DNA of 64,000 nucleotides, from assembly GCA_013298075.1 (NCBI GenBank), contig JAAFJG010000004.1:1-64000 (forward strand). Direction: 5' to 3'. This document shows, piece by piece, positions 1 through 64,000 of the stretch (the stretch's first letter is position 1; every line of letters begins with the position of its first letter). Below the pieces are notes generated by a model. That model did not search any database. It saw only the letters and a list, made by a program, of their open reading frames with translations, and was not told the DNA's origin. Position numbers and translations under genes: made by a program. The stretch is from Cytophagales bacterium. GTDB taxonomy: Bacteria > Bacteroidota > Bacteroidia > Cytophagales > Microscillaceae.

Positions 1-130
1 ATACGACAAACTTCCGTAACTATTTTTTAATATTTTACCTCAATAATATACCTTTGAAAAATAAAAAAATATCTATGTACTATTAAATAACACATTTATC
101 GTAAATTCAAAATGTCATTCATATTGATAC

Positions 131-211
131 ATTGATAACCATTTTTTTTTATAGAATAATTGAACATTTTTTTGATAGATTGAAAGAGTTTAATAATTTT
201 TTGTATATTTG
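131..211 (+). promoter_or_regulatory. Island promoter module, copy 1
   Basis: This is a degenerate copy of the upstream module found before several genes of the island. A broken palindrome (ATTGAT-A-ACCATT, 131-143) is followed by a T-run, GATAGATTGAAAG, and a Bacteroidota -7 box TATATTTG at 204-211. The -33 box is weak (ATTG at 179-182). It should drive the gene starting at 280. Confidence 0.55.
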
Positions 212-279
212 CAAATGATGTAAACAAAACTAAATATTTATACTATTCTTCATCAATTTAAAAACCAATAAAAAATAAG

Positions 280-891
280 ATGGCATACAATAAATTTAAA
301 ATAGAACATTTGAAAGATAAACTTAATCTTATTGTTTTGAATGAATATTGGCTCAATACTGATTTAAAAGAATTTGAAAAAGATACAATTTTGGATAGTT
401 TGCTTTCTGAAGCGCCCTCATTATTTTTAGGTAGTAAAAAAGCAAGGTCTGAATTTATTGTTACGCCTGTTTTGCAAACATTGAGTAGAAAAAATAAAGG
501 CAAAATTACTATATTTTCGGGTTATGAATTTAATATCGATAAAAAAATAGAACTAAATGGTTTTTGTGATTTTATCTTATCTGCTCCCGCAACGAATAGT
601 TTTGTATTAGAAGCACCTACTTTTTTTGTAGTAGAAACCAAAAAAACAGATATTAATGATAATGCTATTGCTCAATGTGCCGCTGAATTATATGCTGCAC
701 AAATTTTTAATACCCGAAATAATAAACCACAAAAAGCCGTTTATGGTACTGTAACTTCTGGCTATAGTTGGATTTTTTTAAAACTCGAAAATCAAACTTT
801 ACGCATTGATCCAGACCCTCGTTATCTTTCTTTTACAAACCCATATCAAGTATTGGCAACATTACAAGAAATTTTAAATATAAGTTTATAA
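280..891 (+). CDS. ExK nuclease-like protein of unknown function
   Basis: I do not recognise a named family for this 203-residue soluble protein. Its middle holds an acidic residue in 'GFCDFIL' (about residue 92) followed by a beta strand with E-x-K in 'FFVVETKKTD' (about 120-125). This arrangement is typical of the PD-(D/E)XK fold, as in type I restriction R-subunit N-termini. A helix with Gln (IAQCAAELYAAQIF) follows, also typical of the fold. The gene at 1106 has the same layout (PDY, then VVEAKK, then AQCLLEMY), so the two are divergent paralogs. It has its own copy of the island promoter. Nuclease activity is inferred, and no methyltransferase or helicase gene adjoins it. Confidence 0.6.
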   Translation: MAYNKFKIEHLKDKLNLIVLNEYWLNTDLKEFEKDTILDSLLSEAPSLFLGSKKARSEFIVTPVLQTLSRKNKGKITIFSGYEFNIDKKIELNGFCDFILSAPATNSFVLEAPTFFVVETKKTDINDNAIAQCAAELYAAQIFNTRNNKPQKAVYGTVTSGYSWIFLKLENQTLRIDPDPRYLSFTNPYQVLATLQEILNISL

Positions 892-903
892 ATAAAATAA
901 AAC

Positions 904-1016
904 ATTGATAATCAATATTTTATATAATAAATCAATGTTTTTTTTGATAGATTGAAAAGAGTTTAATAATTTTTTTGATAGATTGAAAAGAGTTTAATAA
1001 TTTTTTTGTATATTTG
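904..1016 (+). promoter_or_regulatory. Island promoter module, copy 2, with 31-bp duplication
   Basis: The perfect palindrome ATTGAT-A-ATCAAT lies at 904-916. The segment TTTTTTGATAGATTGAAAAG plus GTTTAATAAT occurs twice in tandem, with a 31-bp period (about 940-1002). The -7 box TATATTTG is at 1009-1016. It should drive the gene at 1106. The duplication moves the palindrome 31 bp further upstream than in the other copies. Confidence 0.6.
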
Positions 1017-1105
1017 CAGAGTGTATAAATTCTTTGTAAAAAGTAAAAATAAAAATTGTGTAATATTACATTTGCAAAAAAATAAATAATATTTATAAAT
1101 CCAAT

Positions 1106-1720
1106 ATGGACTTCAAAAAATATAAATCTATTGATGAGGTGGCTATTAAATTTCAACTTTCTATCAAAAAAGAGGAATTTATTACCAACATTCCACCTTT
1201 GGCAATGCCTGACCTACTGAAAGCAGACTTGCAATATATTACGCTTAACTATCCTTACAACGTTTCGGAGGCAGCAATAAGAGAAACTATTTTATTTCCA
1301 ATTTTAAAGGAAGTTTGGAAAAGATACGACCAAACTTTGATGCTTTGGGCAAATAAAAGCATATCGTTTAGCAAGGAATTGTCGGGTATGCCTGATTATG
1401 TAGTAGCAAAGCAATCTCACTTAGGTAAAATTGTGTTTGGTAGTCCACTTTTGGCGGTAGTAGAAGCGAAAAAAGATGACTTTGAAGGTGGTTGGGCACA
1501 GTGTTTATTAGAAATGTACACCATTCAAAAAATCAATAATAATCCTAATTTGCCTGTATTTGGCATTGTAAGCAATGGTGATAATTGGCAGTTTGGTAAA
1601 TTAGAAAATACTCAATTTACTGAAAATACAAGTGATGCTTTTTTGCAAGAAATGGATAATTTATTTTCTACTCTTATTTTTTTCTTCGAACTCTGTCATC
1701 AAAATATCTCAAAACTTTAA
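1106..1720 (+). CDS. ExK nuclease-like protein, paralog of the 280-891 product
   Basis: This 204-residue protein shares the core layout of the gene at 280. It has 'GMPDYVV' (about residues 95-101), then 'LLAVVEAKKDDF' with E-x-K (about 116-127), then a Gln-containing helix (WAQCLLEMYTIQ) and a strand ending 'VFGIVSNGDNWQFGKL'. The last motif matches 'VYGTVTSGYSWIFLKL' in the paralog and is common in restriction-like folds of unknown role. It has no signal peptide or membrane segment. A promoter module copy lies directly upstream and another directly downstream, so it is probably transcribed alone. Function beyond the fold is not known to me. Confidence 0.6.
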   Translation: MDFKKYKSIDEVAIKFQLSIKKEEFITNIPPLAMPDLLKADLQYITLNYPYNVSEAAIRETILFPILKEVWKRYDQTLMLWANKSISFSKELSGMPDYVVAKQSHLGKIVFGSPLLAVVEAKKDDFEGGWAQCLLEMYTIQKINNNPNLPVFGIVSNGDNWQFGKLENTQFTENTSDAFLQEMDNLFSTLIFFFELCHQNISKL

Positions 1721-1738
1721 ATTTTTTATTCATTTGGC

Positions 1739-1819
1739 ATTGATAATCAATGTTTTATAGGATAAATTAACATTTTTTTTGATAGATTTTGGTATTTTGA
1801 ATAGTTATGTTTATATTTG
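1739..1819 (+). promoter_or_regulatory. Island promoter module, copy 3
   Basis: The perfect palindrome ATTGAT-A-ATCAAT (1739-1751) is followed by a textbook Bacteroidota promoter: TTTG at 1788-1791, a 20-bp spacer, and TATATTTG at 1812-1819. It drives the first Rpn gene (ATG at 1854). Spacing from palindrome to -33 box is the same as in the copy at 3661. Confidence 0.75.
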
Positions 1820-1853
1820 CAAAGTACTATATCAACATAAATCCTATAAAAAA

Positions 1854-2787
1854 ATGTTAGGAAATCTAGACAACGAAGTTATTTTTAAAAAAGCCTTTAC
1901 AAATAAAATTGTATTTAAGGCTTTTGTGCGTGATATTTTGGGAATAGAAGTGGAAGTAGATAAAATTGAAACCGAAAAAAAATTTGACCCAAAAATTGGT
2001 TATGTAGATTTTGAATTAGATATTTTTGCAGAAACTACCGATAAACGCATTTGCATAGAAATTCAAAGAGTGGAATATGACCACCATTTTGATAGATTTT
2101 TGCATTATTTTTTGATGTTGATTGCAGAACAACAAAAGAAAGCAAAAGACTATAACATTGATTTGACTGTCTATGTGATTGTCGTTTTGACTGCACCTTA
2201 CACCATTAGTGATAAAAATGGTAAAGCAATTTTAGACGAAGTTTTATTACTCAATCTCAATCCACAAACATTAAAAGGTGAAATAAGAGATTTATTTGGG
2301 CATAAATTTGTTTGCCTAAACCCAAATCACCCCGAACAAGACACGCCTCAACAAATTAGAGATTGGTTAGATTTGATTTATCAATCGATTCATAGTCCTG
2401 AAAGACCTGTTTTGAATACTGATAATGAAGGTATTAAAAAAGCAATAGAATTGATAAGTTTTGAAAATCTTACACCCGAAGAACGTACACAAGCCAAAAA
2501 TAAAGAAGCAACAAATTCATAGTCCTGAAAGACCTGTTTTGAATACTGATAATGAAGGTATTAAAAAAGCAATAGAATTGATAAGTTTTGAAAATCTTAC
2601 ACCCGAAGAACGTACACAAGCCAAAAATAAAGAAGCAACAAGAGTAACAATAGCAAAAATCGAAAATAGAAAGGTTTTTGAAATTGCTAAAAAAGCAATC
2701 AAAAAAGGCTTCGATAATCAAACTATTGTAGATTTGACAGATTTAACCATCGAACAGATAGAACAACTACGAAGTGAAAAGGAATAA
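1854..2787 (+). pseudogene. Rpn-family PD-(D/E)XK protein, frameshifted by a 127-bp tandem duplication
   Basis: The start ATG at 1854 encodes an Rpn/PDDEXK-transposase-family nuclease domain. It has 'GYVDFELDIF' with the acidic residues and 'ICIEIQ' in place of E-x-K (about residues 47-70). The sequence 2388-2514 is repeated exactly at 2515-2641. Because 127 is not a multiple of three, the frame ends at a TAG (2520-2522), giving a 222-residue protein without its tail. Removing one copy restores a 268-residue reading frame ending at 2787 (tail 'IEQIEQLRSEKE'). It could be a broken gene or a reversible on/off state. The downstream twin at 2815 is intact and has an identical nuclease domain. Confidence 0.8.
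2388..2641 (+). repeat. Perfect 127-bp tandem duplication
   Basis: Two identical 127-bp units (2388-2514 and 2515-2641) lie inside the Rpn coding region. Base-by-base comparison shows no mismatch. The unit encodes the linker between nuclease domain and variable tail and shifts the frame by one. The twin gene at 2815 has only one unit. Confidence 0.95.
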
Positions 2788-2814
2788 AAACTGTATTAAA
2801 AACCAAATAAAATT

Positions 2815-3633
2815 ATGCTTGGCAACCTAGACAACGAAGTTATTTTTAAAAAAGCCTTTACAAATAAAATTGTATTTAAGGCTTTTGTGCGTGATATTTT
2901 GGGAATAGAAGTGGAAGTAGATAAAATTGAAACCGAAAAAAAATTTGACCCAAAAATTGGTTATGTAGATTTTGAATTAGATATTTTTGCAGAAACTACC
3001 GATAAACGCATTTGCATAGAAATTCAAAGAGTGGAATATGACCACCATTTTGATAGATTTTTGCATTATTTTTTGATGCTGATTGCAGAACAACAAAAAA
3101 AAGCAAAAGACTATAACATTGATTTGACTGTGTATGTGATTGTCGTTTTGACTGCACCTTATACCATTAGTGATAAAAATGGTAAAGCAATTTTAGACGA
3201 AGTTTTATTACTCAATCTTAATCCACAAACATTAAAAGGTGAAATAAGAGATTTATTTGGGCATAAATTTGTTTGCCTAAATCCAAATCACCCCGAACAA
3301 GATACGCCTCAACAAATTAGAGATTGGTTAGATTTGATTTATCAATCGATTCATAGTCCTGAAAGACCTGTTTTGAATACTGATAATGAAGGTATAAAAA
3401 AAGCAATAGAATTGATAAGTTTTGAAAATCTTACACCCGAAGAACGTACACAAGCCAAAAATAAAGAAGCATCAAAAATTGTTTTTGCAAAAATGGAACT
3501 TAAAGCAAAACAAGAAGAAAAACTTGAAATTGCTAAAAAACTCATTAAACGAGGTTTATCAAATGAAGAAATTTCAGAAGACACAGACTTAGCCATCGAA
3601 CAAATAGAAAAACTACGAAATGAAAAGGGATAA
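2815..3633 (+). CDS. Rpn-family PD-(D/E)XK nuclease, intact copy
   Basis: This 272-residue Rpn-like protein (PD-(D/E)XK nuclease family transposase) is intact. The nuclease domain spans about residues 1-150, with the active site in 'GYVDFELDIF' and 'ICIEIQ'. A linker 'ENLTPEERTQAKNKEA' follows, and then a charged tail 'KQEEKLEIAKKLIKRGLSNEEI' broken by 'IEQIEKLRNEKG', which resembles the small helical motif at the end of many Bacteroidota Rpn proteins. Up to the linker its protein is identical to the upstream copy, with about 12 nucleotide differences, all synonymous; the tails differ strongly. Rpn proteins are known DNA endonucleases tied to recombination and, in some reports, phage defence. 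No module copy lies between it and the first Rpn gene. Confidence 0.8.
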   Translation: MLGNLDNEVIFKKAFTNKIVFKAFVRDILGIEVEVDKIETEKKFDPKIGYVDFELDIFAETTDKRICIEIQRVEYDHHFDRFLHYFLMLIAEQQKKAKDYNIDLTVYVIVVLTAPYTISDKNGKAILDEVLLLNLNPQTLKGEIRDLFGHKFVCLNPNHPEQDTPQQIRDWLDLIYQSIHSPERPVLNTDNEGIKKAIELISFENLTPEERTQAKNKEASKIVFAKMELKAKQEEKLEIAKKLIKRGLSNEEISEDTDLAIEQIEKLRNEKG

Positions 3634-3660
3634 AAAATTATTTTTCTTATTTTATAAAAC

Positions 3661-3741
3661 ATTGATAATCAATATTTTATAAAATAAATTAACATTTTTT
3701 TGTATTAAATTTGGTGTTTTAAATAGTTGTGCTTATATTTG
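3661..3741 (+). promoter_or_regulatory. Island promoter module, copy 4
   Basis: The palindrome ATTGAT-A-ATCAAT (3661-3673) precedes TTTG at 3710-3713, a 20-bp spacer and TATATTTG at 3734-3741. It is nearly identical to the module before the Rpn gene (1739-1819) and should drive the four-gene chaperone operon starting at 3791. Confidence 0.75.
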
Positions 3742-3790
3742 CAGAGTGTATTAGTTTTTTATAAAAAGTATAACTAAAAATAAATAATAA

Positions 3791-5317
3791 ATGATATTTA
3801 TAAATCCATACGAAGTTTTAGAACTCACTACCCCTGATAATAATGAAGTAAAAAAAGCTAAACGCAGGAAGCTAACTGAATTTGATTTGTCAGATGATGG
3901 AAGCGTTGAGTTTAAAAATGTCAAAATTCATAAAGCAGACTTTTTGAAAGCTATTGACGAATTAGATAATGAACAGAAAAGTCAATTTTATTGGAGTATT
4001 AAAAATAACATCGAACTAAGTAACTTTCTTCTTTTGGGCGATACTTGGTTTTTTACCAACTATCAAATACAACGTATTTTTAGCAACCCTGATTTTGTTG
4101 AATTTATAAGTCCTTATTTTGCTTATCAATATAACAAAGTTATTTTTGAAACTTTTAATGAAGGTAATATTAACCTACTTAAAAAACTTGTTGCAAACCC
4201 TATTTTAACTGGCACAACCCAAACTGATAAAGCATATCAAAGTCTAAGAGAATTTATCAATACACAAATTCAGGATTTAAATGAAATAAGGACAGATATT
4301 GAAAATGAAGAAACACACTATGACGAAGATAATGCAGAAGAGGTTTTTTCAGATTTACAACATATTATAAATACTAATATTTATAATATGTTGCCTATTT
4401 ATTTTCAATCACAACGAAATGATATTGCACAAAAATTACGAAATATTTCAGTTGCAGTATTCAATAATTTGAATAGCTCAGAAGTTGCCTTAAAAATTAT
4501 AAAGTTTGCTTTACAACTAAACATAAACAACTTAACAAAGCAAAATATTGAAAAAGACTATAACCAAATTGAAGCAATCCATAAAGAAAGAGCAGAAGCC
4601 GAAAAATACGCTCCTTTGCTTTTAAAATATGCTTCGGTTCTTCGTCATTTGCAAGAGTGCATGCAAAATGCTAAAAGTATCAAGAATATAAGTAATTTTG
4701 TTTCAAAAGTAAACGCCATTATAAATATTGATGATTTAAACAAACAACCTGATGTTTTCAATGAAATAAGAGGGCAAATAGCATTATCAATTAGGGCTTT
4801 ATCTATTACAATTTTTAATGAACATAATGACCTTGAAATAGCAACACCATTAATTAAAATTGCACAAAAAATAAATGTTGTAGATAATGAAATAAAACAA
4901 CTTATTAGAGAAGCAGCAAATGATTTAGAGGGTATTGTTCAAAAAAGAATAACACAGCAAAAAAAAGAGTTGAATGAAATTAGTAGCATATTTTCTAATA
5001 TCCATTATCAAATACGAAACTCTGACGTAACCAATATTAACCAAGACAAAGTTTTAAAAATATTCAGTGATATTCTTACAAGAGAGCGAGTGGATTTTAT
5101 TGCTAACTCAACTAATTTTTCTAATTTACAAGAAGAAATTTTTGGACGCTGCAAAGATATTGCTTTAAAATTAGAAAAAAAGTATTCTTTGGCTATCATA
5201 GATCATATTAGAAACATTGGCAAAGAAAATCAAAAGCTTGCTAATCGTATTAATGAATTCAAAGCAGAACAAGAAAGTCGAGGTTTTTGGGGGTTTGTAA
5301 ACAATTTATTCAAATAA
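3791..5317 (+). CDS. Helical protein with degenerate J-like N-terminus, first gene of Hsp70 operon
   Basis: This 508-residue, mostly alpha-helical protein belongs to no family I can name with certainty. Its first 75 residues resemble a J domain in order: 'NPYEVLEL', then 'NNEVKKAKRRKL' (helix II), then 'AIDELDNEQKSQFYW', like the AYEVLSDPEKR..Y end of DnaJ. The HPD loop is missing and reads 'FDLSDDG'. The rest is long helices, charged coiled coil around residues 255-275 and 375-410, and a C-terminus 'GFWGFVNNLFK'. It is followed by GrpE-like, Hsp70 and TerB-like genes in the same direction, so a co-chaperone or substrate adaptor is a reasonable inference. Loss of HPD means classical ATPase stimulation is doubtful. 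Confidence 0.5.
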   Translation: MIFINPYEVLELTTPDNNEVKKAKRRKLTEFDLSDDGSVEFKNVKIHKADFLKAIDELDNEQKSQFYWSIKNNIELSNFLLLGDTWFFTNYQIQRIFSNPDFVEFISPYFAYQYNKVIFETFNEGNINLLKKLVANPILTGTTQTDKAYQSLREFINTQIQDLNEIRTDIENEETHYDEDNAEEVFSDLQHIINTNIYNMLPIYFQSQRNDIAQKLRNISVAVFNNLNSSEVALKIIKFALQLNINNLTKQNIEKDYNQIEAIHKERAEAEKYAPLLLKYASVLRHLQECMQNAKSIKNISNFVSKVNAIINIDDLNKQPDVFNEIRGQIALSIRALSITIFNEHNDLEIATPLIKIAQKINVVDNEIKQLIREAANDLEGIVQKRITQQKKELNEISSIFSNIHYQIRNSDVTNINQDKVLKIFSDILTRERVDFIANSTNFSNLQEEIFGRCKDIALKLEKKYSLAIIDHIRNIGKENQKLANRINEFKAEQESRGFWGFVNNLFK

Positions 5318-5353
5318 CAATTAAGCAATATAAATTACTAATTCTTTTAAAAT

Positions 5354-5725
5354 ATGCAGACATATAAATTACCCAAAGAATACGAAGTGTATCTTAATAT
5401 GCTCAATCAAGTATTCGAGATGGAGAAAAAATTGGAGAAAATCCAAGAAACTAATAGCATCTCTCGTAATCTCACAAGATTAAAAGAAATGTTTGAGCAA
5501 AATCTACCCTTTGAAAATGGTTTTGGTCTTGTTATTCATAATCCTATAGGCGAGGATTACAATCAAACTAGGCTCGATTGTGAAGCAAATATAGCAGGAG
5601 AAAGTACTGAAAATTTGGTTATTATAGAAGTAATAAGACCAATCATCAGGGTTAAACAAGGCGGTTTAAATCAAATTGTTCAAAAAGCAGTCGTTGTAGT
5701 ACAATCTAAAAACTCTATTTCTTAA
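5354..5725 (+). CDS. GrpE-like nucleotide exchange factor (divergent)
   Basis: This short 123-residue protein has an N-terminal helix (residues 1-55, coiled coil 'VFEMEKKLEKIQETNS') and a beta-rich C-terminus ending 'VIRPIIRVKQGGLNQIVQKA' plus VVVV. This mirrors GrpE, where a long helix precedes a beta domain that ends with a Gly-containing turn and a paired strand (RPAxVxV). Typical GrpE is 170-200 residues, so the helical part is shortened. It sits 36 bp after the J-like gene and 21 bp before the Hsp70 gene. I infer that it works as the exchange factor for that Hsp70; a general GrpE presumably lies elsewhere in the genome. Confidence 0.5.
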   Translation: MQTYKLPKEYEVYLNMLNQVFEMEKKLEKIQETNSISRNLTRLKEMFEQNLPFENGFGLVIHNPIGEDYNQTRLDCEANIAGESTENLVIIEVIRPIIRVKQGGLNQIVQKAVVVVQSKNSIS

Positions 5726-5746
5726 CTCAATAGTAACATCACGATT

Positions 5747-8230
5747 ATGGAAAATATGATAAACTTCGGTATTGACTTGGGTACAACAAACTCAGTAATT
5801 GCCAAATTTGTAAAAGGTGAAGTGCAAGTTTTTACCAATCCTACTGATTTCGGCAGAAATACTTTGCCTTCTGTTATTGCCTTTCGCAAAGATCGAATCT
5901 TTGTAGGCTCAAAAGCCCAAGAGTTTGCGGAGAAAGACCCAAAAAATGTACTTTCTCGTTTCAAACGTAAAATGGGAACTTCTGAGAGTTACAAAATTCC
6001 TGTACTTAACCAATCTAAAACTCCTATTGAACTTTCTGCTCAAATATTGAAAGAGTTGAAAAACTTTATTCAATCAGGCGAAGCATTAGATAGTGTTGTG
6101 ATAACTATTCCAGCGTCTTTTGACACCATACAATCAAATGCAACCAAAGATGCAGGATTACAAGCAGGTTTCAAACAAGTAATTTTATTGCAAGAACCTA
6201 TTGCGGCAAGTTTGGCGTATGCTAACAAAAAGAAAGACAAAGAATTAGCAGATGGGCAATGGTTAGTTTATGATTTGGGCGGTGGTACTTTTGATGTTGC
6301 CTTAGTAAAAATCAAAGAAGGGGAAATGAAAGTGCTTGACCACGAAGGTGACAACTTTTTAGGTGGGACGGACTTTGACGATGAAATAGTACGTAAATTG
6401 ATTGTTCCTAAATTAGAAAATGCAGGTAGTTTTTCAAACTTGGAAAGTCAAATGACGAGTGCATCAGGCAAATATAATGGAAAATTTTTAGCCTATCGTT
6501 TTTTAGCAGAAAAATTGAAAATTGCTTTATCTTCTCAAACTTCCGAAGAGATAAATGTACAAATTACAGACGAAGATGGAAATGATATAGACGAGTATAT
6601 TAGCATTTCTCGTTCAGAGTTTGAGAACATCATAAAATCAAGCGTGGATACTACTATTGAAATGGTTAAAAAAATACTTGTTCGTAATTCTTTGGGTGCA
6701 AAAGATTTACAATTTGTTTTAATGGTAGGTGGTTCTACTTTCATTCCTTTTGTTCGTAAAAGGGTTGAAGAAATGCTACAAATTCCTGTAAATTGTGATA
6801 TTGACCCAACAACCGCAGTGGCTATTGGTGCAGCTTATTATGCAGGCACGAAACAAAAATCTTTTGAAAAAGACGAAAAAAAGAAAAAGAATGTAAGTCT
6901 CAAAGTAAAAATGGCTTATGAAAAAGCAAGTAAAGAAAAAGAAGAATATTTTGCCGCAAGAATTGAGGGTAATACAGAAAGTTTAACCTATCGTATTACA
7001 AGAGAAGATGGAGGGTTTGACACAGGATTAAAACCACTATCAAAACAAATAAATGAAGATTTACCACTTGTGGAAAATGCTTATAACTTCTTTAAATTTG
7101 TCGTTTATGATAACCAAAACAATATAGTAGAAACTGATGCTGAACTGATAGGTATCAACAGTGGATATGGTATTACAGGACAGCCCCTACCTAATGATAT
7201 TTGTCTTGAAGTTGATGATTTAGAATTAGGAAGAACAAGACTTGAATTAGTTTTTCAAAAAAATTCAGTTTTGCCAATTCGCAAAACAATTACAAAACCT
7301 TTAAATAAGACACTTATAAAAGGTTCCAAAGAAAGTGTAAGAATTTCGATTTTAGAAGGCTCACATTTAGCACTACCTGAAGCAAATCTTAGCATTGGTT
7401 TTTTAGAAATGAAAGGAAATCAAGTTGTTAGGGATATTTCAAAAGGTTCAGATATTGAAATTACAGTTGAGATTTCTGAAAGCAGAGATTTGACTATATC
7501 TGCCTATTTAACAATGGCAGACCAAGAATTTAAACAAATCTTCAACCCAAAAGAAAGGCATACACCTATTAGCGTTTTAGTTGAACAGGTTGAAGAACTT
7601 TCTGAAAAATTAGAAACGGAAATTTTAGAAGCAACCGAAAGGGAAGATTACGAAACCGCTAAAAATTTGCAGTCTTTGAAAAAGCAAATGAATGAAATTC
7701 AAACTCAAAGTGAAAAACTAAGTGAAGATGATATTACAGATAATCGTTATCAATTAGAAGACCGCAAACGAAAAATTGCACAAGAGATAGACAGCGCAAC
7801 CAAAGACAAAAGAACACAAGTTGCTAAGAGCAATTATTTGGAAATAAAGGAAAGATGTGCAGAACTTGTTAATAACAATGGTAATGACTACGAAAGGAAA
7901 GTTCTTAACGACATAGTTTCTCGTGAAAAGGCTTTTTTAAGTTCAAGTAGTCCTTTAAAAATTCAAGAAGCAACAGATGAACTGCATACATTGATTATTC
8001 AAATTCTTTGGCGAACACCTGAATTTATTGTCAGCATATTCAGAGATCTTGCACAAAACGAACGAGTACGAATGAATGATCAACAACAAGCAAGTATGTT
8101 AATAGACGCTGGTTTAAAATCAGTCAAAGAAAATGATTGGGAAAAATTAAGTGAAGTAAATCAACGACTACTTAATTTATTGCCTAAGTCTGTTCAAGAT
8201 CAAGTTAAACAAGGTAAAATTGGTTTCTAA
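5747..8230 (+). CDS. Hsp70-family chaperone with long C-terminal helical extension
   Basis: This 827-residue protein is longer than DnaK (about 640). Residues 1-370 form a complete actin-like ATPase: 'IDLGTTNS' (phosphate 1), 'VVITIPASFDTIQSNATKDA' (connect), 'VYDLGGGTFDVALV' (phosphate 2), 'GGTDFDDEI', and 'VLMVGGSTFIPFVR' (adenosine site). A Lys-rich linker follows, then a region (about 400-610) that replaces the normal substrate domain and is poorly conserved. From about 610 there is coiled coil containing 'EREDYETAKNLQSLKKQM', which resembles the UVR motif of UvrB/ClpC, and then a helical end. DnaK itself would end in an EEVD-like or acidic tail; this one does not. It probably works with the flanking GrpE-like, J-like and TerB-like proteins. 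A start at 5756 is also possible. Confidence 0.85.
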   Translation: MENMINFGIDLGTTNSVIAKFVKGEVQVFTNPTDFGRNTLPSVIAFRKDRIFVGSKAQEFAEKDPKNVLSRFKRKMGTSESYKIPVLNQSKTPIELSAQILKELKNFIQSGEALDSVVITIPASFDTIQSNATKDAGLQAGFKQVILLQEPIAASLAYANKKKDKELADGQWLVYDLGGGTFDVALVKIKEGEMKVLDHEGDNFLGGTDFDDEIVRKLIVPKLENAGSFSNLESQMTSASGKYNGKFLAYRFLAEKLKIALSSQTSEEINVQITDEDGNDIDEYISISRSEFENIIKSSVDTTIEMVKKILVRNSLGAKDLQFVLMVGGSTFIPFVRKRVEEMLQIPVNCDIDPTTAVAIGAAYYAGTKQKSFEKDEKKKKNVSLKVKMAYEKASKEKEEYFAARIEGNTESLTYRITREDGGFDTGLKPLSKQINEDLPLVENAYNFFKFVVYDNQNNIVETDAELIGINSGYGITGQPLPNDICLEVDDLELGRTRLELVFQKNSVLPIRKTITKPLNKTLIKGSKESVRISILEGSHLALPEANLSIGFLEMKGNQVVRDISKGSDIEITVEISESRDLTISAYLTMADQEFKQIFNPKERHTPISVLVEQVEELSEKLETEILEATEREDYETAKNLQSLKKQMNEIQTQSEKLSEDDITDNRYQLEDRKRKIAQEIDSATKDKRTQVAKSNYLEIKERCAELVNNNGNDYERKVLNDIVSREKAFLSSSSPLKIQEATDELHTLIIQILWRTPEFIVSIFRDLAQNERVRMNDQQQASMLIDAGLKSVKENDWEKLSEVNQRLLNLLPKSVQDQVKQGKIGF

Positions 8231-8231
8231 T

Positions 8232-8726
8232 ATGAAAAACGTAGAATTTAGAAAAATCCTTTTTAAAGGTGCATTTTCTGTAATGGCATGTGATGGTGAA
8301 GTGGCAGAAAGTGAAGTGGCAGAAATGAAAGAAATGCTTATCAACTCTCCCTATTTTGACAGTTTAGACCATGAAACAGAGTTAAAATTAGCATTTGCAG
8401 ACTTAAAACTGAATGGAACAAAGTCTATTCAAATGTTTTTTCAGACTTTGGAAAATTCCGATTTGTCAGAACGTCAAGAGTTACAAATGGTGGAAGTACT
8501 TATAAGAATGGTACAAGCAGACAATAAAGTAGATGATAATGAACTTATTTTTATGCACAACATTAAAAGTAGGCTTAAAAAACTTTCAGACGAAAAATTG
8601 ATTGTACATTTCCCAAGACATATAGATATTTTGCTGGATTTGGGAAATTTTAGTAGTAAACCATTACAAAATAACTTGGAAACAATAAATTTGAACGCAT
8701 TCGGAAACTTAAATCTAACCGAGTAA
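8232..8726 (+). CDS. TerB-like protein, last gene of Hsp70 operon
   Basis: This 164-residue all-helical protein has the TerB (tellurite-resistance/DjlA N-domain) signature twice: 'ACDGEVAESEVAEMKEM' near the start and 'VQADNKVDDNELIFM' in the middle. TerB-type domains bind metal through such Asp/Glu residues and occur in stress and defence operons. The ATG at 8232 is one base after the Hsp70 stop. A TTG at 8220 would overlap that gene and is less likely. The tight coupling argues for joint function with the Hsp70. Notably, the same fold forms the N-terminal domain of DjlA, a membrane J protein. Confidence 0.7.
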   Translation: MKNVEFRKILFKGAFSVMACDGEVAESEVAEMKEMLINSPYFDSLDHETELKLAFADLKLNGTKSIQMFFQTLENSDLSERQELQMVEVLIRMVQADNKVDDNELIFMHNIKSRLKKLSDEKLIVHFPRHIDILLDLGNFSSKPLQNNLETINLNAFGNLNLTE

Positions 8727-9001
8727 AATAACAAAATAGTTAAATTTAACAACATAATTTATTTACATTTTAATGACTTCTTACAAAAGTCATTAAAATG
8801 CAAATACTTCCTTGTTTACGATAAAAAATAAGATACTTTATAATTTTACTTAAGTAAAATATTTAAAATTTTTGACTTGGTTTCGTAACCATTTATACTA
8901 AATTCGTAAAAATTTAAAAAAATCTTCCCCCTCAAAAAAAAACTAATTTTTGTAATTTTTAACCAAAAACAAATACAAATACATTAAAAAATAAAAATAA
9001 A

Positions 9002-9724
9002 ATGTCAAATCACGTCATTCAAACTACTGACATTTCCCGAACATACGTCATGGGTGATGAACAAGTAAACGCATTAAAATCAGTAAGTATCAATATAAAA
9101 AGAGGAGAATATGTGGCTTTTATGGGTCCTTCTGGCTCAGGAAAATCTACTTTGATGAATATTATTGGCTGTTTAGATACGCCTTCAGGAGGACAATATG
9201 TCCTGAATGGAAAAGATGTAAGCGATATGAGTGAAAATGAATTGGCAGAAGTACGCAATCAAGAAATAGGCTTTATTTTTCAAACTTTTAATTTATTGCC
9301 TCGCCAAAGTTCGTTAGAAAATGTGGCTTTGCCGCTTATTTATGCAGGTTATAACAAATCGCAACGAACCGAAATGGCAATGCAAGCACTCAAAAATGTA
9401 GGACTCGAAAACAGAGCAAAACACAAACCCAACGAACTTTCTGGTGGACAAAGACAAAGAGTTGCCATTGCACGTGCTTTGGTAAACTCGCCGAGTATTT
9501 TGTTGGCTGATGAACCTACAGGAAATTTAGATACCAAAACTTCTTACGAAATTATGGATTTATTTGAGGAATTATACCAAAAAGGAAACACAATTATTAT
9601 GGTAACTCACGAGGAAGATATTGCTCATTATGCTCATAGAATTGTACGTTTAAGAGATGGTTTGGTCGAAACAGATATCATCAATGAAAACGTAAAACAA
9701 ATTATCAAATTAGAAAAATCATAA
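9002..9724 (+). CDS. ABC transporter ATP-binding protein, LolD/MacB/FtsE type
   Basis: This 240-residue ATPase is complete. It has Walker A 'GPSGSGKST' (about residue 42), a Q-loop in '[12 protein letters not shown]', signature '[15 protein letters not shown]', Walker B '[12 protein letters not shown]' and the switch His in 'IIMVTHEED'. The phrase '[19 protein letters not shown]' is typical of the MacB/LolD group, which powers lipoprotein release or export of peptides or macrolides together with an FtsX-like permease. No permease gene is next to it, so the partner must be elsewhere. It is a single-gene unit ending in a terminator at 9735-9771. Confidence 0.85.
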
Positions 9725-9734
9725 ATAAAAATAA

Positions 9735-9771
9735 AAAAAACCGCCAAATTTTAAAAATTTAGCGGTTTTTT
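9735..9771. terminator. Bidirectional intrinsic terminator
   Basis: The stem AAAAAACCGC/GCGGTTTTTT is extended by AAATTT/AAATTT around a 3-base loop, with A and T runs on the two sides. It lies between the convergent ABC ATPase and GH31 genes and can serve both. Confidence 0.85.
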
Positions 9772-9782
9772 TTGATTGAGAA

Positions 9783-12158
9783 CTAAAATTCTATCACCAT
9801 TTTTTCATTATTGAATGATACATCTTGATACGGAAGTTTTTTAATTGTTTTCGAAAAATCTTCAGGATATTCCCAAGGGTCAAAATTAGAAATAGGAATT
9901 ACAAAATTATAATCTAATTTTTTGAGTGATTTATTTGCAGGAAATCCGTGCCAAAAAATACGAATTGTTTCAAAATGTGTGCTATAATTCCCCTCTACTT
10001 TGCTTATTTCTAAGGTTTGTTTTGTATCATCATATTCAAAATAACGGCGATAAAAATCATTATTTTGATAATTTGTACTCAAACCATCGTCTTCATAATA
10101 CAAAAATTTTTCGTTATTTTTACCTTTATATACGTGAACTTCTAAGGTTTTTGAAGGTTTTTGTGAAGTATTTGAAACAGCATTTTGGGTCAAAACAATG
10201 CTGCCACCTCTGACAAAAATAGGCAATTTATCATTTTTCACTTCCATAAAAAATTCCTGTTCGCCCTCATAAAAACTATCATTAAACATATCAAACCAAG
10301 TTCCTTTGGGTAAATATAATTTATGAATTTCACGCTCAGAAGTAATCGCACAAACCATCAAAGATTGCCCAAAAAAGTATTGATTTTGATAATTTCCCTC
10401 ATAAATTTTATCATCAAAAGGATAATCAAACGCTAAACTTCTTTGAATAGGCATACCATTTTGCGTGGATTCATAAAAAGTACTATACAAATAAGGCAAT
10501 AATTTATACCTTAATTTGATATAATTTCGAGCAATTTCTTCTGTTTCTTCTCCAAAACTCCAAGGCTCTGCATCTCTCGAATTGATCATCGTATGACACC
10601 TAAAAAATGGCGAAAAAGCACCAATAGCAATCCATTTATTAAAAATTTCTTTCGTACATTCGCCCACAAAACCACCTACATCTGCTCCCGAAAAAGCCAA
10701 ACCTGACAAACCCATACTATTCAAAAGCCTCACATCACCCAACATATTTCGGTCTTCTGACACATTATCGCCTGTCCAAACGGCTGCATATCTTTGGATT
10801 CCTGAAAAACCTGCCCTTGTCAAAACAAATTGTCGAAGATTGGGGGCAAATTTTTTCGCACCCTCACGCGTAGCACGTGCCATTTGCATACCGTATATAT
10901 TGTGTGCTTTTCTGTGCGTAGTAGGATTTTCATCATAATTAAATTCGGTAATATCAGGAAAATCTTTGCCCCAAACCGCAGGTTCATTCATATCGTTCCA
11001 AAAACCTGTCAAGCCAATTTTTATCAATTCTTCAAAATATTTTCCCCACCATTCTCTTGCTTTTTTGTTCGTAAAATCAGGAAAATGACATATTCCAGGC
11101 CAAACTCCGCCTTCGTATAATTCGCCATCAGGATATTTCACAAAAATATCAGCGTTTTTTCCTTCTTGATAAGGAATATAATTTTCTTCTTTTTTAATAC
11201 CAGGGTCTAAAATTACTACACTTTGAAAACCTTTATTTTTGAGTGTTTTGAGCGTTTTTTCAGGATTTGGAAAGCGTTTTTTATCCCACGTAAACACTTT
11301 GTATTTTTCCATATAATGAATGTCAAAATACAAAACATCACAAGGAATGTCTTTTTTTCGAAACGTATCTGCCAACGTCAAAATTTCATTTTCAGGATAA
11401 TAACTATAACGACATTGCTGAAAACCTAAACTCCAAATTGGTGGTAATTCTATTCTTCCTGTCAAATGTGTATATTTTTCGAGAATTTCTTTGGGCGTTT
11501 TTCCGTAGATAAAATAATATTTCATTTCTCCACCTAACGCTTTAAAATAACTATGTCGATGCGAAGCCGCACCAAAATTAAAGACAGATTTATAGGTATT
11601 ATCAAAGAAAATTCCGTACATTTTATTGGGTCTTATGCCCATAAAAAATGGAATGGACGCATACAACGGGTCAGAATCAGGACTATATCCAAAAGCATCA
11701 CTATTCCAATTGACATAATAATTACCACGTCTATCTAAGTTGCCATTTTTTTCACCTAAGCCCAAAAATCTTTCATTTTTTTGCAATTTTTTATACGCAG
11801 TAACTTCTTTTCCATACCAAGAAATACCAAAATCATCTTCATTGATGACTTCATTTTCATTGTTTAAAAAAACGAATCGAAGCGGATTTTTTTCGATTTT
11901 TAAAGTTAATTGATTTGTTTTGATGAGATAATAATCTTTTTCTTCTGATGTTTTTGTCTCAATTTTACTTTTTGAATTGATGACGCTATAAGAAAAATTA
12001 TCCCAATTTTCATTGGTTTGTTTGGCAGTTATTTGAAAAATATTTTCCTCAAAAACAGTTATTTTTACTTCACCTTCTTTGGTTTTGCAAGTAAAAATTT
12101 GGTTATCTTCTTGAAATTCAATGATTTCAGATAAAAAAATTTGTTCTGTATTGTTCAT
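9783..12158 (-). CDS. Glycoside hydrolase family 31 alpha-glucosidase
   Basis: This 791-residue protein has the GH31 layout. It starts with a beta-sandwich N domain, including 'RFLGLGEKNGNLDRRG', a family hallmark. The (beta/alpha)8 barrel follows with 'PPIWSLGFQQCRYSY', the nucleophile Asp in 'GFWNDMNEPAVWG' (about residue 390), the acid/base Asp in 'VWTGDN' (about 463), and then 'GADVGGFVGECTKEIF' and 'FFRCHTMINSRDAEPW'. Beta domains with 'VFVRGGSIV'-like sequence end the protein. It has no signal peptide, so it is probably cytoplasmic and releases glucose from alpha-1,4/1,6 or nigerose-type oligosaccharides. It forms a single-gene unit with a promoter about 150 bp upstream. Confidence 0.92.
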   Translation of the reverse strand: MNNTEQIFLSEIIEFQEDNQIFTCKTKEGEVKITVFEENIFQITAKQTNENWDNFSYSVINSKSKIETKTSEEKDYYLIKTNQLTLKIEKNPLRFVFLNNENEVINEDDFGISWYGKEVTAYKKLQKNERFLGLGEKNGNLDRRGNYYVNWNSDAFGYSPDSDPLYASIPFFMGIRPNKMYGIFFDNTYKSVFNFGAASHRHSYFKALGGEMKYYFIYGKTPKEILEKYTHLTGRIELPPIWSLGFQQCRYSYYPENEILTLADTFRKKDIPCDVLYFDIHYMEKYKVFTWDKKRFPNPEKTLKTLKNKGFQSVVILDPGIKKEENYIPYQEGKNADIFVKYPDGELYEGGVWPGICHFPDFTNKKAREWWGKYFEELIKIGLTGFWNDMNEPAVWGKDFPDITEFNYDENPTTHRKAHNIYGMQMARATREGAKKFAPNLRQFVLTRAGFSGIQRYAAVWTGDNVSEDRNMLGDVRLLNSMGLSGLAFSGADVGGFVGECTKEIFNKWIAIGAFSPFFRCHTMINSRDAEPWSFGEETEEIARNYIKLRYKLLPYLYSTFYESTQNGMPIQRSLAFDYPFDDKIYEGNYQNQYFFGQSLMVCAITSEREIHKLYLPKGTWFDMFNDSFYEGEQEFFMEVKNDKLPIFVRGGSIVLTQNAVSNTSQKPSKTLEVHVYKGKNNEKFLYYEDDGLSTNYQNNDFYRRYFEYDDTKQTLEISKVEGNYSTHFETIRIFWHGFPANKSLKKLDYNFVIPISNFDPWEYPEDFSKTIKKLPYQDVSFNNEKMVIEF

Positions 12159-12567
12159 TTTTTATTTTTTTTATTTATTAAGGAACGTCTAAAAAATAAG
12201 CTACCCAACTACAAAAGTTGTTTTTAGTTTCCTGACCTTTGGCTAATTTTTGGGGTTATTTAGTAATTATACTTTCATTATTTTACTTGCTTTTGCTCCC
12301 AATTTCATAGCAAAAATACAAAAATATAATGCAAAAAACAAATATATTTCAAAAAAATACTCCCTAAAAGAAAATAAAAATATAAAATAGTTAAAATACT
12401 AAATAACTCCTATAATATTAGCCAAAGTATCTGCGTGCTAAAACAATATTAAAATTAGTAATTTTATTAAATTAGTAAAGAAACTCACTAAAATAGAAAA
12501 GTTTTTTTTTAGTTTTAGCAATAACTAAACCAATTAGTTTTCTTTTTTTGGAGTAATCGAAAAAATA
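12159..12567. other. Intergenic region without recognised gene
   Basis: This 409-bp AT-rich stretch lies between two minus-strand genes. It contains a likely promoter for the GH31 gene (12311-12342) and an inverted repeat around 'CAACTACAAAAGTTG' (12208-12222). I found no coding sequence. Confidence 0.6.
12311..12342 (-). promoter_or_regulatory. Promoter of GH31 gene
   Basis: Read on the minus strand: TTTG (12342-12339), a 20-bp spacer, and TATTTTTG (12318-12311). This fits the Bacteroidota consensus exactly and lies about 150 bp before the start codon. Confidence 0.6.
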
Positions 12568-13824
12568 TCATTCATATAAAATATATTTCTTTCTTATTTT
12601 TTTGTACTTATTTAAAGAATTTTGCCAGGTTTTACGAATTTGTTTTTCATTCCAACCTGCTTCTATTTGTTTTCTTAATATATCTGTTCCCGCCAAAGTA
12701 TTAAAAAAAGGATTAAAAAACTTAGTTTTATCGGTTGTTTTTTGGTAGGCTTTGAGTAAATAAACCAACGTAAATTCATTTTTTGGTTCGATATTCTGTA
12801 AATTTTCGCCATAGCAAATCTGATTTTCGTGTATTGGTTTTTTAGACATTCCCTCGATACTTTTGGGAATAAATGTAAAATTACCCAAATTTTTATCTAA
12901 TCCGCCCCACACTTGAAAAGGAAAGAAAGTGCCACGTCCCACGCTAATATTCGTTCCTTCGAATAAACATAAAGAAGCATACAAAGCAATAGAGGCATCA
13001 TTGGGCAAATTGGGCGATGGTTTGATAGGCAAAGCATATTTTTTTTGATGCATATAATTTTTTATTTTGATAATGGTTATATGCGCCTGCAAGTTGTTTT
13101 TCAACCATTTTTCGCCATTGATCATCTGTGCTAATTCGCCTATGGTTAAACCGTGAACGACAGGAATTGGGTGCATTGCTACAAAAGAACTTGTCTTTTC
13201 GTCTTTTATCCAACCATCAACATAACTTCCATTCGGATTAGGTCTATCTAAAATCACTAATTTTTTTTGATTTTCTGCACAACTTTCCATCAGATAATGC
13301 AAAGTACTGATATATGTATAAAATCTCACGCCCACATCTTGCATATCAAAAACAATCACATCAATATTTTCTAAATGCTCTTTAGAAGGTTTTTTATTTT
13401 TTCCGTACAAAGAAATAATCGGAATATTTGTTTTTTTATCTATGCTCGAATTGATATTTTCGCCTGCATCTGCTTTGCCACGCAAGCCATGTTCGGGTAC
13501 AAAAATGGCTTTTATATCTATTCCTATGCTTTTTAATGTATCAATCAAATGCGTATTATCGAGAGAAGAAGTATGATTGACAGCCAAACCTACCTTTTTA
13601 TTTTGTAATAAAGGTAAATATTGTTCGATTTGATAGATGGCAGGGAGAATTTTTTCTTGATTGAATATGTTTTTAGTGGCAAAAGAAGTTTTGTTCGTAT
13701 TTAGTTGTATTTTAAAATAATAAAAATGCGTAAAATATCCTATACACATCAACATAGCCAATGCAATTGGATATTTAATAGACATAAAAAAATATTTATT
13801 CATTTGTATTTTCATTATTATCAT
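12568..13824 (-). CDS. namZ: NamZ-type exo-beta-N-acetylmuramidase (DUF1343)
   Basis: This 418-residue protein is anchored by an N-terminal membrane segment (about residues 15-32). The DUF1343 hallmarks are clear: 'VGLAVNHTSSLDNTHLIDTL', 'VPEHGLRGKADAGE', 'IPIISLYGKNKKP', 'IDVIVFDMQDVGVRFYTYIS', 'LVILDRPNPNG', 'GLTIGELAQMINGE' and 'NISVGRGTFFPFQVWG'. NamZ cleaves terminal N-acetylmuramic acid from peptidoglycan fragments and acts in wall recycling in Bacteroidota such as Tannerella. The exported or anchored location fits. The true start may be the third Met codon (13815). It overlaps the end of a small remnant reading frame at 13796-13987. Confidence 0.88.
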   Translation of the reverse strand: MIIMKIQMNKYFFMSIKYPIALAMLMCIGYFTHFYYFKIQLNTNKTSFATKNIFNQEKILPAIYQIEQYLPLLQNKKVGLAVNHTSSLDNTHLIDTLKSIGIDIKAIFVPEHGLRGKADAGENINSSIDKKTNIPIISLYGKNKKPSKEHLENIDVIVFDMQDVGVRFYTYISTLHYLMESCAENQKKLVILDRPNPNGSYVDGWIKDEKTSSFVAMHPIPVVHGLTIGELAQMINGEKWLKNNLQAHITIIKIKNYMHQKKYALPIKPSPNLPNDASIALYASLCLFEGTNISVGRGTFFPFQVWGGLDKNLGNFTFIPKSIEGMSKKPIHENQICYGENLQNIEPKNEFTLVYLLKAYQKTTDKTKFFNPFFNTLAGTDILRKQIEAGWNEKQIRKTWQNSLNKYKKIRKKYILYE

Positions 13825-13987
13825 CTAACAAAATTCCTTTATATTCTAAAAAAGCACCAATAGCAATCACACTATCTTCATATCCAAAATGAGACAGAGT
13901 AATTCCTAATTCATATTTTTTATTGTCAAATTCTATTCCAAATCTAAAATATATTTCTGGTAATACTTTATTAGATTTTTTTAAATG
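13796..13987 (-). pseudogene. Remnant coding fragment cut off by a dispersed repeat
   Basis: A minus-strand frame of about 63 codons reads 'PEIYFRFGIEFDNKKYELGI', then 'SHFGYEDSVIAIGAFLEYKG', and ends in TAA at 13796-13798. It has no Met start, and a TAG (13988-13990) closes it exactly where the ~110-bp dispersed repeat begins. The sequence looks protein-like, but I cannot name the family. It overlaps the namZ start by some 28 bp, as translationally coupled genes do. The likely history is a gene upstream of namZ whose 5' part was lost. Confidence 0.5.
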
Positions 13988-14098
13988 CTAACCAAAAATT
14001 GACAAAAACACTAAAAATTCGAGAAAAAAAGAAAAAAAATCCGCTTTAATCCGCTAAATCCGTGTTATCTGTGTGCCAAAATATCTATCATTTAAAAA
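13981..14098. repeat. Dispersed ~110-bp repeat, copy 1 (inverted)
   Basis: It contains 'GACAAAAACACTAAAAATTC', a run of G/A, 'AATCCGCTAAATCCGTGTTA' and 'TCTGTGTGCC', then CATTTAAAAAA. The reverse complement matches the copies at 56512-56619 and 59949-60077 across nearly the whole length. Confidence 0.8.
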
Positions 14099-14250
14099 AA
14101 CTAATATAAGAAAATAAACAAAATTTCAAAATTTATCAATTACATTCTTTTTTCTATCAAAATTATCACTAAATTTGCACCTCAAAAAAGAAAAGTAGTA
14201 TTTTTTACCATTCCTACTTTTTACTTTATCCACTTAAAAAAGCAAAAAAG

Positions 14251-14679
14251 ATGGTTTACGTTTCAAGAAAAGAATATTTTAATGCAGCTCATAAACTTTA
14301 TAATGAACATTGGACAAAAGAACAAAATGAGGAAGTCTTTGGGCTTTGTGCCAACGAAAATTGGCACGGACATAATTTTGAACTCATTGTAACTATCAAA
14401 GGAACAACCATTCCAGAAGTAGGTTGGGTAATGGATATGAAAAAATTAGGAAAACTTATCAGAGAAAATATTACTGATAAATTAGACCATCGAAATCTAA
14501 ATCTTGATGTAGATTTTTTAAGAAATATTCAACCTACTTGCGAAAATATAGTCGTCAAATGTTGGGATATTTTGTTTCCTTTAATTCCAATTCATTCAGA
14601 AAATCGGGCTACTTTATATTCCATTCAATTACACGAAACGCATAAAAATTTTGTGGAATATAGAGGAGAAAATGGGTAA
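14251..14679 (+). CDS. queD: 6-pyruvoyl-tetrahydropterin synthase/QueD family protein
   Basis: This 142-residue protein carries the family's zinc ligands His14 ('FNAAHKLY'), His39 and His41 ('ENWHGHNFEL'), the catalytic Cys33 ('GLCANENWHGHN'), 'VMDMKKLGKLI', 'LDHRNLN' and a C-terminal 'HETHKNFVEY' with the pterin-binding Glu. In bacteria this enzyme usually makes 6-carboxy-tetrahydropterin for queuosine synthesis. The 'GLCANENWHGHN' form is shared with eukaryotic PTPS, so a tetrahydropterin role remains possible. tgt, another queuosine gene, is 8 kb away. A -7 box TAAATTTG lies at 14170-14177. Confidence 0.85.
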   Translation: MVYVSRKEYFNAAHKLYNEHWTKEQNEEVFGLCANENWHGHNFELIVTIKGTTIPEVGWVMDMKKLGKLIRENITDKLDHRNLNLDVDFLRNIQPTCENIVVKCWDILFPLIPIHSENRATLYSIQLHETHKNFVEYRGENG

Positions 14680-14743
14680 AAATTGTTATTTTTTGTGAAT
14701 AAGTGTTAATATTAGTTAAATAAGACTTAATTGCGTAATTTTT

Positions 14744-14774
14744 TTTGTTTTTTGTAACAAATTAGGTACTTTTG
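14744..14774 (+). promoter_or_regulatory. Promoter of small T9SS cargo gene
   Basis: TTTG (14744-14747), a 19-bp spacer and TACTTTTG (14767-14774) match the Bacteroidota consensus, 38 bp before the start codon. Confidence 0.65.
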
Positions 14775-14812
14775 CAGTTATATAATCAAAAGCCACTAAA
14801 TTTTTTTAATCT

Positions 14813-15241
14813 ATGAAAAATATAATTACATTCGTGTTGTTAATTTGGATATTGGTACAAACCACTTACTCTTACGCATATACGATATATCCGCCTATAA
14901 AAAAAAATAATTTATCAAATATTTTGTTGAATGAAGATAAATATGATTTGTTATGGCAAGAAGAAATTTTACACGAAGAATCAGGAATTAAAGTAAACAA
15001 AATTTATCCAAATCCCGCCAGCGATTATGCGTATATTGATTATCAAATAAGCGAATCTATCAAAGCAAAAATTACAGTGCGTAATTTATTGGGTCGTATA
15101 GTAGGTGAATATGATTTATCAAAACAAGAAAATCAAATCAAAATGAATGTAAGTGATTTAGAATCAGGCGTTTATTTTTATACTTTGTCTATCAATGGTA
15201 AATCAATCAAAGCAAAAAAATTGATAGTTGAACATAAATAG
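14813..15241 (+). CDS. Minimal secreted protein with T9SS type A sorting domain
   Basis: This 142-residue protein has a signal peptide (residues 1-22, 'FVLLIWILVQTTYSYA'), a 35-residue linker, and then a complete T9SS C-terminal domain: 'VNKIYPNPASDYAYIDYQI', 'ITVRNLLGRIVGEYDL', 'MNVSDLESGVYFYTL' and 'KAKKLIVEHK'. T9SS cargo normally carries a large enzyme or adhesin before this domain; here almost nothing lies between signal and sorting domain. It may be a stand-alone sorting peptide, a remnant of a larger cargo, or a surface protein in which the CTD itself is the functional part. It has its own promoter and terminator, which argues against a decayed end. Confidence 0.85.
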   Translation: MKNIITFVLLIWILVQTTYSYAYTIYPPIKKNNLSNILLNEDKYDLLWQEEILHEESGIKVNKIYPNPASDYAYIDYQISESIKAKITVRNLLGRIVGEYDLSKQENQIKMNVSDLESGVYFYTLSINGKSIKAKKLIVEHK

Positions 15242-15270
15242 AAGTTTCTATTCAAAGATTTTTTAGTATC

Positions 15271-15299
15271 AATGCGTAATTTCTTTACGCATTTTTTTT
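15271..15299 (+). terminator. Intrinsic terminator after T9SS cargo gene
   Basis: The stem AATGCGTAA/TTACGCATT has a 5-base loop and is followed by a T-run. Confidence 0.85.
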
Positions 15300-15348
15300 A
15301 TACTTTTAAACCTTTTTATATTTTTTTTGTTTTAATTAGAAAAACGTA

Positions 15349-15750
15349 ATGATGGAAAATAATATTATTTTGTTTGATGGAGTTTGTAATCTTTGCAGTG
15401 GCGTAGTGAAATTTATCATTCAAAGAGATAAGAAAAAAATATTTCAATTTGCGTCTTTGCAATCAGAAATTGGACAACATTTTTTGAAGAAATTTAATTT
15501 ATCAACTAATGATTTTAATTCATTTATATTTATAGATAATGAAAAACATTACATTAAATCTACGGCGGCTCTCAAAGTCTGTCAAAAATTAGGTAGATTT
15601 TGGTATATTTTGTATTTATTTATCATCGTTCCGCCTTTTATTCGTCATTTTTTTTATGATATAATTGCTCAAAATCGTTATCGATTATTTGGAAAAACTG
15701 ATTCTTGTTTAATGCCAAGCCAAGAATTGAAAGAACGTTTTTTGAAGTGA
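15349..15750 (+). CDS. DCC-family thiol-disulfide oxidoreductase (DUF393)
   Basis: This 133-residue protein begins with the DCC signature: 'ILFDGVCNLCSGVVKFIIQR', in which the Asp and a CxxC pair give the family its name. 'FQFASLQSEIGQHFL', 'STAALKVCQKLGRFW' and 'YDIIAQNRYRLFG' follow, all usual for the family. A hydrophobic stretch around residues 83-100 may sit at the membrane. The family is thought to do redox chemistry, but no substrate is known. Two Met codons (15349, 15352) are possible starts. The next gene is convergent. Confidence 0.85.
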   Translation: MMENNIILFDGVCNLCSGVVKFIIQRDKKKIFQFASLQSEIGQHFLKKFNLSTNDFNSFIFIDNEKHYIKSTAALKVCQKLGRFWYILYLFIIVPPFIRHFFYDIIAQNRYRLFGKTDSCLMPSQELKERFLK

Positions 15751-15769
15751 TTTTTTGGGTTGTATGTAT

Positions 15770-16432
15770 TTATTTCGTCCCAATCTCTATCGTATCACCA
15801 AAAAATTTTGGTTGGCTATTCCATATAAAAATATCTAAAATAGTTTGCACACGTGCCAATCTTTCTCGCAAATAAGTTTTAGAACCATAATACCAACTCA
15901 CACCTCTCGCATTGAAACCAATCGCATTTATTCCTCTTTGTTGGGCAATAAAAACGGCTCTTTCATTATGAAATTGTTGAGAAATAATCACAAAAGTATC
16001 TTGCCCAAAAACCTTGGAAGCACGAATAACAGAATCCAATGTTCTAAAACCTGCATAATCTAAATAAATTACTTCTTCGGGAATATTATATTTTAGCAAT
16101 GCTTTTTTCATATCCATCGGTTCGTTATAATCTACCATTCGATTATCACCACTGACAATAATATATTCTATTTTTTTGGCTTTATATAACGCAACTGCGG
16201 CTTCTATTCTATATTTAAAAAATAAATTTTCGTATCCATTTTTTACTTTTTTGCTTGTGCCTAAAATTACGCCTACTTTTTTGAAAGGTATTTTTTCTAC
16301 GTCTGAAAAAAGCATAGTATTTGTACTATTGATAATGTATAATTCAATTATCAATAAAAATAATAAAAAAGATAAAAAGGTAATTCCTATCCATTTTAAC
16401 CAAAAAAATATTTTTTTGGAATTTTTAAACAT
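15770..16432 (-). CDS. SanA/YdcF-like DUF218 membrane protein
   Basis: This 220-residue protein has one N-terminal membrane helix (about residues 10-32) and then a DUF218 domain: 'VGVILGTSKKV', 'YRIEAAVALYKAKKIEYIIV', 'SGDNRM', 'EVIYLDYAGFRTLDSVIRAS' and 'VIISQQFHNERAVFIAQQRG'. This is the pattern of SanA, a protein linked to envelope barrier function (vancomycin exclusion at high temperature) in enterics. The active side should face the periplasm. A 14-bp tandem repeat lies immediately before the start codon. Confidence 0.8.
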   Translation of the reverse strand: MFKNSKKIFFWLKWIGITFLSFLLFLLIIELYIINSTNTMLFSDVEKIPFKKVGVILGTSKKVKNGYENLFFKYRIEAAVALYKAKKIEYIIVSGDNRMVDYNEPMDMKKALLKYNIPEEVIYLDYAGFRTLDSVIRASKVFGQDTFVIISQQFHNERAVFIAQQRGINAIGFNARGVSWYYGSKTYLRERLARVQTILDIFIWNSQPKFFGDTIEIGTK

Positions 16433-16486
16433 ACTTTTTATAGAATATTTTTTATAGAATACTTTTTATAGAATACTTTTTAGAGA
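16433..16486. repeat. Short tandem repeat before the SanA-like gene
   Basis: A unit like ACTTTTTATAGAAT (14 bp) occurs three to four times with small changes, directly against the ATG of the minus-strand gene. It occupies the 5' untranslated region, where copy number could alter expression. Confidence 0.7.
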
Positions 16487-16563
16487 GTAGTTTTTTAGCA
16501 TTTTTTTAACATTCAAAATTACGATTTTTTTTATAAATAAACAACAAAATCATAAAAAAAAAC

Positions 16564-16602
16564 AAAAAACTGACACTTATTGATAAAGTTGTCAGTTTTT
16601 TG
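16564..16602 (-). terminator. Intrinsic terminator downstream of tsf
   Basis: The stem AAAAACTGACA/TGTCAGTTTTT has a 14-base loop and A/T runs on both sides. It lies about 165 bp beyond the tsf stop and before the SanA-like gene. Confidence 0.7.
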
Positions 16603-16663
16603 AGGTAAAAGTTTTTACACTTTGATAAGGACATTTCTTTTATGTTTAGAATAGTGTTATAAA

Positions 16664-16696
16664 ATTCCTTCAAGGTTTTTAAAACCTTGAAGGAAT
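16664..16696. repeat. Palindromic element ATTCCTTCAAGG/CCTTGAAGGAAT
   Basis: This is a near-perfect 33-bp palindrome (arms ATTCCTTCAAGGTTTT and AAAACCTTGAAGGAAT) between tsf and its terminator. It is not followed by a T-run, so I read it as a dispersed palindrome rather than a second terminator. Confidence 0.7.
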
Positions 16697-16766
16697 AATA
16701 AAATAAATATTTATTTACAAAATTAAAAAGTCGTTATCAAACTAATAACATTTTATAAAAAAAATA

Positions 16767-17597
16767 TTATCCAATAGCGATTCTAAAAAATCCTGTTGAA
16801 GTTAATCCTTTTTGTGTATTTTCTAATAATTGACGAATTGTAACGCCATTATCTTTTACAAATTTTTGATTTAACAAAGTAAAATCTTCATAAAATTTAT
16901 TCAATTTACCCATCGCAATTTTTTCTAACATTGCTTCAGGTTTTCCTTCTTGTCTTGCTTGTTCTTTGCCGATTTCGATTTCTCTTTCTAAAGTACCCGC
17001 GTCAACTCCGTCTTTATCCAAAGCAACAGGTTTCATAGCTGCAATTTGCATTGCTACGTCTTTTCCTACTTCAGTAATATCTTTGCTTGCTGCTCCCGCA
17101 AAACCTACCAAAACACCAACTTTATTGTTAGAGTGTAAATAAGAAACTACTTTTTCAGCTTTTAAAACTTCATAGTTTGTAACTTCAATTTTTTCTCCAA
17201 TTTTACCAACATATTCAGTGATATAATCAGCCACAGTCAAATTTTTGATGTTTAAAGCGTGTAAAGCATCTTTACTATCAGGTTTTTCAGCCACTGCTAA
17301 AGCCAATAATTCTCTACCTAAATTTAAAAAATCTTCGTTTTTACCTACGAAATCAGTTTCACAACCCAACGCTAAAATAACACCTTCAGTATTATCGTCG
17401 TTCAAATAAATATGTACTGCACCTTCGGTTGTAGTACGGTCAGCACGATTGGCTGATACTTTTTGTCCTTTTTTACGTAAGATAGTTATCGCTTCCTCGA
17501 AATCACCATTTGCTTCAGTTAAAGCTTTTTTGCAGTCCATCATACCTGCGCCTGTCATTGTGCGTAATTTATTTACGTCTTGAGCTGAAATAGACAT
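16767..17597 (-). CDS. tsf: Translation elongation factor Ts
   Basis: This 276-residue EF-Ts recycles EF-Tu by releasing GDP. The N-terminal UBA-like domain reads 'VNKLRTMTGAGMMDCKKALT', and the core carries the conserved 'ETDFVGKNEDF'. 'EVGKDVAMQIAAMKPVALDK', 'EREIEIGKEQARQEGKPEAM' and 'KFYEDFTLLNQKFVKDN' follow. In most bacteria rpsB lies directly upstream of tsf; here the upstream neighbour is a response regulator, so the usual rpsB-tsf pair is split or rpsB is elsewhere. A terminator follows at 16564-16602. Confidence 0.97.
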   Translation of the reverse strand: MSISAQDVNKLRTMTGAGMMDCKKALTEANGDFEEAITILRKKGQKVSANRADRTTTEGAVHIYLNDDNTEGVILALGCETDFVGKNEDFLNLGRELLALAVAEKPDSKDALHALNIKNLTVADYITEYVGKIGEKIEVTNYEVLKAEKVVSYLHSNNKVGVLVGFAGAASKDITEVGKDVAMQIAAMKPVALDKDGVDAGTLEREIEIGKEQARQEGKPEAMLEKIAMGKLNKFYEDFTLLNQKFVKDNGVTIRQLLENTQKGLTSTGFFRIAIG

Positions 17598-17703
17598 TTT
17601 TTTTTGATATTTAATTTAATTCAAAAGAATATTTGTTTCTAAAAAAACGGTGCAAAAGTACCAATTTTTTTTCTAAAAAACAAATAATTTGCCTAAAAAA
17701 TAT

Positions 17704-18399
17704 CTAAAATTTATCTGTGAGCATAAAACCAACGCCATGTATATTTTCTATTCTGATAGTTTCATCGTCTTTGAGATATTTTCTTAATTTAGTAATAAAT
17801 ACATCAAAACTTCTTCCGTGAAAATAATCATTTTCGCCCCAAATAGCCACCAAAGCTTCTTCTCGCCTCAAAACATTATCTCTTTTTAAGACTAATTGTC
17901 TCAAAATATCACTTTCTCGCGAAGTCAATCGAGTAATATTATCATCAAGAATAAGTTCGTGTCTATCATAATTAAATTGATATTTTCCTATCACGAAAAA
18001 ATTGGGTGGCGTATCTGACGAGTGTACTCTTTTTAAAATGGCTTTAATTCTCAATACCAATTCTTCTTCGTTGAATGGTTTGGTAAGATAATCATCTGCT
18101 CCTACGCCAAATCCTTCTATTTTATCTTCTTTCAAAGCCTTCGCAGTCAAAAATAAAATAGGAGTTTTTTGGTCTTTTTCTCGGATACTTTTTGCTAATG
18201 AGAAACCATCTTTTTTAGGCATCATCACATCAAATATACATACATCAACTTTTTTTTGTTTAAAAAATGCTTTTTCTGCTTCCTCTCCATCTCTACAAAG
18301 CATTACTTCAAAATTTTCCATTTCTAAATATTCTTTTAGAAGGAAACCTAAATTATTATCGTCTTCAGCCAGAAGAATAAATCCTTGTTTTGTTTTCAT
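17704..18399 (-). CDS. OmpR/PhoB-type response regulator
   Basis: This 231-residue regulator has a receiver domain with acidic pocket Glu12/Asp13, phosphoacceptor Asp57 ('FDVMMPKKDG') and Lys107 ('YLTKPF'). A winged-helix DNA-binding domain follows ('LTSRESDILRQLVLKRDNVL', 'RSFDVFITKLRKYLKDD', 'IENIHGVGFML'). Its cognate kinase is almost surely the gene at 19375-20640, but a restriction gene and a methyltransferase stump now lie between them. It can probably still be read from the kinase promoter if transcription runs through the insert. Confidence 0.93.
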   Translation of the reverse strand: MKTKQGFILLAEDDNNLGFLLKEYLEMENFEVMLCRDGEEAEKAFFKQKKVDVCIFDVMMPKKDGFSLAKSIREKDQKTPILFLTAKALKEDKIEGFGVGADDYLTKPFNEEELVLRIKAILKRVHSSDTPPNFFVIGKYQFNYDRHELILDDNITRLTSRESDILRQLVLKRDNVLRREEALVAIWGENDYFHGRSFDVFITKLRKYLKDDETIRIENIHGVGFMLTDKF

Positions 18400-18433
18400 A
18401 TTTTTATTCGTAATTACATTTTTTTGTAATAAT

Positions 18434-18544
18434 TTATGTATATTTTTTATAAGGCGGACTTGTAAAAACCATATCTACACAATTAGAAGGCATTTTTGAC
18501 ATAGTTTCTAAGCAATTTTCATTATAAATTGTATTTAATTTCAT
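18434..18544 (-). pseudogene. Truncated DNA methyltransferase, first 36 codons only
   Basis: The ATG at 18544 lies 2 bp after the restriction gene's stop. It encodes a typical N-terminus of a beta-class amino-methyltransferase: 'NTIYNENCLETMSKMPSNCV', then 'DMVFTSPPYKKYT' with catalytic motif IV (SPPY). It stops at TAA (18434-18436), directly after SPPY. A complete enzyme has about 250-300 residues, so target-recognition and AdoMet-binding parts are gone. I found no further methyltransferase sequence before the response regulator. A full-length copy would have been the natural partner of the adjacent restriction enzyme. Confidence 0.8.
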
Positions 18545-18546
18545 AG

Positions 18547-19368
18547 TTATTGTAAGTTGAATAAATCACACGGACTAAATTTGAATTGTAATTTTGTAGG
18601 GTCAGGCGTTCCACCTTTTCGTTGTAAAAAAAAATTTCCTATAGATATACTTCCTTTTGGTGAAATTTTAACTTCACCACTTCCATAAAAATTCATTGCT
18701 GTATTAATATCTTTTAAAATCCAAGTAGTTGTATCATCTATATTTTTTCTTGTTACCAAAATCCAATCTGCTGCTAATCCTCCACGCCCTCGTAACACAT
18801 CATTTGCTATAATAATTCTATTTTTATCAAAAAAATCCATAATTTTTTCCTGAATATTTATTGGCATTTCGTTAATAAACATTCTTTTATCTTCTCTCAA
18901 AGAAATATCTCCAATCAAATTTTTATAATTTTTAGGTAAAAGTTCACCTGAAAAAAGTTTTAACCATAATGAAATTTCATCATCAAAATTCCACATTTCT
19001 TGGTAATTATCAATTTGATTAAAATCAGCCTTAGCATTAGCATTATATTTTTTGAGAGAAATATTTTCAATTTTAAAAATATTTCCTATTAAAATAACTA
19101 ACTGAATTTGAATATCTGCTTTTTTAAAACGAACAAATTTTTCATATTCTTCTTCACTCACATTATATTTTGTGGCATTTGCTTTTTTTATTCTTGTAGG
19201 AATTACAACAGCATTTACTTTGTCGAGTTTATTTAGGTCATAACCCATTATTTCTAACCAAGTTTGTGCCTCTGTATCTTGTTTCCAATTTTCAAACTTT
19301 TGAACAATATCACGTTCATTTTGAAAACCACCTTTTGCAGTTTGTGAGCCTAATAATTTTTTGTCCAT
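18547..19368 (-). CDS. HinP1I-like type II restriction endonuclease
   Basis: This 273-residue protein matches my memory of R.HinP1I (cuts GCGC) from end to end: 'GSQTAKGGFQNERDIVQKFE', 'QTWLEIMGYDLNKLD', 'KADIQIQ', 'NYQEMWNFDD', 'LRGRGGLAADWILVTRK', 'WILKDINTAMNFYGSGEV', 'ISPKGSISIG' and 'LQRKGG'. HinP1I uses the unusual motif SD-X18-QXK; here Asp85 is followed after 18 residues by Ser104-Leu-Lys106, so the core is kept with Ser for Gln. It begins 6 bp after the kinase stop and overlaps no partner. Its methyltransferase is truncated, so either the enzyme is inactive, or protection comes from elsewhere. The target site is inferred only. Confidence 0.85.
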   Translation of the reverse strand: MDKKLLGSQTAKGGFQNERDIVQKFENWKQDTEAQTWLEIMGYDLNKLDKVNAVVIPTRIKKANATKYNVSEEEYEKFVRFKKADIQIQLVILIGNIFKIENISLKKYNANAKADFNQIDNYQEMWNFDDEISLWLKLFSGELLPKNYKNLIGDISLREDKRMFINEMPINIQEKIMDFFDKNRIIIANDVLRGRGGLAADWILVTRKNIDDTTTWILKDINTAMNFYGSGEVKISPKGSISIGNFFLQRKGGTPDPTKLQFKFSPCDLFNLQ

Positions 19369-19374
19369 ATACTT

Positions 19375-20640
19375 TTATTGAAACGGCAAAAAAACCTCAA
19401 ATTTACTTCCTTTACCCAATTCAGAATATAATTGAATATGTCCTTTATGTGCATCAACCATTAATTTCACGTATGCCAAACCCAATCCAAAACCTTTCAC
19501 ATCATGCACATTGCCTGTGCTTACGCGATAAAATTTTTCAAAAATATGTTTTTGTTTATCTTTACTCATACCAATTCCTTTGTCCTCGATAGCAATCACA
19601 ATTCCATCTTCTTTGTTGTGAGTAGAGATAATAATTTCAGGATGTTCGGGCGAATATTTATTGGCGTTATCTAATAAATTCGAAACTACGTTAGTCAAAT
19701 GCGTAACATCTGCCATTAAATTGACTTGTAAAGCATTCAAATAACATTTTATTTTTCCGCCTTTGGTTTTGACTTGCAAATCTAACGTATCGATTGCCCC
19801 TTGAATAACAGAATGAATATCTGCTTGAATTTTATTTAATCTAAAATCTCCTTTTTCTAATTTTGCCAAATGCAATACTTGTTCGACTTGCGCCTGTAAT
19901 TTTTTATTTTCTTCGTGAATAATTTCAGAAAAATGAATAATTTTTTCAGGTTTTCCTAAAATCAAAGGTTTTTTTAGCATATTACTTGCCAAAGAAATCG
20001 TAGAAATAGGCGTTTTGAGTTCGTGTGTCATATTATTGATAAAATCTGTGGTCATATCTGATAATTTTTTTTGTTTGAAAATAGTTTGCAAAGTCAATCC
20101 AAAACAAATAATCACTAACAAAACCAAACCCGCAGACGAGAACATCATCCCATTCATTTTGGCATATACATATTCATTTGAATTTAAAAAAGAGATTCTC
20201 ATTTCTACTTTTTCAGGCTTAAAAACTCTATCTAAACACCAAGCGTGTTCTTTATTGCCATATTTTTTATCGACACAACTTTTAGTATAAGCCGTATGTT
20301 TTTTATCTATCAATTCAAAACTATATTTTAAATCTGCTAATTGATGAAATCTAAATTCATTTTGTAAGACCGAATCAATTTTTTTTTTGTCTGATTTAGT
20401 TAAATTTACGATGAGTTTTTTTCCATTATTTTGTACGATTACATCACAAATATTTTTTACGGTATTGCTATCATATTTTAATTTATATACCACATCATAA
20501 GATGCCAATCGGATTCGATGATTGAGTTGGGAAGCACGTAATTCGATGGCGTTATTTACCCAAATAATCTGCACAACTACTAAACCTATCAAGGCAAAAG
20601 CACACGTGGCAATTATCCAAAAAATTCGTTGTTTGTTCAT
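19375..20640 (-). CDS. Two-component sensor histidine kinase
   Basis: This 421-residue membrane kinase has two transmembrane helices (about residues 6-28 and 165-185) around a periplasmic domain with four Cys. HisKA follows with the phospho-His in 'FINNMTHELKTPIS', then the ATPase domain with N box 'VVSNLLDNANKYSP', G1 'IEDKGIGMSKDKQKHIFEKF' and G2 'GFGLGLAYVK'. The short sensor and lack of HAMP are common in Bacteroidota. The cognate regulator is the gene at 17704, now separated by about 1 kb of restriction genes. The signal sensed is unknown. Confidence 0.93.
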   Translation of the reverse strand: MNKQRIFWIIATCAFALIGLVVVQIIWVNNAIELRASQLNHRIRLASYDVVYKLKYDSNTVKNICDVIVQNNGKKLIVNLTKSDKKKIDSVLQNEFRFHQLADLKYSFELIDKKHTAYTKSCVDKKYGNKEHAWCLDRVFKPEKVEMRISFLNSNEYVYAKMNGMMFSSAGLVLLVIICFGLTLQTIFKQKKLSDMTTDFINNMTHELKTPISTISLASNMLKKPLILGKPEKIIHFSEIIHEENKKLQAQVEQVLHLAKLEKGDFRLNKIQADIHSVIQGAIDTLDLQVKTKGGKIKCYLNALQVNLMADVTHLTNVVSNLLDNANKYSPEHPEIIISTHNKEDGIVIAIEDKGIGMSKDKQKHIFEKFYRVSTGNVHDVKGFGLGLAYVKLMVDAHKGHIQLYSELGKGSKFEVFLPFQ

Positions 20641-20892
20641 AAAAATAATGATATTTTTTTATTTCTTATTAAAAATATTTTACATCTTAACAAAAATACG
20701 TTTTTTTTAACAAATAAGTTTTACTTAACTATTATTTAACTAAAAAATCACAATTTATGCCACGATTTGCAAGATTTTCGTGATTTTTAAGATTGATAAT
20801 ACACACAAGTTTTTTTATATTTATCTATAAAATTTGCGTGCTACTTTTATATTTTTCTAAAAATAAAATAGTATATTATTTCTTCTGTCTAA

Positions 20893-21717
20893 TTATTTAG
20901 TTTGATAAATAGGTATCAATTTAACAGATACTTTTTTGAGAAGAATATCGATGGAAGGCATTTCTGAATTTTGTTCAGCCCAAAAATTCCCAATTATTAA
21001 ATATTTTTCATCGCCCAAAGCGGTATATTCAAAACTAATTTCTTCATATTTTTTATCTTTGATGCCTAAAAAATCTTTCCATTCTTTGTTTTTGAATTGC
21101 AAACCATTGTCATTGCTCATTTTTTCGACTACTTTTTTTCTTTTTTCGTATTTGGCATAATTGGGGTCAGGTTTAAAATCAAAATCTTTGTGAGAAATAA
21201 ATACTTTCGTTTCTTCTTCGGGAGAATTTTCTGTGAAACAAAAACCTATCGATGGCAAATATTCTTTGGGTAATTGATTGATATTTGGATTGATTTTGAA
21301 TTGAAAAATTATTTGATACCGTTTATTTTTTTCTAATTTTTGATTTAAAAAAGTAGTCAAAAAATCTGGTTTAGAAATATTTAAAAGGACATTAAATCCG
21401 ATTAACTGAATTTTTTTAGGCGTATTTGATGCTCTTTTTTCATTCAAATTTTCCCATAATTTCCAACCATTTACTTGTCTAAAATCTATCAAAGACATAT
21501 TTTTTAGTCTATCTTTCATACTTTCTAATTTTTTGGCAGATGCTTGAATTATATTTTGCAAGCCCATTTTTGCGACTAATTCCTCATATTTTTGTTCATT
21601 TCCTGTTACTTGAAATGCTGGATTGGGGATTAATTCGGGCATATTGCTTATATCTTGTGCCGTTATTTTTAACACAAAAATAAAAAATATACACAATATA
21701 GACAATATTTTTTTCAT
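20893..21717 (-). CDS. Secreted protein of unknown function
   Basis: This 274-residue protein has a clear signal peptide (residues 1-20, 'ILCIFFIFVLKITAQ'). The mature start 'MPELIPNPAFQ' resembles the 'xLIPNGxFE' opening of many Bacteroidota surface or OmpA-type proteins, where a galactose-binding-like beta domain follows. Here 'LNKRYQIIFQFKIN' versions ('KNKRYQIIFQFKIN'), 'SIGFCFTENSPEEE' and 'KYLIIGNFWAEQNSE' fit such a beta sandwich. No OmpA peptidoglycan-binding domain or T9SS signal is present. It stands alone between the kinase and a repeat-rich gap. Confidence 0.6.
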   Translation of the reverse strand: MKKILSILCIFFIFVLKITAQDISNMPELIPNPAFQVTGNEQKYEELVAKMGLQNIIQASAKKLESMKDRLKNMSLIDFRQVNGWKLWENLNEKRASNTPKKIQLIGFNVLLNISKPDFLTTFLNQKLEKNKRYQIIFQFKINPNINQLPKEYLPSIGFCFTENSPEEETKVFISHKDFDFKPDPNYAKYEKRKKVVEKMSNDNGLQFKNKEWKDFLGIKDKKYEEISFEYTALGDEKYLIIGNFWAEQNSEMPSIDILLKKVSVKLIPIYQTK

Positions 21718-21904
21718 AGTTTTAGCAATTTATTTTTAGATAACGAAAAAATATAAAAATAAGTATGTATCAAAATAAAATCGCAATCAATTTTAAAAAC
21801 TTACATTTTGTATCTATGGTTTTGGGGTAACAAACTGCAATAAAATATGTAAATAATTTTATATAAAATTACATAATTTATTTGTTTTTTAATAATAAAT
21901 GTGG

Positions 21905-22050
21905 TTCTTAGGAAATTTGTGCGGAAATGAAAAAAATTTGAAATGTATTTTTTGAATTGCCTCCAGATTTATCTGGAGGATAATATAAAATTCAATTCTT
22001 GGCTTTAGCCGAAATTTTTATGTTTGTGAGATGGATATTTTTCTATATTT
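21905..22050. repeat. Composite dispersed palindromic repeat, copy 1
   Basis: It contains 'TTCTTAGGAAATTTGTGCGG', the palindrome CCTCCAGATTTATCTGGAGG (21960-21979), and a second small palindrome TTGGCTTTAGCC (21999-22010), then GATATTTTTCTATATTTTT. The same order recurs at 37364, 37481-37533 (inverted), 41720-41860 (inverted) and 59711-59860. Confidence 0.85.
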
Positions 22051-22057
22051 TTTGATG

Positions 22058-22167
22058 CTGTCCCTAATTCGTTGCAATTTTTTTATTTTGGAACATTTGC
22101 TACAGTACAGACCTTGCATGCAACGTCTGTACAACGATATACTTTTTTTGCAACGAATTTGGGACAG
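22058..22167. repeat. Nested palindromic element
   Basis: The outer arms CTGTCCCTAATTCGTTGCAA (22058-22077) and TTGCAACGAATTTGGGACAG (22148-22167) are inverted repeats with one mismatch. Between them lies an independent inner palindrome (22105-22132) with arms GTACAGAC/GTCTGTAC and a TTGCATGCAA core. No coding sequence is inside. Confidence 0.85.
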
Positions 22168-22357
22168 TACCATTTTTTTTATTATTATTGATAATGCTTA
22201 TAAAAACATATCGACTTAAAATTGATTTTGTTTTTATAAGCATTTTTTTTGAAAAAAAAGATAAAAAATAGTTAAAATAAAACTAAAATCATATAAAAAA
22301 CGTTATAAGAATAGATTAGAAAATTTATTAAAATTCATTTAAAAATATTTTAAAAAT

Positions 22358-22786
22358 ATGAAAAAAATATCGTTATTTATCCTCGTTTTAGTAATGTGTG
22401 TAACGAGTGCAATGGCACAAGGAACTTCTACTATCAACGTCAGAACTTCTGCTATTTGTGGAATGTGTAAATCAACTATCGAAAAAGCATTAAACAAACA
22501 AGCTGGAGTTACTGCAACCAATGTAGATGTAGAAACAAAGGAAGTTACAGTAAGTTTTGATAGCAAAAAAACAAACGTAGATAAAATTCGCAAAGCAATT
22601 TCAAAATCAGGATATGATGCTGATGGCGTAAAACGCAATCAAAAATCTTTCGCTAAATTACCTGCTTGTTGCAAAGGAGATGTGAAAATGGGTGGCAGTG
22701 ATGGCGTAAAAGGTACAAAAGAAGGCACAAAGAAAAAAGGTTGTTGTGCAGGTGAATCTAAAAAAAGTGGTTGTAATGAATTATAA
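22358..22786 (+). CDS. Exported heavy-metal-associated (HMA) domain protein
   Basis: This 142-residue protein has a signal peptide (residues 1-20), then an HMA fold with the metal-binding 'CGMC' (Cys34/Cys37) in place of the common MxCxxC, plus 'VTVSFDSKKTNVDKIRKAIS' and 'GYDADG'. The tail is Cys-rich ('LPACCKG', 'KKGCCAGESKKSGC'), which may bind further metal ions. Periplasmic copper or mercury handling is the usual role of such proteins. No P-type ATPase or efflux genes adjoin it. A strong terminator follows. Confidence 0.85.
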   Translation: MKKISLFILVLVMCVTSAMAQGTSTINVRTSAICGMCKSTIEKALNKQAGVTATNVDVETKEVTVSFDSKKTNVDKIRKAISKSGYDADGVKRNQKSFAKLPACCKGDVKMGGSDGVKGTKEGTKKKGCCAGESKKSGCNEL

Positions 22787-22827
22787 AATCATTGTAACAC
22801 TTTGATTATTTTCTCGGACTTATTTTT

Positions 22828-22877
22828 AAAAATCCATAACATATATTTTTAAAATGATATGTTATGGATTTTTTGTG
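22828..22877. terminator. Bidirectional intrinsic terminator
   Basis: A 17-bp stem, AAAAATCCATAACATAT with ATATGTTATGGATTTTT, with a 12-base loop, sits between the convergent HMA and tgt genes. Confidence 0.9.
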
Positions 22878-22893
22878 ATATTATTTTTTATAT

Positions 22894-24024
22894 TTATAAT
22901 CTTCTCGAAACAACTTCTACCATTTTATCTTTCCAAGTTTTAAAAGTTCCTGCCATAATTTGCTCACGTGCTTGCCCAACTAACCACAAATAAAAACTCA
23001 AATTATGCACGCTTGCAATCATCGCTCCTAACATTTCTTTGTTATGAATCAAATGACGCAAATAAGATTTACTATAAAAATTGCTTACTTGATTCTCCAA
23101 ATTTTTATCAATCACAGAAAAATCTGTTTCCCATTTTTTATTTTTTATGTTGATAATTCCCTCAGAAGTGAACAAAACTCCATGCCTTGCGTTGCGTGTA
23201 GGCATCACGCAATCGAACATATCTACGCCCAGAGCAATATTTTCTAAAATATTCGCAGGAGTTCCCACGCCCATCAAATATCGAGGTTTATTTTCGGGCA
23301 AAAATGGACAAACAAAATCGACCATTTCATACATTACTTCGGTTGGCTCACCAACTGCCAAACCACCAATCGCACAACCTTCTCTATCTAAATTGGCTAC
23401 AAATTCAGCAGATTGTTGGCGTAAATCTTTATAAATTGCTCCTTGCACAATCGGAAATAATGCTTGCTCATATCCATACAAAGGCGTTGTCGAATCAAAT
23501 CTATTCACACATCTCATCAACCAACGATGCGTCATTTCCATCGATTTTTTGGCGTATTGATAATCAGACATCGCAGGCGGACATTCATCAAAAGCCATAA
23601 TAATATCTGCTCCAATCAATCTTTGCGTATCCATTACATTTTCAGGAGTAAAAAAATGAGCAGAACCATCTAAATGTGATTTGAATTTCACACCTTCCTC
23701 CGTTATTTTTCGCATTGCTCCCAAAGAATATACTTGAAAACCGCCACTATCTGTCAAAATCGGCTTTTCCCAACCATTAAATTTATGCAAACCGCCCGCT
23801 TTTTGTAATATATCTGTAGTTGGTCTGAGGTATAAATGATAAGTATTTCCTAAAATAATTTGGGCTTTGATTTGATTGACTAACTCATGTGTATGCACCG
23901 CTTTGACCGTTCCTAATGTTCCCACAGGCATAAAAATCGGTGTTTTTATCTCTCCGTGTGCCGTTTGGATAGTGCCTGTGCGTGCTTTCGAATGGGGGTC
24001 AGTGGTTTCAAGTTTGAATTGCAT
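22894..24024 (-). CDS. tgt: tRNA-guanine transglycosylase
   Basis: This 376-residue bacterial Tgt exchanges guanine 34 for the queuosine precursor preQ1 in tRNAs with GUN anticodons. Seen: 'TPIFMPVGTLGTVKAVH', 'ILGNTYHLYLRP', 'LTDSGGFQVYSLG' with the catalytic Asp, 'MAFDECPPAMSDYQYAKKSM', 'GCAIGGLAVGEP' and 'FDCVMPTRNARHG' with the nucleophile Asp. The usual C-terminal zinc motif (CxCxxC..H) is not evident: the C-terminal part holds no Cys cluster, only 'LRHLIHNKEMLGAMIASVHN'. Zinc sites are partly lost in several Bacteroidota Tgts. It is transcribed with murB upstream. Confidence 0.95.
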   Translation of the reverse strand: MQFKLETTDPHSKARTGTIQTAHGEIKTPIFMPVGTLGTVKAVHTHELVNQIKAQIILGNTYHLYLRPTTDILQKAGGLHKFNGWEKPILTDSGGFQVYSLGAMRKITEEGVKFKSHLDGSAHFFTPENVMDTQRLIGADIIMAFDECPPAMSDYQYAKKSMEMTHRWLMRCVNRFDSTTPLYGYEQALFPIVQGAIYKDLRQQSAEFVANLDREGCAIGGLAVGEPTEVMYEMVDFVCPFLPENKPRYLMGVGTPANILENIALGVDMFDCVMPTRNARHGVLFTSEGIINIKNKKWETDFSVIDKNLENQVSNFYSKSYLRHLIHNKEMLGAMIASVHNLSFYLWLVGQAREQIMAGTFKTWKDKMVEVVSRRL

Positions 24025-24090
24025 TTTTTATTTTTTTTGATGTATTCTCTCCCAAATTGAGAAAATTTTTAATTTTTTTATTGAATATTT

Positions 24091-25089
24091 TTACAAAATA
24101 TTGACTTCTTTTTCGAGAGCAATATCAAACATTTCTTTGATACTTTGTTGTATTTGGTTGGCTAATGTTTCTATTTCTTTGCCTTCGCCATTGCCATAAT
24201 TGACCAAAACTAACGCTTGTTTTTTGTGTACGCCTATATTTTCAATTTTTTTACCTTTCCAACCTGCTTTTTCAATCAACCAACCTGCTGGAACTTTTAT
24301 TTTGTCAGGATTAGAAGTAGCATAAGATGGAAGTTCGGGGAAATTTTGTTTTAAGTATTGAAAATGAGATAATTGAATTTCAGGATTTTTAAAAAAACTT
24401 CCTGCGTTTCCTATTTCTTTTGGATTAGGTAATTTACTTCTACGAATATCACAAATTGCTCGAAAAACATCTTTGGGAGTAGGATTTTCGATATTTTCTG
24501 CGGATAATATTTTTCGAATATCACCATACTCTATTTTTAAATTTGGAATTTTTGAAAACTTAAATATCACGTAAGAAATTACACTTTTTTTAGGATTTTC
24601 TTGTTTAAAAATACTATCTCTATAACCAAATCGACACATTTCATTGCTATATTTTTCCTCTCCACACGTCAAAACTTCTGCCACAAATTCTCTTACTTCT
24701 ATGCCATAAGCCCCAATATTTTGAATGATAGACGCTCCTACTGTCCCCGGAATTAAAGCCAAATTTTCGATGCCACAATAATTATTTTCTACACAATATT
24801 CTACAAAATCTGCCCAATTTTCGCCTCCACCGACTTTTATGATTGCTTTTGTATCATTTTCTTCGATAATTTCTATACCTTTGATTTCATTATGCAACAC
24901 TAATCCATCAAAATCTTTGGTAAATAAAATATTACTACCTCCACCCAAAATTAATGTATTGATATTTGGATATTGTGCTGAAATTTCGTAAAATTCAGCA
25001 ATACTTTTAAAAGTTGCAAAGTATTTTGCTTTTACCTCGATGCCAAATGTATTATAAGATTTTAAAGAAAAATTTTGTTGGATTTTCAT
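24091..25089 (-). CDS. murB: UDP-N-acetylmuramate dehydrogenase
   Basis: This 332-residue type I MurB reduces UDP-GlcNAc-enolpyruvate to UDP-MurNAc, the second committed step of peptidoglycan synthesis. The FAD domain shows 'LILGGGSNILFTKDFDG' and 'VGGGENWADFVEYCVEN', then 'GLIPG'-like 'LALIPGTVGASIIQNIGAYG', 'FGYRDSIFK' and 'IGNAGSFFKNP' with the catalytic Ser. 'VPAGWLIEKAGWKGKKI' and 'HKKQALVLVNYGN' close it. The gene lies 20 bp below the small acidic gene at 25110, all in one direction. Confidence 0.95.
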   Translation of the reverse strand: MKIQQNFSLKSYNTFGIEVKAKYFATFKSIAEFYEISAQYPNINTLILGGGSNILFTKDFDGLVLHNEIKGIEIIEENDTKAIIKVGGGENWADFVEYCVENNYCGIENLALIPGTVGASIIQNIGAYGIEVREFVAEVLTCGEEKYSNEMCRFGYRDSIFKQENPKKSVISYVIFKFSKIPNLKIEYGDIRKILSAENIENPTPKDVFRAICDIRRSKLPNPKEIGNAGSFFKNPEIQLSHFQYLKQNFPELPSYATSNPDKIKVPAGWLIEKAGWKGKKIENIGVHKKQALVLVNYGNGEGKEIETLANQIQQSIKEMFDIALEKEVNIL

Positions 25090-25109
25090 AGTTTTTTTGT
25101 GAGTTTTTG

Positions 25110-25394
25110 TTAATTGTCATCATCATCATTTTCTTCTTCTTGTTCTTTTTCAATCGTAATATACCACCAACCATCAGTGTCTTTATCTTCTTCGTCACTT
25201 TGTTGAGATATGTCTCCTTGAAATATATTATTTTTAATACATTGGGCAAGGTGATGAAAAGAATAATATTCTACTTCTTCTGGAAGTATATCTCTAAAAC
25301 TCAAATTCCATCTTAGAGGAATATTCCCTGAAATATGGCTTTCTTTTACTCGCTCTGCAATAATATTTAAAGTATTATCATCATAAAATTTCAT
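25110..25394 (-). CDS. Small acidic protein of unknown function next to RM genes
   Basis: This 94-residue protein has no recognised domain. It has an amphipathic N-terminus ('MKFYDDNTLNIIAERVKE'), a middle with 'FRDILPEEVEYYSFHHLAQ' and a very acidic end ('EKEQEEENDDDDN'). It starts 4 bp after the specificity-subunit stop, so it is in the restriction-modification operon. The charge makes a DNA-mimic or regulatory protein thinkable, but this is a guess. It could also simply be a co-transcribed accessory gene. Confidence 0.5.
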   Translation of the reverse strand: MKFYDDNTLNIIAERVKESHISGNIPLRWNLSFRDILPEEVEYYSFHHLAQCIKNNIFQGDISQQSDEEDKDTDGWWYITIEKEQEEENDDDDN

Positions 25395-25398
25395 AATT

Positions 25399-26355
25399 TT
25401 AAATTGCTTTTGAATAGTTTAATGTTTTGATATAATTTTCCATAAATTCCCAATCAGGATTTCCGTTTTGGTCTGTTGGAAGTTTTATTTTTTCAGAAAC
25501 AAGTCTTGATAGTCTAAATTGTCTCCCGTATGCGTATTTATATCGCAATTTTTTTAAAATTCCTACGAAAAATAAAGCAACATAGTTATTTATATTCTCA
25601 TTTTTAGGAATAAGTGTATGCACATTATCATCACTAAAATATTTGTAAGGTTGATAAAAAACGTTAAAAAACATATCAATCGTAATTTTATTTTCAAATA
25701 TTTTTTTACTTGTTTCAAAATCTTCATAAGAAATATAATCAGCAATACCATTATTTTCAGAAGATGCAGTAATTAAAGGTAGATTTTCTATTCCTTTAAT
25801 TCTATTGGGCTTAGTAAGTCTTTCTCCTTTTTTGATGTCAAAATAAGTTTTTAAATTAAAATATTTCCAATGACTTATTTCTAATTTTAGTTCTTCTTGT
25901 ATGATAGGAGTTTCGTCAATAATTAGTTTTAATTCTAAAAATTCCTTTGGAATTTCTGAAACATCTGGAATATTTATATTCTTTAAAGTTTTATTGGCTT
26001 GTCTCCCATAATTATATCTATACTTATTGGCTTCTAAAATCATACAATAATATAACATTTGTGTTATAGAAAGTTCTATTTTAGGCTTTAAATAATATAA
26101 ATCTCGCCCACTATAATAGGGTTTTTCTTGATAAAACGATGATAAAACACTTCCACCTCCTGCAACTGATATAGTGTGTGCAGGATTAGGCTCTAATTCA
26201 TCTATTTCTTCAATATATGCTACAACCCCGTTATTTTTTGAGGTACGAGAAACAAAAGGAATACCTTCTTTTGAGTTTGTTTCGATACAACGTACGAATG
26301 CCAAATTTACTCCATACACTACCTCAAATAAATCTTTTACTTTAATTTTTTTCAC
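25399..26355 (-). CDS. Restriction-modification specificity subunit (HsdS/BcgI-B-like)
   Basis: This 318-residue protein has two target-recognition halves. The first covers 'IKVKDLFEVVYGVNLAF' through 'YNYGRQANKTLKNINIPD' and the second 'FNLKTYFDIKKGERLT' through 'YAYGRQFRLSRLVSEKIKLP'. Each half ends with the same 'YxYGRQ' motif followed by a conserved strand, as in type I/IIB S subunits. It starts at a GTG (26355) only 3 bp after the stop of the large subunit. Length matches the B subunit of BcgI (about 340 residues). With two TRDs it should read a bipartite sequence. Confidence 0.85.
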   Translation of the reverse strand: MKKIKVKDLFEVVYGVNLAFVRCIETNSKEGIPFVSRTSKNNGVVAYIEEIDELEPNPAHTISVAGGGSVLSSFYQEKPYYSGRDLYYLKPKIELSITQMLYYCMILEANKYRYNYGRQANKTLKNINIPDVSEIPKEFLELKLIIDETPIIQEELKLEISHWKYFNLKTYFDIKKGERLTKPNRIKGIENLPLITASSENNGIADYISYEDFETSKKIFENKITIDMFFNVFYQPYKYFSDDNVHTLIPKNENINNYVALFFVGILKKLRYKYAYGRQFRLSRLVSEKIKLPTDQNGNPDWEFMENYIKTLNYSKAI

Positions 26356-26358
26356 GTT

Positions 26359-28176
26359 TTACTCGTTTATAATTTTGAATACGTAGAAAGATTTAACAAC
26401 TTTCTGAAAATCTTCTATTGTAAGAGTGCTATAATCTGTTTCCATATATGCTTCTACACACCACTCATCGATAGCACTTACACATTTTTTGACAGATAAT
26501 CCTTCTATTTCTTTCGAATTTTTATAAGCATTGACGAATTTAGTTCTAATCCCTATCCATTTTTTCTTTACATCAATTCTACCTTTATGTTTTCGTTTTT
26601 CAAAACCGTCATCTTTCAAATAACTAAACCATGTTTCTAAATCTTGATTAGGTTTATTCGCCTCCCAAACCATTATACAAGTAACCACATTCACAGGAGC
26701 AAATACTTCATCAGGCATCGAAATAATAGCTTTCAAATGATGTTTCTCCAACAAACGTTTTTTGATTGCTATCAAGTTTTTGTCATTTTTAATAGCACAA
26801 CTCATTTGTACAATAGCAATTACAACTCCGCTTTCAAGTACTTTTAAACCATGTTCTATAAATTCCATTTGTCCTGTGTTACCTACGTCATAAGGTGGAT
26901 TTAAAAAAACAACATTAGGTTTATGATTTTGTAAAATTTGTGTTTCCAAATTAAAACAATCACCACAATAAATATTTGATTTTCCATCTCCTCTAAAAAG
27001 CATATTCGAACACGCATACGTGAACATATCAGGTCTGCGTTCTACGCCTATAAGTTGATTAGATTTAATTTGATTTTTCTTTTCTGTATCGTTTCCTGCC
27101 AACGATAACATTCTTTTCATCGCAGAAATCAAAAAACCACCCGAACCACAACAAGGATCATATACATAACTATCAGCAGTAATATTGGCTAAATCACAGA
27201 AAAAATCAGTTACATGAAAAGGCGTTAATACCAAACCTTGACTTTGTGAACTTCCTGCATAACGAATAAATTCTGTATAAAATTTACCTAAAACATCAAT
27301 TCCAGCATCTTCCATCGTGATAAGCGGGAAGACGTTTTCATGTAAATATGTTACAAAGTTTTTTACAACTTCTATTGTTTGCTGATTTTCTTTCTCACGT
27401 TTTATACTTTCTTGTTTAAATATAGGTTCATTTAATATTTTTTGAAATTCACCTAACATCGAATCCTGATTTCTTACATTTCTATTTTTCAAAACCCATT
27501 TTAGTGCTTGTAATAAATTTTCTGCTAATTGGTTACTACTCGTACAAGTCGAATAACTTGTTTTAAAAGTATTATCCAACAAACTCAACAAAATAGCACT
27601 CACAATAGTACATCTCGAATTTTCTGTAATAGAATAACTTTGAAATTCATCGTTAAGAAAAACTGCTTTTTGAATAATATCAATATTTTTTAAGTTTTCT
27701 GAAAAACTATCATTCTGAAATATTTTTAAATAATCGTGAATAGAAAGTAATTTTGAGGTATTTTCATTTTTATAACTTGGTTCGTTTTGTTTCCATTGAA
27801 AAGTAGAAATACTCAATTCTGTTTCATTTTCTCCACTCACAGCCACCGCTAACACGTCAAAACCTTGACTAAGAAATTTAGCATAATGCAAAACGCCATC
27901 TACTGCATAATCTTTGGGTTTATCAAAGTTAGCACTTTCGTGTTTTGAAGTAGCCGCTTTACATTCTATTACAATCAAAAAATCAGAATTTTGGACAGGA
28001 AAAGAAATAATAAATTCAGGTTTTCCTACGCCTTCACCCGATTTAGAAGCATTTTTTAAAAGTTCTTGAATTTTTTTATTACTTGATTTTTGCTCTTCTA
28101 TTTTGATAACATTATGCAAAACATCATTTTTAAAATGATTTCTTACCAAATCTTCTGTAATTCTTTCGTTTGCCAT
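26359..28176 (-). CDS. BcgI-A-like fused restriction nuclease and N6-adenine methyltransferase
   Basis: This 605-residue protein starts with a PD-(D/E)XK-type domain: 'GVGKPEFIISFP' (Pro53-Glu54) and 'LIVIECKA' (Glu71-Cys-Lys73). A helical domain and an N6-adenine methyltransferase follow: motif I in 'VYDPCCGSGGFLISA' (about residue 340) and motif IV in 'VVFLNPPYDVG' (about 425). Nuclease plus methyltransferase in one chain, paired with a separate S subunit and no helicase, is the BcgI (type IIB) design, which cuts on both sides of a bipartite site. Sizes (605 and 318) are close to BcgI A and B. Transcription runs on to the S gene, a small acidic gene, murB and tgt. Confidence 0.88.
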   Translation of the reverse strand: MANERITEDLVRNHFKNDVLHNVIKIEEQKSSNKKIQELLKNASKSGEGVGKPEFIISFPVQNSDFLIVIECKAATSKHESANFDKPKDYAVDGVLHYAKFLSQGFDVLAVAVSGENETELSISTFQWKQNEPSYKNENTSKLLSIHDYLKIFQNDSFSENLKNIDIIQKAVFLNDEFQSYSITENSRCTIVSAILLSLLDNTFKTSYSTCTSSNQLAENLLQALKWVLKNRNVRNQDSMLGEFQKILNEPIFKQESIKREKENQQTIEVVKNFVTYLHENVFPLITMEDAGIDVLGKFYTEFIRYAGSSQSQGLVLTPFHVTDFFCDLANITADSYVYDPCCGSGGFLISAMKRMLSLAGNDTEKKNQIKSNQLIGVERRPDMFTYACSNMLFRGDGKSNIYCGDCFNLETQILQNHKPNVVFLNPPYDVGNTGQMEFIEHGLKVLESGVVIAIVQMSCAIKNDKNLIAIKKRLLEKHHLKAIISMPDEVFAPVNVVTCIMVWEANKPNQDLETWFSYLKDDGFEKRKHKGRIDVKKKWIGIRTKFVNAYKNSKEIEGLSVKKCVSAIDEWCVEAYMETDYSTLTIEDFQKVVKSFYVFKIINE

Positions 28177-28272
28177 TGTTTATATTATTTTTTTATTGGT
28201 AATTTTTGGTGCAAATATAGTGTTATTTTTTGTATATTTATATTTTTTTATAAATTTATTCAAAAATATTTT

Positions 28273-28410
28273 ATGAAAAATAAGAGAATAATCAAAAAAA
28301 TAAATTTAAAAACCATTCCTATCCACCGCAAAATTATAAAAAACCTATCAAAATACAAAATTTATACAGATAAAAAAATAGATTTATCAAAACTAAAAAA
28401 GTCTGGATAA
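28273..28410 (+). CDS. Possible 45-residue basic peptide
   Basis: An ATG-initiated frame gives a strongly basic 45-residue peptide ('KRIIKKINLKTIPIHRKIIK'). It lies opposite the minus-strand genes and its last codons overlap the terminator hairpin at 28373-28421. High AT content alone can produce such Lys/Ile-rich frames, so it may not be translated. I know of no family it matches. Confidence 0.2.
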   Translation: MKNKRIIKKINLKTIPIHRKIIKNLSKYKIYTDKKIDLSKLKKSG

Positions 28411-28421
28411 ATCTATTTTTT
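28373..28421. terminator. Intrinsic terminator
   Basis: The stem AAAAAATAGATTTATC/GATAAATCTATTTTTT has a 17-base loop and T/A runs on both sides. It would end minus-strand transcripts coming from the nucleotidyltransferase and the dead gene at 28451. Confidence 0.75.
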
Positions 28422-28450
28422 TGATTTTGATGAATATATTTTTCTAAAAA

Positions 28451-28672
28451 TTATTTAGAAAAATCTCCTTCATAACCATTCGAAACTGCCCAAGCATAAG
28501 TATTTGCCCCTACAATTCCATCAGCAGGAATACTACACCATTCTTGAAAAGCCATTGTCGCTTGATAAGTTCCATTACCATAAATGCCATCAACTGACAC
28601 CTCGTAACCTAATGAAAGTAAATATTGTTGCTATTGGCGAACTTCATTTCCCTGACTATGCAATGCTATCAT
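28451..28672 (-). pseudogene. Decayed peptidoglycan-binding domain protein
   Basis: A minus-strand frame of 74 codons encodes a PG_binding_1 domain. It reads 'ALHSQGNEVRQ', a TAG stop (28631-28633), then 'QQYLLSLGYEVSVDGIYGNG', 'TYQATMAFQEWCSIPADGIV' and 'GANTYAW', ending in TAA at 28451. In this family the stop position is normally Leu ('VRxLQxxL'), and TTG to TAG is one base change. The fragment has only 74 codons, no signal peptide and no catalytic domain, and the next gene upstream stops 23 bp away. It is a remnant of a larger cell-wall protein. Confidence 0.75.
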
Positions 28673-28695
28673 ATATAAAAAGTTTAAGTTTGTTT

Positions 28696-29706
28696 CTAAC
28701 CCTGAATTTGAGAATAATCACCAATATTCAAATTTTGTGCATGCCCATAATAATGTGCCTGATTGCCTATCATCGAATCTTTAATGTTTGATTCTTTGAT
28801 GTGTGAACGCTCTTGAATAATGGTATTTTTAACGATTGAATTTTCTATCGTACTATCATTGCCCACCGACACAAAAGGACCTACAACCGAATCCGTAATT
28901 TGCACATTATCACCAATAAAAACAGGCGGAATAATCACAGAATTAACGATTTTGGCAGAGTCACTCACTAATTTCTCGTTTTGAATAAACGAAAGATAAC
29001 GTTGATTGGTATAAACAGTTGCTTCTTTATTGCCACAATCTAACCATTCTGTAACACTATTAGTAACAAATTTTGTCCCTTTTGCTCGCATATTTTCGAG
29101 AGCCTCCGTGAGTTGAAATTCACCTACTTTATCTTTTATATCATTATCTAATAAATATTGTAATTCGTTACGCAAATATTCGCCATCTTTAAAATAATAA
29201 ATACCAATAATAGCTGAGTTACTTACAAATTCTTTAGGTTTTTCAATAAACGCAGTAATTTCTCCTTTTTCATTCAATTTAACTACACCAAACGCAGAAG
29301 GATTTTCTACTTCTTGTACCCAAATAATGCCTTCATTATCAGGATTTAATTTAAAATCGGCTTTGAATAAAGTATCCGCAAAAGCCACTACTACATTGCC
29401 TTTGAGCGTTTCTTTAGCACATAAAATAGCGTGTGCGGTTCCTAATTTTTCGTGTTGATATTGAATAACACCTTTTGCGCCTAATTTTTGGGCAATGTCG
29501 AGGAGTTGTTTTTCGATTTCAGCCCCAAAATCTGCTCCAATAATAAAAGCAATTTCATCAACTTTTGTATTACAAACTTTTACAATATCTTCTACAATTC
29601 TATGAACCATTGGTTTTCCAGCCACCTGAATTAGAGGTTTTGGAACTGTGAGCGTATGTGGGCGAAGGCGTGTGCCTCTGCCTGCCATAGGAATAATAAT
29701 TTTCAT
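28696..29706 (-). CDS. Sugar nucleotidyltransferase (glucose-1-phosphate thymidylyltransferase type)
   Basis: This 336-residue protein begins with the nucleotide-binding loop 'IIPMAGRGTRLRPHTL' and 'VPKPLIQVAGKPMVHRIVED'. It has 'LGTAHAILCAKETL', 'VAFADTLFKADF' with the metal-binding Asp, 'AFIEKPKEF' and 'GIYYFKDGEYLRNE'. The C-terminal quarter consists of hexapeptide-like turns ('SVIIPPVFIGDNVQITDSVV', 'VGNDSTIENSIVKNT') that form a left-handed beta helix. Such enzymes activate sugar-1-phosphates for envelope polysaccharides; the exact sugar cannot be told. The DUF4286 gene lies 5 bp upstream. Confidence 0.88.
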   Translation of the reverse strand: MKIIIPMAGRGTRLRPHTLTVPKPLIQVAGKPMVHRIVEDIVKVCNTKVDEIAFIIGADFGAEIEKQLLDIAQKLGAKGVIQYQHEKLGTAHAILCAKETLKGNVVVAFADTLFKADFKLNPDNEGIIWVQEVENPSAFGVVKLNEKGEITAFIEKPKEFVSNSAIIGIYYFKDGEYLRNELQYLLDNDIKDKVGEFQLTEALENMRAKGTKFVTNSVTEWLDCGNKEATVYTNQRYLSFIQNEKLVSDSAKIVNSVIIPPVFIGDNVQITDSVVGPFVSVGNDSTIENSIVKNTIIQERSHIKESNIKDSMIGNQAHYYGHAQNLNIGDYSQIQG

Positions 29707-29711
29707 TTTTG

Positions 29712-30014
29712 TTAATTAAAGACTTCGATAACTTCTAACACAGTTCTAAATGCTAATACTTTGTCGCCAAATTTTTGGAAAGTTTTATCTCTCAAAAAAG
29801 CAGCATATTTATTGATATACTCTTGATAATCATCGTGAGATTTCGCAAGATATTGCACCGCATAAGTATCTTCATTGACTAATTTTGTAAATGTAGCTTT
29901 TGTGAATAATTTTGTTTTTAATATTTCACGAATGTGTGTAGTGCGCATCCATTCTACCCATTCTTTTTCTATTTCTTGGCTAACCGCCAAAGTTACATTA
30001 TATATTACTTCCAT
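29712..30014 (-). CDS. DUF4286 family protein
   Basis: This 100-residue protein matches the Bacteroidota family DUF4286: 'MEVIYNVTLAVSQEIEKEWV' at the start, 'WMRTTHIREILKTKLF', 'DTYAVQYLAKSHDDYQEYIN' and 'FGDKVLAFRTVLEVI' at the end. It probably forms a small ferredoxin-like alpha+beta fold. No function is known. It is transcribed together with the nucleotidyltransferase downstream, and the F0 genes are divergent. Confidence 0.85.
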   Translation of the reverse strand: MEVIYNVTLAVSQEIEKEWVEWMRTTHIREILKTKLFTKATFTKLVNEDTYAVQYLAKSHDDYQEYINKYAAFLRDKTFQKFGDKVLAFRTVLEVIEVFN

Positions 30015-30158
30015 TTTTTTATAAAAGTATTAAGATTGAAAAAATAATTATTGTCAGAGAAAAATAATATTTATTTATGTTATTTCCGTTGCAAAGATAT
30101 GTAATTTATAGATTTATTCATAAAAATTAAAAAAAAAATTAAAAAAAAACGAAATTTC

Positions 30159-30189
30159 TTTGTAAAATATAAAATCTATCTTATTTTTG
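30159..30189 (+). promoter_or_regulatory. Promoter of F0 ATP synthase operon
   Basis: TTTG (30159-30162), a 19-bp spacer and TATTTTTG (30182-30189) fit the Bacteroidota consensus. They end 8 bp before the first start codon of the operon, so the 5' leader is very short. Confidence 0.65.
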
Positions 30190-30197
30190 CACTTCAA

Positions 30198-30590
30198 ATG
30201 TTAAAAGATATTCAAAAAAGCCTACTTATTCCTACCATTATTAGTTTAATATTGTTGATAGGATTTGGTTTTACGGCAATAGGAACAAATATTTTTCACG
30301 AAAAAAAGTGGATTATTTTCTTGGTGATATTATTAAGTAGTGTTTTTACTACTTTTATCACTCATTTTGGTATTCAAAATAATCCTTCAAAATTTATTTT
30401 GTATTACTTTTTTGCGATGTTTGCCAGAATAATTATTGTACTGATTTTTATGTTTAGTAATATTTATTTAAAGATAAATCAACCTTTGTTATTTTTGGGA
30501 AATAGTTTTTTTTTCTATTTTTTGTATTTATTTTTTGAAATTTATAATTTGTTCTTTAACTTGCAACGCGATTTTAAACTTGATTCATAA
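30198..30590 (+). CDS. Four-helix membrane protein upstream of atpB (AtpI-like position)
   Basis: This 130-residue membrane protein has four predicted transmembrane helices (about residues 9-29, 38-58, 66-87, 95-118). Sequence identity to AtpI is not obvious, but genes of this size and topology sit directly before atpB in Bacteroidota. AtpI-like proteins help c-ring assembly. It ends 13 bp before atpB. I call it AtpI-like from position and topology only. Confidence 0.6.
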   Translation: MLKDIQKSLLIPTIISLILLIGFGFTAIGTNIFHEKKWIIFLVILLSSVFTTFITHFGIQNNPSKFILYYFFAMFARIIIVLIFMFSNIYLKINQPLLFLGNSFFFYFLYLFFEIYNLFFNLQRDFKLDS

Positions 30591-30603
30591 TTATTATACA
30601 TAT

Positions 30604-31746
30604 ATGCACTTTTTTTCACGTAATATTGTAAAAATTTCTTTTATTTTAGTCCTTTTATTCAATATTTCTTCATTGGCGTATGCAGGCGGAGGAGATAAAA
30701 AAGACGAAAAATTTAATCCTGGTGAGATGATAATGCACCACATTAAAGATTCTCACGAATGGCATTTAATTACATTGGGCGAAACTCACGTTGCTATTCC
30801 TTTACCTATTATTTTATATACAAATAATGGATTAGATGTTTTTTTCTCACACGACTTATTTTCTGCTAAAAAAGGTGAACACAAAGAAGAGCATAAAGAA
30901 AGTGGACATAAAGAGGGAGAACACAAAGAAGAAGAAAAAAAAGATGCTCACCACGAATTTCAAGTATTAGAAAGAGGTAAAAATGTATATCATTTTTCTC
31001 ATGATAAAATTACAATGGCTGATGGAACTCCTGTTTGGGATTTTTCTATCACTAAAAATGTGGCTTCTTTGTTAATAAGTGTCGTTTTATTGATTATAGT
31101 ATTTACAAGTATTGCAAAAGCCTACAAAAAAAATGCAGGCAAAGCGCCCAAAGGTATGCAATCATTTTTTGAACCTTTGATTGTGTTTGTGAGAGATGAA
31201 ATTGCGCATAAAAATATTGGACAGAACGCAGATAGATATGTTCCTTATTTATTGACCGTATTTTTCTTTATTTGGTTTAATAATATGTTAGGTTTAATTC
31301 CGGGCGGTGCCAATGCAACAGGAAATATCGCAGTTACATTAGTATTGGCGTTTTTCACTTTTATTATTACTTTATTTAGTGCAAAATCAACGTATTGGAA
31401 ACATATTTTTGCACCACACGTGCCGATTCCTTTGATGATTATTTTAATTCCAATTGAATTTATTGGTATATTTACAAAACCTTTCTCTTTAATGGTTCGT
31501 TTGTTTGCTAATATTATGGCAGGACACGTAATTATTTTGAGTTTGATTTCTTTGATATTTATATTTGGTGCGATGTCAGCCGTTTCAATTTATGGAGTTG
31601 CTCCTTTGAGTATTGCGTTTTCTACGGCAATGATGGGTTTAGAAATGTTTGTGGCAATTTTGCAAGCATACGTATTTACAATGCTTACTTCTATGTATAT
31701 CGGACAGGCAGTTGAAGAGCCACATCACGAAGAAGCACATCACTAA
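30604..31746 (+). CDS. atpB: F0F1 ATP synthase subunit a
   Basis: This 380-residue subunit a starts with a signal peptide ('ISFILVLLFNISSLAYAGGG'), as usual in Bacteroidota. A periplasmic extension follows, holding a His/Glu/Lys-rich stretch (about residues 95-125, with repeated 'GEHKEEHK' type units). The membrane part has the essential Arg in 'LMVRLFANIMAGH' and 'FVAILQAYVFTMLTSMYIGQ'. The ATG at 30604 is chosen because it starts the signal peptide; an upstream TTG at 30535 overlaps the previous gene. It is followed by a 78-bp GC-rich hairpin and atpE. Confidence 0.93.
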   Translation: MHFFSRNIVKISFILVLLFNISSLAYAGGGDKKDEKFNPGEMIMHHIKDSHEWHLITLGETHVAIPLPIILYTNNGLDVFFSHDLFSAKKGEHKEEHKESGHKEGEHKEEEKKDAHHEFQVLERGKNVYHFSHDKITMADGTPVWDFSITKNVASLLISVVLLIIVFTSIAKAYKKNAGKAPKGMQSFFEPLIVFVRDEIAHKNIGQNADRYVPYLLTVFFFIWFNNMLGLIPGGANATGNIAVTLVLAFFTFIITLFSAKSTYWKHIFAPHVPIPLMIILIPIEFIGIFTKPFSLMVRLFANIMAGHVIILSLISLIFIFGAMSAVSIYGVAPLSIAFSTAMMGLEMFVAILQAYVFTMLTSMYIGQAVEEPHHEEAHH

Positions 31747-31783
31747 AAAGTGATTGTTTTGATAAAGGACTCAATAAAAAACT

Positions 31784-31861
31784 CCCTCACCTTTGGGGAG
31801 GGCTGGGGTGGGGCATAATTTGACTAAAAAGCCCCACCCTAACCCTCCCCAGCGGTGAGGG
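31784..31861. repeat. GC-rich inverted repeat between atpB and atpE
   Basis: Arms of about 30 bp (CCCTCACC..GGGGAGGG..GGTGGGGC and GCCCCACC..CCCTCCCC..GGTGAGGG) form a long hairpin that is far richer in G+C than the genome around it. It looks like a dispersed palindromic element rather than a terminator, as no T-run follows. Confidence 0.85.
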
Positions 31862-31929
31862 GACAAAAAATAAAGTTTTTGGTTCTTTTTTTTTAATTCT
31901 AATTTTCTTTAATTTTTAATACATTTATT

Positions 31930-32190
31930 ATGTTACTTGATTTATTGTTTATGTTGCTTGACCTTGGAAAAGGCGGAGCGGTAATGGGTGCTGGAATCGG
32001 TGCTGGACTTGTTGCGTTGGGCGCAGGTGTTGGTATTGGTCAAATTGGTGGACGTGCTATGGAAGCTATTGGTCGCCAACCAGAAGCATCAGGTAAAATT
32101 CAAAGTGTGATGATTGTTGCTGCTGCCTTAATCGAGGGTGTTGCCCTTTTTGGTGTAGTATTATGTTTCATCATTCCTTTCGTTTACTAA
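31930..32190 (+). CDS. atpE: F0F1 ATP synthase subunit c
   Basis: This 86-residue proteolipid has two helices joined by the polar loop 'GRAMEAIGRQPEASGKI'. The first helix is Gly-rich ('GAGIGAGLVALGAGVGIGQI'). The ion-binding Glu is in 'AALIEGVALFGVV'. The residue after Glu is Gly, not the Ser/Thr of Na+-type rings, so protons are the likely coupling ion. A second Met (31951) could be the real start, as c subunits are usually about 65-80 residues. Confidence 0.95.
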   Translation: MLLDLLFMLLDLGKGGAVMGAGIGAGLVALGAGVGIGQIGGRAMEAIGRQPEASGKIQSVMIVAAALIEGVALFGVVLCFIIPFVY

Positions 32191-32202
32191 TTTACTTTTT
32201 AT

Positions 32203-32244
32203 AGTTATTTTCCTTTGTATTTGACAAAGGAAATAACTTTTTTA
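32203..32244 (+). terminator. Terminator-like hairpin between atpE and atpF
   Basis: The stem AGTTATTTTCCTTTG/CAAAGGAAATAACT has a 7-base loop and is followed by seven T. It can act as an attenuator that makes more subunit c transcript than subunit b, matching the need for many c per ring. Confidence 0.8.
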
Positions 32245-32295
32245 TTCATTCTTACTTATACTTATCTTTCATTATAAAATACTAAAATAAAAAAA

Positions 32296-32790
32296 ATGGA
32301 TTTAATTAAACCAGAATTTGGGTTACTCATTTGGCAAACTATCATTTTCTTGATGATAATTTTTGTATTAGGTAAATATGCTTGGAAACCTATTTTAAGT
32401 GGCTTAAAAGATAGAGAAGATTCTATCGCAAGTGCTTTGGGAGAAGCCGAAAAAGCACGCTCAGAAATGCAAAAATTAACTTCTGATAACCAAAAATTAT
32501 TAGATGAAGCACGTTCAGAACGCGAAAAAATATTGAAAGCTGCTCAAAAAACGGCTGACGAATTGCGCGAAGAAGCAAAAGCAAAAGCAACCACAGAAGT
32601 AAACAAAATGTTAGACGATGCGAGAAAAGTAATCGAATCAGAAAAACAAACTGCTATTACAGCTATCAAAGAACAAGTAGCTATACTTTCTGTAGAAGTC
32701 GCAGGAAAAATTTTACGTAGAGAATTAGATAATAAAGACAGACAACAATTATTGGCTGCTGATATTATTCGTGAATTAAAATTGAACTAA
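32296..32790 (+). CDS. atpF: F0F1 ATP synthase subunit b
   Basis: This 164-residue protein has one N-terminal membrane helix ('GLLIWQTIIFLMIIFVLGKY') and then a long charged coiled coil (about residues 30-140) that forms the peripheral stalk, ending 'VAGKILRRELDNKDRQQ'. The opening 'IKPEFGLLIWQTIIF' is typical of AtpF. In most bacteria atpH, atpA and atpG follow; here a terminator and a PspC gene follow instead, so the F1 genes must be elsewhere. Confidence 0.95.
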   Translation: MDLIKPEFGLLIWQTIIFLMIIFVLGKYAWKPILSGLKDREDSIASALGEAEKARSEMQKLTSDNQKLLDEARSEREKILKAAQKTADELREEAKAKATTEVNKMLDDARKVIESEKQTAITAIKEQVAILSVEVAGKILRRELDNKDRQQLLAADIIRELKLN

Positions 32791-32829
32791 TTTTTTTAGT
32801 TGATTTTCTAAAAAACGCATAAAAATATT

Positions 32830-32861
32830 GCCGTTTGTGTTTGTGCATAAACGGCTTTTTT
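32830..32861 (+). terminator. Intrinsic terminator after atpF
   Basis: The stem GCCGTTT/AAACGGC has a 12-base loop and is followed by a T-run. It ends the F0 operon. Confidence 0.85.
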
Positions 32862-32866
32862 ATATT

Positions 32867-33775
32867 ATGACTTATTCTATCAATTTATCAGGAGTTATTT
32901 TTTATTTAGAGGCTGATGGATACATAGCTTTGAAAGCGTATTTGCAATCTTTACATCAATATTTTGCGAATATAGAAGATGGACAAGAAATATTAGTAGA
33001 TTTACAAACAAGAATAGCAGAAGTTTTATTAGAAAATAATCAATCTCAAAAAAAAACAATTCTTATTTTTAATGATATTAGTTCAGTTATTAAAACTATC
33101 GGAAAAGTATCAGATTTTGAAGAAGCAGCACAAAATCCAGCCTTTCAAAGTACGTATCAAGAAGAAGAATTAAACCAAGAAAATCAAATATCAGATACAA
33201 AAGAAGATAAAATAGCGAAAATTTTTGAATATTTAAAAGAAAAAGTAAATGAAAAAAATATCATTCTCCCCAAAGAAAAAATAATTCCGCCCAAAAAATT
33301 ATTTAGAGATGGAAAAAGAAAAATAATTGGTGGAGTGTTGGCAGGTTTTTCTTATTTTTTTAAAATAAATCCTTTATGGCTTCGAATTATTTATATTTTA
33401 TTTTCATTTTTTAATATCTCTGCAAGTTTTTTTATGTATATTTTATGTTGGATTTTTATGCCTGTCCATGAAGATTTACCAGAGCAAGAAGACCTCAAAA
33501 AAATATACAGAGATAGTAATTCGGGCGTAATCGCAGGCGTATGTGAGGGTTTAGGATTTTATTTGGGCGTTAGTTCGATAGCAATTCGAGTTGTTTTTAG
33601 TGTCTTAGGATTTTTTGGTGGCATTGGTTTATTTTTGTATATTTTGCTTTGGATTTTGATGCCTGATACCAAAGGTTTTGCAGATACATTAGATATGGAA
33701 GGACAAGAAATTGACACCGAAAACTTAAGATTATTGATTGATAAATATTATTCATCAGAAGAAAATAAAAAATAA
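32867..33775 (+). CDS. Double PspC-domain membrane protein
   Basis: This 302-residue protein has a cytoplasmic N-terminal region (about 1-150, 'YLEADGYIALKAYLQSLHQY' and 'SSVIKTIGKVSDFEEAAQ') of the kind often fused to PspC in Bacteroidota. Two tandem PspC domains follow: 'LFRDGKRKIIGGVLAGFSYF' and 'IYRDSNSGVIAGVCEGLGFY', each followed by two membrane helices and ending 'WIFMPVHE' or 'WILMPDTKG'. PspC relatives sense or relieve membrane stress. The ATG at 32867 is chosen because the earlier TTG lies inside the atpF terminator. The transcript must therefore start within or after that hairpin. Confidence 0.85.
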   Translation: MTYSINLSGVIFYLEADGYIALKAYLQSLHQYFANIEDGQEILVDLQTRIAEVLLENNQSQKKTILIFNDISSVIKTIGKVSDFEEAAQNPAFQSTYQEEELNQENQISDTKEDKIAKIFEYLKEKVNEKNIILPKEKIIPPKKLFRDGKRKIIGGVLAGFSYFFKINPLWLRIIYILFSFFNISASFFMYILCWIFMPVHEDLPEQEDLKKIYRDSNSGVIAGVCEGLGFYLGVSSIAIRVVFSVLGFFGGIGLFLYILLWILMPDTKGFADTLDMEGQEIDTENLRLLIDKYYSSEENKK

Positions 33776-33932
33776 ATAGTAAAAAAAACGTAGATTTTTT
33801 TGTTTTTTGAAAAATAGGAACTTATTTTGCTATTTCAAAATACAAAAATGAAATTTTTAATACATTTTTGAAAGATAAATTTTTTTATATGTAATTTATC
33901 CTTTAAATTTGAGCAAAATATAATCTATTGCA

Positions 33933-36900
33933 ATGTGGAAATTTAATTTCAGCACTATCCAAACGCGTGTTCGTTTGTTTTTTATTCTTAATATCGTTTT
34001 GGTTATTTTTAACTATTTTTATCTAAATTATTATGATAATAAGTTAAAACAAGACCAAAGCCACGTGGAAGTATCGCGTGAAAATGAAAAATATTTAGAA
34101 AAATTTGAATATTTGACAAGGCTGATTGTCGTAGGTGGAGAAGTCGAACTCAAAAAAGTTCTTTTACAAGATTTAAAAACATATACGGATAATATACAAG
34201 CACTCAAAAATGGTGGAACAGCCATTGTTGGCACAGAAGCGCCTAATATTTCGGAGGCAAATGAAGGTAAAAAAGAATTACGTTCATTAGAAAGTAGTCT
34301 CAACGAATTAAGTTTACATCTCAAAACTATTGTGGATAAAAAAATCACCGTAGATTCAAAAGAAAACCTACCTAAAACAGAAACACAAAAAGATTCTGTT
34401 AAAAAAATTACTGAACCGAAAAAAGAAGTCAAAGACACTTCAAAAGTCAAAAAAGACACCACAAAAGTACCTAAAAAAGAGGAAAAAATAGTTAATAAAA
34501 AACAAGAAACGAACACAGAAAATAAAGTTATACCTGTTTTTTCATTCTATAAAAATATAAATCCCGAAGTAGAAAAAGCGTTTTATTCTGCCCGAACTTC
34601 TATCGAAGACGTATTGGATAGAAATAGACAATTAAGCACCGTTTATCAAGATAATTCAGAAGACACACAAACTTTTTTAGGAACGGTTATTTTATTGACT
34701 TTTTCTTTGAATTTATTGGTGCTTTTGGTCGGTACATTTGTCATCGGAACGTATCTTATCAATCCATTAAAAGATATTTCTGCGACTGCCAAACAAGTAG
34801 CATCGGGAGATATTAACACAAAAATCGAATACAAACGTGATGATGAAATTGGAGAAGTAGCGGATAGTTTGAACTTAATTGTAGGTTCGTTCAAAGAATA
34901 TGCGGTTTTTGCTGAAAGTATTGGTAAAGGTGATTTTGATGTACCTTTTGAGGTAAAAAGTCAGCAAGATACATTAGGTTTGGCACTCCAACGAATGAGA
35001 GATAACTTGGCTCGCATTGGTGACGAAGACAATAAACGAAATTGGATAAATGAAGGTTTTGCTCAATTTGGAACGATTTTGAGAGCAACAGACCAAGAGT
35101 TTGGCGAATTTTCTTATCAAATTATTTCTAATTTAGTGAAATATGTAGAAGCAAATCAAGGGGGAATATTTTTATTGTCCAAAGATGAAAACAATGAAGA
35201 ATATTTAGAATTGAAAGCAGGTTTTGCGTATAATAAACGAAAATATGAACAAAAAATAATCAAAACAGGGCAAGGTCTGTTGGGGCAAGTCGTGTTAGAA
35301 AGAGACATTATTTATATGGAAGATGTTCCGAATGAATATATTCAAATTACGTCTGGTTTGGGAAAGGCAAATCCAAGATGTTTATTGATAAGTCCTTTAC
35401 AAATCAATAATGAAATTTTTGGAGCGATTGAAATAGCATCTTTTCAGCCAATTGAACGATATAAAATTGATTTTATTCAACAATTAAGCGAAAATATTGC
35501 CTCTACGATTGCCACAGTTCGTACTAATGAAAATACAAAAAGATTGTTAGAAGAATCTCGTCTGCAAGCCGAAAAAATGAAGGCAACTGAGGATATGATG
35601 CGTATGAATGTCGAGCAGTTGGCGGTTACACAAAATCAAATGCAAGATGATAGACAACAATTAGAGGCATATAAAAATAACCTTGAAAAAGAAGTAGAAA
35701 GTCGTACAGGCGTAATTCAAAAACAAGAAAAAGCCTTAGAAGATGCTTTAAATCAATTACAAGGAATTATTGATAGTTCGAGAGCGGGAATTGTGGCGTT
35801 GAATAAAAGTTTTGAAGTAGTGGCTGCCAATCGACAAATCAAAGAAGTAATAAAATCTATTCGTGGAAAAGAATTTGAATTGGGTGATATGTGGTTGAAT
35901 ACTTTTAGTGAAAACGATGAAAAACGCATCAAAGCAAAAACTTTTTGGGAAAGAGCATTTTCAGGTATTTATTTTAATCACGAAGAAAGTTATATTTTGG
36001 AGGGCAATGCAAAACGTTGGTTCGAGTTTTCGTATAGTCCAATTTTAGATGATGACAAAGAAATTATGGGTGCATCTATGTTTGTGCGTGATATTACGGA
36101 CAGAAAACGAGAATTGAAAAATATCGAATTAAATGCGTATATTTTAGATAACTCAAGCAGTGAAGTATATGTTTTTGATGCGAATACAATGTTATTTTTG
36201 ATGACTAACGAAAGAGCAAGGCAAAATATTGGCTATCCAACAGACGAAATTATCAATAAAATGTACGCTTATGAAATTGAGCCTGATACTTTGCCCGAAA
36301 TATTTGTGGAACGTTTGCAACCTTTGAAAGATAAAACGATTAAATTCCAAAATTTTGAAACAAATTATAAGCGTAAAAATGGTACAAAATATACCGCAGA
36401 AGTAAGTTTGCAATATTTTGAAGATGAAGAAAAACCTTTGATTGCTGCCATTGTGCAAGATATTACGCAACGTAAACAAAACGAAGTTAAATTAACAGAA
36501 GCGATTAATCGATTTGACTTAGCCACACAAGCCACCAAAGAAGGTTTGTGGGAAATGAATGTAGTGGCAAAAGACCCAATCAATCCTGATAATGCGGCTT
36601 GGTGGTCGAGTCGTTTTAAAGCATTATTAGAGTATGATGAAATGGATATATTCCCTGAAAAATTAGATTCTTGGAGTGGAAAACTACATATTGATGATAG
36701 AGATAAGGTAATGAAAGCTTTGTATGAACATTTAGTTGATAAAACAGGGCAAGTTCCTTTTGATACAGAATTTAGAATTTTAAGTCGTAAAGGCGAGTAT
36801 TTATGGTTTTCTTCTACCGCAGAAACGCAAAGAGATGAAGCAGGAACGCCTATAAAAATTGTGGGTAGTATTCGAAATATCAATCGTAGAAAAAAAGCAG

Positions 36901-37244
36901 AAGATGAATTGAAAGAGCAAACGGCTATCGTAAATGCTATTTTACAAGCATCTGTTAATGGTATTATTTCTATCAATCCTGAAGGAAAAATACTTTCTGC
37001 TAATCCTGCGGCTAATCAAATGTTTGGTGGAAGGCGTGAAAATTTAGTAGGACAAGATATTTATCAATTCTTTATAGATAAAGATTTGAGTTGGGAAGAG
37101 TTGGCGGATACGTTGTGCGTGATGGAATGTACCTCAAAATCAGGACGTAATTTCCGTTGTGAACTTTCAACTTCGAGAGCACAAGTAGAAGAAAAACGTT
37201 TTTATGCACTTGACTTTAGAATATTAGCACATAAATCATCTTAA
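33933..37244 (+). CDS. Large membrane HAMP-GAF-PAS sensor without output domain
   Basis: This 1103-residue protein has two membrane helices (about 10-30 and 245-275). Between them is a Lys/Glu/Thr-rich low-complexity stretch ('KKDTTKVPKKEEKIVNKKQ'). HAMP (about 275-330, 'VASGDINTKIEYKRDDEIGE') and GAF (about 380-530) follow, then coiled coil (535-610), and then four PAS/PAC units, the last at about 985-1103 ('QASVNGIISINPEGKILSAN'). No histidine-kinase, cyclase, phosphatase or methyl-accepting domain is present, and the frame closes cleanly at TAA. It may signal through partner proteins, or the kinase part has been lost. The stop is followed by a repeat-filled gap. Confidence 0.85.
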   Translation: MWKFNFSTIQTRVRLFFILNIVLVIFNYFYLNYYDNKLKQDQSHVEVSRENEKYLEKFEYLTRLIVVGGEVELKKVLLQDLKTYTDNIQALKNGGTAIVGTEAPNISEANEGKKELRSLESSLNELSLHLKTIVDKKITVDSKENLPKTETQKDSVKKITEPKKEVKDTSKVKKDTTKVPKKEEKIVNKKQETNTENKVIPVFSFYKNINPEVEKAFYSARTSIEDVLDRNRQLSTVYQDNSEDTQTFLGTVILLTFSLNLLVLLVGTFVIGTYLINPLKDISATAKQVASGDINTKIEYKRDDEIGEVADSLNLIVGSFKEYAVFAESIGKGDFDVPFEVKSQQDTLGLALQRMRDNLARIGDEDNKRNWINEGFAQFGTILRATDQEFGEFSYQIISNLVKYVEANQGGIFLLSKDENNEEYLELKAGFAYNKRKYEQKIIKTGQGLLGQVVLERDIIYMEDVPNEYIQITSGLGKANPRCLLISPLQINNEIFGAIEIASFQPIERYKIDFIQQLSENIASTIATVRTNENTKRLLEESRLQAEKMKATEDMMRMNVEQLAVTQNQMQDDRQQLEAYKNNLEKEVESRTGVIQKQEKALEDALNQLQGIIDSSRAGIVALNKSFEVVAANRQIKEVIKSIRGKEFELGDMWLNTFSENDEKRIKAKTFWERAFSGIYFNHEESYILEGNAKRWFEFSYSPILDDDKEIMGASMFVRDITDRKRELKNIELNAYILDNSSSEVYVFDANTMLFLMTNERARQNIGYPTDEIINKMYAYEIEPDTLPEIFVERLQPLKDKTIKFQNFETNYKRKNGTKYTAEVSLQYFEDEEKPLIAAIVQDITQRKQNEVKLTEAINRFDLATQATKEGLWEMNVVAKDPINPDNAAWWSSRFKALLEYDEMDIFPEKLDSWSGKLHIDDRDKVMKALYEHLVDKTGQVPFDTEFRILSRKGEYLWFSSTAETQRDEAGTPIKIVGSIRNINRRKKAEDELKEQTAIVNAILQASVNGIISINPEGKILSANPAANQMFGGRRENLVGQDIYQFFIDKDLSWEELADTLCVMECTSKSGRNFRCELSTSRAQVEEKRFYALDFRILAHKSS

Positions 37245-37317
37245 TTCAAAAGATAGAATAAGATTGTTTTTAGGGAATTTGTAAATAACTTTTTTTAAAT
37301 GATTTTTCGGTTTTTTT

Positions 37318-37358
37318 TGAATTATATTTTTGAATTATATTTTTGAATTATATTTTTG
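37318..37358. repeat. 13-bp tandem repeat
   Basis: ATTATATTTTTGA occurs three times in a row and leads into a CCTCCAGAT palindrome copy. Confidence 0.8.
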
Positions 37359-37363
37359 AATTG

Positions 37364-37690
37364 CCTCCAGATTTATCTGGAGGATACTATAAAGTTTAAT
37401 AATTGGCTTTAGCCTAAATTCTGTAAACTTTCACTATTTTGAAAATATAGAAAAATATCAATTCGAAAAGTATAAATATTTTGGCTAAAGCCAACAATTG
37501 AATTTCATATTGTCCTCCAGATAAATCTGGAGGCAATTCAAAAAAGCATAAAAAAACATTTTCATTTTCCATACAAATTTCTTAAGAACCATTTTATATT
37601 ATCCTCCAGATAAATCTGGAGGCAATTCAGATAAATCTGGAGGCAATTCAGATAAATCTGGAGGCAATTCAGATAAATCTGGAGGCAATT
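37364..37690. repeat. Cluster of palindromic repeats with a 21-bp tandem array
   Basis: The palindrome CCTCCAGATTTATCTGGAGG lies at 37364-37383, and its complement orientation at 37514-37533 and 37603-37622. With TTGGCTAAAGCCAA (37481-37494) they form two composite repeats facing each other. From 37607 to 37690 the 21-bp unit CAGATAAATCTGGAGGCAAT plus T is repeated four times exactly. The whole gap 37245-37817 has no coding sequence apart from these and the purL promoter. Confidence 0.9.
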
Positions 37691-37760
37691 CAAAAAAATA
37701 TTTTGACATTCCTCATAAATTCCCTAAAAATCAGTTTTTTATGTTTTTATAATCACTAAA

Positions 37761-37792
37761 TTTGTTTTTTTTATTCAAAAAACGTATTTTTG
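37761..37792 (+). promoter_or_regulatory. Promoter of purL
   Basis: TTTG (37761-37764), a 20-bp spacer and TATTTTTG (37785-37792) match the Bacteroidota consensus, 25 bp before the ATG. Confidence 0.75.
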
Positions 37793-37817
37793 CAAATCAT
37801 TTTTTGAATCTAATTAT

Positions 37818-40067
37818 ATGACAACCCTCGAAACAGCCCAAAAATTAGGATTACTTCCTGAAGAATTTGAAAAAATTAAAGAAATATTAGGAAAAATACC
37901 TAATTTCACAGAATTAAGTGCGTATTCTGTGATGTGGTCTGAACATTGTTCTTACAAAAATTCTATTGTTTGGCTAAAAAAATTACCAAAAAAATCAGCC
38001 CGAATATTAGCAGAAGCAGGACAAGAAAATGCAGGTTTGGTAGATATTGGTGATGGTTTGGCGTGTGCTTTCAAAATAGAATCCCACAATCACCCTTCCG
38101 CTTTGGAGCCTTATCAAGGAGCAGCCACAGGAGTTGGTGGTATCAATCGCGATATTTTTACGATGGGTGCAAGACCAATTGCTCAAATGAATACTTTGCG
38201 TTTTGGTGATATAAAAAACGAAAAAACAAAACATTTATTAAAAGGTGTTGTCAAAGGAATTGGTGATTATGGCAATGCGTTTGGCATTCCGACTGTCGCA
38301 GGCGAATTGTATTTTGACGAATGTTATCAAGTTAATCCATTGGTGAATGCGTTTTCGGCGGGCATTGTTGATATAAACAAAACGGCTTCAGCCATTGCTT
38401 TTGGCGTAGGAAATCCTGTTTTTATCGTTGGTTCTGCCACAGGAAAAGATGGGATTCATGGCGCAGCATTTGCCTCAAAAGACATCACAGAAGATTCTGC
38501 AAAAGATTTACCTTCCGTACAAGTAGGCGACCCATTCCAAGAAAAATTATTATTAGAAGCAACACTCGAAATTATTGATAAAAATCTCGTGATTGGCGTA
38601 CAAGATATGGGAGCAGCAGGAATTATTTGCTCTACTGCCGAAATGAGTGCCAAAGGAGAATCAGGAATGATTATCGATTTGGATAAAGTGCCTTTGCGAC
38701 AACACAATATGCAAGCGTGGGAAATTTTATTATCAGAATCACAAGAAAGAATGTTGGTGGTGGGAATAAAAGGAAAAGAAAACGAAATTCAAGAAGTGTT
38801 CGAAAAATGGGATTTACACGCCGTTCAAATTGGTGAAGTTACAGACACAAAACGATTAGAATTTTATCAACATAAAGAAAAAGTAGCAGATATGCCTGCC
38901 GAAAGTTTGGTTTTAGGTGGTGGCGCTCCCATTTATCATCGTGAATACAAAGAGCCAACTTATTTTCAAGAATACAAAAAATTTGATATAAACCAAGTCA
39001 ATGAGCCAAAAACTGAAACAGAATTTCAAAAAATAGTTCGTTTTTTGTTGAGTAGTCCTAATATTTGTTCACGCCGTTGGGTGTATGAACAATACGATTC
39101 GATGGTTGGAACTGCCAATTTATCTATCAATAAACCTTCTGATGCGGGTGTGGTTTTAATCAAAAATCAACAAGGCGAAAGTATGGACAAAGCCATTGTG
39201 ATTAGTGTAGATTGTAATGGGCGTTATGTGTATGCCAATCCAAAAATTGGAGCGATGATAGCGGTTTGTGAATCTGCGAGAAATGTAGTTTGTGCGGGTG
39301 GTGAACCTGTCGCTATTACGAATAATTTGAATTTTGGCAATCCTTATCATCACGAAGTTTATTGGCATTTTGTGGAGTCAATTCAAGGAATTATCGAATC
39401 TTGTGAGGCTTTGGAAACGCCTGTAACAGGTGGAAATGTAAGTTTTTATAATCAATATCAAACACAAAACGAAAAAGGTGAAACGATTACAAAACCCGTT
39501 TTTCCTACGCCAACGATTGGTATGTTAGGTTTGATGGATAATTTAGAAAATCATACAAGTTTAGCATTTTCGGCTGTTGGAGATTTAATTTATTTGGTAG
39601 GAGAGCCAAAAAATGATATTTCGAGTAGTGAATATTTGTATGCGTATCATCAAATAAAAGCCTCTCCTACACCTGATTTTGATTTGCAAAATGAAGTTTC
39701 ATTGCAAAAAACGATTAAAAAATTGATTCAAGAAAAAATGATTATTTCTGCCCATGATATAAGTGATGGCGGTTTATTTGTTACTTTGGTTGAATCTGCG
39801 TTAGTCAATCAATTAGGTTTTGAGGTTAAAAAAGAGGAGCGTTTTAGTTCGATTCGTTCAGATGCTTTTTGGTTTGGAGAATCTCAAAGTCGTGTGGTGG
39901 TGAGTGTAAAACCAAATAACAAAGAAAATTTTGAAAAATCTTGTCAGGCTTATTTTTTGGGGAAGGTTGCCAAAGAAAATTTTGTAGTAGGTACTCAAAT
40001 TTGGATTTCTACACAAGAAGCAAATGATTTGTATCAAAATACTTTAGCGAAATTGATTGAGGGATAG
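37818..40067 (+). CDS. purL: Phosphoribosylformylglycinamidine synthase subunit PurL
   Basis: This 749-residue small-type PurL makes FGAM from FGAR and ATP in purine synthesis, with ammonia supplied by separate PurQ and PurS. Seen: 'AYSVMWSEHCSYKNS' with the catalytic His, 'ALEPYQGAATGVGGINRDI', 'GKDGIHGAAFASKDI', 'PFQEKLLLEATLEIID', 'GVQDMGAAGIICSTAEMSAK', 'VTGGNVSFYNQY' and 'ISAHDISDGGLFVTLVESAL'. The length is usual for the type. Neither purQ nor purS is adjacent. It is a single-gene unit. Confidence 0.96.
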   Translation: MTTLETAQKLGLLPEEFEKIKEILGKIPNFTELSAYSVMWSEHCSYKNSIVWLKKLPKKSARILAEAGQENAGLVDIGDGLACAFKIESHNHPSALEPYQGAATGVGGINRDIFTMGARPIAQMNTLRFGDIKNEKTKHLLKGVVKGIGDYGNAFGIPTVAGELYFDECYQVNPLVNAFSAGIVDINKTASAIAFGVGNPVFIVGSATGKDGIHGAAFASKDITEDSAKDLPSVQVGDPFQEKLLLEATLEIIDKNLVIGVQDMGAAGIICSTAEMSAKGESGMIIDLDKVPLRQHNMQAWEILLSESQERMLVVGIKGKENEIQEVFEKWDLHAVQIGEVTDTKRLEFYQHKEKVADMPAESLVLGGGAPIYHREYKEPTYFQEYKKFDINQVNEPKTETEFQKIVRFLLSSPNICSRRWVYEQYDSMVGTANLSINKPSDAGVVLIKNQQGESMDKAIVISVDCNGRYVYANPKIGAMIAVCESARNVVCAGGEPVAITNNLNFGNPYHHEVYWHFVESIQGIIESCEALETPVTGGNVSFYNQYQTQNEKGETITKPVFPTPTIGMLGLMDNLENHTSLAFSAVGDLIYLVGEPKNDISSSEYLYAYHQIKASPTPDFDLQNEVSLQKTIKKLIQEKMIISAHDISDGGLFVTLVESALVNQLGFEVKKEERFSSIRSDAFWFGESQSRVVVSVKPNNKENFEKSCQAYFLGKVAKENFVVGTQIWISTQEANDLYQNTLAKLIEG

Positions 40068-40148
40068 TTTTTTATTTGGGTTTATTGTATGCTTTAAAAT
40101 ATTTTTGAGATTGCTATTTATTGTAGTAATCTCAAAACAAAAAAAATT

Positions 40149-40772
40149 ATGAAAAAAATCGTTTATATTATTTTTTATTTTTGTTGTTTCAATCATATAT
40201 TTGCACAACATACAACTCCTAAAAAATTGAATAGAGATATTATTTTAGACTCGATTCAACAAGTTCATAAAATATTATCTGAAGAACATTTTATTTTGAA
40301 TATTTTTGATACGGATTTTGATAAAGGTACTGAATTTACCACTATCGAAGGAAAAAAAATCAAACTTTCTGATTTTAAAGACAAACCGATTGCTATTAAA
40401 TTTTGGGCAAGTTGGTGTAAACCTTGTCATTTGTTATCTGAAAGAGATAAAGAAGAAGGTTATTCTGATGAAGCAATTTATATTTATATCATTGAGCAAG
40501 ACCAAAAAGAAAAAGCATTAGCATTTATCAAAAAAAATAAAGACAAATATTTTTCTGCTAAAAATACATATCATATTTTTGATGGTGATAATCCTGACTT
40601 TGTCCAAGAACGAAAAGATAGCAAAAGTATTTTTATGGGAAATTCTTATCCACATTATTATTGGATAACGAAAGATAGTTGGTTTATCCATAGTCCAAAA
40701 TATATGATTGGTTATCAACAAGATAAAATTATTGTCGAAAAATTACTTAGGTTAAAGAAATTTATTTTTTAA
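40149..40772 (+). CDS. Exported TlpA-like thioredoxin-fold protein
   Basis: This 207-residue protein has a signal peptide (1-19, 'IIFYFCCFNHIFAQ') and a thioredoxin fold with active site 'KFWASWCKPCHLL' (CxxC about residues 90-93). 'FTTIEGKKIKLSDFKDKPI' before it is typical of TlpA/ResA. The conserved cis-Pro region is altered ('MGNSYPHYYWITKD'). It probably reduces or shuffles disulfides in the periplasm. Its neighbour at 40835 has a similar expression layout but is unrelated. Confidence 0.85.
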   Translation: MKKIVYIIFYFCCFNHIFAQHTTPKKLNRDIILDSIQQVHKILSEEHFILNIFDTDFDKGTEFTTIEGKKIKLSDFKDKPIAIKFWASWCKPCHLLSERDKEEGYSDEAIYIYIIEQDQKEKALAFIKKNKDKYFSAKNTYHIFDGDNPDFVQERKDSKSIFMGNSYPHYYWITKDSWFIHSPKYMIGYQQDKIIVEKLLRLKKFIF

Positions 40773-40834
40773 TAGAATGTTTGTTTTAATTTTCCTTTTT
40801 TACAATTTAAAATCTCACTAAATATTGTTTTACT

Positions 40835-41665
40835 ATGAAAAAAATATATATTATTCGCAAAGTTTATTTCTTTACCAGAAATATTGATAATACTCCTCCT
40901 GATTTGGGAGATGTGATAGGTGTGTTTGATGATTATAATCAAGCATATCAATCTTATCTTACTTGTGAAAAAGACAAACATCAACATTCTCATTTAGCAG
41001 ATTTTGAAATTAAAAAATCAAAAATGGAGGTCTTATTGAAAAATGTACAACAATTTTTTCATAAATATTTTCCGCAAGTAAGTGATTTTGAAGACATTAC
41101 AGAAATACCTTGTTTACCAATGGAGGCAACTTTAGAGCAAACGGAAGAATTTATCCAGATTTCAGGTGCAAAATATTATCATTTATCTGTTCACGAAGAA
41201 ATGCCTACTTATTTTAGAATAAAAATGGCGGACAATTTTTGGGGCAATGAATATAATTTGCCGTTTACCGTACCTTTTTTTAAAACAATTAACTTGTATT
41301 TTTTGCACGAAACCGAAGAAGAAGCCACCAACAAAGCACTAAAAGTCGGTTATTTTTATCTTTGGAGTGATAGAAAAGATAAAACTAATTATGATTTTAT
41401 GGGTTTGAAAGGAAACTTAACAGATTTGAGTAAAACGCCTGATATTTTAGAAACGTATTTGCAAAATTATGAAAATTTTTTGTATGATGATGAACAACAA
41501 AAAATCCGACTATCTCCACAATCAGAAGAGTCTGAATCTGTATTAAAAGAATTACAAAATTTATTATCTTTGCTTATTTTGAAACCTTTTGAAATTATAC
41601 AAATAGACTTAGAATCTATGAAAAATAAGGCTGTGGAGATAAAAAAGAGGTTTTATTATCTCTAA
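40835..41665 (+). CDS. Cytoplasmic protein of unknown function
   Basis: I do not recognise this 276-residue protein. It has no signal peptide or membrane helix. The start ('IYIIRKVYFFTRNIDNTPPD') resembles small adapters, the middle has 'FEDITEIPCLPMEATLEQTE', and the end is helical and charged ('KPFEIIQIDLESMKNKAVEI'). It lies 62 bp after the TlpA-like gene in the same direction, so the two may share a transcript. Nothing in the context points to a function. Confidence 0.6.
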   Translation: MKKIYIIRKVYFFTRNIDNTPPDLGDVIGVFDDYNQAYQSYLTCEKDKHQHSHLADFEIKKSKMEVLLKNVQQFFHKYFPQVSDFEDITEIPCLPMEATLEQTEEFIQISGAKYYHLSVHEEMPTYFRIKMADNFWGNEYNLPFTVPFFKTINLYFLHETEEEATNKALKVGYFYLWSDRKDKTNYDFMGLKGNLTDLSKTPDILETYLQNYENFLYDDEQQKIRLSPQSEESESVLKELQNLLSLLILKPFEIIQIDLESMKNKAVEIKKRFYYL

Positions 41666-41719
41666 TTTACCATTTTTTCAATGATAGTTATCAAGATAAA
41701 ATCCGTGTTAAACTCATCT

Positions 41720-41860
41720 ACTCCATATATAGAAAAATATCAATTAAAAAAATAAACAATTTCGGCTAAAACTAACGATTAAATTTATATTTGCCTCCAG
41801 ATAAATCTGGAGGCGATTCAAAAAAATTTTATGCACAAATTTCCTAAGAACCAAAAACAT
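41720..41860. repeat. Composite palindromic repeat, inverted copy
   Basis: Reads from 'TATATAGAAAAATATCAATT' through a degenerate CGGCTAAAACTAACG to the palindrome at 41794-41813 and then 'CACAAATTTCCTAAGAACC'. It is the reverse complement of the composite at 21905-22050. The gap 41666-42150 holds this repeat and the hairpins at 41949-42014 and no gene I can see. Confidence 0.8.
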
Positions 41861-41948
41861 AAAAAACAACATTGGGGCATCAAAAACTATTATTTGATAA
41901 CGACTTTTTGATTTTGTCAATAACTATTTATTTTATTATTCCTTTCTC

Positions 41949-42014
41949 CTTGGTCTGTGTGCCACAGACCAAGATAGCTTAGTAAGTTTTATTTCGGTCT
42001 GTGTACGACAGACC
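41949..42014. repeat. Two CTTGGTCTGTG hairpin elements
   Basis: The first hairpin (41949-41973) has perfect 11-bp arms CTTGGTCTGTG/CACAGACCAAG. The second (41996-42014) has arms GGTCTGT/ACAGACC. A third relative lies at 54969-54995. They are dispersed palindromes in an intergenic space. Confidence 0.8.
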
Positions 42015-42150
42015 AAGGATTAACATAAAAGAAATGTCCTCATCAATATAAACGACGATTTGTAGACAAATATATGCCAGATGACCTAATTAACTAAGGT
42101 AAAATGGCACTGATGTTAATGTTAAATATTTATTTTTATCTCAAAACTGA

Positions 42151-42966
42151 TTAAATTTTTGCGATTAATTCACACATCAAAAGCCTTAAATTTGGCTCTG
42201 CTCTATGTGCTGCTGCAATTACTTCTTCCAAAGTTACAAATTTTAAATGTCCTTCAAAACATAAATCTGTAATCACAGAAATGGCAAAAACATGCAAATT
42301 CATCTGTCTTGCCACAATTACTTCAGGAACAGTCGACATTCCAACGGCATCTCCTCCAATAATTCTTAAAAATTTATATTCCGCAGGCGTTTCTAAATTC
42401 GGACCCGAAACCGCTACATATACGCCCTCGTGTGTGCGTAATTGATGTTTTTGAGCAATTTCACTTACAATATTTCTTAATTTTTTATCATAAGCCTCCA
42501 ACATATCAGGAAAACGAGGTCCTAAATCATCTAAATTTTTGCCAATCAAAGGATTGTGTGGCAATAAATTAATATGGTCTTTTAAAATCATCAAATCACT
42601 AATTTGATACGTTTCGTTCAAACCACCTGCTGCATTAGACACCAATAAGTTTTTTATTCCCAAAAACTTCATCACACGCACAGGAAACGTAACTTGTTGC
42701 ATATCGTATCCTTCGTAAAAATGAAAACGTCCTTGCATAGCCACGACAGGCTTATTTGCCACATATCCAAAAATCAATTTTCCGCTGTGAGATTCTACCG
42801 TAGAAACAGGGAAATGTGGAATATCTTTGTAGTCAATGGTGTGTTTTATATCAATATCTTGAATAAATCCACCTAAACCTGTGCCTAAAATAATGCCTAT
42901 TTCAGGTTGAAAAGCAACTTTTGATTGTAAATAAGTTGTTGCTTCTTGAATTTGTAAAATTGTCAT
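42151..42966 (-). CDS. Purine nucleoside phosphorylase
   Basis: This 271-residue trimeric-type enzyme splits inosine/guanosine with phosphate to free base and ribose-1-phosphate. It has 'IGIILGTGLGGFIQDI', 'VESHSGKLIFGYVANKPVVA', 'MQGRFHFYEGY', 'LLVSNAAGGLNE', 'LMILKDHINL', 'YVAVSGPNLETPAEYKFLR', 'GGDAVGMSTVPEVIVARQMN' and 'VITDLCF', all of the PNP/MTAP family with the Glu and Asn base-binding residues. The ATG at 42966 is chosen; an earlier TTG at 42999 would add 11 residues that do not fit. It is a stand-alone gene between repeats. Confidence 0.92.
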   Translation of the reverse strand: MTILQIQEATTYLQSKVAFQPEIGIILGTGLGGFIQDIDIKHTIDYKDIPHFPVSTVESHSGKLIFGYVANKPVVAMQGRFHFYEGYDMQQVTFPVRVMKFLGIKNLLVSNAAGGLNETYQISDLMILKDHINLLPHNPLIGKNLDDLGPRFPDMLEAYDKKLRNIVSEIAQKHQLRTHEGVYVAVSGPNLETPAEYKFLRIIGGDAVGMSTVPEVIVARQMNLHVFAISVITDLCFEGHLKFVTLEEVIAAAHRAEPNLRLLMCELIAKI

Positions 42967-43053
42967 AAGAAATAAAAAAGTTCGTTTTTTTTGGTGCAAT
43001 GTTAGGGAATAAAATTTACTTTTGCAAAAAATCTAACTATTGAATTTTACTAT

Positions 43054-43073
43054 CCTCCAGATAAATCTGGAGG
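43054..43073. repeat. CCTCCAGAT palindrome, isolated copy
   Basis: A single perfect palindrome in the 259-bp gap between the divergent phosphorylase and SPFH genes, with the short flank 'GGCAATTCAA' shared by the other copies. Confidence 0.85.
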
Positions 43074-43225
43074 CAATTCAAAATATAATTCATTTTAACC
43101 ACCAAAAACAACTTCATAAAAAAAATCACTTTTTTTGAAACTTTTATTTCATTCATTGCGTTATATAAATATCAATGTGATATTAAAATAATATCATTAT
43201 AATTTATTAACAAAAAAATAAAACA

Positions 43226-44116
43226 ATGGAAACAAATAAAGAAAAAATAAGCAATCCGCCTTATGGATTTACTACTTTATTTTTAGGGATTTTATGGATA
43301 GGTTTGAGTGCTGGTGCATTTTTCATTCCTGATGATATTATATCGATTCATATACAAGTAAAATTTGTGATTTTAGGATTGAGTATTTTTGGAGCGTTAT
43401 TGATATTGTATGGCTTGGTTTTGGTCAATCCAAATACAGCTTACATTTATACTTTTTTTGGTGAATATCAAGGAAGTATCAAAAAAAATGGTCTTTTTTG
43501 GGTTAATCCTTTTACCGTAGGCTCACATATTTCGTTGAGAGCGAAAAATTTTGATACCGAAAAAATAAAAGTAAACGATAAATTAGGCAATCCAATTATG
43601 ATAGGGGCAATTTTGGTTTGGTTGGTCAAAGATACTTATAAAGCCCATTTTGAAGTCGATAATTATGAAAGTTTTGTAAAAATCCAAAGTGAGGCAGCCA
43701 TTCGTAATTTGGCAGGAAGTTATCCTTATGATAATTTTGACGATGCACAAGCCGATATTACTTTGCGTTCTGGTTTGCAAGAGGTCAATCAAGCGTTAGA
43801 AAAAGAATTGCAAGATAGATTATCAATTGCAGGAATAGAAATTGTGGAAGCAAGAATTAGTTATTTGGCATACGCACCTGAAATTGCCAATGCTATGTTA
43901 CGTCGTCAACAAGCGACTGCGGTGGTGGCTGCTCGTTTCAAAATTGTAGAAGGTGCAGTGAGTATGGTCGAAATGGCTTTGAATGAATTATCAAAAAAAG
44001 GCGTTATAGAGTTAGATGAGGACAAAAAAGCAAGTATGGTGAGTAATTTGATGGTGGTTTTGTGTTCTGATAAAGATGCTTCTCCTGTGGTTAATACAGG
44101 AACTTTACATCAATAA
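43226..44116 (+). CDS. SPFH (band 7/stomatin-like) membrane protein
   Basis: This 296-residue protein has two N-terminal membrane helices (about 14-34 and 46-70). The SPFH domain follows: 'PNTAYIYTFFGEYQGSIKKN', 'VSLR'-like 'HISLRAKNFDTEKIKVNDKL', 'GAILVWLVKD', 'VQSEAAIRNLAG'-like 'IQSEAAIRNLAGSYPYD' and 'GIEIVEARISYLAYAPEIA'. The C-terminal helices carry 'AMLRRQQATAVVAARFKIVE' as in other bacterial SPFH proteins. Such proteins scaffold membrane microdomains. A small Arc-like gene follows, an arrangement I associate with this SPFH type. Confidence 0.9.
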   Translation: METNKEKISNPPYGFTTLFLGILWIGLSAGAFFIPDDIISIHIQVKFVILGLSIFGALLILYGLVLVNPNTAYIYTFFGEYQGSIKKNGLFWVNPFTVGSHISLRAKNFDTEKIKVNDKLGNPIMIGAILVWLVKDTYKAHFEVDNYESFVKIQSEAAIRNLAGSYPYDNFDDAQADITLRSGLQEVNQALEKELQDRLSIAGIEIVEARISYLAYAPEIANAMLRRQQATAVVAARFKIVEGAVSMVEMALNELSKKGVIELDEDKKASMVSNLMVVLCSDKDASPVVNTGTLHQ

Positions 44117-44212
44117 AATTATAAAAAATGCCCTCTCCCCTACTCTATTTTATGCGTTTGTGAGAGGCATTTTATCAAAATATAAACAACAATATTTTCC
44201 ATTTTTAAAACT

Positions 44213-44428
44213 ATGAGTAAGAAAAAAGGATTTGCTTTGCGCATCGATGAGGACTTATTAAATGCCATAGAAAAATGGGCTGCAGATGAATTTCGTAGCA
44301 CAAATGGACAAATTGAATGGATTATCACACACGCACTCAAACGCACAGGAAGGCTAAAAAAAGATAATAAAATTGAAAATGAGGAAGAATTATCTAATAC
44401 AAATCCTGAAAATAATAATGAAGAATAA
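44213..44428 (+). CDS. Arc-like ribbon-helix-helix protein
   Basis: This 71-residue protein starts 'KGFALRIDEDLLNAIEKWAA', followed by 'RSTNGQIEWIITHALK'. This is the beta strand, helix, helix pattern of Arc/MetJ DNA-binding proteins. The acidic C-terminus ('NEEELSNTNPENNNEE') is disordered. It lies between SPFH and DUF4177 genes. Arc-like genes beside SPFH genes are common and may be regulators, but binding sites are not evident. Confidence 0.8.
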   Translation: MSKKKGFALRIDEDLLNAIEKWAADEFRSTNGQIEWIITHALKRTGRLKKDNKIENEEELSNTNPENNNEE

Positions 44429-44451
44429 ATATCAAAAAAAAATAAAAAAAT

Positions 44452-44619
44452 ATGTACGAATACACTTTTGTAACCATAAAAATATCTATCTGGACAAGCA
44501 AACCGAAACAACCCTTAGAAGATGTTGTCCGTGAATATGCCAAAAAAGGTTGGCGTTTGGTGCAAGTTATCAAAGAACCATACAGAGATTATGAGGTGAT
44601 TTTTGAACGATTGATATAA
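44452..44619 (+). CDS. DUF4177 family protein
   Basis: This 55-residue protein has 'YEYTFVTIKISIW', 'PLEDVVREYAKKGWRLVQVI' and 'YRDYEVIFERLI', the strand-helix-strand layout of DUF4177. The Trp-containing motif 'KKGWRLVQV' is the family signature. Its function is unknown. It starts 23 bp after the Arc-like gene, so it belongs to the same unit. It was too short for routine reading-frame cut-offs. Confidence 0.8.
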   Translation: MYEYTFVTIKISIWTSKPKQPLEDVVREYAKKGWRLVQVIKEPYRDYEVIFERLI

Positions 44620-44690
44620 AACAAAATTTTGAAATAATAATTTCCTTGTTTTTCTTGTGAAATAAATTTAATTATAAAATTTATATTTTT

Positions 44691-44722
44691 TTTGATTTAT
44701 TATAAAATTATAATTACATTTG
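44691..44722 (+). promoter_or_regulatory. Promoter of TerD-like gene
   Basis: TTTG (44691-44694), a 20-bp spacer and TACATTTG (44715-44722) match the Bacteroidota consensus. Confidence 0.7.
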
Positions 44723-44775
44723 CAAAAAATATCATTTTTTCATCGTAGATAAAAAAATTAAATTCCTCAAATAAA

Positions 44776-45411
44776 ATGGCAGAAGAACAAAAAACACACG
44801 GCATTAACTTAAATAAAGGAAGTAAAATTTCTTTAGAAAAAGAAGGAAAAAAATTAGAACGAATTTGTATAGGTTTGAATTGGGGTGCTATCGAAAAAAA
44901 AACCTTTTTTGGCTTATTCAAAGAAAAAGAAACCGTAGATTTAGATGGAAGTGTAACTATGTTTTATGCAGATAAAACCGCTTTTGACACCGTATATTAT
45001 CACCATTTAAAATCTGATGACGGTTCCATTATTCATAGCGGAGATGATAGAGTAGGCGACGTAAAATCTTATGATGATTTAGATAATGAAGTCATACAAA
45101 TAGATTTACGCAAAGTACACACAAGCGTAAGTACAATTATTTTTTATCTTAATTCTTACAAAGAACAAGATTTTGCGGATATTCCGTACTCAAAAATCAA
45201 AATATTTGAAGGCACAGCCAGCAGAGTTGATTCTATTTTTGCTACTTTAAACCTTTCATCTGATTCTTCTTTTAGAGGATTTGTTTCGATGGTCATGGGA
45301 AAATTGATAAGAAAAACAAACGATAATTGGGAATTTATTGCGATTGGTGAACCTGTTCCAACCAACGGAATTAACGAAACGATTGCTTATATCAAAGAAA
45401 AATATTTATAG
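44776..45411 (+). CDS. TerD-domain stress protein
   Basis: This 211-residue protein has the TerD opening 'INLNKGSKISLEKEGKKLER' and 'ICIGLNWGAIEK'. 'VDLDGSVTMFYADK', 'IIHSGDDRVGD' with the calcium-binding acidic residues, and 'VIQIDLRKVHTSVSTIIFYL' follow. TerD proteins bind Ca2+ and belong to tellurite/phage/stress resistance modules. No other ter genes adjoin it, although a TerB-like gene lies in the island at 8232. Its own promoter indicates independent expression. Confidence 0.9.
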   Translation: MAEEQKTHGINLNKGSKISLEKEGKKLERICIGLNWGAIEKKTFFGLFKEKETVDLDGSVTMFYADKTAFDTVYYHHLKSDDGSIIHSGDDRVGDVKSYDDLDNEVIQIDLRKVHTSVSTIIFYLNSYKEQDFADIPYSKIKIFEGTASRVDSIFATLNLSSDSSFRGFVSMVMGKLIRKTNDNWEFIAIGEPVPTNGINETIAYIKEKYL

Positions 45412-45625
45412 TATTACAATAATTTATTTTTTTTAGGATATAAAGAGAGAGAGAAAATATATTTTTAAAATTGTACTATTTTTATTCAAAATCAATAATT
45501 TATTGTTAATTTTTATTTTTTTTTACTTGTTTTTTTATTTTTATAAAAAATTAGTCTTATGTTTGCACTACAAAAAACATCAACTTATTTTTTATTTATT
45601 TTTGATAGTTTAAATTTAGTGGGGT

Positions 45626-46600
45626 ATGGCAAAAATTAAATATTTTTATAATCCAAATACTTGTACTTACGAAAGAGTTAAACCAACTTTGACTGATATT
45701 TCTTTGAGTATATTTTTATTTTTAGGATTGTCTTTGTTTATGTCTGTCGGCTTGACGGCTATTTATAGTAGTTATTATACAGGCGAAAAAGAACAAGTTT
45801 TGAAAGAAGAAAACCAAGAATTATTAGAACATTTTAATATTCTTAATAAAGAAGTTGCAGAACTTCAAACTGCTTTAAAATCTTTACAACAACGCGATGA
45901 TAATATCTATCGTGTTATTTTTGAAGCCGAACCTATCCCAACTTCTGTAAGAACTGCTGGCTCAGGCGGAACAGAAAAATACAAAGAATTATTAAAAAAA
46001 GGACTTAAAAAAGAAAAGTTAATTGTAGAAACTCGAAATAAAATTGACCAAATGAAAAAATCAATGTACGTCCAAACAAAATCTTATGATGATGTAGCAA
46101 AACTAATCAAAAATAAATCTGAAATGATGTCTTGTATGCCCGCCATACAACCCGTAGCCAATAAAGGACTCACAAGATTGACATCAGGATTTGGAATGAG
46201 AGTTCACCCCATTTATAAAGTAGGACAATTTCACCCAGGTATAGATTTTGCCGCTCCACAAGGCACGCCTATTTATGCCACTGCTGATGGCGTGGTAGAA
46301 AAGGTAGAATTTGAAGGCGGTTATGGCAATCATATTACTTTAAATCATGGATACGGTTACAAAACTTTGTACGGACACATGTTTGAAATGAAAGTTAGCA
46401 AAGGACAAAAAATAAAAAGAGGTGAATTGATTGGCAGCGTTGGGAGTACAGGTTTTTCTACCGCTCCACACGTACATTATGAAGTTTTGCATAATGGCGA
46501 ACACGTCAATCCTGTTTTCTATTTTTTCAAAGATTTGACTGCCGATGAATATGAAAAAGTATTAGAGTTAGCTTCTAAACCTTCACAATCATTAGAATAA
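45626..46600 (+). CDS. M23 family peptidoglycan endopeptidase
   Basis: This 324-residue protein has one membrane helix (about residues 28-48), then coiled coil (50-95), then the LytM domain from about 180: 'GFGMRVHPIYKVGQFHPGID', 'GVVEKVEFEGGYGNHI', 'YKTLYGHM' and 'STAPHVHYEV'. The zinc ligands are His in 'HPGID', the Asp after it and the last His of 'HVHYE'. A membrane anchor plus coiled coil plus LytM is the DipM/MepM layout: a wall hydrolase or regulator of cell separation. It stands alone. Confidence 0.92.
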   Translation: MAKIKYFYNPNTCTYERVKPTLTDISLSIFLFLGLSLFMSVGLTAIYSSYYTGEKEQVLKEENQELLEHFNILNKEVAELQTALKSLQQRDDNIYRVIFEAEPIPTSVRTAGSGGTEKYKELLKKGLKKEKLIVETRNKIDQMKKSMYVQTKSYDDVAKLIKNKSEMMSCMPAIQPVANKGLTRLTSGFGMRVHPIYKVGQFHPGIDFAAPQGTPIYATADGVVEKVEFEGGYGNHITLNHGYGYKTLYGHMFEMKVSKGQKIKRGELIGSVGSTGFSTAPHVHYEVLHNGEHVNPVFYFFKDLTADEYEKVLELASKPSQSLE

Positions 46601-46742
46601 AAAAATATTTTTTATGTGAAAAAATGTTAAAAACTTTGAAAAGTCAAAAAAAATTTGTTCCTTTGAAAAAAAATTAGTTTTTTTATAACTTTTTAGGTCA
46701 AATTAATGTTTTATAAAAAATATTAAACAAGAAATTATCAAT

Positions 46743-47399
46743 ATGTTTTTATATAAATGCGTTTTGTGTGCTTTGATGCTTTTTTATAGCACAAATTTTT
46801 TATTGCACGCACAAGGAGATAGTAAAGTAATTATGCTCTCAGGAATTGTAGTCGATGGTTTAACAAATGACCCTGTTCCGGGCGTAAGCATTTATATTCC
46901 CAAAGCAGGACGTGGAGTCGGCACGAGCGAGCAGGGTATTTTTAACCTAGGTGTAATACCCGGTGATAGTGTTATTATTAGTTCTGTGGGCTTTAAAAGA
47001 CGTTTTTATCGTGTTCCCAAAGATAAATCTGAAAATTATTCGGTGGTAGTAGAATTGAACGAAGCCGTAGTTAATTTACCCATCGTAGAAGTTTTTCCTT
47101 ATCCAACAGAAGAAGCATTCAAAGATGCGATTGTAGCTTTACAACTTCCAGATGCGGATAAAATTAGAAAAATGGAAGAAAATATGAATGAACAATCATT
47201 AGCAAAAATTGCGATGAGTATGCCTATGGATGCGCGTATGAATAGTAGATATTTTATGATGCAAGATGCCATCAATGTAGGCAATCAAACTTTTTTACCA
47301 ACCTTACAAGTTTTTAATCCATTTGCTTGGGGAAGCCTTATCAAATCTATCAAAAGAGGTGATTTCAAAAAAGGAAGATGGAAAGACAAAAGAAAATAA
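46743..47399 (+). CDS. Secreted CarboxypepD_reg-like domain protein
   Basis: This 218-residue protein has a signal peptide (1-23) and then a carboxypeptidase regulatory-like beta sandwich: 'GIVVDGLTNDPVPGVSIYIP', 'GTSEQGIFNLGVIPGDSVII', 'SVGFKRRFYRVP'. The rest ('PTEEAFKDAIVALQLPDADK' onward) has the low-complexity, Met-rich layout often seen in Bacteroidota outer-membrane lipoprotein-like proteins with this domain. Such domains usually begin SusC/TonB-dependent receptors; here it is free. The role is unknown. Confidence 0.8.
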   Translation: MFLYKCVLCALMLFYSTNFLLHAQGDSKVIMLSGIVVDGLTNDPVPGVSIYIPKAGRGVGTSEQGIFNLGVIPGDSVIISSVGFKRRFYRVPKDKSENYSVVVELNEAVVNLPIVEVFPYPTEEAFKDAIVALQLPDADKIRKMEENMNEQSLAKIAMSMPMDARMNSRYFMMQDAINVGNQTFLPTLQVFNPFAWGSLIKSIKRGDFKKGRWKDKRK

Positions 47400-47430
47400 A
47401 TAGGTAAAAATTAGTTTGGAATAGCAAAAA

Positions 47431-48171
47431 ATGTATAAATATTTAATAGGTAGCAGTTTTGTTATTTTCTTAATCACATTATATTTTTATTGGGGAAGTC
47501 CAGCATGGATAAAATGTTATTGGATTGGGCAAAGTAATTTTATATGCGTAGAAAAAAAAGTATATATTAGCCCAAATATACCAAAAAAAATAGCTCCGAA
47601 CATACAACAAAAAATAAAAGAAGCAAACCAAAGAATTAAAGATTTTTGGGGAACAAAAAATGCTCAACCAATACTTATTTTTTGTGCCAATGAACAAGAA
47701 TTTGTTTATTATGGAAGTGAGAAAAATAATGTTCCCGCACTCACACACATGACTGCATTGGGTTCGTTTATTGTCGTGCAATTAGATGGAATTAGTGTAG
47801 ATATTTTGGCACACGAACTCAATCACGCAGAATTGTTAAAAAGATTGGGGTGGTTTATCAAAAGCAGCGAAATTCCGACTTGGTTTGATGAAGGTTTGGC
47901 GTTGCAATTAGATTATCGTTATCCTTTTTCTGCTTACACTCCACCTTCTGTGGAAGATTATGAACAAGAATGTAAAAAATATACCATCAATTATTCTATC
48001 AAAACTCGAAATACTCCTCAAAAATTTTACGAAAAAAATTCATCTCACGTCAATTATTTATTTGCAGGCAATGAAATCAGGCATTGGTTATACAAAAATC
48101 AAGAACAAAAAGGGTTATTGAATTTTATCGAAAAACTGAAAAAAGGAAAAAAATTTAAAGATGCCTATTGA
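47431..48171 (+). CDS. Putative HExxH metallopeptidase-like membrane protein
   Basis: This 246-residue protein has one N-terminal membrane helix (about 5-24). In the middle, 'DILAHELNHAEL' carries an HExxH-type zinc motif (His128-Glu-Leu-Asn-His132), followed by 'IPTWFDEGLALQ', whose Glu in the 'WFxEGxA' context is the third ligand in gluzincins (peptidase MA type). The catalytic domain should face the periplasm. Its start is 31 bp from the previous gene. The substrate is unknown. A strong TIR-bounded element starts 25 bp after its stop. Confidence 0.75.
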   Translation: MYKYLIGSSFVIFLITLYFYWGSPAWIKCYWIGQSNFICVEKKVYISPNIPKKIAPNIQQKIKEANQRIKDFWGTKNAQPILIFCANEQEFVYYGSEKNNVPALTHMTALGSFIVVQLDGISVDILAHELNHAELLKRLGWFIKSSEIPTWFDEGLALQLDYRYPFSAYTPPSVEDYEQECKKYTINYSIKTRNTPQKFYEKNSSHVNYLFAGNEIRHWLYKNQEQKGLLNFIEKLKKGKKFKDAY

Positions 48172-48195
48172 TAAAAAAAGCTAAAAAGTAATCTA

Positions 48196-48502
48196 CTGAG
48201 AACTTCGGAAATCTTTTTGTAAATAATTATATTTGCTATATTTAAAAATTAAAGATATAAAATTTTGTTTAATTATAAAATTTAAAATAAAATTTTGTTT
48301 TTATTCTCCAAAATTATTTATAGTAAAAATATAAATTAGTTTTTTATATTCAATTTCAAAATAATTATGATAAAATAGATGAAAAAAATATCAGAATCTG
48401 TTTTTATAATCACTTTAAGTCTTTTTAAACGTTATAATTTATTGTAAATATTATGTTTTAAGTATATTTAAGCCATAAATTAAAGATTTCCGAAGTATTC
48501 AG
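48196..48502. mobile_element. Possible MITE with 21-bp terminal inverted repeats
   Basis: CTGAGAACTTCGGAAATCTTT (48196-48216) and, inverted, AAAGATTTCCGAAGTATTCAG (48482-48502) match at 19 of 21 positions and enclose 265 bp of non-coding AT-rich DNA, 307 bp in total. The right end stops 4 bp before the ATG of the next gene. No transposase is present and no target duplication is clear. Confidence 0.55.
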
Positions 48503-48505
48503 AAA

Positions 48506-49189
48506 ATGACTTTTATTTTCAACATTCAAGCACAAGAAAGAATATTTGAAATAAGTCCTGCAATAGGAATAAATTATGCCAAAACAACGGGCATGCGTGA
48601 TGGGAGCAGAATACTTCTTCCTAATTTAGGAGTAAAATTAAGTTATAGAATTACCAATAATTTTCTGGTTTCTATTACCCCAAGTTTTTCACAAAGAGGA
48701 GATAAAGTGCTTCTACGTAACGGCTATGGTGCTTTTAATGGTGATTATCAAAGACTTGTATTAAGTTACATAGACTTTCCAATTACGTTTCAAAGAAATT
48801 TTAATTTTAAACGTTTTACACTTTATCCTATTATAGGCTTACAATTAGGATATATGACCGCAGCAAAAGCATATTCATCAGCTAATCAAACTTTAGTAAC
48901 TGAGGATTTATTTCAAACCGCGTCTAATTGGGGAGGAGGAGAAATGACACAATCATTTTATCCATTTGATTTACAAAAATTTGATATAGGTTTGACGGTT
49001 GGAGTTGGGGTATCTTATAAAGTTTCGAGTAATGTAAGAATATTTCACGAAGTAAGATACACACACTCGGTTAATAAATTTATGACTGAACTTAATTCTT
49101 CTTATTATTTTATGCAAAATAATTTTTACACCCTTACAAATGGGGTTATATTTGGTGCTGGTAAAAAAAGAAATCTATTAAGTTTTTAA
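48506..49189 (+). CDS. Outer-membrane beta-barrel (PorT-like) protein, clipped signal peptide
   Basis: This 227-residue protein has alternating beta strands ('ISPAIGINYAKTTGM', 'GVKLSYRITNNFLVSITPSF', 'FTLYPIIGLQLGYMTA', 'FDIGLTVGVGVSYKVS', 'VRIFHEVRYTHSVN') and ends in 'FGAGKKRNLLSF', the C-terminal aromatic of outer-membrane barrels. The frame begins 'MTFIFNIQAQERIFE', which looks like only the end of a signal peptide, and an in-frame stop lies 27 bp before this Met. A candidate missing front (ATG at 48379, 'MKKISESVFIITLSLF') lies upstream in another frame. The gene is probably damaged by the element at 48196-48502. Confidence 0.75.
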   Translation: MTFIFNIQAQERIFEISPAIGINYAKTTGMRDGSRILLPNLGVKLSYRITNNFLVSITPSFSQRGDKVLLRNGYGAFNGDYQRLVLSYIDFPITFQRNFNFKRFTLYPIIGLQLGYMTAAKAYSSANQTLVTEDLFQTASNWGGGEMTQSFYPFDLQKFDIGLTVGVGVSYKVSSNVRIFHEVRYTHSVNKFMTELNSSYYFMQNNFYTLTNGVIFGAGKKRNLLSF

Positions 49190-49315
49190 ATATCAAAAAA
49201 ATACTCGAAATAAAAATGATTTGTAATTAAACCTACAAATCATTCTTTGTTTGGAAAATATAAAAAATAAATAGTATAACTAAAATTATTTATGTAATAA
49301 TAACTTTATTTAGTC

Positions 49316-49807
49316 CTAATCTTCATCAGGAGCATCTTTGGGTGGCTTATTTTTAAAAGGTCTTTCCTTAATTAAATTCATCAATCTTCTAATAAATTCT
49401 TGTTCGGAGCGATAAATTTCAGCCATTTGTCTAATATTTATCACCTTTAAAAACTTTGTTTTGTATGTTTTTTCGATTTCAACTTCCTTTTGTTTCATTG
49501 CCAATAGTTCATCAATATTCTTACTTAACTCTTCATCTGTGGCAGTAAGACTCAAAGTTGTTCGTTTTGTTTTCAAAATTTTTCTACGAAGTTGTATTTT
49601 TTCTAAGCTATATTCATCATATAATTTTCGAAAAGGTTCTAATTGTTCGGACTTTAAATTGAGCCTACTTTCTACAATTTCTTTTTTTAAGTTGTCAATT
49701 TCTTCTCTTTTTTGTTCCAATTTTTCCTTAAATTTTTCAGGACGTTGGGCAAAAATAGTCGAAATAGAAATGATTACACTAAAAAAAATAAGGATATATA
49801 TTTTCAT
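49316..49807 (-). CDS. Spy/CpxP-like periplasmic helical protein
   Basis: This 163-residue protein has a signal peptide (1-20) and then long helices ('QRPEKFKEKLEQKREEIDNL', 'LKSEQLEPFRKLYDEYSLEK', 'LLAMKQKEVEIEKTYKTKF'). It resembles the Spy/CpxP/ZraP class of periplasmic chaperones or sensors. It overlaps the anti-sigma-like gene by 4 bp (ATGA) and so belongs to the sigma factor operon. This placement mirrors other Bacteroidota ECF operons that end with such a protein. The exact role is unknown. Confidence 0.7.
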   Translation of the reverse strand: MKIYILIFFSVIISISTIFAQRPEKFKEKLEQKREEIDNLKKEIVESRLNLKSEQLEPFRKLYDEYSLEKIQLRRKILKTKRTTLSLTATDEELSKNIDELLAMKQKEVEIEKTYKTKFLKVINIRQMAEIYRSEQEFIRRLMNLIKERPFKNKPPKDAPDED

Positions 49808-50829
49808 TTTTCTTCTTCTTTTTTATGGTTATTTTGTAAAATTTGATTTAATTCGTTAAAATTTTCTTCTGAAATATCAGAAATTTCGTGGTTTAAAAAA
49901 CTTTCTTCATGCTCCAAAGTTAATGCAAAACCTTCTATAATTGTTTCATCATGTTCTATCAATTCAGCCATTTCTTGTGAAGTAATGTTTTGATTTGATA
50001 AATATTCTGATACTTCTTTGGTAGATAATTTTTCTAATTTTTCATTTATTTTGTTGTCTAAATGTTTGTGTAAATGTTTATTATTAAGATTTATTTTTGA
50101 ATGATTTGCATTATTTTGTTCATTATTTTTGATGATAATATTTGCATTTTCATTCATATTTGCATTTTTTATTTGGTTTTTTTCTGCTATTTTTTCAATA
50201 ATTTTTATATTTTTTTGATTTTTATTGACCATAATATTTTCATTTTTATTCATTTTTGATGGATAAAAATAAGGTTTAAAAATAAACCAAGCCGTAAATA
50301 TAGCTGCAGCCAAAGAAGAAATGAACATCAAATTCCATTTTAGATTTGATTTTTTAGTTGATTTTTCAACCAAATTTTTCTTTTCATTTTCTATTTTTGC
50401 TAAAATATTTTGCGTTAAATCTTCAAAATAATTCGCTGGAACTTCAAAAATATTGTTATCTTTTTCGCTTTTTTCTGTCGTTTTTGCTAAAATATTTTGC
50501 GTTAAATTCTGAAAATAATTCGCTGGAACTTCAAAAATATTACTTTCTTTTTCGCTTTTTTCAGTTGTTTTTGCTAAAATATTTTGCGTTAAATCTTCAA
50601 AATAATTGGCTGGAACTTCAAAAATATTTTTGTATTTTTCGCTTTTTTCAGTCGTTTTTGCTAAAATATTTTGCGTTAAATTCTGAAAATAATTCGCTGG
50701 AACTTCAAAAATTATATCGTTTTTTTGTATTTTTTTTTCAATATTGATAGCTAATTTTTCGAAATAATCATCAGGTACAATAAAAATATTGCGTTTTTTT
50801 AATTGTTCTATATGTATTTTTCTTTTCAT
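49804..50829 (-). CDS. Anti-sigma-like membrane protein with four 29-residue repeats
   Basis: This 341-residue protein carries the Bacteroidota anti-sigma motif 'FxVPxxYFexL' five times. Once is near the start ('IFIVPDDYFEKL'), and four times as tandem 29-residue units 'IFEVPANYFQNLTQNILAKT' plus 'TEKSEK'. A single membrane helix (about 175-195, 'LMFISSLAAAIFTAWFIF') and an Asn/Lys-rich outer domain follow. Normal members carry the motif once or twice. It lies between the ECF sigma factor and a Spy-like gene, so it should hold the sigma factor inactive. The 87-bp DNA repeats are alike enough to allow copy-number change. I give no gene name because no zinc-finger is visible. Confidence 0.8.
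   Translation of the reverse strand: MKRKIHIEQLKKRNIFIVPDDYFEKLAINIEKKIQKNDIIFEVPANYFQNLTQNILAKTTEKSEKYKNIFEVPANYFEDLTQNILAKTTEKSEKESNIFEVPANYFQNLTQNILAKTTEKSEKDNNIFEVPANYFEDLTQNILAKIENEKKNLVEKSTKKSNLKWNLMFISSLAAAIFTAWFIFKPYFYPSKMNKNENIMVNKNQKNIKIIEKIAEKNQIKNANMNENANIIIKNNEQNNANHSKINLNNKHLHKHLDNKINEKLEKLSTKEVSEYLSNQNITSQEMAELIEHDETIIEGFALTLEHEESFLNHEISDISEENFNELNQILQNNHKKEEEK
50392..50739. repeat. Four 87-bp in-frame coding repeats
   Basis: The core TAAAATATTTTGCGTTAAA begins at 50401, 50488, 50575 and 50662, exactly 87 bp apart. Units 1 and 3 share 'TCTTCAAAATAAT' and units 2 and 4 share 'TTCTGAAAATAAT', so an older two-unit block was itself duplicated. Confidence 0.9.
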
Positions 50830-50849
50830 TTTTTTACTTTTTTTGTTGA

Positions 50850-51395
50850 TTAAATAACAGATTTTACTACAAATTCTTCGATTTTTTTGCTTGCTAAATG
50901 ATAAGATGCTTTCAATGCACCCACGCTTGTATTCGTAATTTCAGCAATTTCATCATAAGTCAAATCATCAAAATATTTCATATTAAAAACCAATCTTTGT
51001 TTATCGGGCAAAGTCAATAATGCTTTTTGCAATTTAATTTCAATTTCATCTCCACTTATCAAATAACCAGAATCTAATTTTTGAGATAATTCCCTGTTCA
51101 AATCCTCAATAGAAGACGCAAATTTACGCTTTTTTTTCTCCAAAAAAGTTAAACATTCATTCGTGGCAATGCGATATAACCAAGTATAAAGTTGTGAATT
51201 TCCGTGAAAAGTATGTAAACTTTTCCAAATTTTCACAAAAGTATCTTGTGTAATATCGTTTGCGTCTTCGTGGTCAATCACCATTTTTCGAATATGCCAA
51301 TAAATTTTCTGTTGATATTTTCTCACCAACGCATCAAAAGCAAAATTTTGCGTATCAGGTTCTGAAAATTTGTCTAAAATTTCTTTATCTTCCAA
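50850..51395 (-). CDS. ECF RNA polymerase sigma factor
   Basis: This 181-residue ECF sigma factor has sigma2 'HIRKMVIDHEDANDITQDTF' and 'VKIWKSLHTFHGNSQLYTWL', which bind core and the -10 region, and sigma4 'ALLTLPDKQRLVFNMKYFDD', 'LTYDEIAEITNTSVGALKAS' for the -35. It heads an operon with the anti-sigma-like and Spy-like genes and should answer envelope or metal stress. A membrane partner is adjacent, so regulation by release is likely. Its targets cannot be seen here. Confidence 0.93.
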   Translation of the reverse strand: MEDKEILDKFSEPDTQNFAFDALVRKYQQKIYWHIRKMVIDHEDANDITQDTFVKIWKSLHTFHGNSQLYTWLYRIATNECLTFLEKKKRKFASSIEDLNRELSQKLDSGYLISGDEIEIKLQKALLTLPDKQRLVFNMKYFDDLTYDEIAEITNTSVGALKASYHLASKKIEEFVVKSVI

Positions 51396-51489
51396 AATAT
51401 CTTAAAAAAGGCAAATGTTAGTTTTATATATGACTAAAATTTGTAGCAAAGGTTTAATATGTATCAAAAAAATAGTTGTAAAAAAAAGA

Positions 51490-51528
51490 AAATTGGCTTA
51501 TAAAAACAACATTTTTATAAGCCAATTT
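51490..51528 (-). terminator. Intrinsic terminator of LysM gene
   Basis: A 17-bp perfect stem, AAATTGGCTTATAAAAA and its complement, with a 5-base loop. It ends the minus-strand gene at 51553. Confidence 0.9.
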
Positions 51529-51552
51529 CACAAAAAAAAACATCAAAAAAAT

Positions 51553-52122
51553 CTATTTTTTAGGTGCTTCAATCGCTAATTCTTGTCCAATTTTGATTGA
51601 TTTTTCGAGATTATTCCATTTTTCAATCTCTTTGGGAGTTATTTTATATTTTTTTGAAATACTAAAAAGCGTTTCTCCTTTTTTAACGATATGCGTTTTT
51701 GATGCTTCATTTTTTTTCGGATTTTTTTCAGTTATTTTTTCCTTTTCTTTGTCTTTTTCCTTCTCTCTTTCTTCTTCTTTTTCGTCATCAGTTTTTGGGG
51801 CAATATAAACTTCTACGGGAAATTTTTTACCTTTTCCCAAAAGTCCTTCATAAGCAAATTGAGATATTTTTACAATTACTTTTTCATTGACAGCAATATC
51901 AGGAATTTTTCCGATGACTTTTGCTTTTATTTTTCTTCCGTTGGTAGTATTTTTTACGATAATCAAAGTACCATTAGGAAAAGTTCGGTGCAAAGCCAAT
52001 AAATTTTCAGAAGTTTCATCGCTTGGAATTAATTCAGCCAATCCTCTTTCAATTTCTTGGGCGTGTATAAAAAAAACTTGTATAATAAAAATAACAAAAA
52101 ACAATACATATTTTTTTATCAT
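51553..52122 (-). CDS. Secreted RlpA-like/LysM protein
   Basis: This 189-residue protein has a signal peptide (1-21) and then a double-psi beta-barrel-like stretch ('ALHRTFPNGTLIIVKNTTNG', 'VIGKIPDIA', 'VIVKISQFAYEGL') as in RlpA. A Lys/Glu-rich linker ('DEKEEEREKEKDKEKEKITE') and a C-terminal LysM ('HIVKKGETLFSISKKYKITP', 'EIEKWNNLEKSIKIGQEL') follow. RlpA-type folds can bind or cut peptidoglycan, but the catalytic Asp/His pair of MltA/RlpA is not obvious. It probably binds the cell wall. A terminator follows. Confidence 0.8.
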   Translation of the reverse strand: MIKKYVLFFVIFIIQVFFIHAQEIERGLAELIPSDETSENLLALHRTFPNGTLIIVKNTTNGRKIKAKVIGKIPDIAVNEKVIVKISQFAYEGLLGKGKKFPVEVYIAPKTDDEKEEEREKEKDKEKEKITEKNPKKNEASKTHIVKKGETLFSISKKYKITPKEIEKWNNLEKSIKIGQELAIEAPKK

Positions 52123-52322
52123 AATTTTGATAAATAGGTGTTAATAATAGACAAAATTTAAAATTTACATTTATATAACGCAAAGATAGTTTTTTTAGTG
52201 CAAAATTAAAATTATTTTTTCTATATTTTTGTTTATTATTTGATAAATAATGCTTAACTTTGCATATATTTGAAAAAAAATATACGTCAATTTTCAAAGA
52301 AAAATTCTTAAAAAAACGCCCA

Positions 52323-54242
52323 ATGCAAGATATTATTCAATTATTGCCTGATGCTTTAGCCAATCAAATCGCAGCGGGAGAAGTCGTGCAAAGACCTGCT
52401 TCTATCGTCAAGGAATTGTTAGAAAATGCGATTGATGCGCAAAGCACAAACATCAAATTGATTATCAAAGACGCTGGAAAAATATTAGTTCAGGTGATTG
52501 ATAATGGCGTAGGAATGTCCGAAACCGATGCGCGAATGTGTTTTGAAAGGCACGCTACTTCAAAAATAAAAACAACAGAAGATTTATTTGCTATCACCAC
52601 TATGGGTTTTAGAGGCGAGGCATTGGCTTCGATTGCGGCAGTCGCACAAATCGAACTCAAATCAAAAAGAGCCAATGATGCAATAGGAACGCAAATTTTG
52701 ATAGAAGGTTCTAAAATAAAATCGCAAGAATCAGTTTCTTCGCCTGTTGGCACGTCTATTGCGGTCAAAAATGTTTTTTTTAATGTGCCTGCAAGGCGTA
52801 ATTTTTTGAAATCGAATGGGGTTGAAATGAAACATATTTTAGATGAATTTCAAAGAGTTGCTTTGGCACATCCTGAAATAGAATTTTCTTTATTTCATAA
52901 TGATACTGAAATTTATCAACTATTGATAGGAAAACTAAGTCAAAGAATTTCAGGAATATTCGGAAAAAATTATCAAAAAATATTAGCACCTTGCCAAGAA
53001 GATACTGCATTTTTAAAAATTCAAGGATACGTAGGAAAGCCTGAAAATGCGAAAAAATCAAGAGGAGAGCAGTTTTTTTTCGTCAATAAAAGATTTATCA
53101 AACATTATTATTTGCATAGTGCGGTGGTGCGTGCTTTTGAAGGATTAATTCCAAATGATTGTTTTCCTTTTTATGTTTTATTTTTAGAAATAAATCCAAA
53201 TGAAATCGATATTAATATTCACCCCACAAAAACAGAAATTAAATTTATCGATGATAGAATGGTATATGCTTTGATTCAATCTGCAATCAGAAAATCTTTG
53301 AGTACCAATCATTTTGCTCCGTCCATCGATTTTAGTGTTGATGTTAATTTTAAATTTGATGAAGAATTAGGTAAAAAAATAATCAAAGAAAACCCTTTAC
53401 AAGACAGAGGAAGTAGTTTTTCGATGCCCAAACAAACTCCAAAAGAAAAACATAATCAAGATAATTGGCAAGATTTATACAAAGTTTTGGCGGATAAAAC
53501 CAATGAAGGTGAAGAAGCAAAATGGCATATCAATCAAGAAACAGGCGAAATGAGAATTGAAAGCAAAATAAATCAAATTGTTCCAAAGCAATCTAATTTA
53601 TTTGAGCAAGAAAATTGGATGAGTACCGATAGACCCGTTTTTCAAATTCTAAATCAATATATTGCTACCCCAGCGAAATCAGGTTTGCTTTTAATTCATC
53701 AAAAAAATGCACAAGAAAGGCTTTTTTATGATAAATTTTTGCATATTTCAGAACAAAATCATGCTACTTCGCAACGCTTGCTTTTTCCAACTCAAATCGA
53801 ATTAAATCCGAGTGATTGGGCTATTTTTCAAGAAATAAAAAATGAAATTACAAGTTTAGGATTTATATTTGAGTATAAAGTATCAAAGGAAAATATTGAA
53901 GAAATATCAAAAAATAGCTCAAAAAAAATAACAATTCTTTCTATTCCAACTGATTTGATTGACCAAAATGAAAAAGAAATTTTGGAAGAAATTTTAGAAC
54001 AATATCAAAATTCAAGTTCACAAATTAGCATAGAAAGACGCAAAAAAATTGTTAATTTATTTTCAAAAAGATTGGCAAGTAAGAAAAAAACGTATCTCAA
54101 TAAAGAAGAAATGCACAATTTGATTGATAGATTATTTGCGTCTTCTAATCCAAATTATACGCCTGATGGGCAAGTGATTATGAATTTAGTCAATGCCGCA
54201 GATTTGGCAAGTTTTTTTACACAAACAAAATTACAATTTTAA
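52323..54242 (+). CDS. mutL: DNA mismatch repair protein MutL
   Basis: This 639-residue protein has a GHKL ATPase with 'LANQIAAGEVVQRPASIVKE', 'LLENAIDAQSTNIKLII', 'DNGVGM' and 'FRGEALASIAAV'. 'FFVNKRFIKHYYLHSAV' and 'IDINIHPTKTEIKF' end the N-terminal half. In the C-terminal half the endonuclease motif DQHA(X)2E(X)4E is only partly kept: 'LIHQKNAQERLFYDKF' keeps the first Glu but not the first Asp, so nicking activity is doubtful. The ATG at 52323 is chosen because MutL starts 'MxDIIQLLPD'; the upstream TTG overlaps a TAACTTTG promoter box. Confidence 0.93.
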   Translation: MQDIIQLLPDALANQIAAGEVVQRPASIVKELLENAIDAQSTNIKLIIKDAGKILVQVIDNGVGMSETDARMCFERHATSKIKTTEDLFAITTMGFRGEALASIAAVAQIELKSKRANDAIGTQILIEGSKIKSQESVSSPVGTSIAVKNVFFNVPARRNFLKSNGVEMKHILDEFQRVALAHPEIEFSLFHNDTEIYQLLIGKLSQRISGIFGKNYQKILAPCQEDTAFLKIQGYVGKPENAKKSRGEQFFFVNKRFIKHYYLHSAVVRAFEGLIPNDCFPFYVLFLEINPNEIDINIHPTKTEIKFIDDRMVYALIQSAIRKSLSTNHFAPSIDFSVDVNFKFDEELGKKIIKENPLQDRGSSFSMPKQTPKEKHNQDNWQDLYKVLADKTNEGEEAKWHINQETGEMRIESKINQIVPKQSNLFEQENWMSTDRPVFQILNQYIATPAKSGLLLIHQKNAQERLFYDKFLHISEQNHATSQRLLFPTQIELNPSDWAIFQEIKNEITSLGFIFEYKVSKENIEEISKNSSKKITILSIPTDLIDQNEKEILEEILEQYQNSSSQISIERRKKIVNLFSKRLASKKKTYLNKEEMHNLIDRLFASSNPNYTPDGQVIMNLVNAADLASFFTQTKLQF

Positions 54243-54310
54243 TAACTATTTGATTATCAATTAGTTATAAACAATAAAAATAATTTATCATCATAAAAAC
54301 AATAAAAACA

Positions 54311-54928
54311 ATGGAAGAAATAGAACAAAAAACAGAAGAAAAAATAGAACAAAAGGCGGAAGAAAGAATGAATATACAAGAATATCTTTCTTTGGGATAT
54401 ATTTATCTTTTGGTCGTTGGTTTGATTACAGATAGCATATTTTATAACTATTTAAACATCAATATTCTTCATTATTCTACTTTTTTAGATATATTAATTA
54501 CGCCTATTAGTTTATTGATAAGTAATGTAATTATACCTTCTATGTTAGTATTTATGAGTATTGCTATGTATTTTTGGGGTAAGTTTGCCATCAAAAAAAC
54601 GAACAAATCGGGAAAAATAGTAGATAAAAATAAACAACAAAGAGGAATTATTTTGGGTTTGGCATTTCTAATACTTGGATTTTATACAGGTTTGTCTATT
54701 GGAAAAAGTAGCGGGTTGGCTGAAAATATAAAGGAAGGAAAACTAAGACCTAATTCTTACATTATTTTTAATAATGGAAAAGAAATGAGCGTAAATGTTG
54801 TGGGACAAAATAGTTATTATATTTTTTATGTACCTGAAAATACAAAAAAAGTTTTAATTACTCCCATTATGAATACGATTTTTCAAATCAGAAAATTAGA
54901 TGAAAGTGAAAGAGGGATAAAAAAATAA
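54311..54928 (+). CDS. Membrane protein of unknown function
   Basis: This 205-residue protein has a charged N-terminus with repeated 'EQKxEEKIEQK' motifs. Three or four membrane helices (about residues 28-47, 58-85, 107-130) follow, and then a beta-rich end ('LRPNSYIIFNNGKEMSVNVV', 'NTKKVLITPI'). I do not recognise a family. The 68-bp spacing from mutL allows a shared transcript. Its stop lies inside one arm of a direct repeat that frames a hairpin element. Confidence 0.6.
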   Translation: MEEIEQKTEEKIEQKAEERMNIQEYLSLGYIYLLVVGLITDSIFYNYLNINILHYSTFLDILITPISLLISNVIIPSMLVFMSIAMYFWGKFAIKKTNKSGKIVDKNKQQRGIILGLAFLILGFYTGLSIGKSSGLAENIKEGKLRPNSYIIFNNGKEMSVNVVGQNSYYIFYVPENTKKVLITPIMNTIFQIRKLDESERGIKK

Positions 54929-55030
54929 AATCATTTTTTCTATTTCTATTCTAATCCTTGGTCTTAATCCTTGGTCTGTGTGCCACAGACCAAGGAGAAA
55001 TAGAAAAAAATAAAATCATTTTTTTCTATT
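54919..55030. repeat. CTTGGTCTGTG hairpin between 26-bp direct repeats
   Basis: AAAAAAATAAAATCATTTTT plus TCTATT occurs at 54919-54944 and again at 55004-55030 (one extra T). Between them is the hairpin with arms CCTTGGTCTGTG/CACAGACCAAGG (54969-54995). This is the same element as at 41949. Confidence 0.85.
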
Positions 55031-55061
55031 TATATTAAGTGCTTAAAACTATATCAAAAAT

Positions 55062-56486
55062 ATGCCATTTAGATTATTTTTATTTTTTATTTTTTCAATT
55101 TTTTTCTTTCATTTTGCTGTTTTTCTCAATGCTCAATCGGTTGCTTTTGGTGGATTATATGGAGCAGGAGCAAAAAAAATGGTCGTAGATAGCAAAGGAA
55201 ATTCGTATTTTACAGGTTTTATGACAGAAGAGATAAAATTTGGTGAAACGCTTTTAAAACAAAGAGATGGCAAATATTTTATTACTAAAATCGATAAAAA
55301 CGGTGAAATTCAATGGGCAAAATCTATTCAAGTGCCTATTCAAGATATGACTATTTTGGGCGATACAAGTATTATTATTGCGGGACAATTCAAAGAAAAT
55401 TTTATTTTTGATAATCGAGAACTAACTCCCAAGAGTAGTTTTGATGTTTTTTTATTGTCTTTGACTGAAAACGGAAAATTAAGATGGCAACAACAAATCA
55501 ATGGAAACTCTGAAACTTTGGTAAAATCTATCGCCACAGACAAAAAAGGCAATATTTATATCACAGGAAATTTTACAGGCACAACAAAATTTTCTAAATA
55601 TATTTTACAACCTATTCAAACTAAAAATATTTATATCGCTAAATATAATTCGCAAGGAGAATTTGATTGGGTCAGACAAGCATCAGGAGGGACAAATTTA
55701 TTGACTGGGATTCACGTTTGGAAAATTATTACCCATCAATCTAATCATATCACAATCGTTGGTACGCTCACAGGAAAGGCAGCTTTTGGTAAAAAATCGC
55801 TCGCAAGTAGTCACGAACTTTTTTATGGCGAAGGTTGGGTATATAATGCGGATATTTTTGCTACGCAATATTCGAGTGAGGGCGAATTGATTTGGGTCAA
55901 AAATATGGGAAGTAATGCAGATGCGACTGATATGATTACAGACAATGAAAATAATATTTATTTGACAGGTTTTATAAGAGGAAGTCAAAATTTATCAAAT
56001 AAAAGTAAATTTGGTCTTTCTGTTTTTGGAAAAATTACGATAAAAATCAATCCCACAAATAACGTACAGGCGTTAGAAACGGCTTTTTTTGCTAAATATT
56101 CGAATGCGGGAAATATTACTTGGGCAAAAACTATCAAAGGACAAGGCACAAGTAGAGGAACAAAAATTTTGTATAATTATACTCAGGATAAAATTTGGCT
56201 TTGTGGTTTTTTTAAAGATATTTTGAAAGAAAATGAAATGATTGTACAAACTGAAACACAAAAATCCGATATTTTTTTAGTTTTGATAGATAATAATGGA
56301 AAAATAGAAAATTTAACACAAGGACAAGGAGAAGAAACAGAAGAAATTGGAGATGCTTTTATTAACAAAAACGATGAATTATTTATTGTAGGAAGATTTA
56401 AAAAAACATTGCAAATTTATGATTTTTTGTTGCAAGCAGACGGCAATAGCACCAATGGTTTTTGGGCAAAAATTAAGATAAAATAA
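55062..56486 (+). CDS. Secreted beta-propeller-like protein (SBBP-type repeats)
   Basis: This 474-residue protein has a signal peptide (1-24) and repeated units of the form 'VDSKGNSYFTGFM', 'TDKKGNIYITGNFTG', 'TDNENNIYLTGFIRG' joined by 'GEIQWAKSIQ', 'GEFDWVRQASGG', 'GELIWVKNMG' and 'GNITWAKTIKGQG'. This matches the beta-propeller repeats of Bacteroidota SBBP proteins. It has no T9SS sorting domain at the C-terminus. It is probably a surface or periplasmic binding protein; the ligand is unknown. Confidence 0.85.
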   Translation: MPFRLFLFFIFSIFFFHFAVFLNAQSVAFGGLYGAGAKKMVVDSKGNSYFTGFMTEEIKFGETLLKQRDGKYFITKIDKNGEIQWAKSIQVPIQDMTILGDTSIIIAGQFKENFIFDNRELTPKSSFDVFLLSLTENGKLRWQQQINGNSETLVKSIATDKKGNIYITGNFTGTTKFSKYILQPIQTKNIYIAKYNSQGEFDWVRQASGGTNLLTGIHVWKIITHQSNHITIVGTLTGKAAFGKKSLASSHELFYGEGWVYNADIFATQYSSEGELIWVKNMGSNADATDMITDNENNIYLTGFIRGSQNLSNKSKFGLSVFGKITIKINPTNNVQALETAFFAKYSNAGNITWAKTIKGQGTSRGTKILYNYTQDKIWLCGFFKDILKENEMIVQTETQKSDIFLVLIDNNGKIENLTQGQGEETEEIGDAFINKNDELFIVGRFKKTLQIYDFLLQADGNSTNGFWAKIKIK

Positions 56487-56511
56487 CTCAAATTTTTTAT
56501 TTTTTTTATTA

Positions 56512-56619
56512 GTATTTTTTAAATGAAAGAGATTTTAGCACACAGATAACACGGATTTAGCGGATTAATACGGATTTTTTTTGTTTTTTCTCAATTTTTG
56601 GCTACCATTTAAAAAACTC
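56512..56619. repeat. Dispersed ~110-bp repeat, copy 2
   Basis: Reads 'AAATGAAAGAGATTTTAGCA', 'CACAGATAACACGG', 'ATTTAGCGGATTAATACGGA' and 'CAATTTTTGGCTACCATTTA', and ends at AAAAAACTCTA, which is at the very stop of truA. Confidence 0.85.
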
Positions 56620-57356
56620 TATTGATTATGCAGATAGATTACTTCGCTCAAATAAAGTCCATCAGGTGAGATACTCTCGCCTGCATTTTGTCTATTTTTT
56701 TGGATAATAATTTCTGTAAATTCATCAATAGTAGTCTTATTTTTTCCAACATTTAATAAAGTTCCTACAATGGCTCTGATCATTCCTCTTAAAAAACGAT
56801 TGGCTGAAATATGAAATATTATTTTATGATTTTGTATTTCCCAAAATGCGTTATAAATTTGGCATAAAAAATTATTTACTTCTGTATGTACTTTGCTAAA
56901 TGCTTGAAAATCATTGTATTCTAATAATATTTTGGTTGCTTCTTGTATTTTTTCTATATCGATTTTATAAGGATAATATAAAGCATTATGATTGATAAAT
57001 GGACTTTTTTTTGTGATAATGTGATATTGATAACTACGCTTTATCGCATCAAAACGCGCATGAATATTTTCTTTTACTTCGTAAATATTATTTATAGCAA
57101 TACTTTGAGGGAGCATTTTATTTAATTTATGTAAAAAATCTTTTTTGGTTATTTCCAAAGAAGTATCAAAATGAGCAATTTGTTGCAAAGCGTGTACGCC
57201 TGTGTCCGTTCTTCCGCTCCCTGTAATTTCAATATTTTCTTTGAAATACCAATGTAGTTTTTGCTCTATTTCTGCTTGAATTGTATGAGCATTTTCTTGT
57301 TTTTGCCAGCCTGCAAAGTTTGTTCCTTTGTAAGCAATATCTATAAAATAACGCAT
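56619..57356 (-). CDS. truA: tRNA pseudouridine(38-40) synthase
   Basis: This 245-residue enzyme has 'YKGTNFAGWQKQENAHTIQA', 'ITGSGRTDTGVHALQQIAHF' with the catalytic Asp, 'DFLHKLNKMLPQSIAINNIY', 'HARFDAIKRSYQYHI' and 'ISANRFLRGMIRAIVGTLLN'. It modifies U38-U40 in the anticodon arm of tRNAs. The length is normal. Its stop codon abuts the dispersed repeat, and no partner gene is attached. Confidence 0.95.
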   Translation of the reverse strand: MRYFIDIAYKGTNFAGWQKQENAHTIQAEIEQKLHWYFKENIEITGSGRTDTGVHALQQIAHFDTSLEITKKDFLHKLNKMLPQSIAINNIYEVKENIHARFDAIKRSYQYHIITKKSPFINHNALYYPYKIDIEKIQEATKILLEYNDFQAFSKVHTEVNNFLCQIYNAFWEIQNHKIIFHISANRFLRGMIRAIVGTLLNVGKNKTTIDEFTEIIIQKNRQNAGESISPDGLYLSEVIYLHNQ

Positions 57357-57825
57357 TTTTTCTTTGATTAAATTATTTTTTATGAACTATTTTTCCTTCA
57401 AATTTCGATATTTTACACCCAAATTGCTAAGATATTTTTATCTTCAAATTTGATATTTTCCTCTTTAAATTCCTTTTCTTGATTAAAATTAACAATCAAT
57501 AATTTTTTTTTTGTTATTAGGGAAGGAGAGAGTTTTTTGTCAAAAATATCTATAAATACCAAAGTTTCTTACTTCATAACATTGTAAGTCTTATCACATT
57601 TTATTTGAAAAAATATTTATTTATTTTTTTTGATAGATATTTTGTGGTGCAAATAAATATATTTTTTATTAAAAATACAAAAATAAATGTTTATATTTGC
57701 CAAAAAAGAGTAGTAGGTTTCTAAAAAATATATCAAAAAAAGTAGTCATATTATTTTTAATAATTAAATTAGTTTAAAAATAATATTTATTAGTATCAAA
57801 ACGTTATCCTTAAAAAAATAATGAA
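57357..57825. other. Intergenic region before the DUF488 cassette
   Basis: This 469-bp gap holds no gene. Its right part contains the first direct repeat of the cassette (57615-57707) with a TATATTTG -7 box (57692-57699), so the cassette promoter probably lies within the repeat. Confidence 0.6.
57615..57707 (+). repeat. Direct repeat A of DUF488 cassette, promoter-containing
   Basis: TTTTTTGATAGATATTTTGT, then 'GGTGCAAATAAATATATTTT', 'TTATTAAAAATACAAAAATA' and 'AATGTTTATATTTGCCAAAA'. It matches repeat B at 59591-59673 over about 82 bp with about ten differences, and ends with a Bacteroidota -7 box. It also shares 'TTTTTTTGATAGAT' with the modules of the first island. Confidence 0.75.
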
Positions 57826-58452
57826 ATGAATAAAATTTATACGATTGGACATTCAAATCATGAAATTAATTATTTTGTTGATTTGTTAAAATATTTTAAT
57901 ATTACTTGTGTGATTGATGTAAGAAGTGTTGCGGCAAGTGCTTATAATCCACAATTTAACAAGGATTTTTTGCTTGATTTTTTAAAGCAAAATAAAATAA
58001 CATATATGCACTTTGCTGAAGAATTTGGCGCAAGACATTCAGATGTAGATTTGCTTGATGAAGAAGGAAAAGTTGATTTTAATAAAGTAAGAAAATCTTT
58101 TAATTTTAAAAGGGGCATCGAAAGACTTTGGAAAGGCATCGAAAAAGGTTTTAATATTAGTTTGATGTGTTCAGAGGGAGAGCCTTTTGATTGCCATAGA
58201 TTTTCGATGATTTCAGTAGCATTAGAGCAAGAGTATTTTGAAGTATTACATATATTAAAAGATAAAACATTAAAAACTAACGCAGAACTCGAAAGCCAAT
58301 TACTTAAAAAATATGAAAAAAAAATTCCAAAACCATCAGTTTTTGAACCTAATGTAAATATAAAACAACAACTAAAAGTGGCTTATAGACTTAGAAACAA
58401 AGAAATTGCTTATTCACCTTATTCTAAAATTCCCGAAGAAAATTATGATTAA
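57826..58452 (+). CDS. DUF488 family protein, first copy
   Basis: This 208-residue protein has the DUF488 layout: 'IYTIGHSNHEINYFVDLLKY' at the start, 'VIDVRSVAASAYNPQFNKDF', 'YMHFAEEFGARHSDVD', and near the end 'LMCSEGEPFDCHRFSMI' with the conserved Cys and CHR motif. DUF488 occurs in nucleic-acid-modifying or defence contexts, but no activity is known to me. The next DUF488 gene overlaps its end by 8 bp. Confidence 0.85.
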   Translation: MNKIYTIGHSNHEINYFVDLLKYFNITCVIDVRSVAASAYNPQFNKDFLLDFLKQNKITYMHFAEEFGARHSDVDLLDEEGKVDFNKVRKSFNFKRGIERLWKGIEKGFNISLMCSEGEPFDCHRFSMISVALEQEYFEVLHILKDKTLKTNAELESQLLKKYEKKIPKPSVFEPNVNIKQQLKVAYRLRNKEIAYSPYSKIPEENYD

Positions 58453-58888
58453 ATTATATACGATTGGGTTTACCAATAAATCGGCTCAAATTTTTTTTGA
58501 ACTTCTCAAAAAAAATGAAGTAACTAAAATTATAGATACACGCATCAACAATACTTCACAATTATCAGGATTTGCCAAAGGAAATGACCTATCTTATTTC
58601 GCAAAAGAAGTCGGAAATATGGAATATTCGCATACAATTGATTTTGCACCTACCAAAGAATTGTTAGATAAATATCGAAAAGAAATAATTAGTTGGGAAG
58701 AATATGAAATTGAATACCTTAATTTATTGGATATTCGCAAAGTCGGAAATCATATTGACATAGAAAAGTTGCATCAAAATTGTCTTTTATGTAGCGAGCA
58801 TACGCCCGAAAAGTGCCACAGAAGACTTTTAGCTGAATATTTGAAAGTCCGTTTTCATGATATTGAAATTCATCATCTTATAAAATAA
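58445..58888 (+). CDS. DUF488 family protein, second copy
   Basis: This 147-residue DUF488 protein has 'LYTIGFTNKSAQIFFELLKK', 'IIDTRINNTSQLSGFAKGND' and 'CLLCSEHTPEKCHRRLLAEY' with the CHR motif. It is shorter than, and clearly diverged from, the first copy. The ATG at 58445 overlaps the previous stop (ATGATTAA), which indicates translational coupling. The pair probably acts as a heteromer. An OB-like gene follows 11 bp later. Confidence 0.85.
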   Translation: MIKLYTIGFTNKSAQIFFELLKKNEVTKIIDTRINNTSQLSGFAKGNDLSYFAKEVGNMEYSHTIDFAPTKELLDKYRKEIISWEEYEIEYLNLLDIRKVGNHIDIEKLHQNCLLCSEHTPEKCHRRLLAEYLKVRFHDIEIHHLIK

Positions 58889-58899
58889 TTGAACAAATT

Positions 58900-59541
58900 A
58901 TGAAAATACAAATGATTTGTCTTGCCAATTCATACAAAGAAAAAGGCAGATGTTTGGCAGGCATACAATTAGAAAATAATTTACCTCTGATACAAAATGG
59001 AAGACCAAAATGGATACGCCCAATTTGTGAAACTGAACACGGAGAAATTCCTTGGACGTTAGTTTTTCATATCAATTTACTTGATATTATAGAAATAGAA
59101 GTATACAGTGAAGTGCCTGATGGTCATCAATCTGAAAATGTATTATTTGATGCTAATGCCATAAAAATTATTGGTAAATTTTCTGTCAATCAACTTGATG
59201 ACCTGTGCGAACATTCAGAAAATTTTTTATTTGGGAATAGAGGAGCAGCCGTAACTCCCGAAAATACTAACGAATTAATGAACTCTTTACGGATGATTAA
59301 GGTCGAAAAATTTCATATTGTTGAAAAAATATATGAAGATCTAAATAGCACAAAATTAAGATTATCTTTTCTACTCAATCAAATTTCTTACGAAATTCCT
59401 ATCACAGATACAACTTTTATTCATCTATACAAAAAAGATAAATTGTTGGTGGCTCATTATTCTCATCTTTTTTTGACAATCTCTTTAGGCATAGCATACG
59501 AAGATTGGCATTATAAATTAGTGGCTGCTATTATTTATTGA
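58900..59541 (+). CDS. Protein with probable dual OB fold, partner of DUF488 pair
   Basis: This 213-residue protein has two halves of beta-rich sequence ('IQMICLANSYKEKGRCLAGI', 'WIRPICETEHGEIPW', then 'KVEKFHIVEKIYEDLNSTKL', 'FIHLYKKDKLLVAHYSHLFL'). This fits the 'dual OB-containing' proteins that accompany DUF488 genes in other bacteria, as far as I recall. OB folds usually bind nucleic acid. It ends at the second direct repeat. The three genes form one unit of 1.7 kb. Confidence 0.6.
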   Translation: MKIQMICLANSYKEKGRCLAGIQLENNLPLIQNGRPKWIRPICETEHGEIPWTLVFHINLLDIIEIEVYSEVPDGHQSENVLFDANAIKIIGKFSVNQLDDLCEHSENFLFGNRGAAVTPENTNELMNSLRMIKVEKFHIVEKIYEDLNSTKLRLSFLLNQISYEIPITDTTFIHLYKKDKLLVAHYSHLFLTISLGIAYEDWHYKLVAAIIY

Positions 59542-59590
59542 GTGAAAAATTATCATTTTTTTACATTTTGCTCGTTCTTTTGAGATGAGA

Positions 59591-59673
59591 TTTTTTGATA
59601 AATATTTTTGTGACGTAGATAAATATATTTTTTATTGAAAATACAAAAATAAATATTTATATTTACAAAAAAA
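59591..59673 (+). repeat. Direct repeat B of DUF488 cassette
   Basis: Copy of repeat A (57615-57707), directly after the third gene of the cassette: TTTTTTGATAAATATTTTTG, 'AAATATATTTTTTATTGAAA', 'ATACAAAAATAAATATTTAT', then ATTTACAAAAAA. No gene follows it in this direction. A partial third copy is at 63334-63382. Confidence 0.75.
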
Positions 59674-59710
59674 CAAACTGAACCTAAAAAATTTCAAAAG
59701 TAAATTAAAT

Positions 59711-59860
59711 TTTTGACACTTAGGAAATTTGTGCGAAAAATGTTTTTTTTAAATTATCCTCCAGATTTATCTGGAGGATAATATACGATTCAATCGTTTG
59801 CCTTAGCCAAAATATCTGCATTTCTCGAATTGATATTTTTGTATATTTTCAAGATAAATG
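59711..59860. repeat. Composite palindromic repeat, copy near 59.8 kb
   Basis: 'CACTTAGGAAATTTGTGCGA', the palindrome at 59758-59777, 'CCTTAGCCAAAATATCTGC' and 'GAATTGATATTTTTGTATAT'. Same orientation as the copy at 21905-22050. The gap 59542-60107 holds this repeat, direct repeat B and the dispersed repeat below. Confidence 0.85.
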
Positions 59861-59948
59861 GTTATTTATAATTAGAATAAAATTAGATTGACAATAATTT
59901 CCCCAAAAACCTAAAAAATTTACATTATTAATTTCGATTTTTTATAGT

Positions 59949-60077
59949 AGTATTTTTTAAATGAAAGAGATTTTAGCACACAGATAACACGGATTTAGCG
60001 GATTAATACGGATTTTTTTCTTTTTTCTCGAATTTTTAATGATTTTTGTCAATTTTTGGCTACCATTTAAAAAACTC
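59949..60077. repeat. Dispersed ~110-bp repeat, copy 3
   Basis: Almost identical to 56512-56619, with about 20 extra bases ('AATTTTTAATGATTTTTGTC') near the end that are also in copy 1. It ends at AAAAAACTCTA, 30 bp before the stop of the minus-strand gene at 60108. Confidence 0.85.
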
Positions 60078-60107
60078 TAATGTAAAAAATCTGTATCCCA
60101 AAAATAA

Positions 60108-61520
60108 CTAAGTCAACACCGTATTTTGAGCAATAAAATTCGTTTTAGGAAGGTTAGTTTTATTGATAGCATTCATTCCTCCTTCAATTTCTGTAAAATT
60201 TCTATAGCCACGAGCCTGCAAAATACTTGCCGCTATCATACTTCTATATCCACCCGCACAATGCAAATAAAAATGTTTATTAGGAACGACATCTTTTAAC
60301 CAATCATTGATATATGCCAAAGGTTTATTTTGTGCATTTTGTATATGTTCAGTATTATATTCAGTTTCTTTTCGAACATCTATGATTTTATTTTCTTCGA
60401 TTTTTACTTCGTTGACAAATTGTTCGGCAGTAATTCTATGAATCATGTCGATTTCTTTTTTTGCCTCTTTCCACGTTTCAAAGCCACCTTTTAAATGTCC
60501 AATTTGGTTATCAAAACCAACTCTTGCCAATCGTGTGATGGTTTCTTCTTCTTTTCCAATAGGCGTAACTAATATAATTGGCTGTTCTAAATTCACTATC
60601 AACGCCCCAACCCAAGGCGCAAAATCTCCATTTAAACCAATATTAATAGATTGAGGAATAAAACCTTGATAAAAATCGGCACTATTGCGCGTATCCAAAA
60701 TAAGTGTTTCATTTTTTTCTGCGATGATTTCAAATTCATTTAGATTCCATTCTTTCAATCCATTTTTGAGTACATTTTCAAAACTTTCGTATCCTTTTTT
60801 ATTCCTTATTACATTCATTCCAAAATAATTAGGTGGTGGCAAAAGTCCATCAGTAATGGCTTCGATAAACGCTTTTTTGTGTGGTTGATTGAGGGCGTAA
60901 TTCATTTTTTTTTGATTGCCCAATGTATCGACTGTTTCTTTCATCATATTTTTTCCACACGCACTTCCCGCTCCATGCGCAGGATAAACGGTAATATCAT
61001 CAGACAAGCCAATAATTTTCGTGTATAAACTATCATATAACATACCCGCCAAATCTTCTTGCGTCATTTCATTGGTTTTTTGAGCCAAATCTGGTCTGCC
61101 TACATCACCCAAAAAAAGCGTATCACCACTAAAAAGTGCCGTATCTTTTCCATTTTCATCTTTCAATAAATAACAAGTACTTTCTAAGGTATGTCCGGGC
61201 GTGTGAATGGCTTTGATAGTAATATTTCCGATAGTAAATAATTGTTCGTCTTTGGCAATAATACATTCAAAATCTGGATTGGCATTTGTGCCATACACGA
61301 TTGAAGCATTTGTATTTTTTTGCAAATCGAGGTGTCCGCTTACAAAATCTGCGTGAAAATGTGTTTCAAAAATATATTTTAATTTTACATTATCACGTTC
61401 TAATCTATCTAAATAAGGTTTTGTTTCTCTCAAAGGGTCAATAATGGCTGCTTCGCCATTCGAAGTAATATAATAAGCACCTTGTGCCAAACAACCTGTA
61501 TAAATTTGTTCTATTTTCAT
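60108..61520 (-). CDS. CstB-like persulfide dioxygenase-rhodanese fusion
   Basis: This 470-residue protein has three parts. The metallo-beta-lactamase domain (about 1-245) has 'ETHFHADFVSGHLDLQ', 'TPGHTLESTCYLL', 'FSGDTLFLGDVGRPDLAQK' and 'YPAHGAGSACGK'. A first rhodanese-like domain (about 265-355) lacks the active Cys (loop 'LVTPIGKEEE'). A C-terminal rhodanese (about 370-465) has the Cys in 'FYLHCAGGYRSM'. MBL, pseudo-rhodanese and rhodanese is the order known for CstB, which turns persulfides and O2 into thiosulfate-type products. It should detoxify sulfide in the cytoplasm. It is a single gene. Confidence 0.88.
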   Translation of the reverse strand: MKIEQIYTGCLAQGAYYITSNGEAAIIDPLRETKPYLDRLERDNVKLKYIFETHFHADFVSGHLDLQKNTNASIVYGTNANPDFECIIAKDEQLFTIGNITIKAIHTPGHTLESTCYLLKDENGKDTALFSGDTLFLGDVGRPDLAQKTNEMTQEDLAGMLYDSLYTKIIGLSDDITVYPAHGAGSACGKNMMKETVDTLGNQKKMNYALNQPHKKAFIEAITDGLLPPPNYFGMNVIRNKKGYESFENVLKNGLKEWNLNEFEIIAEKNETLILDTRNSADFYQGFIPQSINIGLNGDFAPWVGALIVNLEQPIILVTPIGKEEETITRLARVGFDNQIGHLKGGFETWKEAKKEIDMIHRITAEQFVNEVKIEENKIIDVRKETEYNTEHIQNAQNKPLAYINDWLKDVVPNKHFYLHCAGGYRSMIAASILQARGYRNFTEIEGGMNAINKTNLPKTNFIAQNTVLT

Positions 61521-61894
61521 TTTAATTTGTGTTTTTATGCCAAGATTTACGTGATTTTCAAGATTAATTCACTTACTTTTTTAAGGATTTATATCTTAAA
61601 AAAAACATAAAACTAATTATTTTTAAGTGTATTTTATAAAAAGGTAAAAAACTTTTTTTTTATTGAAATATTGATGTTAAAATAAGTATAAAAATCAATA
61701 AAAAGTTCCAATTTTTTGAAAAATATTTTTTGAATAGATTAAAAAATCTCACATACATTCGATTTCAAAAAAGTAGAAAATACAACACAAGATGTAGAAT
61801 AAATTTTAAAATAAATATAAAAATAAATTTTAAAATACTGAAATTCTCTTAAAAAAACAATACTTTTGCAACCTATTATTCACCCATAAAAATT
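61521..61894. other. Intergenic region between divergent genes
   Basis: This 374-bp gap has no gene. Near the start is 'ATGCCAAGATTTACGTGATT', a relative of 'ATGCCACGATTTGCAAGATT' at 20757. A -7 box TACTTTTG (61861-61868) with weak -33 (ACTG) suits hutF. Confidence 0.6.
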
Positions 61895-63208
61895 ATGAAA
61901 ACATTACACTTCAAAGCCATTACGCTCAAAGATACATGGATTGAAAATGCTTATATTCGATTAGATGACTCAGGAAAAATTTTAAAAATTGATACACAAA
62001 AACCTAATAAAGTTGATAATATTGAAACTATCAATGGTTATGCAATTCCTACGATGGTTAATAGTCATTCCCATGCTTTTCAATATGTGATGAATGGAAA
62101 AGCAGAAGTGCATACCAATCATAATGCTGATGATTTTTGGAGTTGGAGAGAGGCAATGTATCAAACTGCGTTATCTGTTTCACCTGAAGAAGTTGAAAAA
62201 ATTGCGACTATTTTATACAAAGAAATGTTAAGAGTTGGCTATGGCGAAGTGGTCGAATTTCATTATTTGCATCACGATAAAAACGGAAAACCTTATGCGT
62301 ATCTGCCTGAAATGAGTGAAAGATTATTGATAGCCGCCAAAAATGCAGGAATAAAAATTACATTAGTGCCTATTTTTTATCAAAAAGGTGGTTTTGGAAA
62401 ACCTGCCAATGAAGGACAAAAAAGATTTATTAGTCAAGATTTTTCTACTTATATTGATTTATTTGAAAGCGTCAAGAAAATTATTCCCACGTATAAAAAT
62501 GCCAATTTAGGCGTTGGTTTTCATTCTTTGCGAGCAATGGAGCCAACACTTTTGCCCGAATTTATCAATACTTTTGTGCCACAAAATTATCCAATTCATT
62601 TGCATATTGCCGAACAATTATTAGAAGTAGAAGATTGTTTGAATTATTTGCACGCAAGACCTGTCGAATGGTTGTTGAATAATGTGCCTATTTCTGACAA
62701 GTGGAATTTGACGCACTGCACACATTTAACTGATTTTGAAACAGAAAAATTAGCAAAAAGTAAAGCAAACGTTATATTGTGTCCATCAACAGAAGGAAAT
62801 TTGGGAGATGGAATTTTTAACCTGAAAAATTTTCAAAAATATGGTGGAAAATGGGCAATCGGAACGGATAGTCATATCGGATTAAATCCTGCTGAAGAAA
62901 TGCGTTGGTTAGATTATGGGCAACGTTTACGCACACACAATCGACAAAGTTTTACGTCTGAAACCGAAAGAGAAAGTGGACGTTTTGCCTTAAAAAATAT
63001 TATCGAAACAGGCAGAAAAACGACAGGAAAATTTACGAATGATTTTTTTGAAGTAGGACAGGCTTTTGATGCGTTGATTTTAGATGTCAATCACCCAATT
63101 TTAGAAAATCATCATTTGTCTTATGTCCTTTCTTCTTGGTTGTATGGTTTGGATTCGAGTGCTTATTTGGGAACAATGATTGATGGGGATTTTGTGATTC
63201 GAAAATGA
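61895..63208 (+). CDS. hutF: Formimidoylglutamate deiminase
   Basis: This 437-residue amidohydrolase matches HutF: 'IPTMVNSHSHAFQYVMNGKA' with the two metal His, 'DDFWSWREAMYQTAL', 'GYGEVVEFHYLHHDKNGKP', 'PIHLHIAEQLLEVEDCLNYL' and 'NLGDGIFNLKNF' followed by 'WAIGTDSHIGLNPAEEMRWL' with the catalytic Asp. It deiminates N-formimino-glutamate to formyl-glutamate in histidine breakdown. No other hut genes are in the window, though the right end is open. The start is the first Met codon. Confidence 0.9.
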   Translation: MKTLHFKAITLKDTWIENAYIRLDDSGKILKIDTQKPNKVDNIETINGYAIPTMVNSHSHAFQYVMNGKAEVHTNHNADDFWSWREAMYQTALSVSPEEVEKIATILYKEMLRVGYGEVVEFHYLHHDKNGKPYAYLPEMSERLLIAAKNAGIKITLVPIFYQKGGFGKPANEGQKRFISQDFSTYIDLFESVKKIIPTYKNANLGVGFHSLRAMEPTLLPEFINTFVPQNYPIHLHIAEQLLEVEDCLNYLHARPVEWLLNNVPISDKWNLTHCTHLTDFETEKLAKSKANVILCPSTEGNLGDGIFNLKNFQKYGGKWAIGTDSHIGLNPAEEMRWLDYGQRLRTHNRQSFTSETERESGRFALKNIIETGRKTTGKFTNDFFEVGQAFDALILDVNHPILENHHLSYVLSSWLYGLDSSAYLGTMIDGDFVIRK

Positions 63209-63377
63209 AAAAATATAGATAGAAAGCAAAAAATCACCGATAACTTTTGAAGTTTCCTGACTTCGCTATTCGAAAAATAGCAACTTTTACGACATTATAA
63301 CTTTTTTTATTTGAAGAAAATTTATTTATTTATTTCTGGTGCAAATAAACCTATTTTTGTTGAAAATACAAAAAATA

Positions 63378-63426
63378 TACTTGTTATTTTGATAAAAAGC
63401 ACTATTTTTTATCAAAATAACAAGTA
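63378..63426. terminator. Long AT-rich hairpin downstream of hutF
   Basis: The stem TACTTGTTATTTTGATAAAA with its complement has a 7- to 8-base loop and is followed by TTTTTCTA. Position and T-run suggest a terminator for hutF, but the distance (170 bp) is large and it may be a dispersed palindrome. Confidence 0.55.
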
Positions 63427-63531
63427 TTTTTCTACGCAGCATTACCACAATTTTTTTGGTTTAAGTAACGCTTCGCTTAATACTTAAATCAGTTAGGGTT
63501 TTATCTTTCAGGGATTTCTAACATATTATTC

Positions 63532-63878
63532 TTGAAAGCTGTGGAAAAAATATTTTCTTAGTAAAAATGTCCTTAAAATGGCTTTAAATAAGGTTTTTTT
63601 TATTCTTTATTTTTTTTGATAAATAATAATCCAAATATAATTTGGTGAAAATATAAATCTTAAATTTTTATTTTGTTACCTTTTTTATAATTTTAATTTT
63701 TGTTAATTTATTACTTAAATATAATTTTTTAAACAAATATGTTAATTATTTAAAATTTGCATATTTGAATTTTTACCAAATAATATTTTGTAAAATATAT
63801 ATAATTACTTTTTTTTAAGAATAAAAATAAATTTTAAATAAAATTAACAAAATAAAATATTTTTTCCACAGCTTTCAA
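63532..63878. repeat. Perfect 25-bp inverted repeat around 297 bp
   Basis: TTGAAAGCTGTGGAAAAAAT plus ATTTT (63532-63556) is repeated in inverse at 63854-63878. The spacer is non-coding and very AT-rich. The right arm is part of the coding remnant that follows ('NNLKAVEKIF'). Confidence 0.85.
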
Positions 63879-64000
63879 ATTATTCCAATATTGGCTTGCG
63901 TTTTTAGATTTAGTATAATTGATAAAAATTTCTAAAATTGTATTATCAATATTCAAAGTTTGTCCATCAATTTTATTTCATTTCCATATTTCAAGTTCTT
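63834..64000 (-). pseudogene. Decayed coding fragment at window edge
   Basis: The minus-strand frame entering from the right edge reads 'ELEIWK', a TGA stop (63978-63980), then 'NKIDGQTLNIDNTILEIFIN', 'YTKSKNASQYWNNLKAVEKI', and ends after FYFVNFI at TAA (63834-63836). The composition is protein-like, and the stop may come from a TGG codon. The family is not recognised, and the rest lies outside the window, so the real gene may be longer or intact further on. Confidence 0.45.

Follow-up and report, generated by a model that had tools for sequence, protein, structure and literature searches.

Hsp70 machines of the DnaK-DnaJ-GrpE kind follow a three-part logic, in which the GrpE partner consists of a helix pair followed by a beta wing. 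Variants of the J partner include Pam16-type proteins, which have a J-like fold without HPD, are membrane-associated and partner a canonical Hsp70 and Pam18, and DjlA, which joins a TerB-like domain to a J domain. In the standard Hsp70 switch, as set out in part of Mayer 2021 (PMC8215388), the HPD motif contacts R167 and Q378, with D35 of HPD bonding both residues. According to the same partial text (PMC8215388), E. coli HscC is a specialised Hsp70 near genes for the membrane tail-anchored J-type partners DjlB and DjlC, the GrpE-signature loop is missing from HscA and HscC, and HscC is thought to be exchange-factor-free. A GAP1-N2 theme in which HSP70 and GrpE are linked to a variable DnaJ/TPR-bearing protein near the membrane, mainly in actinobacteria and firmicutes and together with DO-GTPase and GAP1, is described in part of Kaur 2020 (PMC7159879).

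We studied an operon in the window, that is, the whole stretch of 64,000 nucleotides that was analysed. Four co-directional ORFs, genes A to D, were separated by gaps of 36, 21 and 1 nt (Table 1), confirming the tightly spaced arrangement of the original prediction. The promoter module proposed to be shared with nuclease genes was found as a 137-nt repeat (1689-1825 and 3611-3747, 74% identical) upstream of both, and positions 3711-3741 contain a putative promoter of the Bacteroidota type. However, the 41-nt palindrome within this module is scattered over 19 places at unrelated sites of this genome (at most one mismatch allowed), so that its presence is no sign of a link between the operon and the nucleases. 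The palindrome was thus ruled out as a regulon mark and is probably the terminator of the upstream gene or a small repeat. The stem-loop 3′ of gene D is likely the transcript end. Rfam gave no match within positions 1-12000.

Table 1. Features of the operon and its flanking DNA (nucleotide positions in the window; residue numbers of each protein)
Feature	Position	Strand	Description
AT-rich palindrome	3647-3687	no strand	41 nt, contains CATTGATAATCAAT; dispersed repeat
Putative Bacteroidota-type promoter	3711-3741	+	TTG (3711-3713), TATATTTG (3734-3741), 20 nt between
Gene A	3791-5317	+	508 aa
Putative J-like domain, N-terminus of A			helices 6-9, 17-33; hairpin 38-47; helices 48-59, 61-72, 74-82; then all-helical
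Gene B	5354-5725	+	123 aa; predicted helices 8-29 and 34-49, six strands within 58-118, stalk absent
Gene C	5747-8230	+	827 aa
Predicted domains of C			ATPase ~1-373; inserted beta ~383-480; SBD-beta ~485-600; helical lid ~608-820; C-terminal hGh motif (IGF)
Rewritten J-docking site in C	6182-6202	+	residue 146 I for R167, 149 Q for N170, 152 I for T173
Second HPD contact in C	6839-6841	+	residue 365 Y replacing DnaK Q378
Predicted inserted beta region of C	6893-7186	+	residues ~383-480, ~100 extra residues between ATPase domain and SBD-beta
Gene D	8220/8232-8726	+	164 aa counted from ATG at 8232
Stem-loop 3′ of gene D	8760-8806	no strand	20 bp; terminator-like in the scan on the minus strand only

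Gene C matched Pfam HSP70 (PF00012) at 3.3e-74, with the best stretch at residues 7-375. The catalytic residues D8, T11, K70, D194, T199 and D201 were kept in all 45 aligned Hsp70s of its clade and E171 in 44 (the remaining one being X), which bore out the intact ATPase predicted for this 827-residue protein. The folds of B and C were taken from an AlphaFold prediction of both as a single chain with the stop codon TAA read as Q, from which the folds alone are claimed. The C model aligned with BiP (5o4p_B) at a Z of 46.7 and an rmsd of 2.4 over 469 residues (C residues 3-603, SBD-beta included), and the C-terminal part of C matched DnaK at 71.9% by hhalign, against at most 1.1% for the best 6 of 31 decoys. 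A fold search with the B+C model returned Hsp70s for all 50 matches listed, with GrpE not among them. Contrary to the original prediction of a replaced substrate domain, SBD-beta is predicted to be retained. Gene C is, as modelled, a complete Hsp70, and its unusual part is the predicted extra beta region of ~100 residues before SBD-beta. Moreover, the window's C has a GrpE-signature loop at near DnaK length.

The docking site for J proteins gave a different picture from that in other Hsp70s. None of the four contacts by which a J-dependent Hsp70 can be tested, R167, N170, T173 and Q378 (DnaK numbering), was found in the clade (0/45 for each), whereas all four were present in 11/11 Bacteroidota DnaK, as well as in E. 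coli DnaK, HscA and HscC. They were replaced mostly by V/L/I, then Q, I and Y/F, respectively, and the E217 position was K or R in 41/45; DnaK D208 and D211 fall in an alignment gap and lie outside this comparison. Of 66 C entries, 45 went into the alignment and the tree, near-copies and broken entries being omitted. In this quick tree, which carries a long-branch warning, the 45 C rows fell on one side of a branch with a support of 100, apart from 12 DnaK, HscA and HscC, and C did not group with any of these three types.

The missing J contacts fit the missing HPD in A. The window's A has no HPD, in agreement with its earlier description as a degenerate J-like protein, and only one of 79 A proteins had the string within its first 120 aa, where it lies at residue 91 and not in the loop that joins helices II and III (L003, L012 and L013 lack this part or do not display it). 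The rebuilt docking spot in C and the lost trigger motif in A suggest that the chaperone is triggered differently. However, the J resemblance itself is weak in sequence. By hhalign, the window's subgroup of A (12 rows, 11 of them used) matched the J profile at 54.7% with a score of 26.5, against 19.7 for the best of 34 decoys, and 0/100 column shuffles equalled it. This match spans helices I-II alone (28 columns) and was seen only with the window's subgroup: 45 broader A rows gave 1.4%, with decoys outscoring them and 1/100 shuffles higher, 30 rows of the Flavobacterium/Chryseobacterium/Pedobacter type gave 0.6%, and both sets combined gave 2.1%, the latter two not above decoys. These N-domain profiles covered 75 of the 79 A proteins (45 + 30), leaving aside L003, L012, L013 and one without a recognisable N-terminal pattern. 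When 1047 proteins were searched with a J HMM, A members ranked 1, 8, 22 and 25, with a best E of no better than 0.22, and the helix order predicted for the A N-terminus is compatible with a J domain that has a hairpin at the HPD loop. The matches listed by Foldseek and VIA searches with A were mainly helical repeats and did not cover the N-terminal domain; a profile search of PDB sequences gave no J match, and Pfam and PADLOC scans of A gave no informative match. The A relatives usually carry a membrane-like segment (71/79, versus 181/500 other neighbour proteins of at least 250 aa), followed by variable tails; unlike most of them, the window's A is without a transmembrane-like segment. Two to five A copies were found at 16/57 loci, and one tandem A ends in an FGE-sulfatase domain.

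Gene B encodes a minimal GrpE-like protein. The helix pair and then beta wing expected of GrpE were present in predicted B and aligned in the same order, and the long N-terminal stalk helix of GrpE was absent, B beginning at the short helix pair. Against the GrpE profile, B scored 22.5, the top over 31 family decoys (next 19.2). With E. coli GrpE added, the score was 22.6, at a probability of only 6.2% and with 1/100 shuffles as high, and hhalign against the single GrpE of its own genome gave 1.2%. A Pfam scan gave no GrpE (PF01025) match to B at E 1, a setting in which HMMER filters may drop weak matches, and a profile search of PDB sequences with B gave no GrpE match. Thus, for the short GrpE-like protein originally predicted, the helix-helix-strand order and the top-ranked profile match speak in its favour, while the match is weak and a Pfam GrpE hit is missing. 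A PRK11688 thioesterase match to B (NCBIfam; 0.0012, 18.7 bits versus a cut-off of 107) was set aside.

Gene D matched TerB (PF05099) with 34.8 bits, above the curated cut-off of 24.4, as predicted. However, a TerB gene was found at only 10 of 63 related loci; it is an optional extra in the subgroup of the window and not a core partner in the chaperone set in which it had been included. The four genes are thus rarely together on account of TerB, and not of A, B and Hsp70. Of these loci, 62 are labelled Bacteroidota. B was present at 61/63, on the same strand and at most 342 nt upstream of Hsp70 in 60/61, and A lay near Hsp70 at 55/63 (absent nearby at L018, L019, L021, L022, L064 and three loci on short contigs). 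Gene-family clustering of 65 loci recovered Hsp70 at 65, A at 57 and B at 57; no other family exceeded 14/65 in this neighbourhood clustering, so no nuclease family is conserved alongside. B-Hsp70 adjacency with linked A recurred across several Bacteroidota families. B was found in at least 7 of 395 sampled Bacteroidota genomes, its own included, a lower bound with at most 11 candidates per genome scored in most genomes, and the chaperone set is therefore accessory. Both results support the dedicated accessory chaperone machine originally proposed. A plasmid search yielded one relative, on a conjugative Pseudomonas plasmid, and a close-relative scan of viral contigs gave no relative of C residues 392-827. 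The operon, which may give the bacterium a miniature Hsp70 machine of its own, looks mobile.

Taken together, we lean slightly towards the reading that the operon encodes a self-contained Hsp70 machine apart from DnaK, HscA and HscC, in which B is a dedicated exchange factor and A a J-like targeting partner that is usually anchored in the membrane. C would bind ATP and peptides like other Hsp70s, and B would open its ATPase cleft in GrpE fashion, leading to ADP release. A would act as the targeting partner, its J-like N-terminus docking at the usual J site of C through a rebuilt surface and without HPD, and its variable C-terminus, in most cases a membrane anchor, sometimes extended by an outer domain, may set the place and substrate of the Hsp70. 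Hydrolysis might be triggered without HPD, or A might restrain or position C rather than trigger it. A clade with motor and substrate domain but with the switch lost on both partners would allow a direct test of other Hsp70 triggers; B and C are a possible orthogonal Hsp70/exchange-factor pair, and B may be a natural stalkless GrpE for probing the purpose of the stalk.

Other explanations were weighed against this one. A might be unrelated to J proteins, with C a J-independent Hsp70 served by exchange factor B, and A a dedicated client or membrane sensor that C holds or releases. The loss of the J-docking residues from C, the broader A profiles at decoy level, the variable and mostly membrane-bound tails and the multiple A copies would all suit this explanation, but the subgroup match to J helices I-II, which exceeds those of 34 decoys and 100 shuffles, and the order of the predicted helices, with a hairpin in the HPD loop, argue for a J relationship, and we regard it as rather unlikely. 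That C is an ordinary extra DnaK served by the cellular DnaJ and GrpE, with A, B and D as bystanders, would agree with its whole Hsp70 architecture and with the one GrpE and four J proteins above family cut-off in this genome. It is already disfavoured by the residue comparison (all four J contacts lost in 45/45), and the constant linkage of B and A to the Hsp70 also speaks against it; we give it very little credence.

The operon could also serve in conflict or phage defence, with the Hsp70 pair setting a threshold for sensors or effectors borne by A, comparable to the GAP1-N2 HSP70-GrpE theme, for which part of PMC7159879 offers a precedent. The patchy spread (7/395, as a lower bound), the copy on the conjugative plasmid, the tandem arrangement of A genes whose tails vary, one of them with the FGE-sulfatase end, and some defence-type genes near some loci are in line with this. 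However, the PADLOC test for known anti-phage systems failed for the core proteins, with no match for A, B or D and a best value of 0.72, for C; no effector or nuclease neighbour is conserved, and 50,697 phage records gave no match to C residues 392-827. Neighbours were a mix of genes for metabolism and regulation with a few of defence type, among the first 25 families listed per scan (32/65 loci, at most 4 genes each side of Hsp70, 120-900 aa, 116 proteins, as a raw list), and the gene context of the locus is conserved in the groups of Flavobacterium, Chryseobacterium and Pedobacter, which suits housekeeping. The phage-defence idea of the original prediction was therefore not supported, and we consider a defence role improbable.

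Returning to the preferred reading of a self-contained machine, no description of an A-B-Hsp70 set appeared among the papers listed in searches of open-licence full texts. Tentatively, and with some doubt, the set could stand as a fourth bacterial Hsp70 type beside DnaK, HscA and HscC, which keep the HPD/R167 trigger. Both partners would have abandoned this trigger in favour of a different docking chemistry that joins the Hsp70 to a J-like membrane adaptor lacking HPD, and a stalkless GrpE would serve as exchange factor. Like HscC, the window's C has a shortened DnaK 76-101 region. However, DjlB and DjlC are J proteins, HscC keeps R167, N170, T173 and Q378, and the Hsp70 described here has a GrpE-like gene next to it. 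The GAP1-N2 systems come with DO-GTPase and GAP1; neighbourhood clustering here added no further conserved family. Like Pam16, A is J-like without HPD and mostly membrane-associated, but here the Hsp70 itself has lost the HPD contacts; as in DjlA, a TerB-type domain occurs in a J/Hsp70 setting, but as a separate, optional gene. Compared with DnaK-DnaJ-GrpE, with which it shares the three-part logic and, in the model, alignment over the ATPase domain and SBD-beta, this system differs in several ways: its Hsp70 forms a separate clade, has a predicted beta insertion and carries a rewritten J site, its GrpE-like B is stalkless, and its J-like A lacks HPD.

We searched for relatives of gene C, the Hsp70 gene, using its residues 392-827 as the query, and one scan returned 63 loci. 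Bacteroidota is the label of 62 of them; the exception, labelled Limnohabitans, was grouped by the tree with a Flavobacterium, and its label may be a binning error. A plasmid search with C found one conjugative Pseudomonas plasmid (pSDM007 of Pseudomonas hygromyciniae, locus L003), where the copy has two PAPS-reductase-family genes upstream of it (L003 2480-5506). When neighbouring genes were clustered at 65 loci (the 63, the plasmid and the window's own), the Hsp70 was found in 65, A and B in 57 each, and the next family in 14. A more sensitive search detected B at 61/63 scan loci. At 60 of the 61 it shares the strand of the Hsp70 and lies no more than 342 nt upstream; at the two loci without B (L006, L034) a contig end comes close before the Hsp70. 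Locus L021 (3837-8745) is the sole one where other genes, about 4.5 kb, separate an upstream B from the Hsp70. Gene A was nearby in 55/63 loci, upstream, downstream or on the opposite strand, and three of the eight loci without it (L006, L034, L066) are on contigs of 3.8-6.3 kb. At L019 (5725-8259), one of the loci lacking a nearby A, a PP2C-type phosphatase gene is divergent from the B-Hsp70 pair. Gene D, the TerB gene, has a downstream counterpart in 10/63 loci, so the original prediction of a four-gene set stands for A, B and the Hsp70, and D is an optional component. Seven of the ten TerB loci are in the tree, all within the window's subgroup, which also includes Chitinophaga-type loci without TerB. 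In L009, L010 and L012 the TerB gene is followed by genes for a CpXC zinc-ribbon protein and a DUF6804 membrane protein, and in L006 and L007 by a DUF6804-type gene only.

The set is found in few genomes: B in at least 7 of 395 sampled Bacteroidota genomes, own included. Among 15 genomes of the family, C residues 392-827 had a match in the own one only. In the tree, C proteins of Flavobacterium stand with closely similar ones of a Chitinophagaceae MAG, and the plasmid C is sister of the window's group (94, not starred), a pattern that suggests transfer. Within the Flavobacterium, Chryseobacterium and Pedobacter groups the gene context of the locus is conserved.

The product of C is an Hsp70. 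Pfam HSP70 matched residues 7-375 (3.3e-74), and when B and C were modelled together in a single chain (mean pLDDT 88; C number is model number minus 131), the model matched structures of DnaK and BiP. BiP (5o4p_B) aligned to the C model over 469 residues at 2.4 A (Z 46.7), covering C residues 3-603, and the eight strands predicted at 485-599 are those of the usual substrate-binding beta domain. In profile comparison the C-terminal part matched DnaK at 71.9%, with the six top decoys listed at 1.1% or less and 0/100 column shuffles as high. Model and profiles thus point to retention of both the ATPase and the substrate-binding beta domain, and the replaced substrate domain reported earlier for this protein was therefore a misreading. 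It is odd in having a long helical lid and, between these two domains (about 383-480), some 100 residues rich in beta structure. Of the 45 C members, 44 carry within their last nine residues the motif hydrophobic-or-T/N, G, hydrophobic, a possible docking peptide that takes the place of the usual Hsp70 tail (residues 825-827 in the window's C).

We then compared 45 C proteins with 11 Bacteroidota DnaK and E. coli DnaK, HscA and HscC, in DnaK numbering. Catalytic D8, T11, K70, D194, T199 and D201 were retained in 45/45, and E171 in 44 (one X). R167, N170, T173 and Q378, which belong to the J-docking site, were retained in all 11 Bacteroidota DnaK and in E. coli DnaK, HscA and HscC, and none was kept by any of the 45. 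Their positions carried V (30), L (10), I (2), T (2) or A (1); Q in all 45; I (43) or V (2); and Y (34) or F (11), respectively, and that of R151 carried S, T or A. The motif VILLQEPI stands against KRIINEPT without gaps beside the conserved EP, so the change is not an alignment slip. D35 of HPD, the J-domain trigger motif, bonds to R167 and Q378, according to a review (Mayer 2021, PMC8215388). That review also describes the GrpE signature as missing from HscA and HscC; its loop is near DnaK length in the window's C and a few residues shorter in L050, as would suit an exchange factor dedicated to C.

The model of A (mean pLDDT 87, N-terminal part >90) begins with a small domain (helix 6-9, helix 17-33, hairpin 38-47, helices 48-59, 61-72 and 74-82), followed by helices through to the end. 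Taken together, the N-termini of 12 A proteins, the window's and the 11 closest to it, matched J-domain helices I-II at 54.7%, scoring 26.5 vs 19.7 for the best of 34 decoys and above 100/100 shuffles. Wider A profiles did not rise above decoys (1.4%, 0.6%, both together 2.1%), and the best J HMM E-value for any A was only 0.22. An HPD string in the first 120 residues occurred in 1/79 A, at residue 91, outside the loop near residue 35; this count includes two A without the N-terminal part (L012, L013) and one starting with TPR repeats (L003). Joint loss of the J-contact residues in C and of HPD in A would be expected if both changed together.

A is mostly a predicted membrane protein among relatives. 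A hydrophobic 19-residue stretch (Kyte-Doolittle mean 1.6 or more) was present in 71/79 A vs 181/500 other neighbour proteins of 250 aa or more, at residue 252-313 in 51 of the 71; A of the window and of L004 have none. Fewer than 60 residues follow it in 32 A, which are tail-anchored-like; in the 39 with 60 or more, K/R were more frequent before than after in 26 and equal in 5, which fits an N-terminus inside. The C-terminal parts diverge among relatives sharing the first ~390 residues, such as L005 and L009. Two to five A genes occur in 16/57 loci. L043 (6774-13565) has five in tandem, the fifth with an FGE-sulfatase domain at its end, which is reminiscent of variable parts in conflict systems.

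For B, a Pfam scan gave no GrpE match. Its model has a pair of short helices (8-29, 34-49), followed by six strands that fall within 58-118. The B profile scored 22.5 against GrpE, the best over 31 family decoys (next 19.2), and 22.6 when E. coli GrpE was added, with 1/100 column-shuffled GrpE profiles as high; the aligned order is that of GrpE (helix, helix, glycine, then G..[FY]D). Because the match probability is low (5-6%), we lean towards a GrpE-like protein without taking this as proof; such a GrpE would lack the long stalk helix.

We propose that C would cycle like other Hsp70s, that B would release ADP, and that A would dock on C by its J-like domain through the changed surface and bring it to the work site, usually the membrane. 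A may trigger hydrolysis, or it may only position or restrain C, as Pam16-like proteins do.

The idea of phage defence rested on neighbours and is not supported. In the 4.7-Mb source genome A-D are co-directional, spanning 3791-8726, with nuclease genes upstream; the relatives here of this genome are Bacteroidota. The upstream nucleases are not conserved beside relatives, since no family besides A, B and Hsp70 exceeds 14/65 loci. Scanning the neighbours, with no background set for comparison, turned up a mixture that includes a few restriction, RtcR-like and Thoeris-like matches. Nor does the palindrome CATTGATAATCAATNTTTTAT of the shared upstream module link A-D to the nuclease genes, as it is dispersed over 19 genome places (up to one mismatch; control 0) that adjoin unrelated genes, one just past the dnaK end (L180). 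The module common to A and the Rpn-type genes probably arose by local duplication. The likely promoter was called by its resemblance to the Bacteroidota-type consensus. The tandem, partly broken Rpn-family copies have a 300-nt stretch 96% identical, and the two divergent PD-(D/E)xK proteins match the PADLOC CAS-associated PD_DExK model (2.2e-39 and 1e-43).

Features around genes A-D in the window
Feature	Position	Detail
PD-(D/E)xK proteins	280-891, 1106-1720	upstream of A
AT-rich palindrome	903-923, 1738-1758, 3660-3680	CATTGATAATCAATNTTTTAT
Rpn-type PD-(D/E)xK genes	1779-2522, 2461-2787, 2815-3633 (in 1779-3633)	upstream of A
Likely promoter (putative)	3711-3741	TTG, 20 nt, TATATTTG
Stem-loop, 20 bp	8760-8806	3' of last gene (D)

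Searches of open-licence texts listed no description of the A-B-Hsp70 set. The review distinguishes three bacterial Hsp70 types, DnaK, HscA and HscC (PMC8215388), and C fell outside them in a quick tree, whose long-branch warning leaves its exact placement unsure. C also differs from the CoCoNuT Hsp70-like domains, which occur in fusions to McrB/McrC homologues (PMC11090510). Of described arrangements, GAP1-N2 systems come nearest with their HSP70-GrpE theme (PMC7159879). They have a GTPase core, and no such conserved gene was seen among the clustered neighbour families here.
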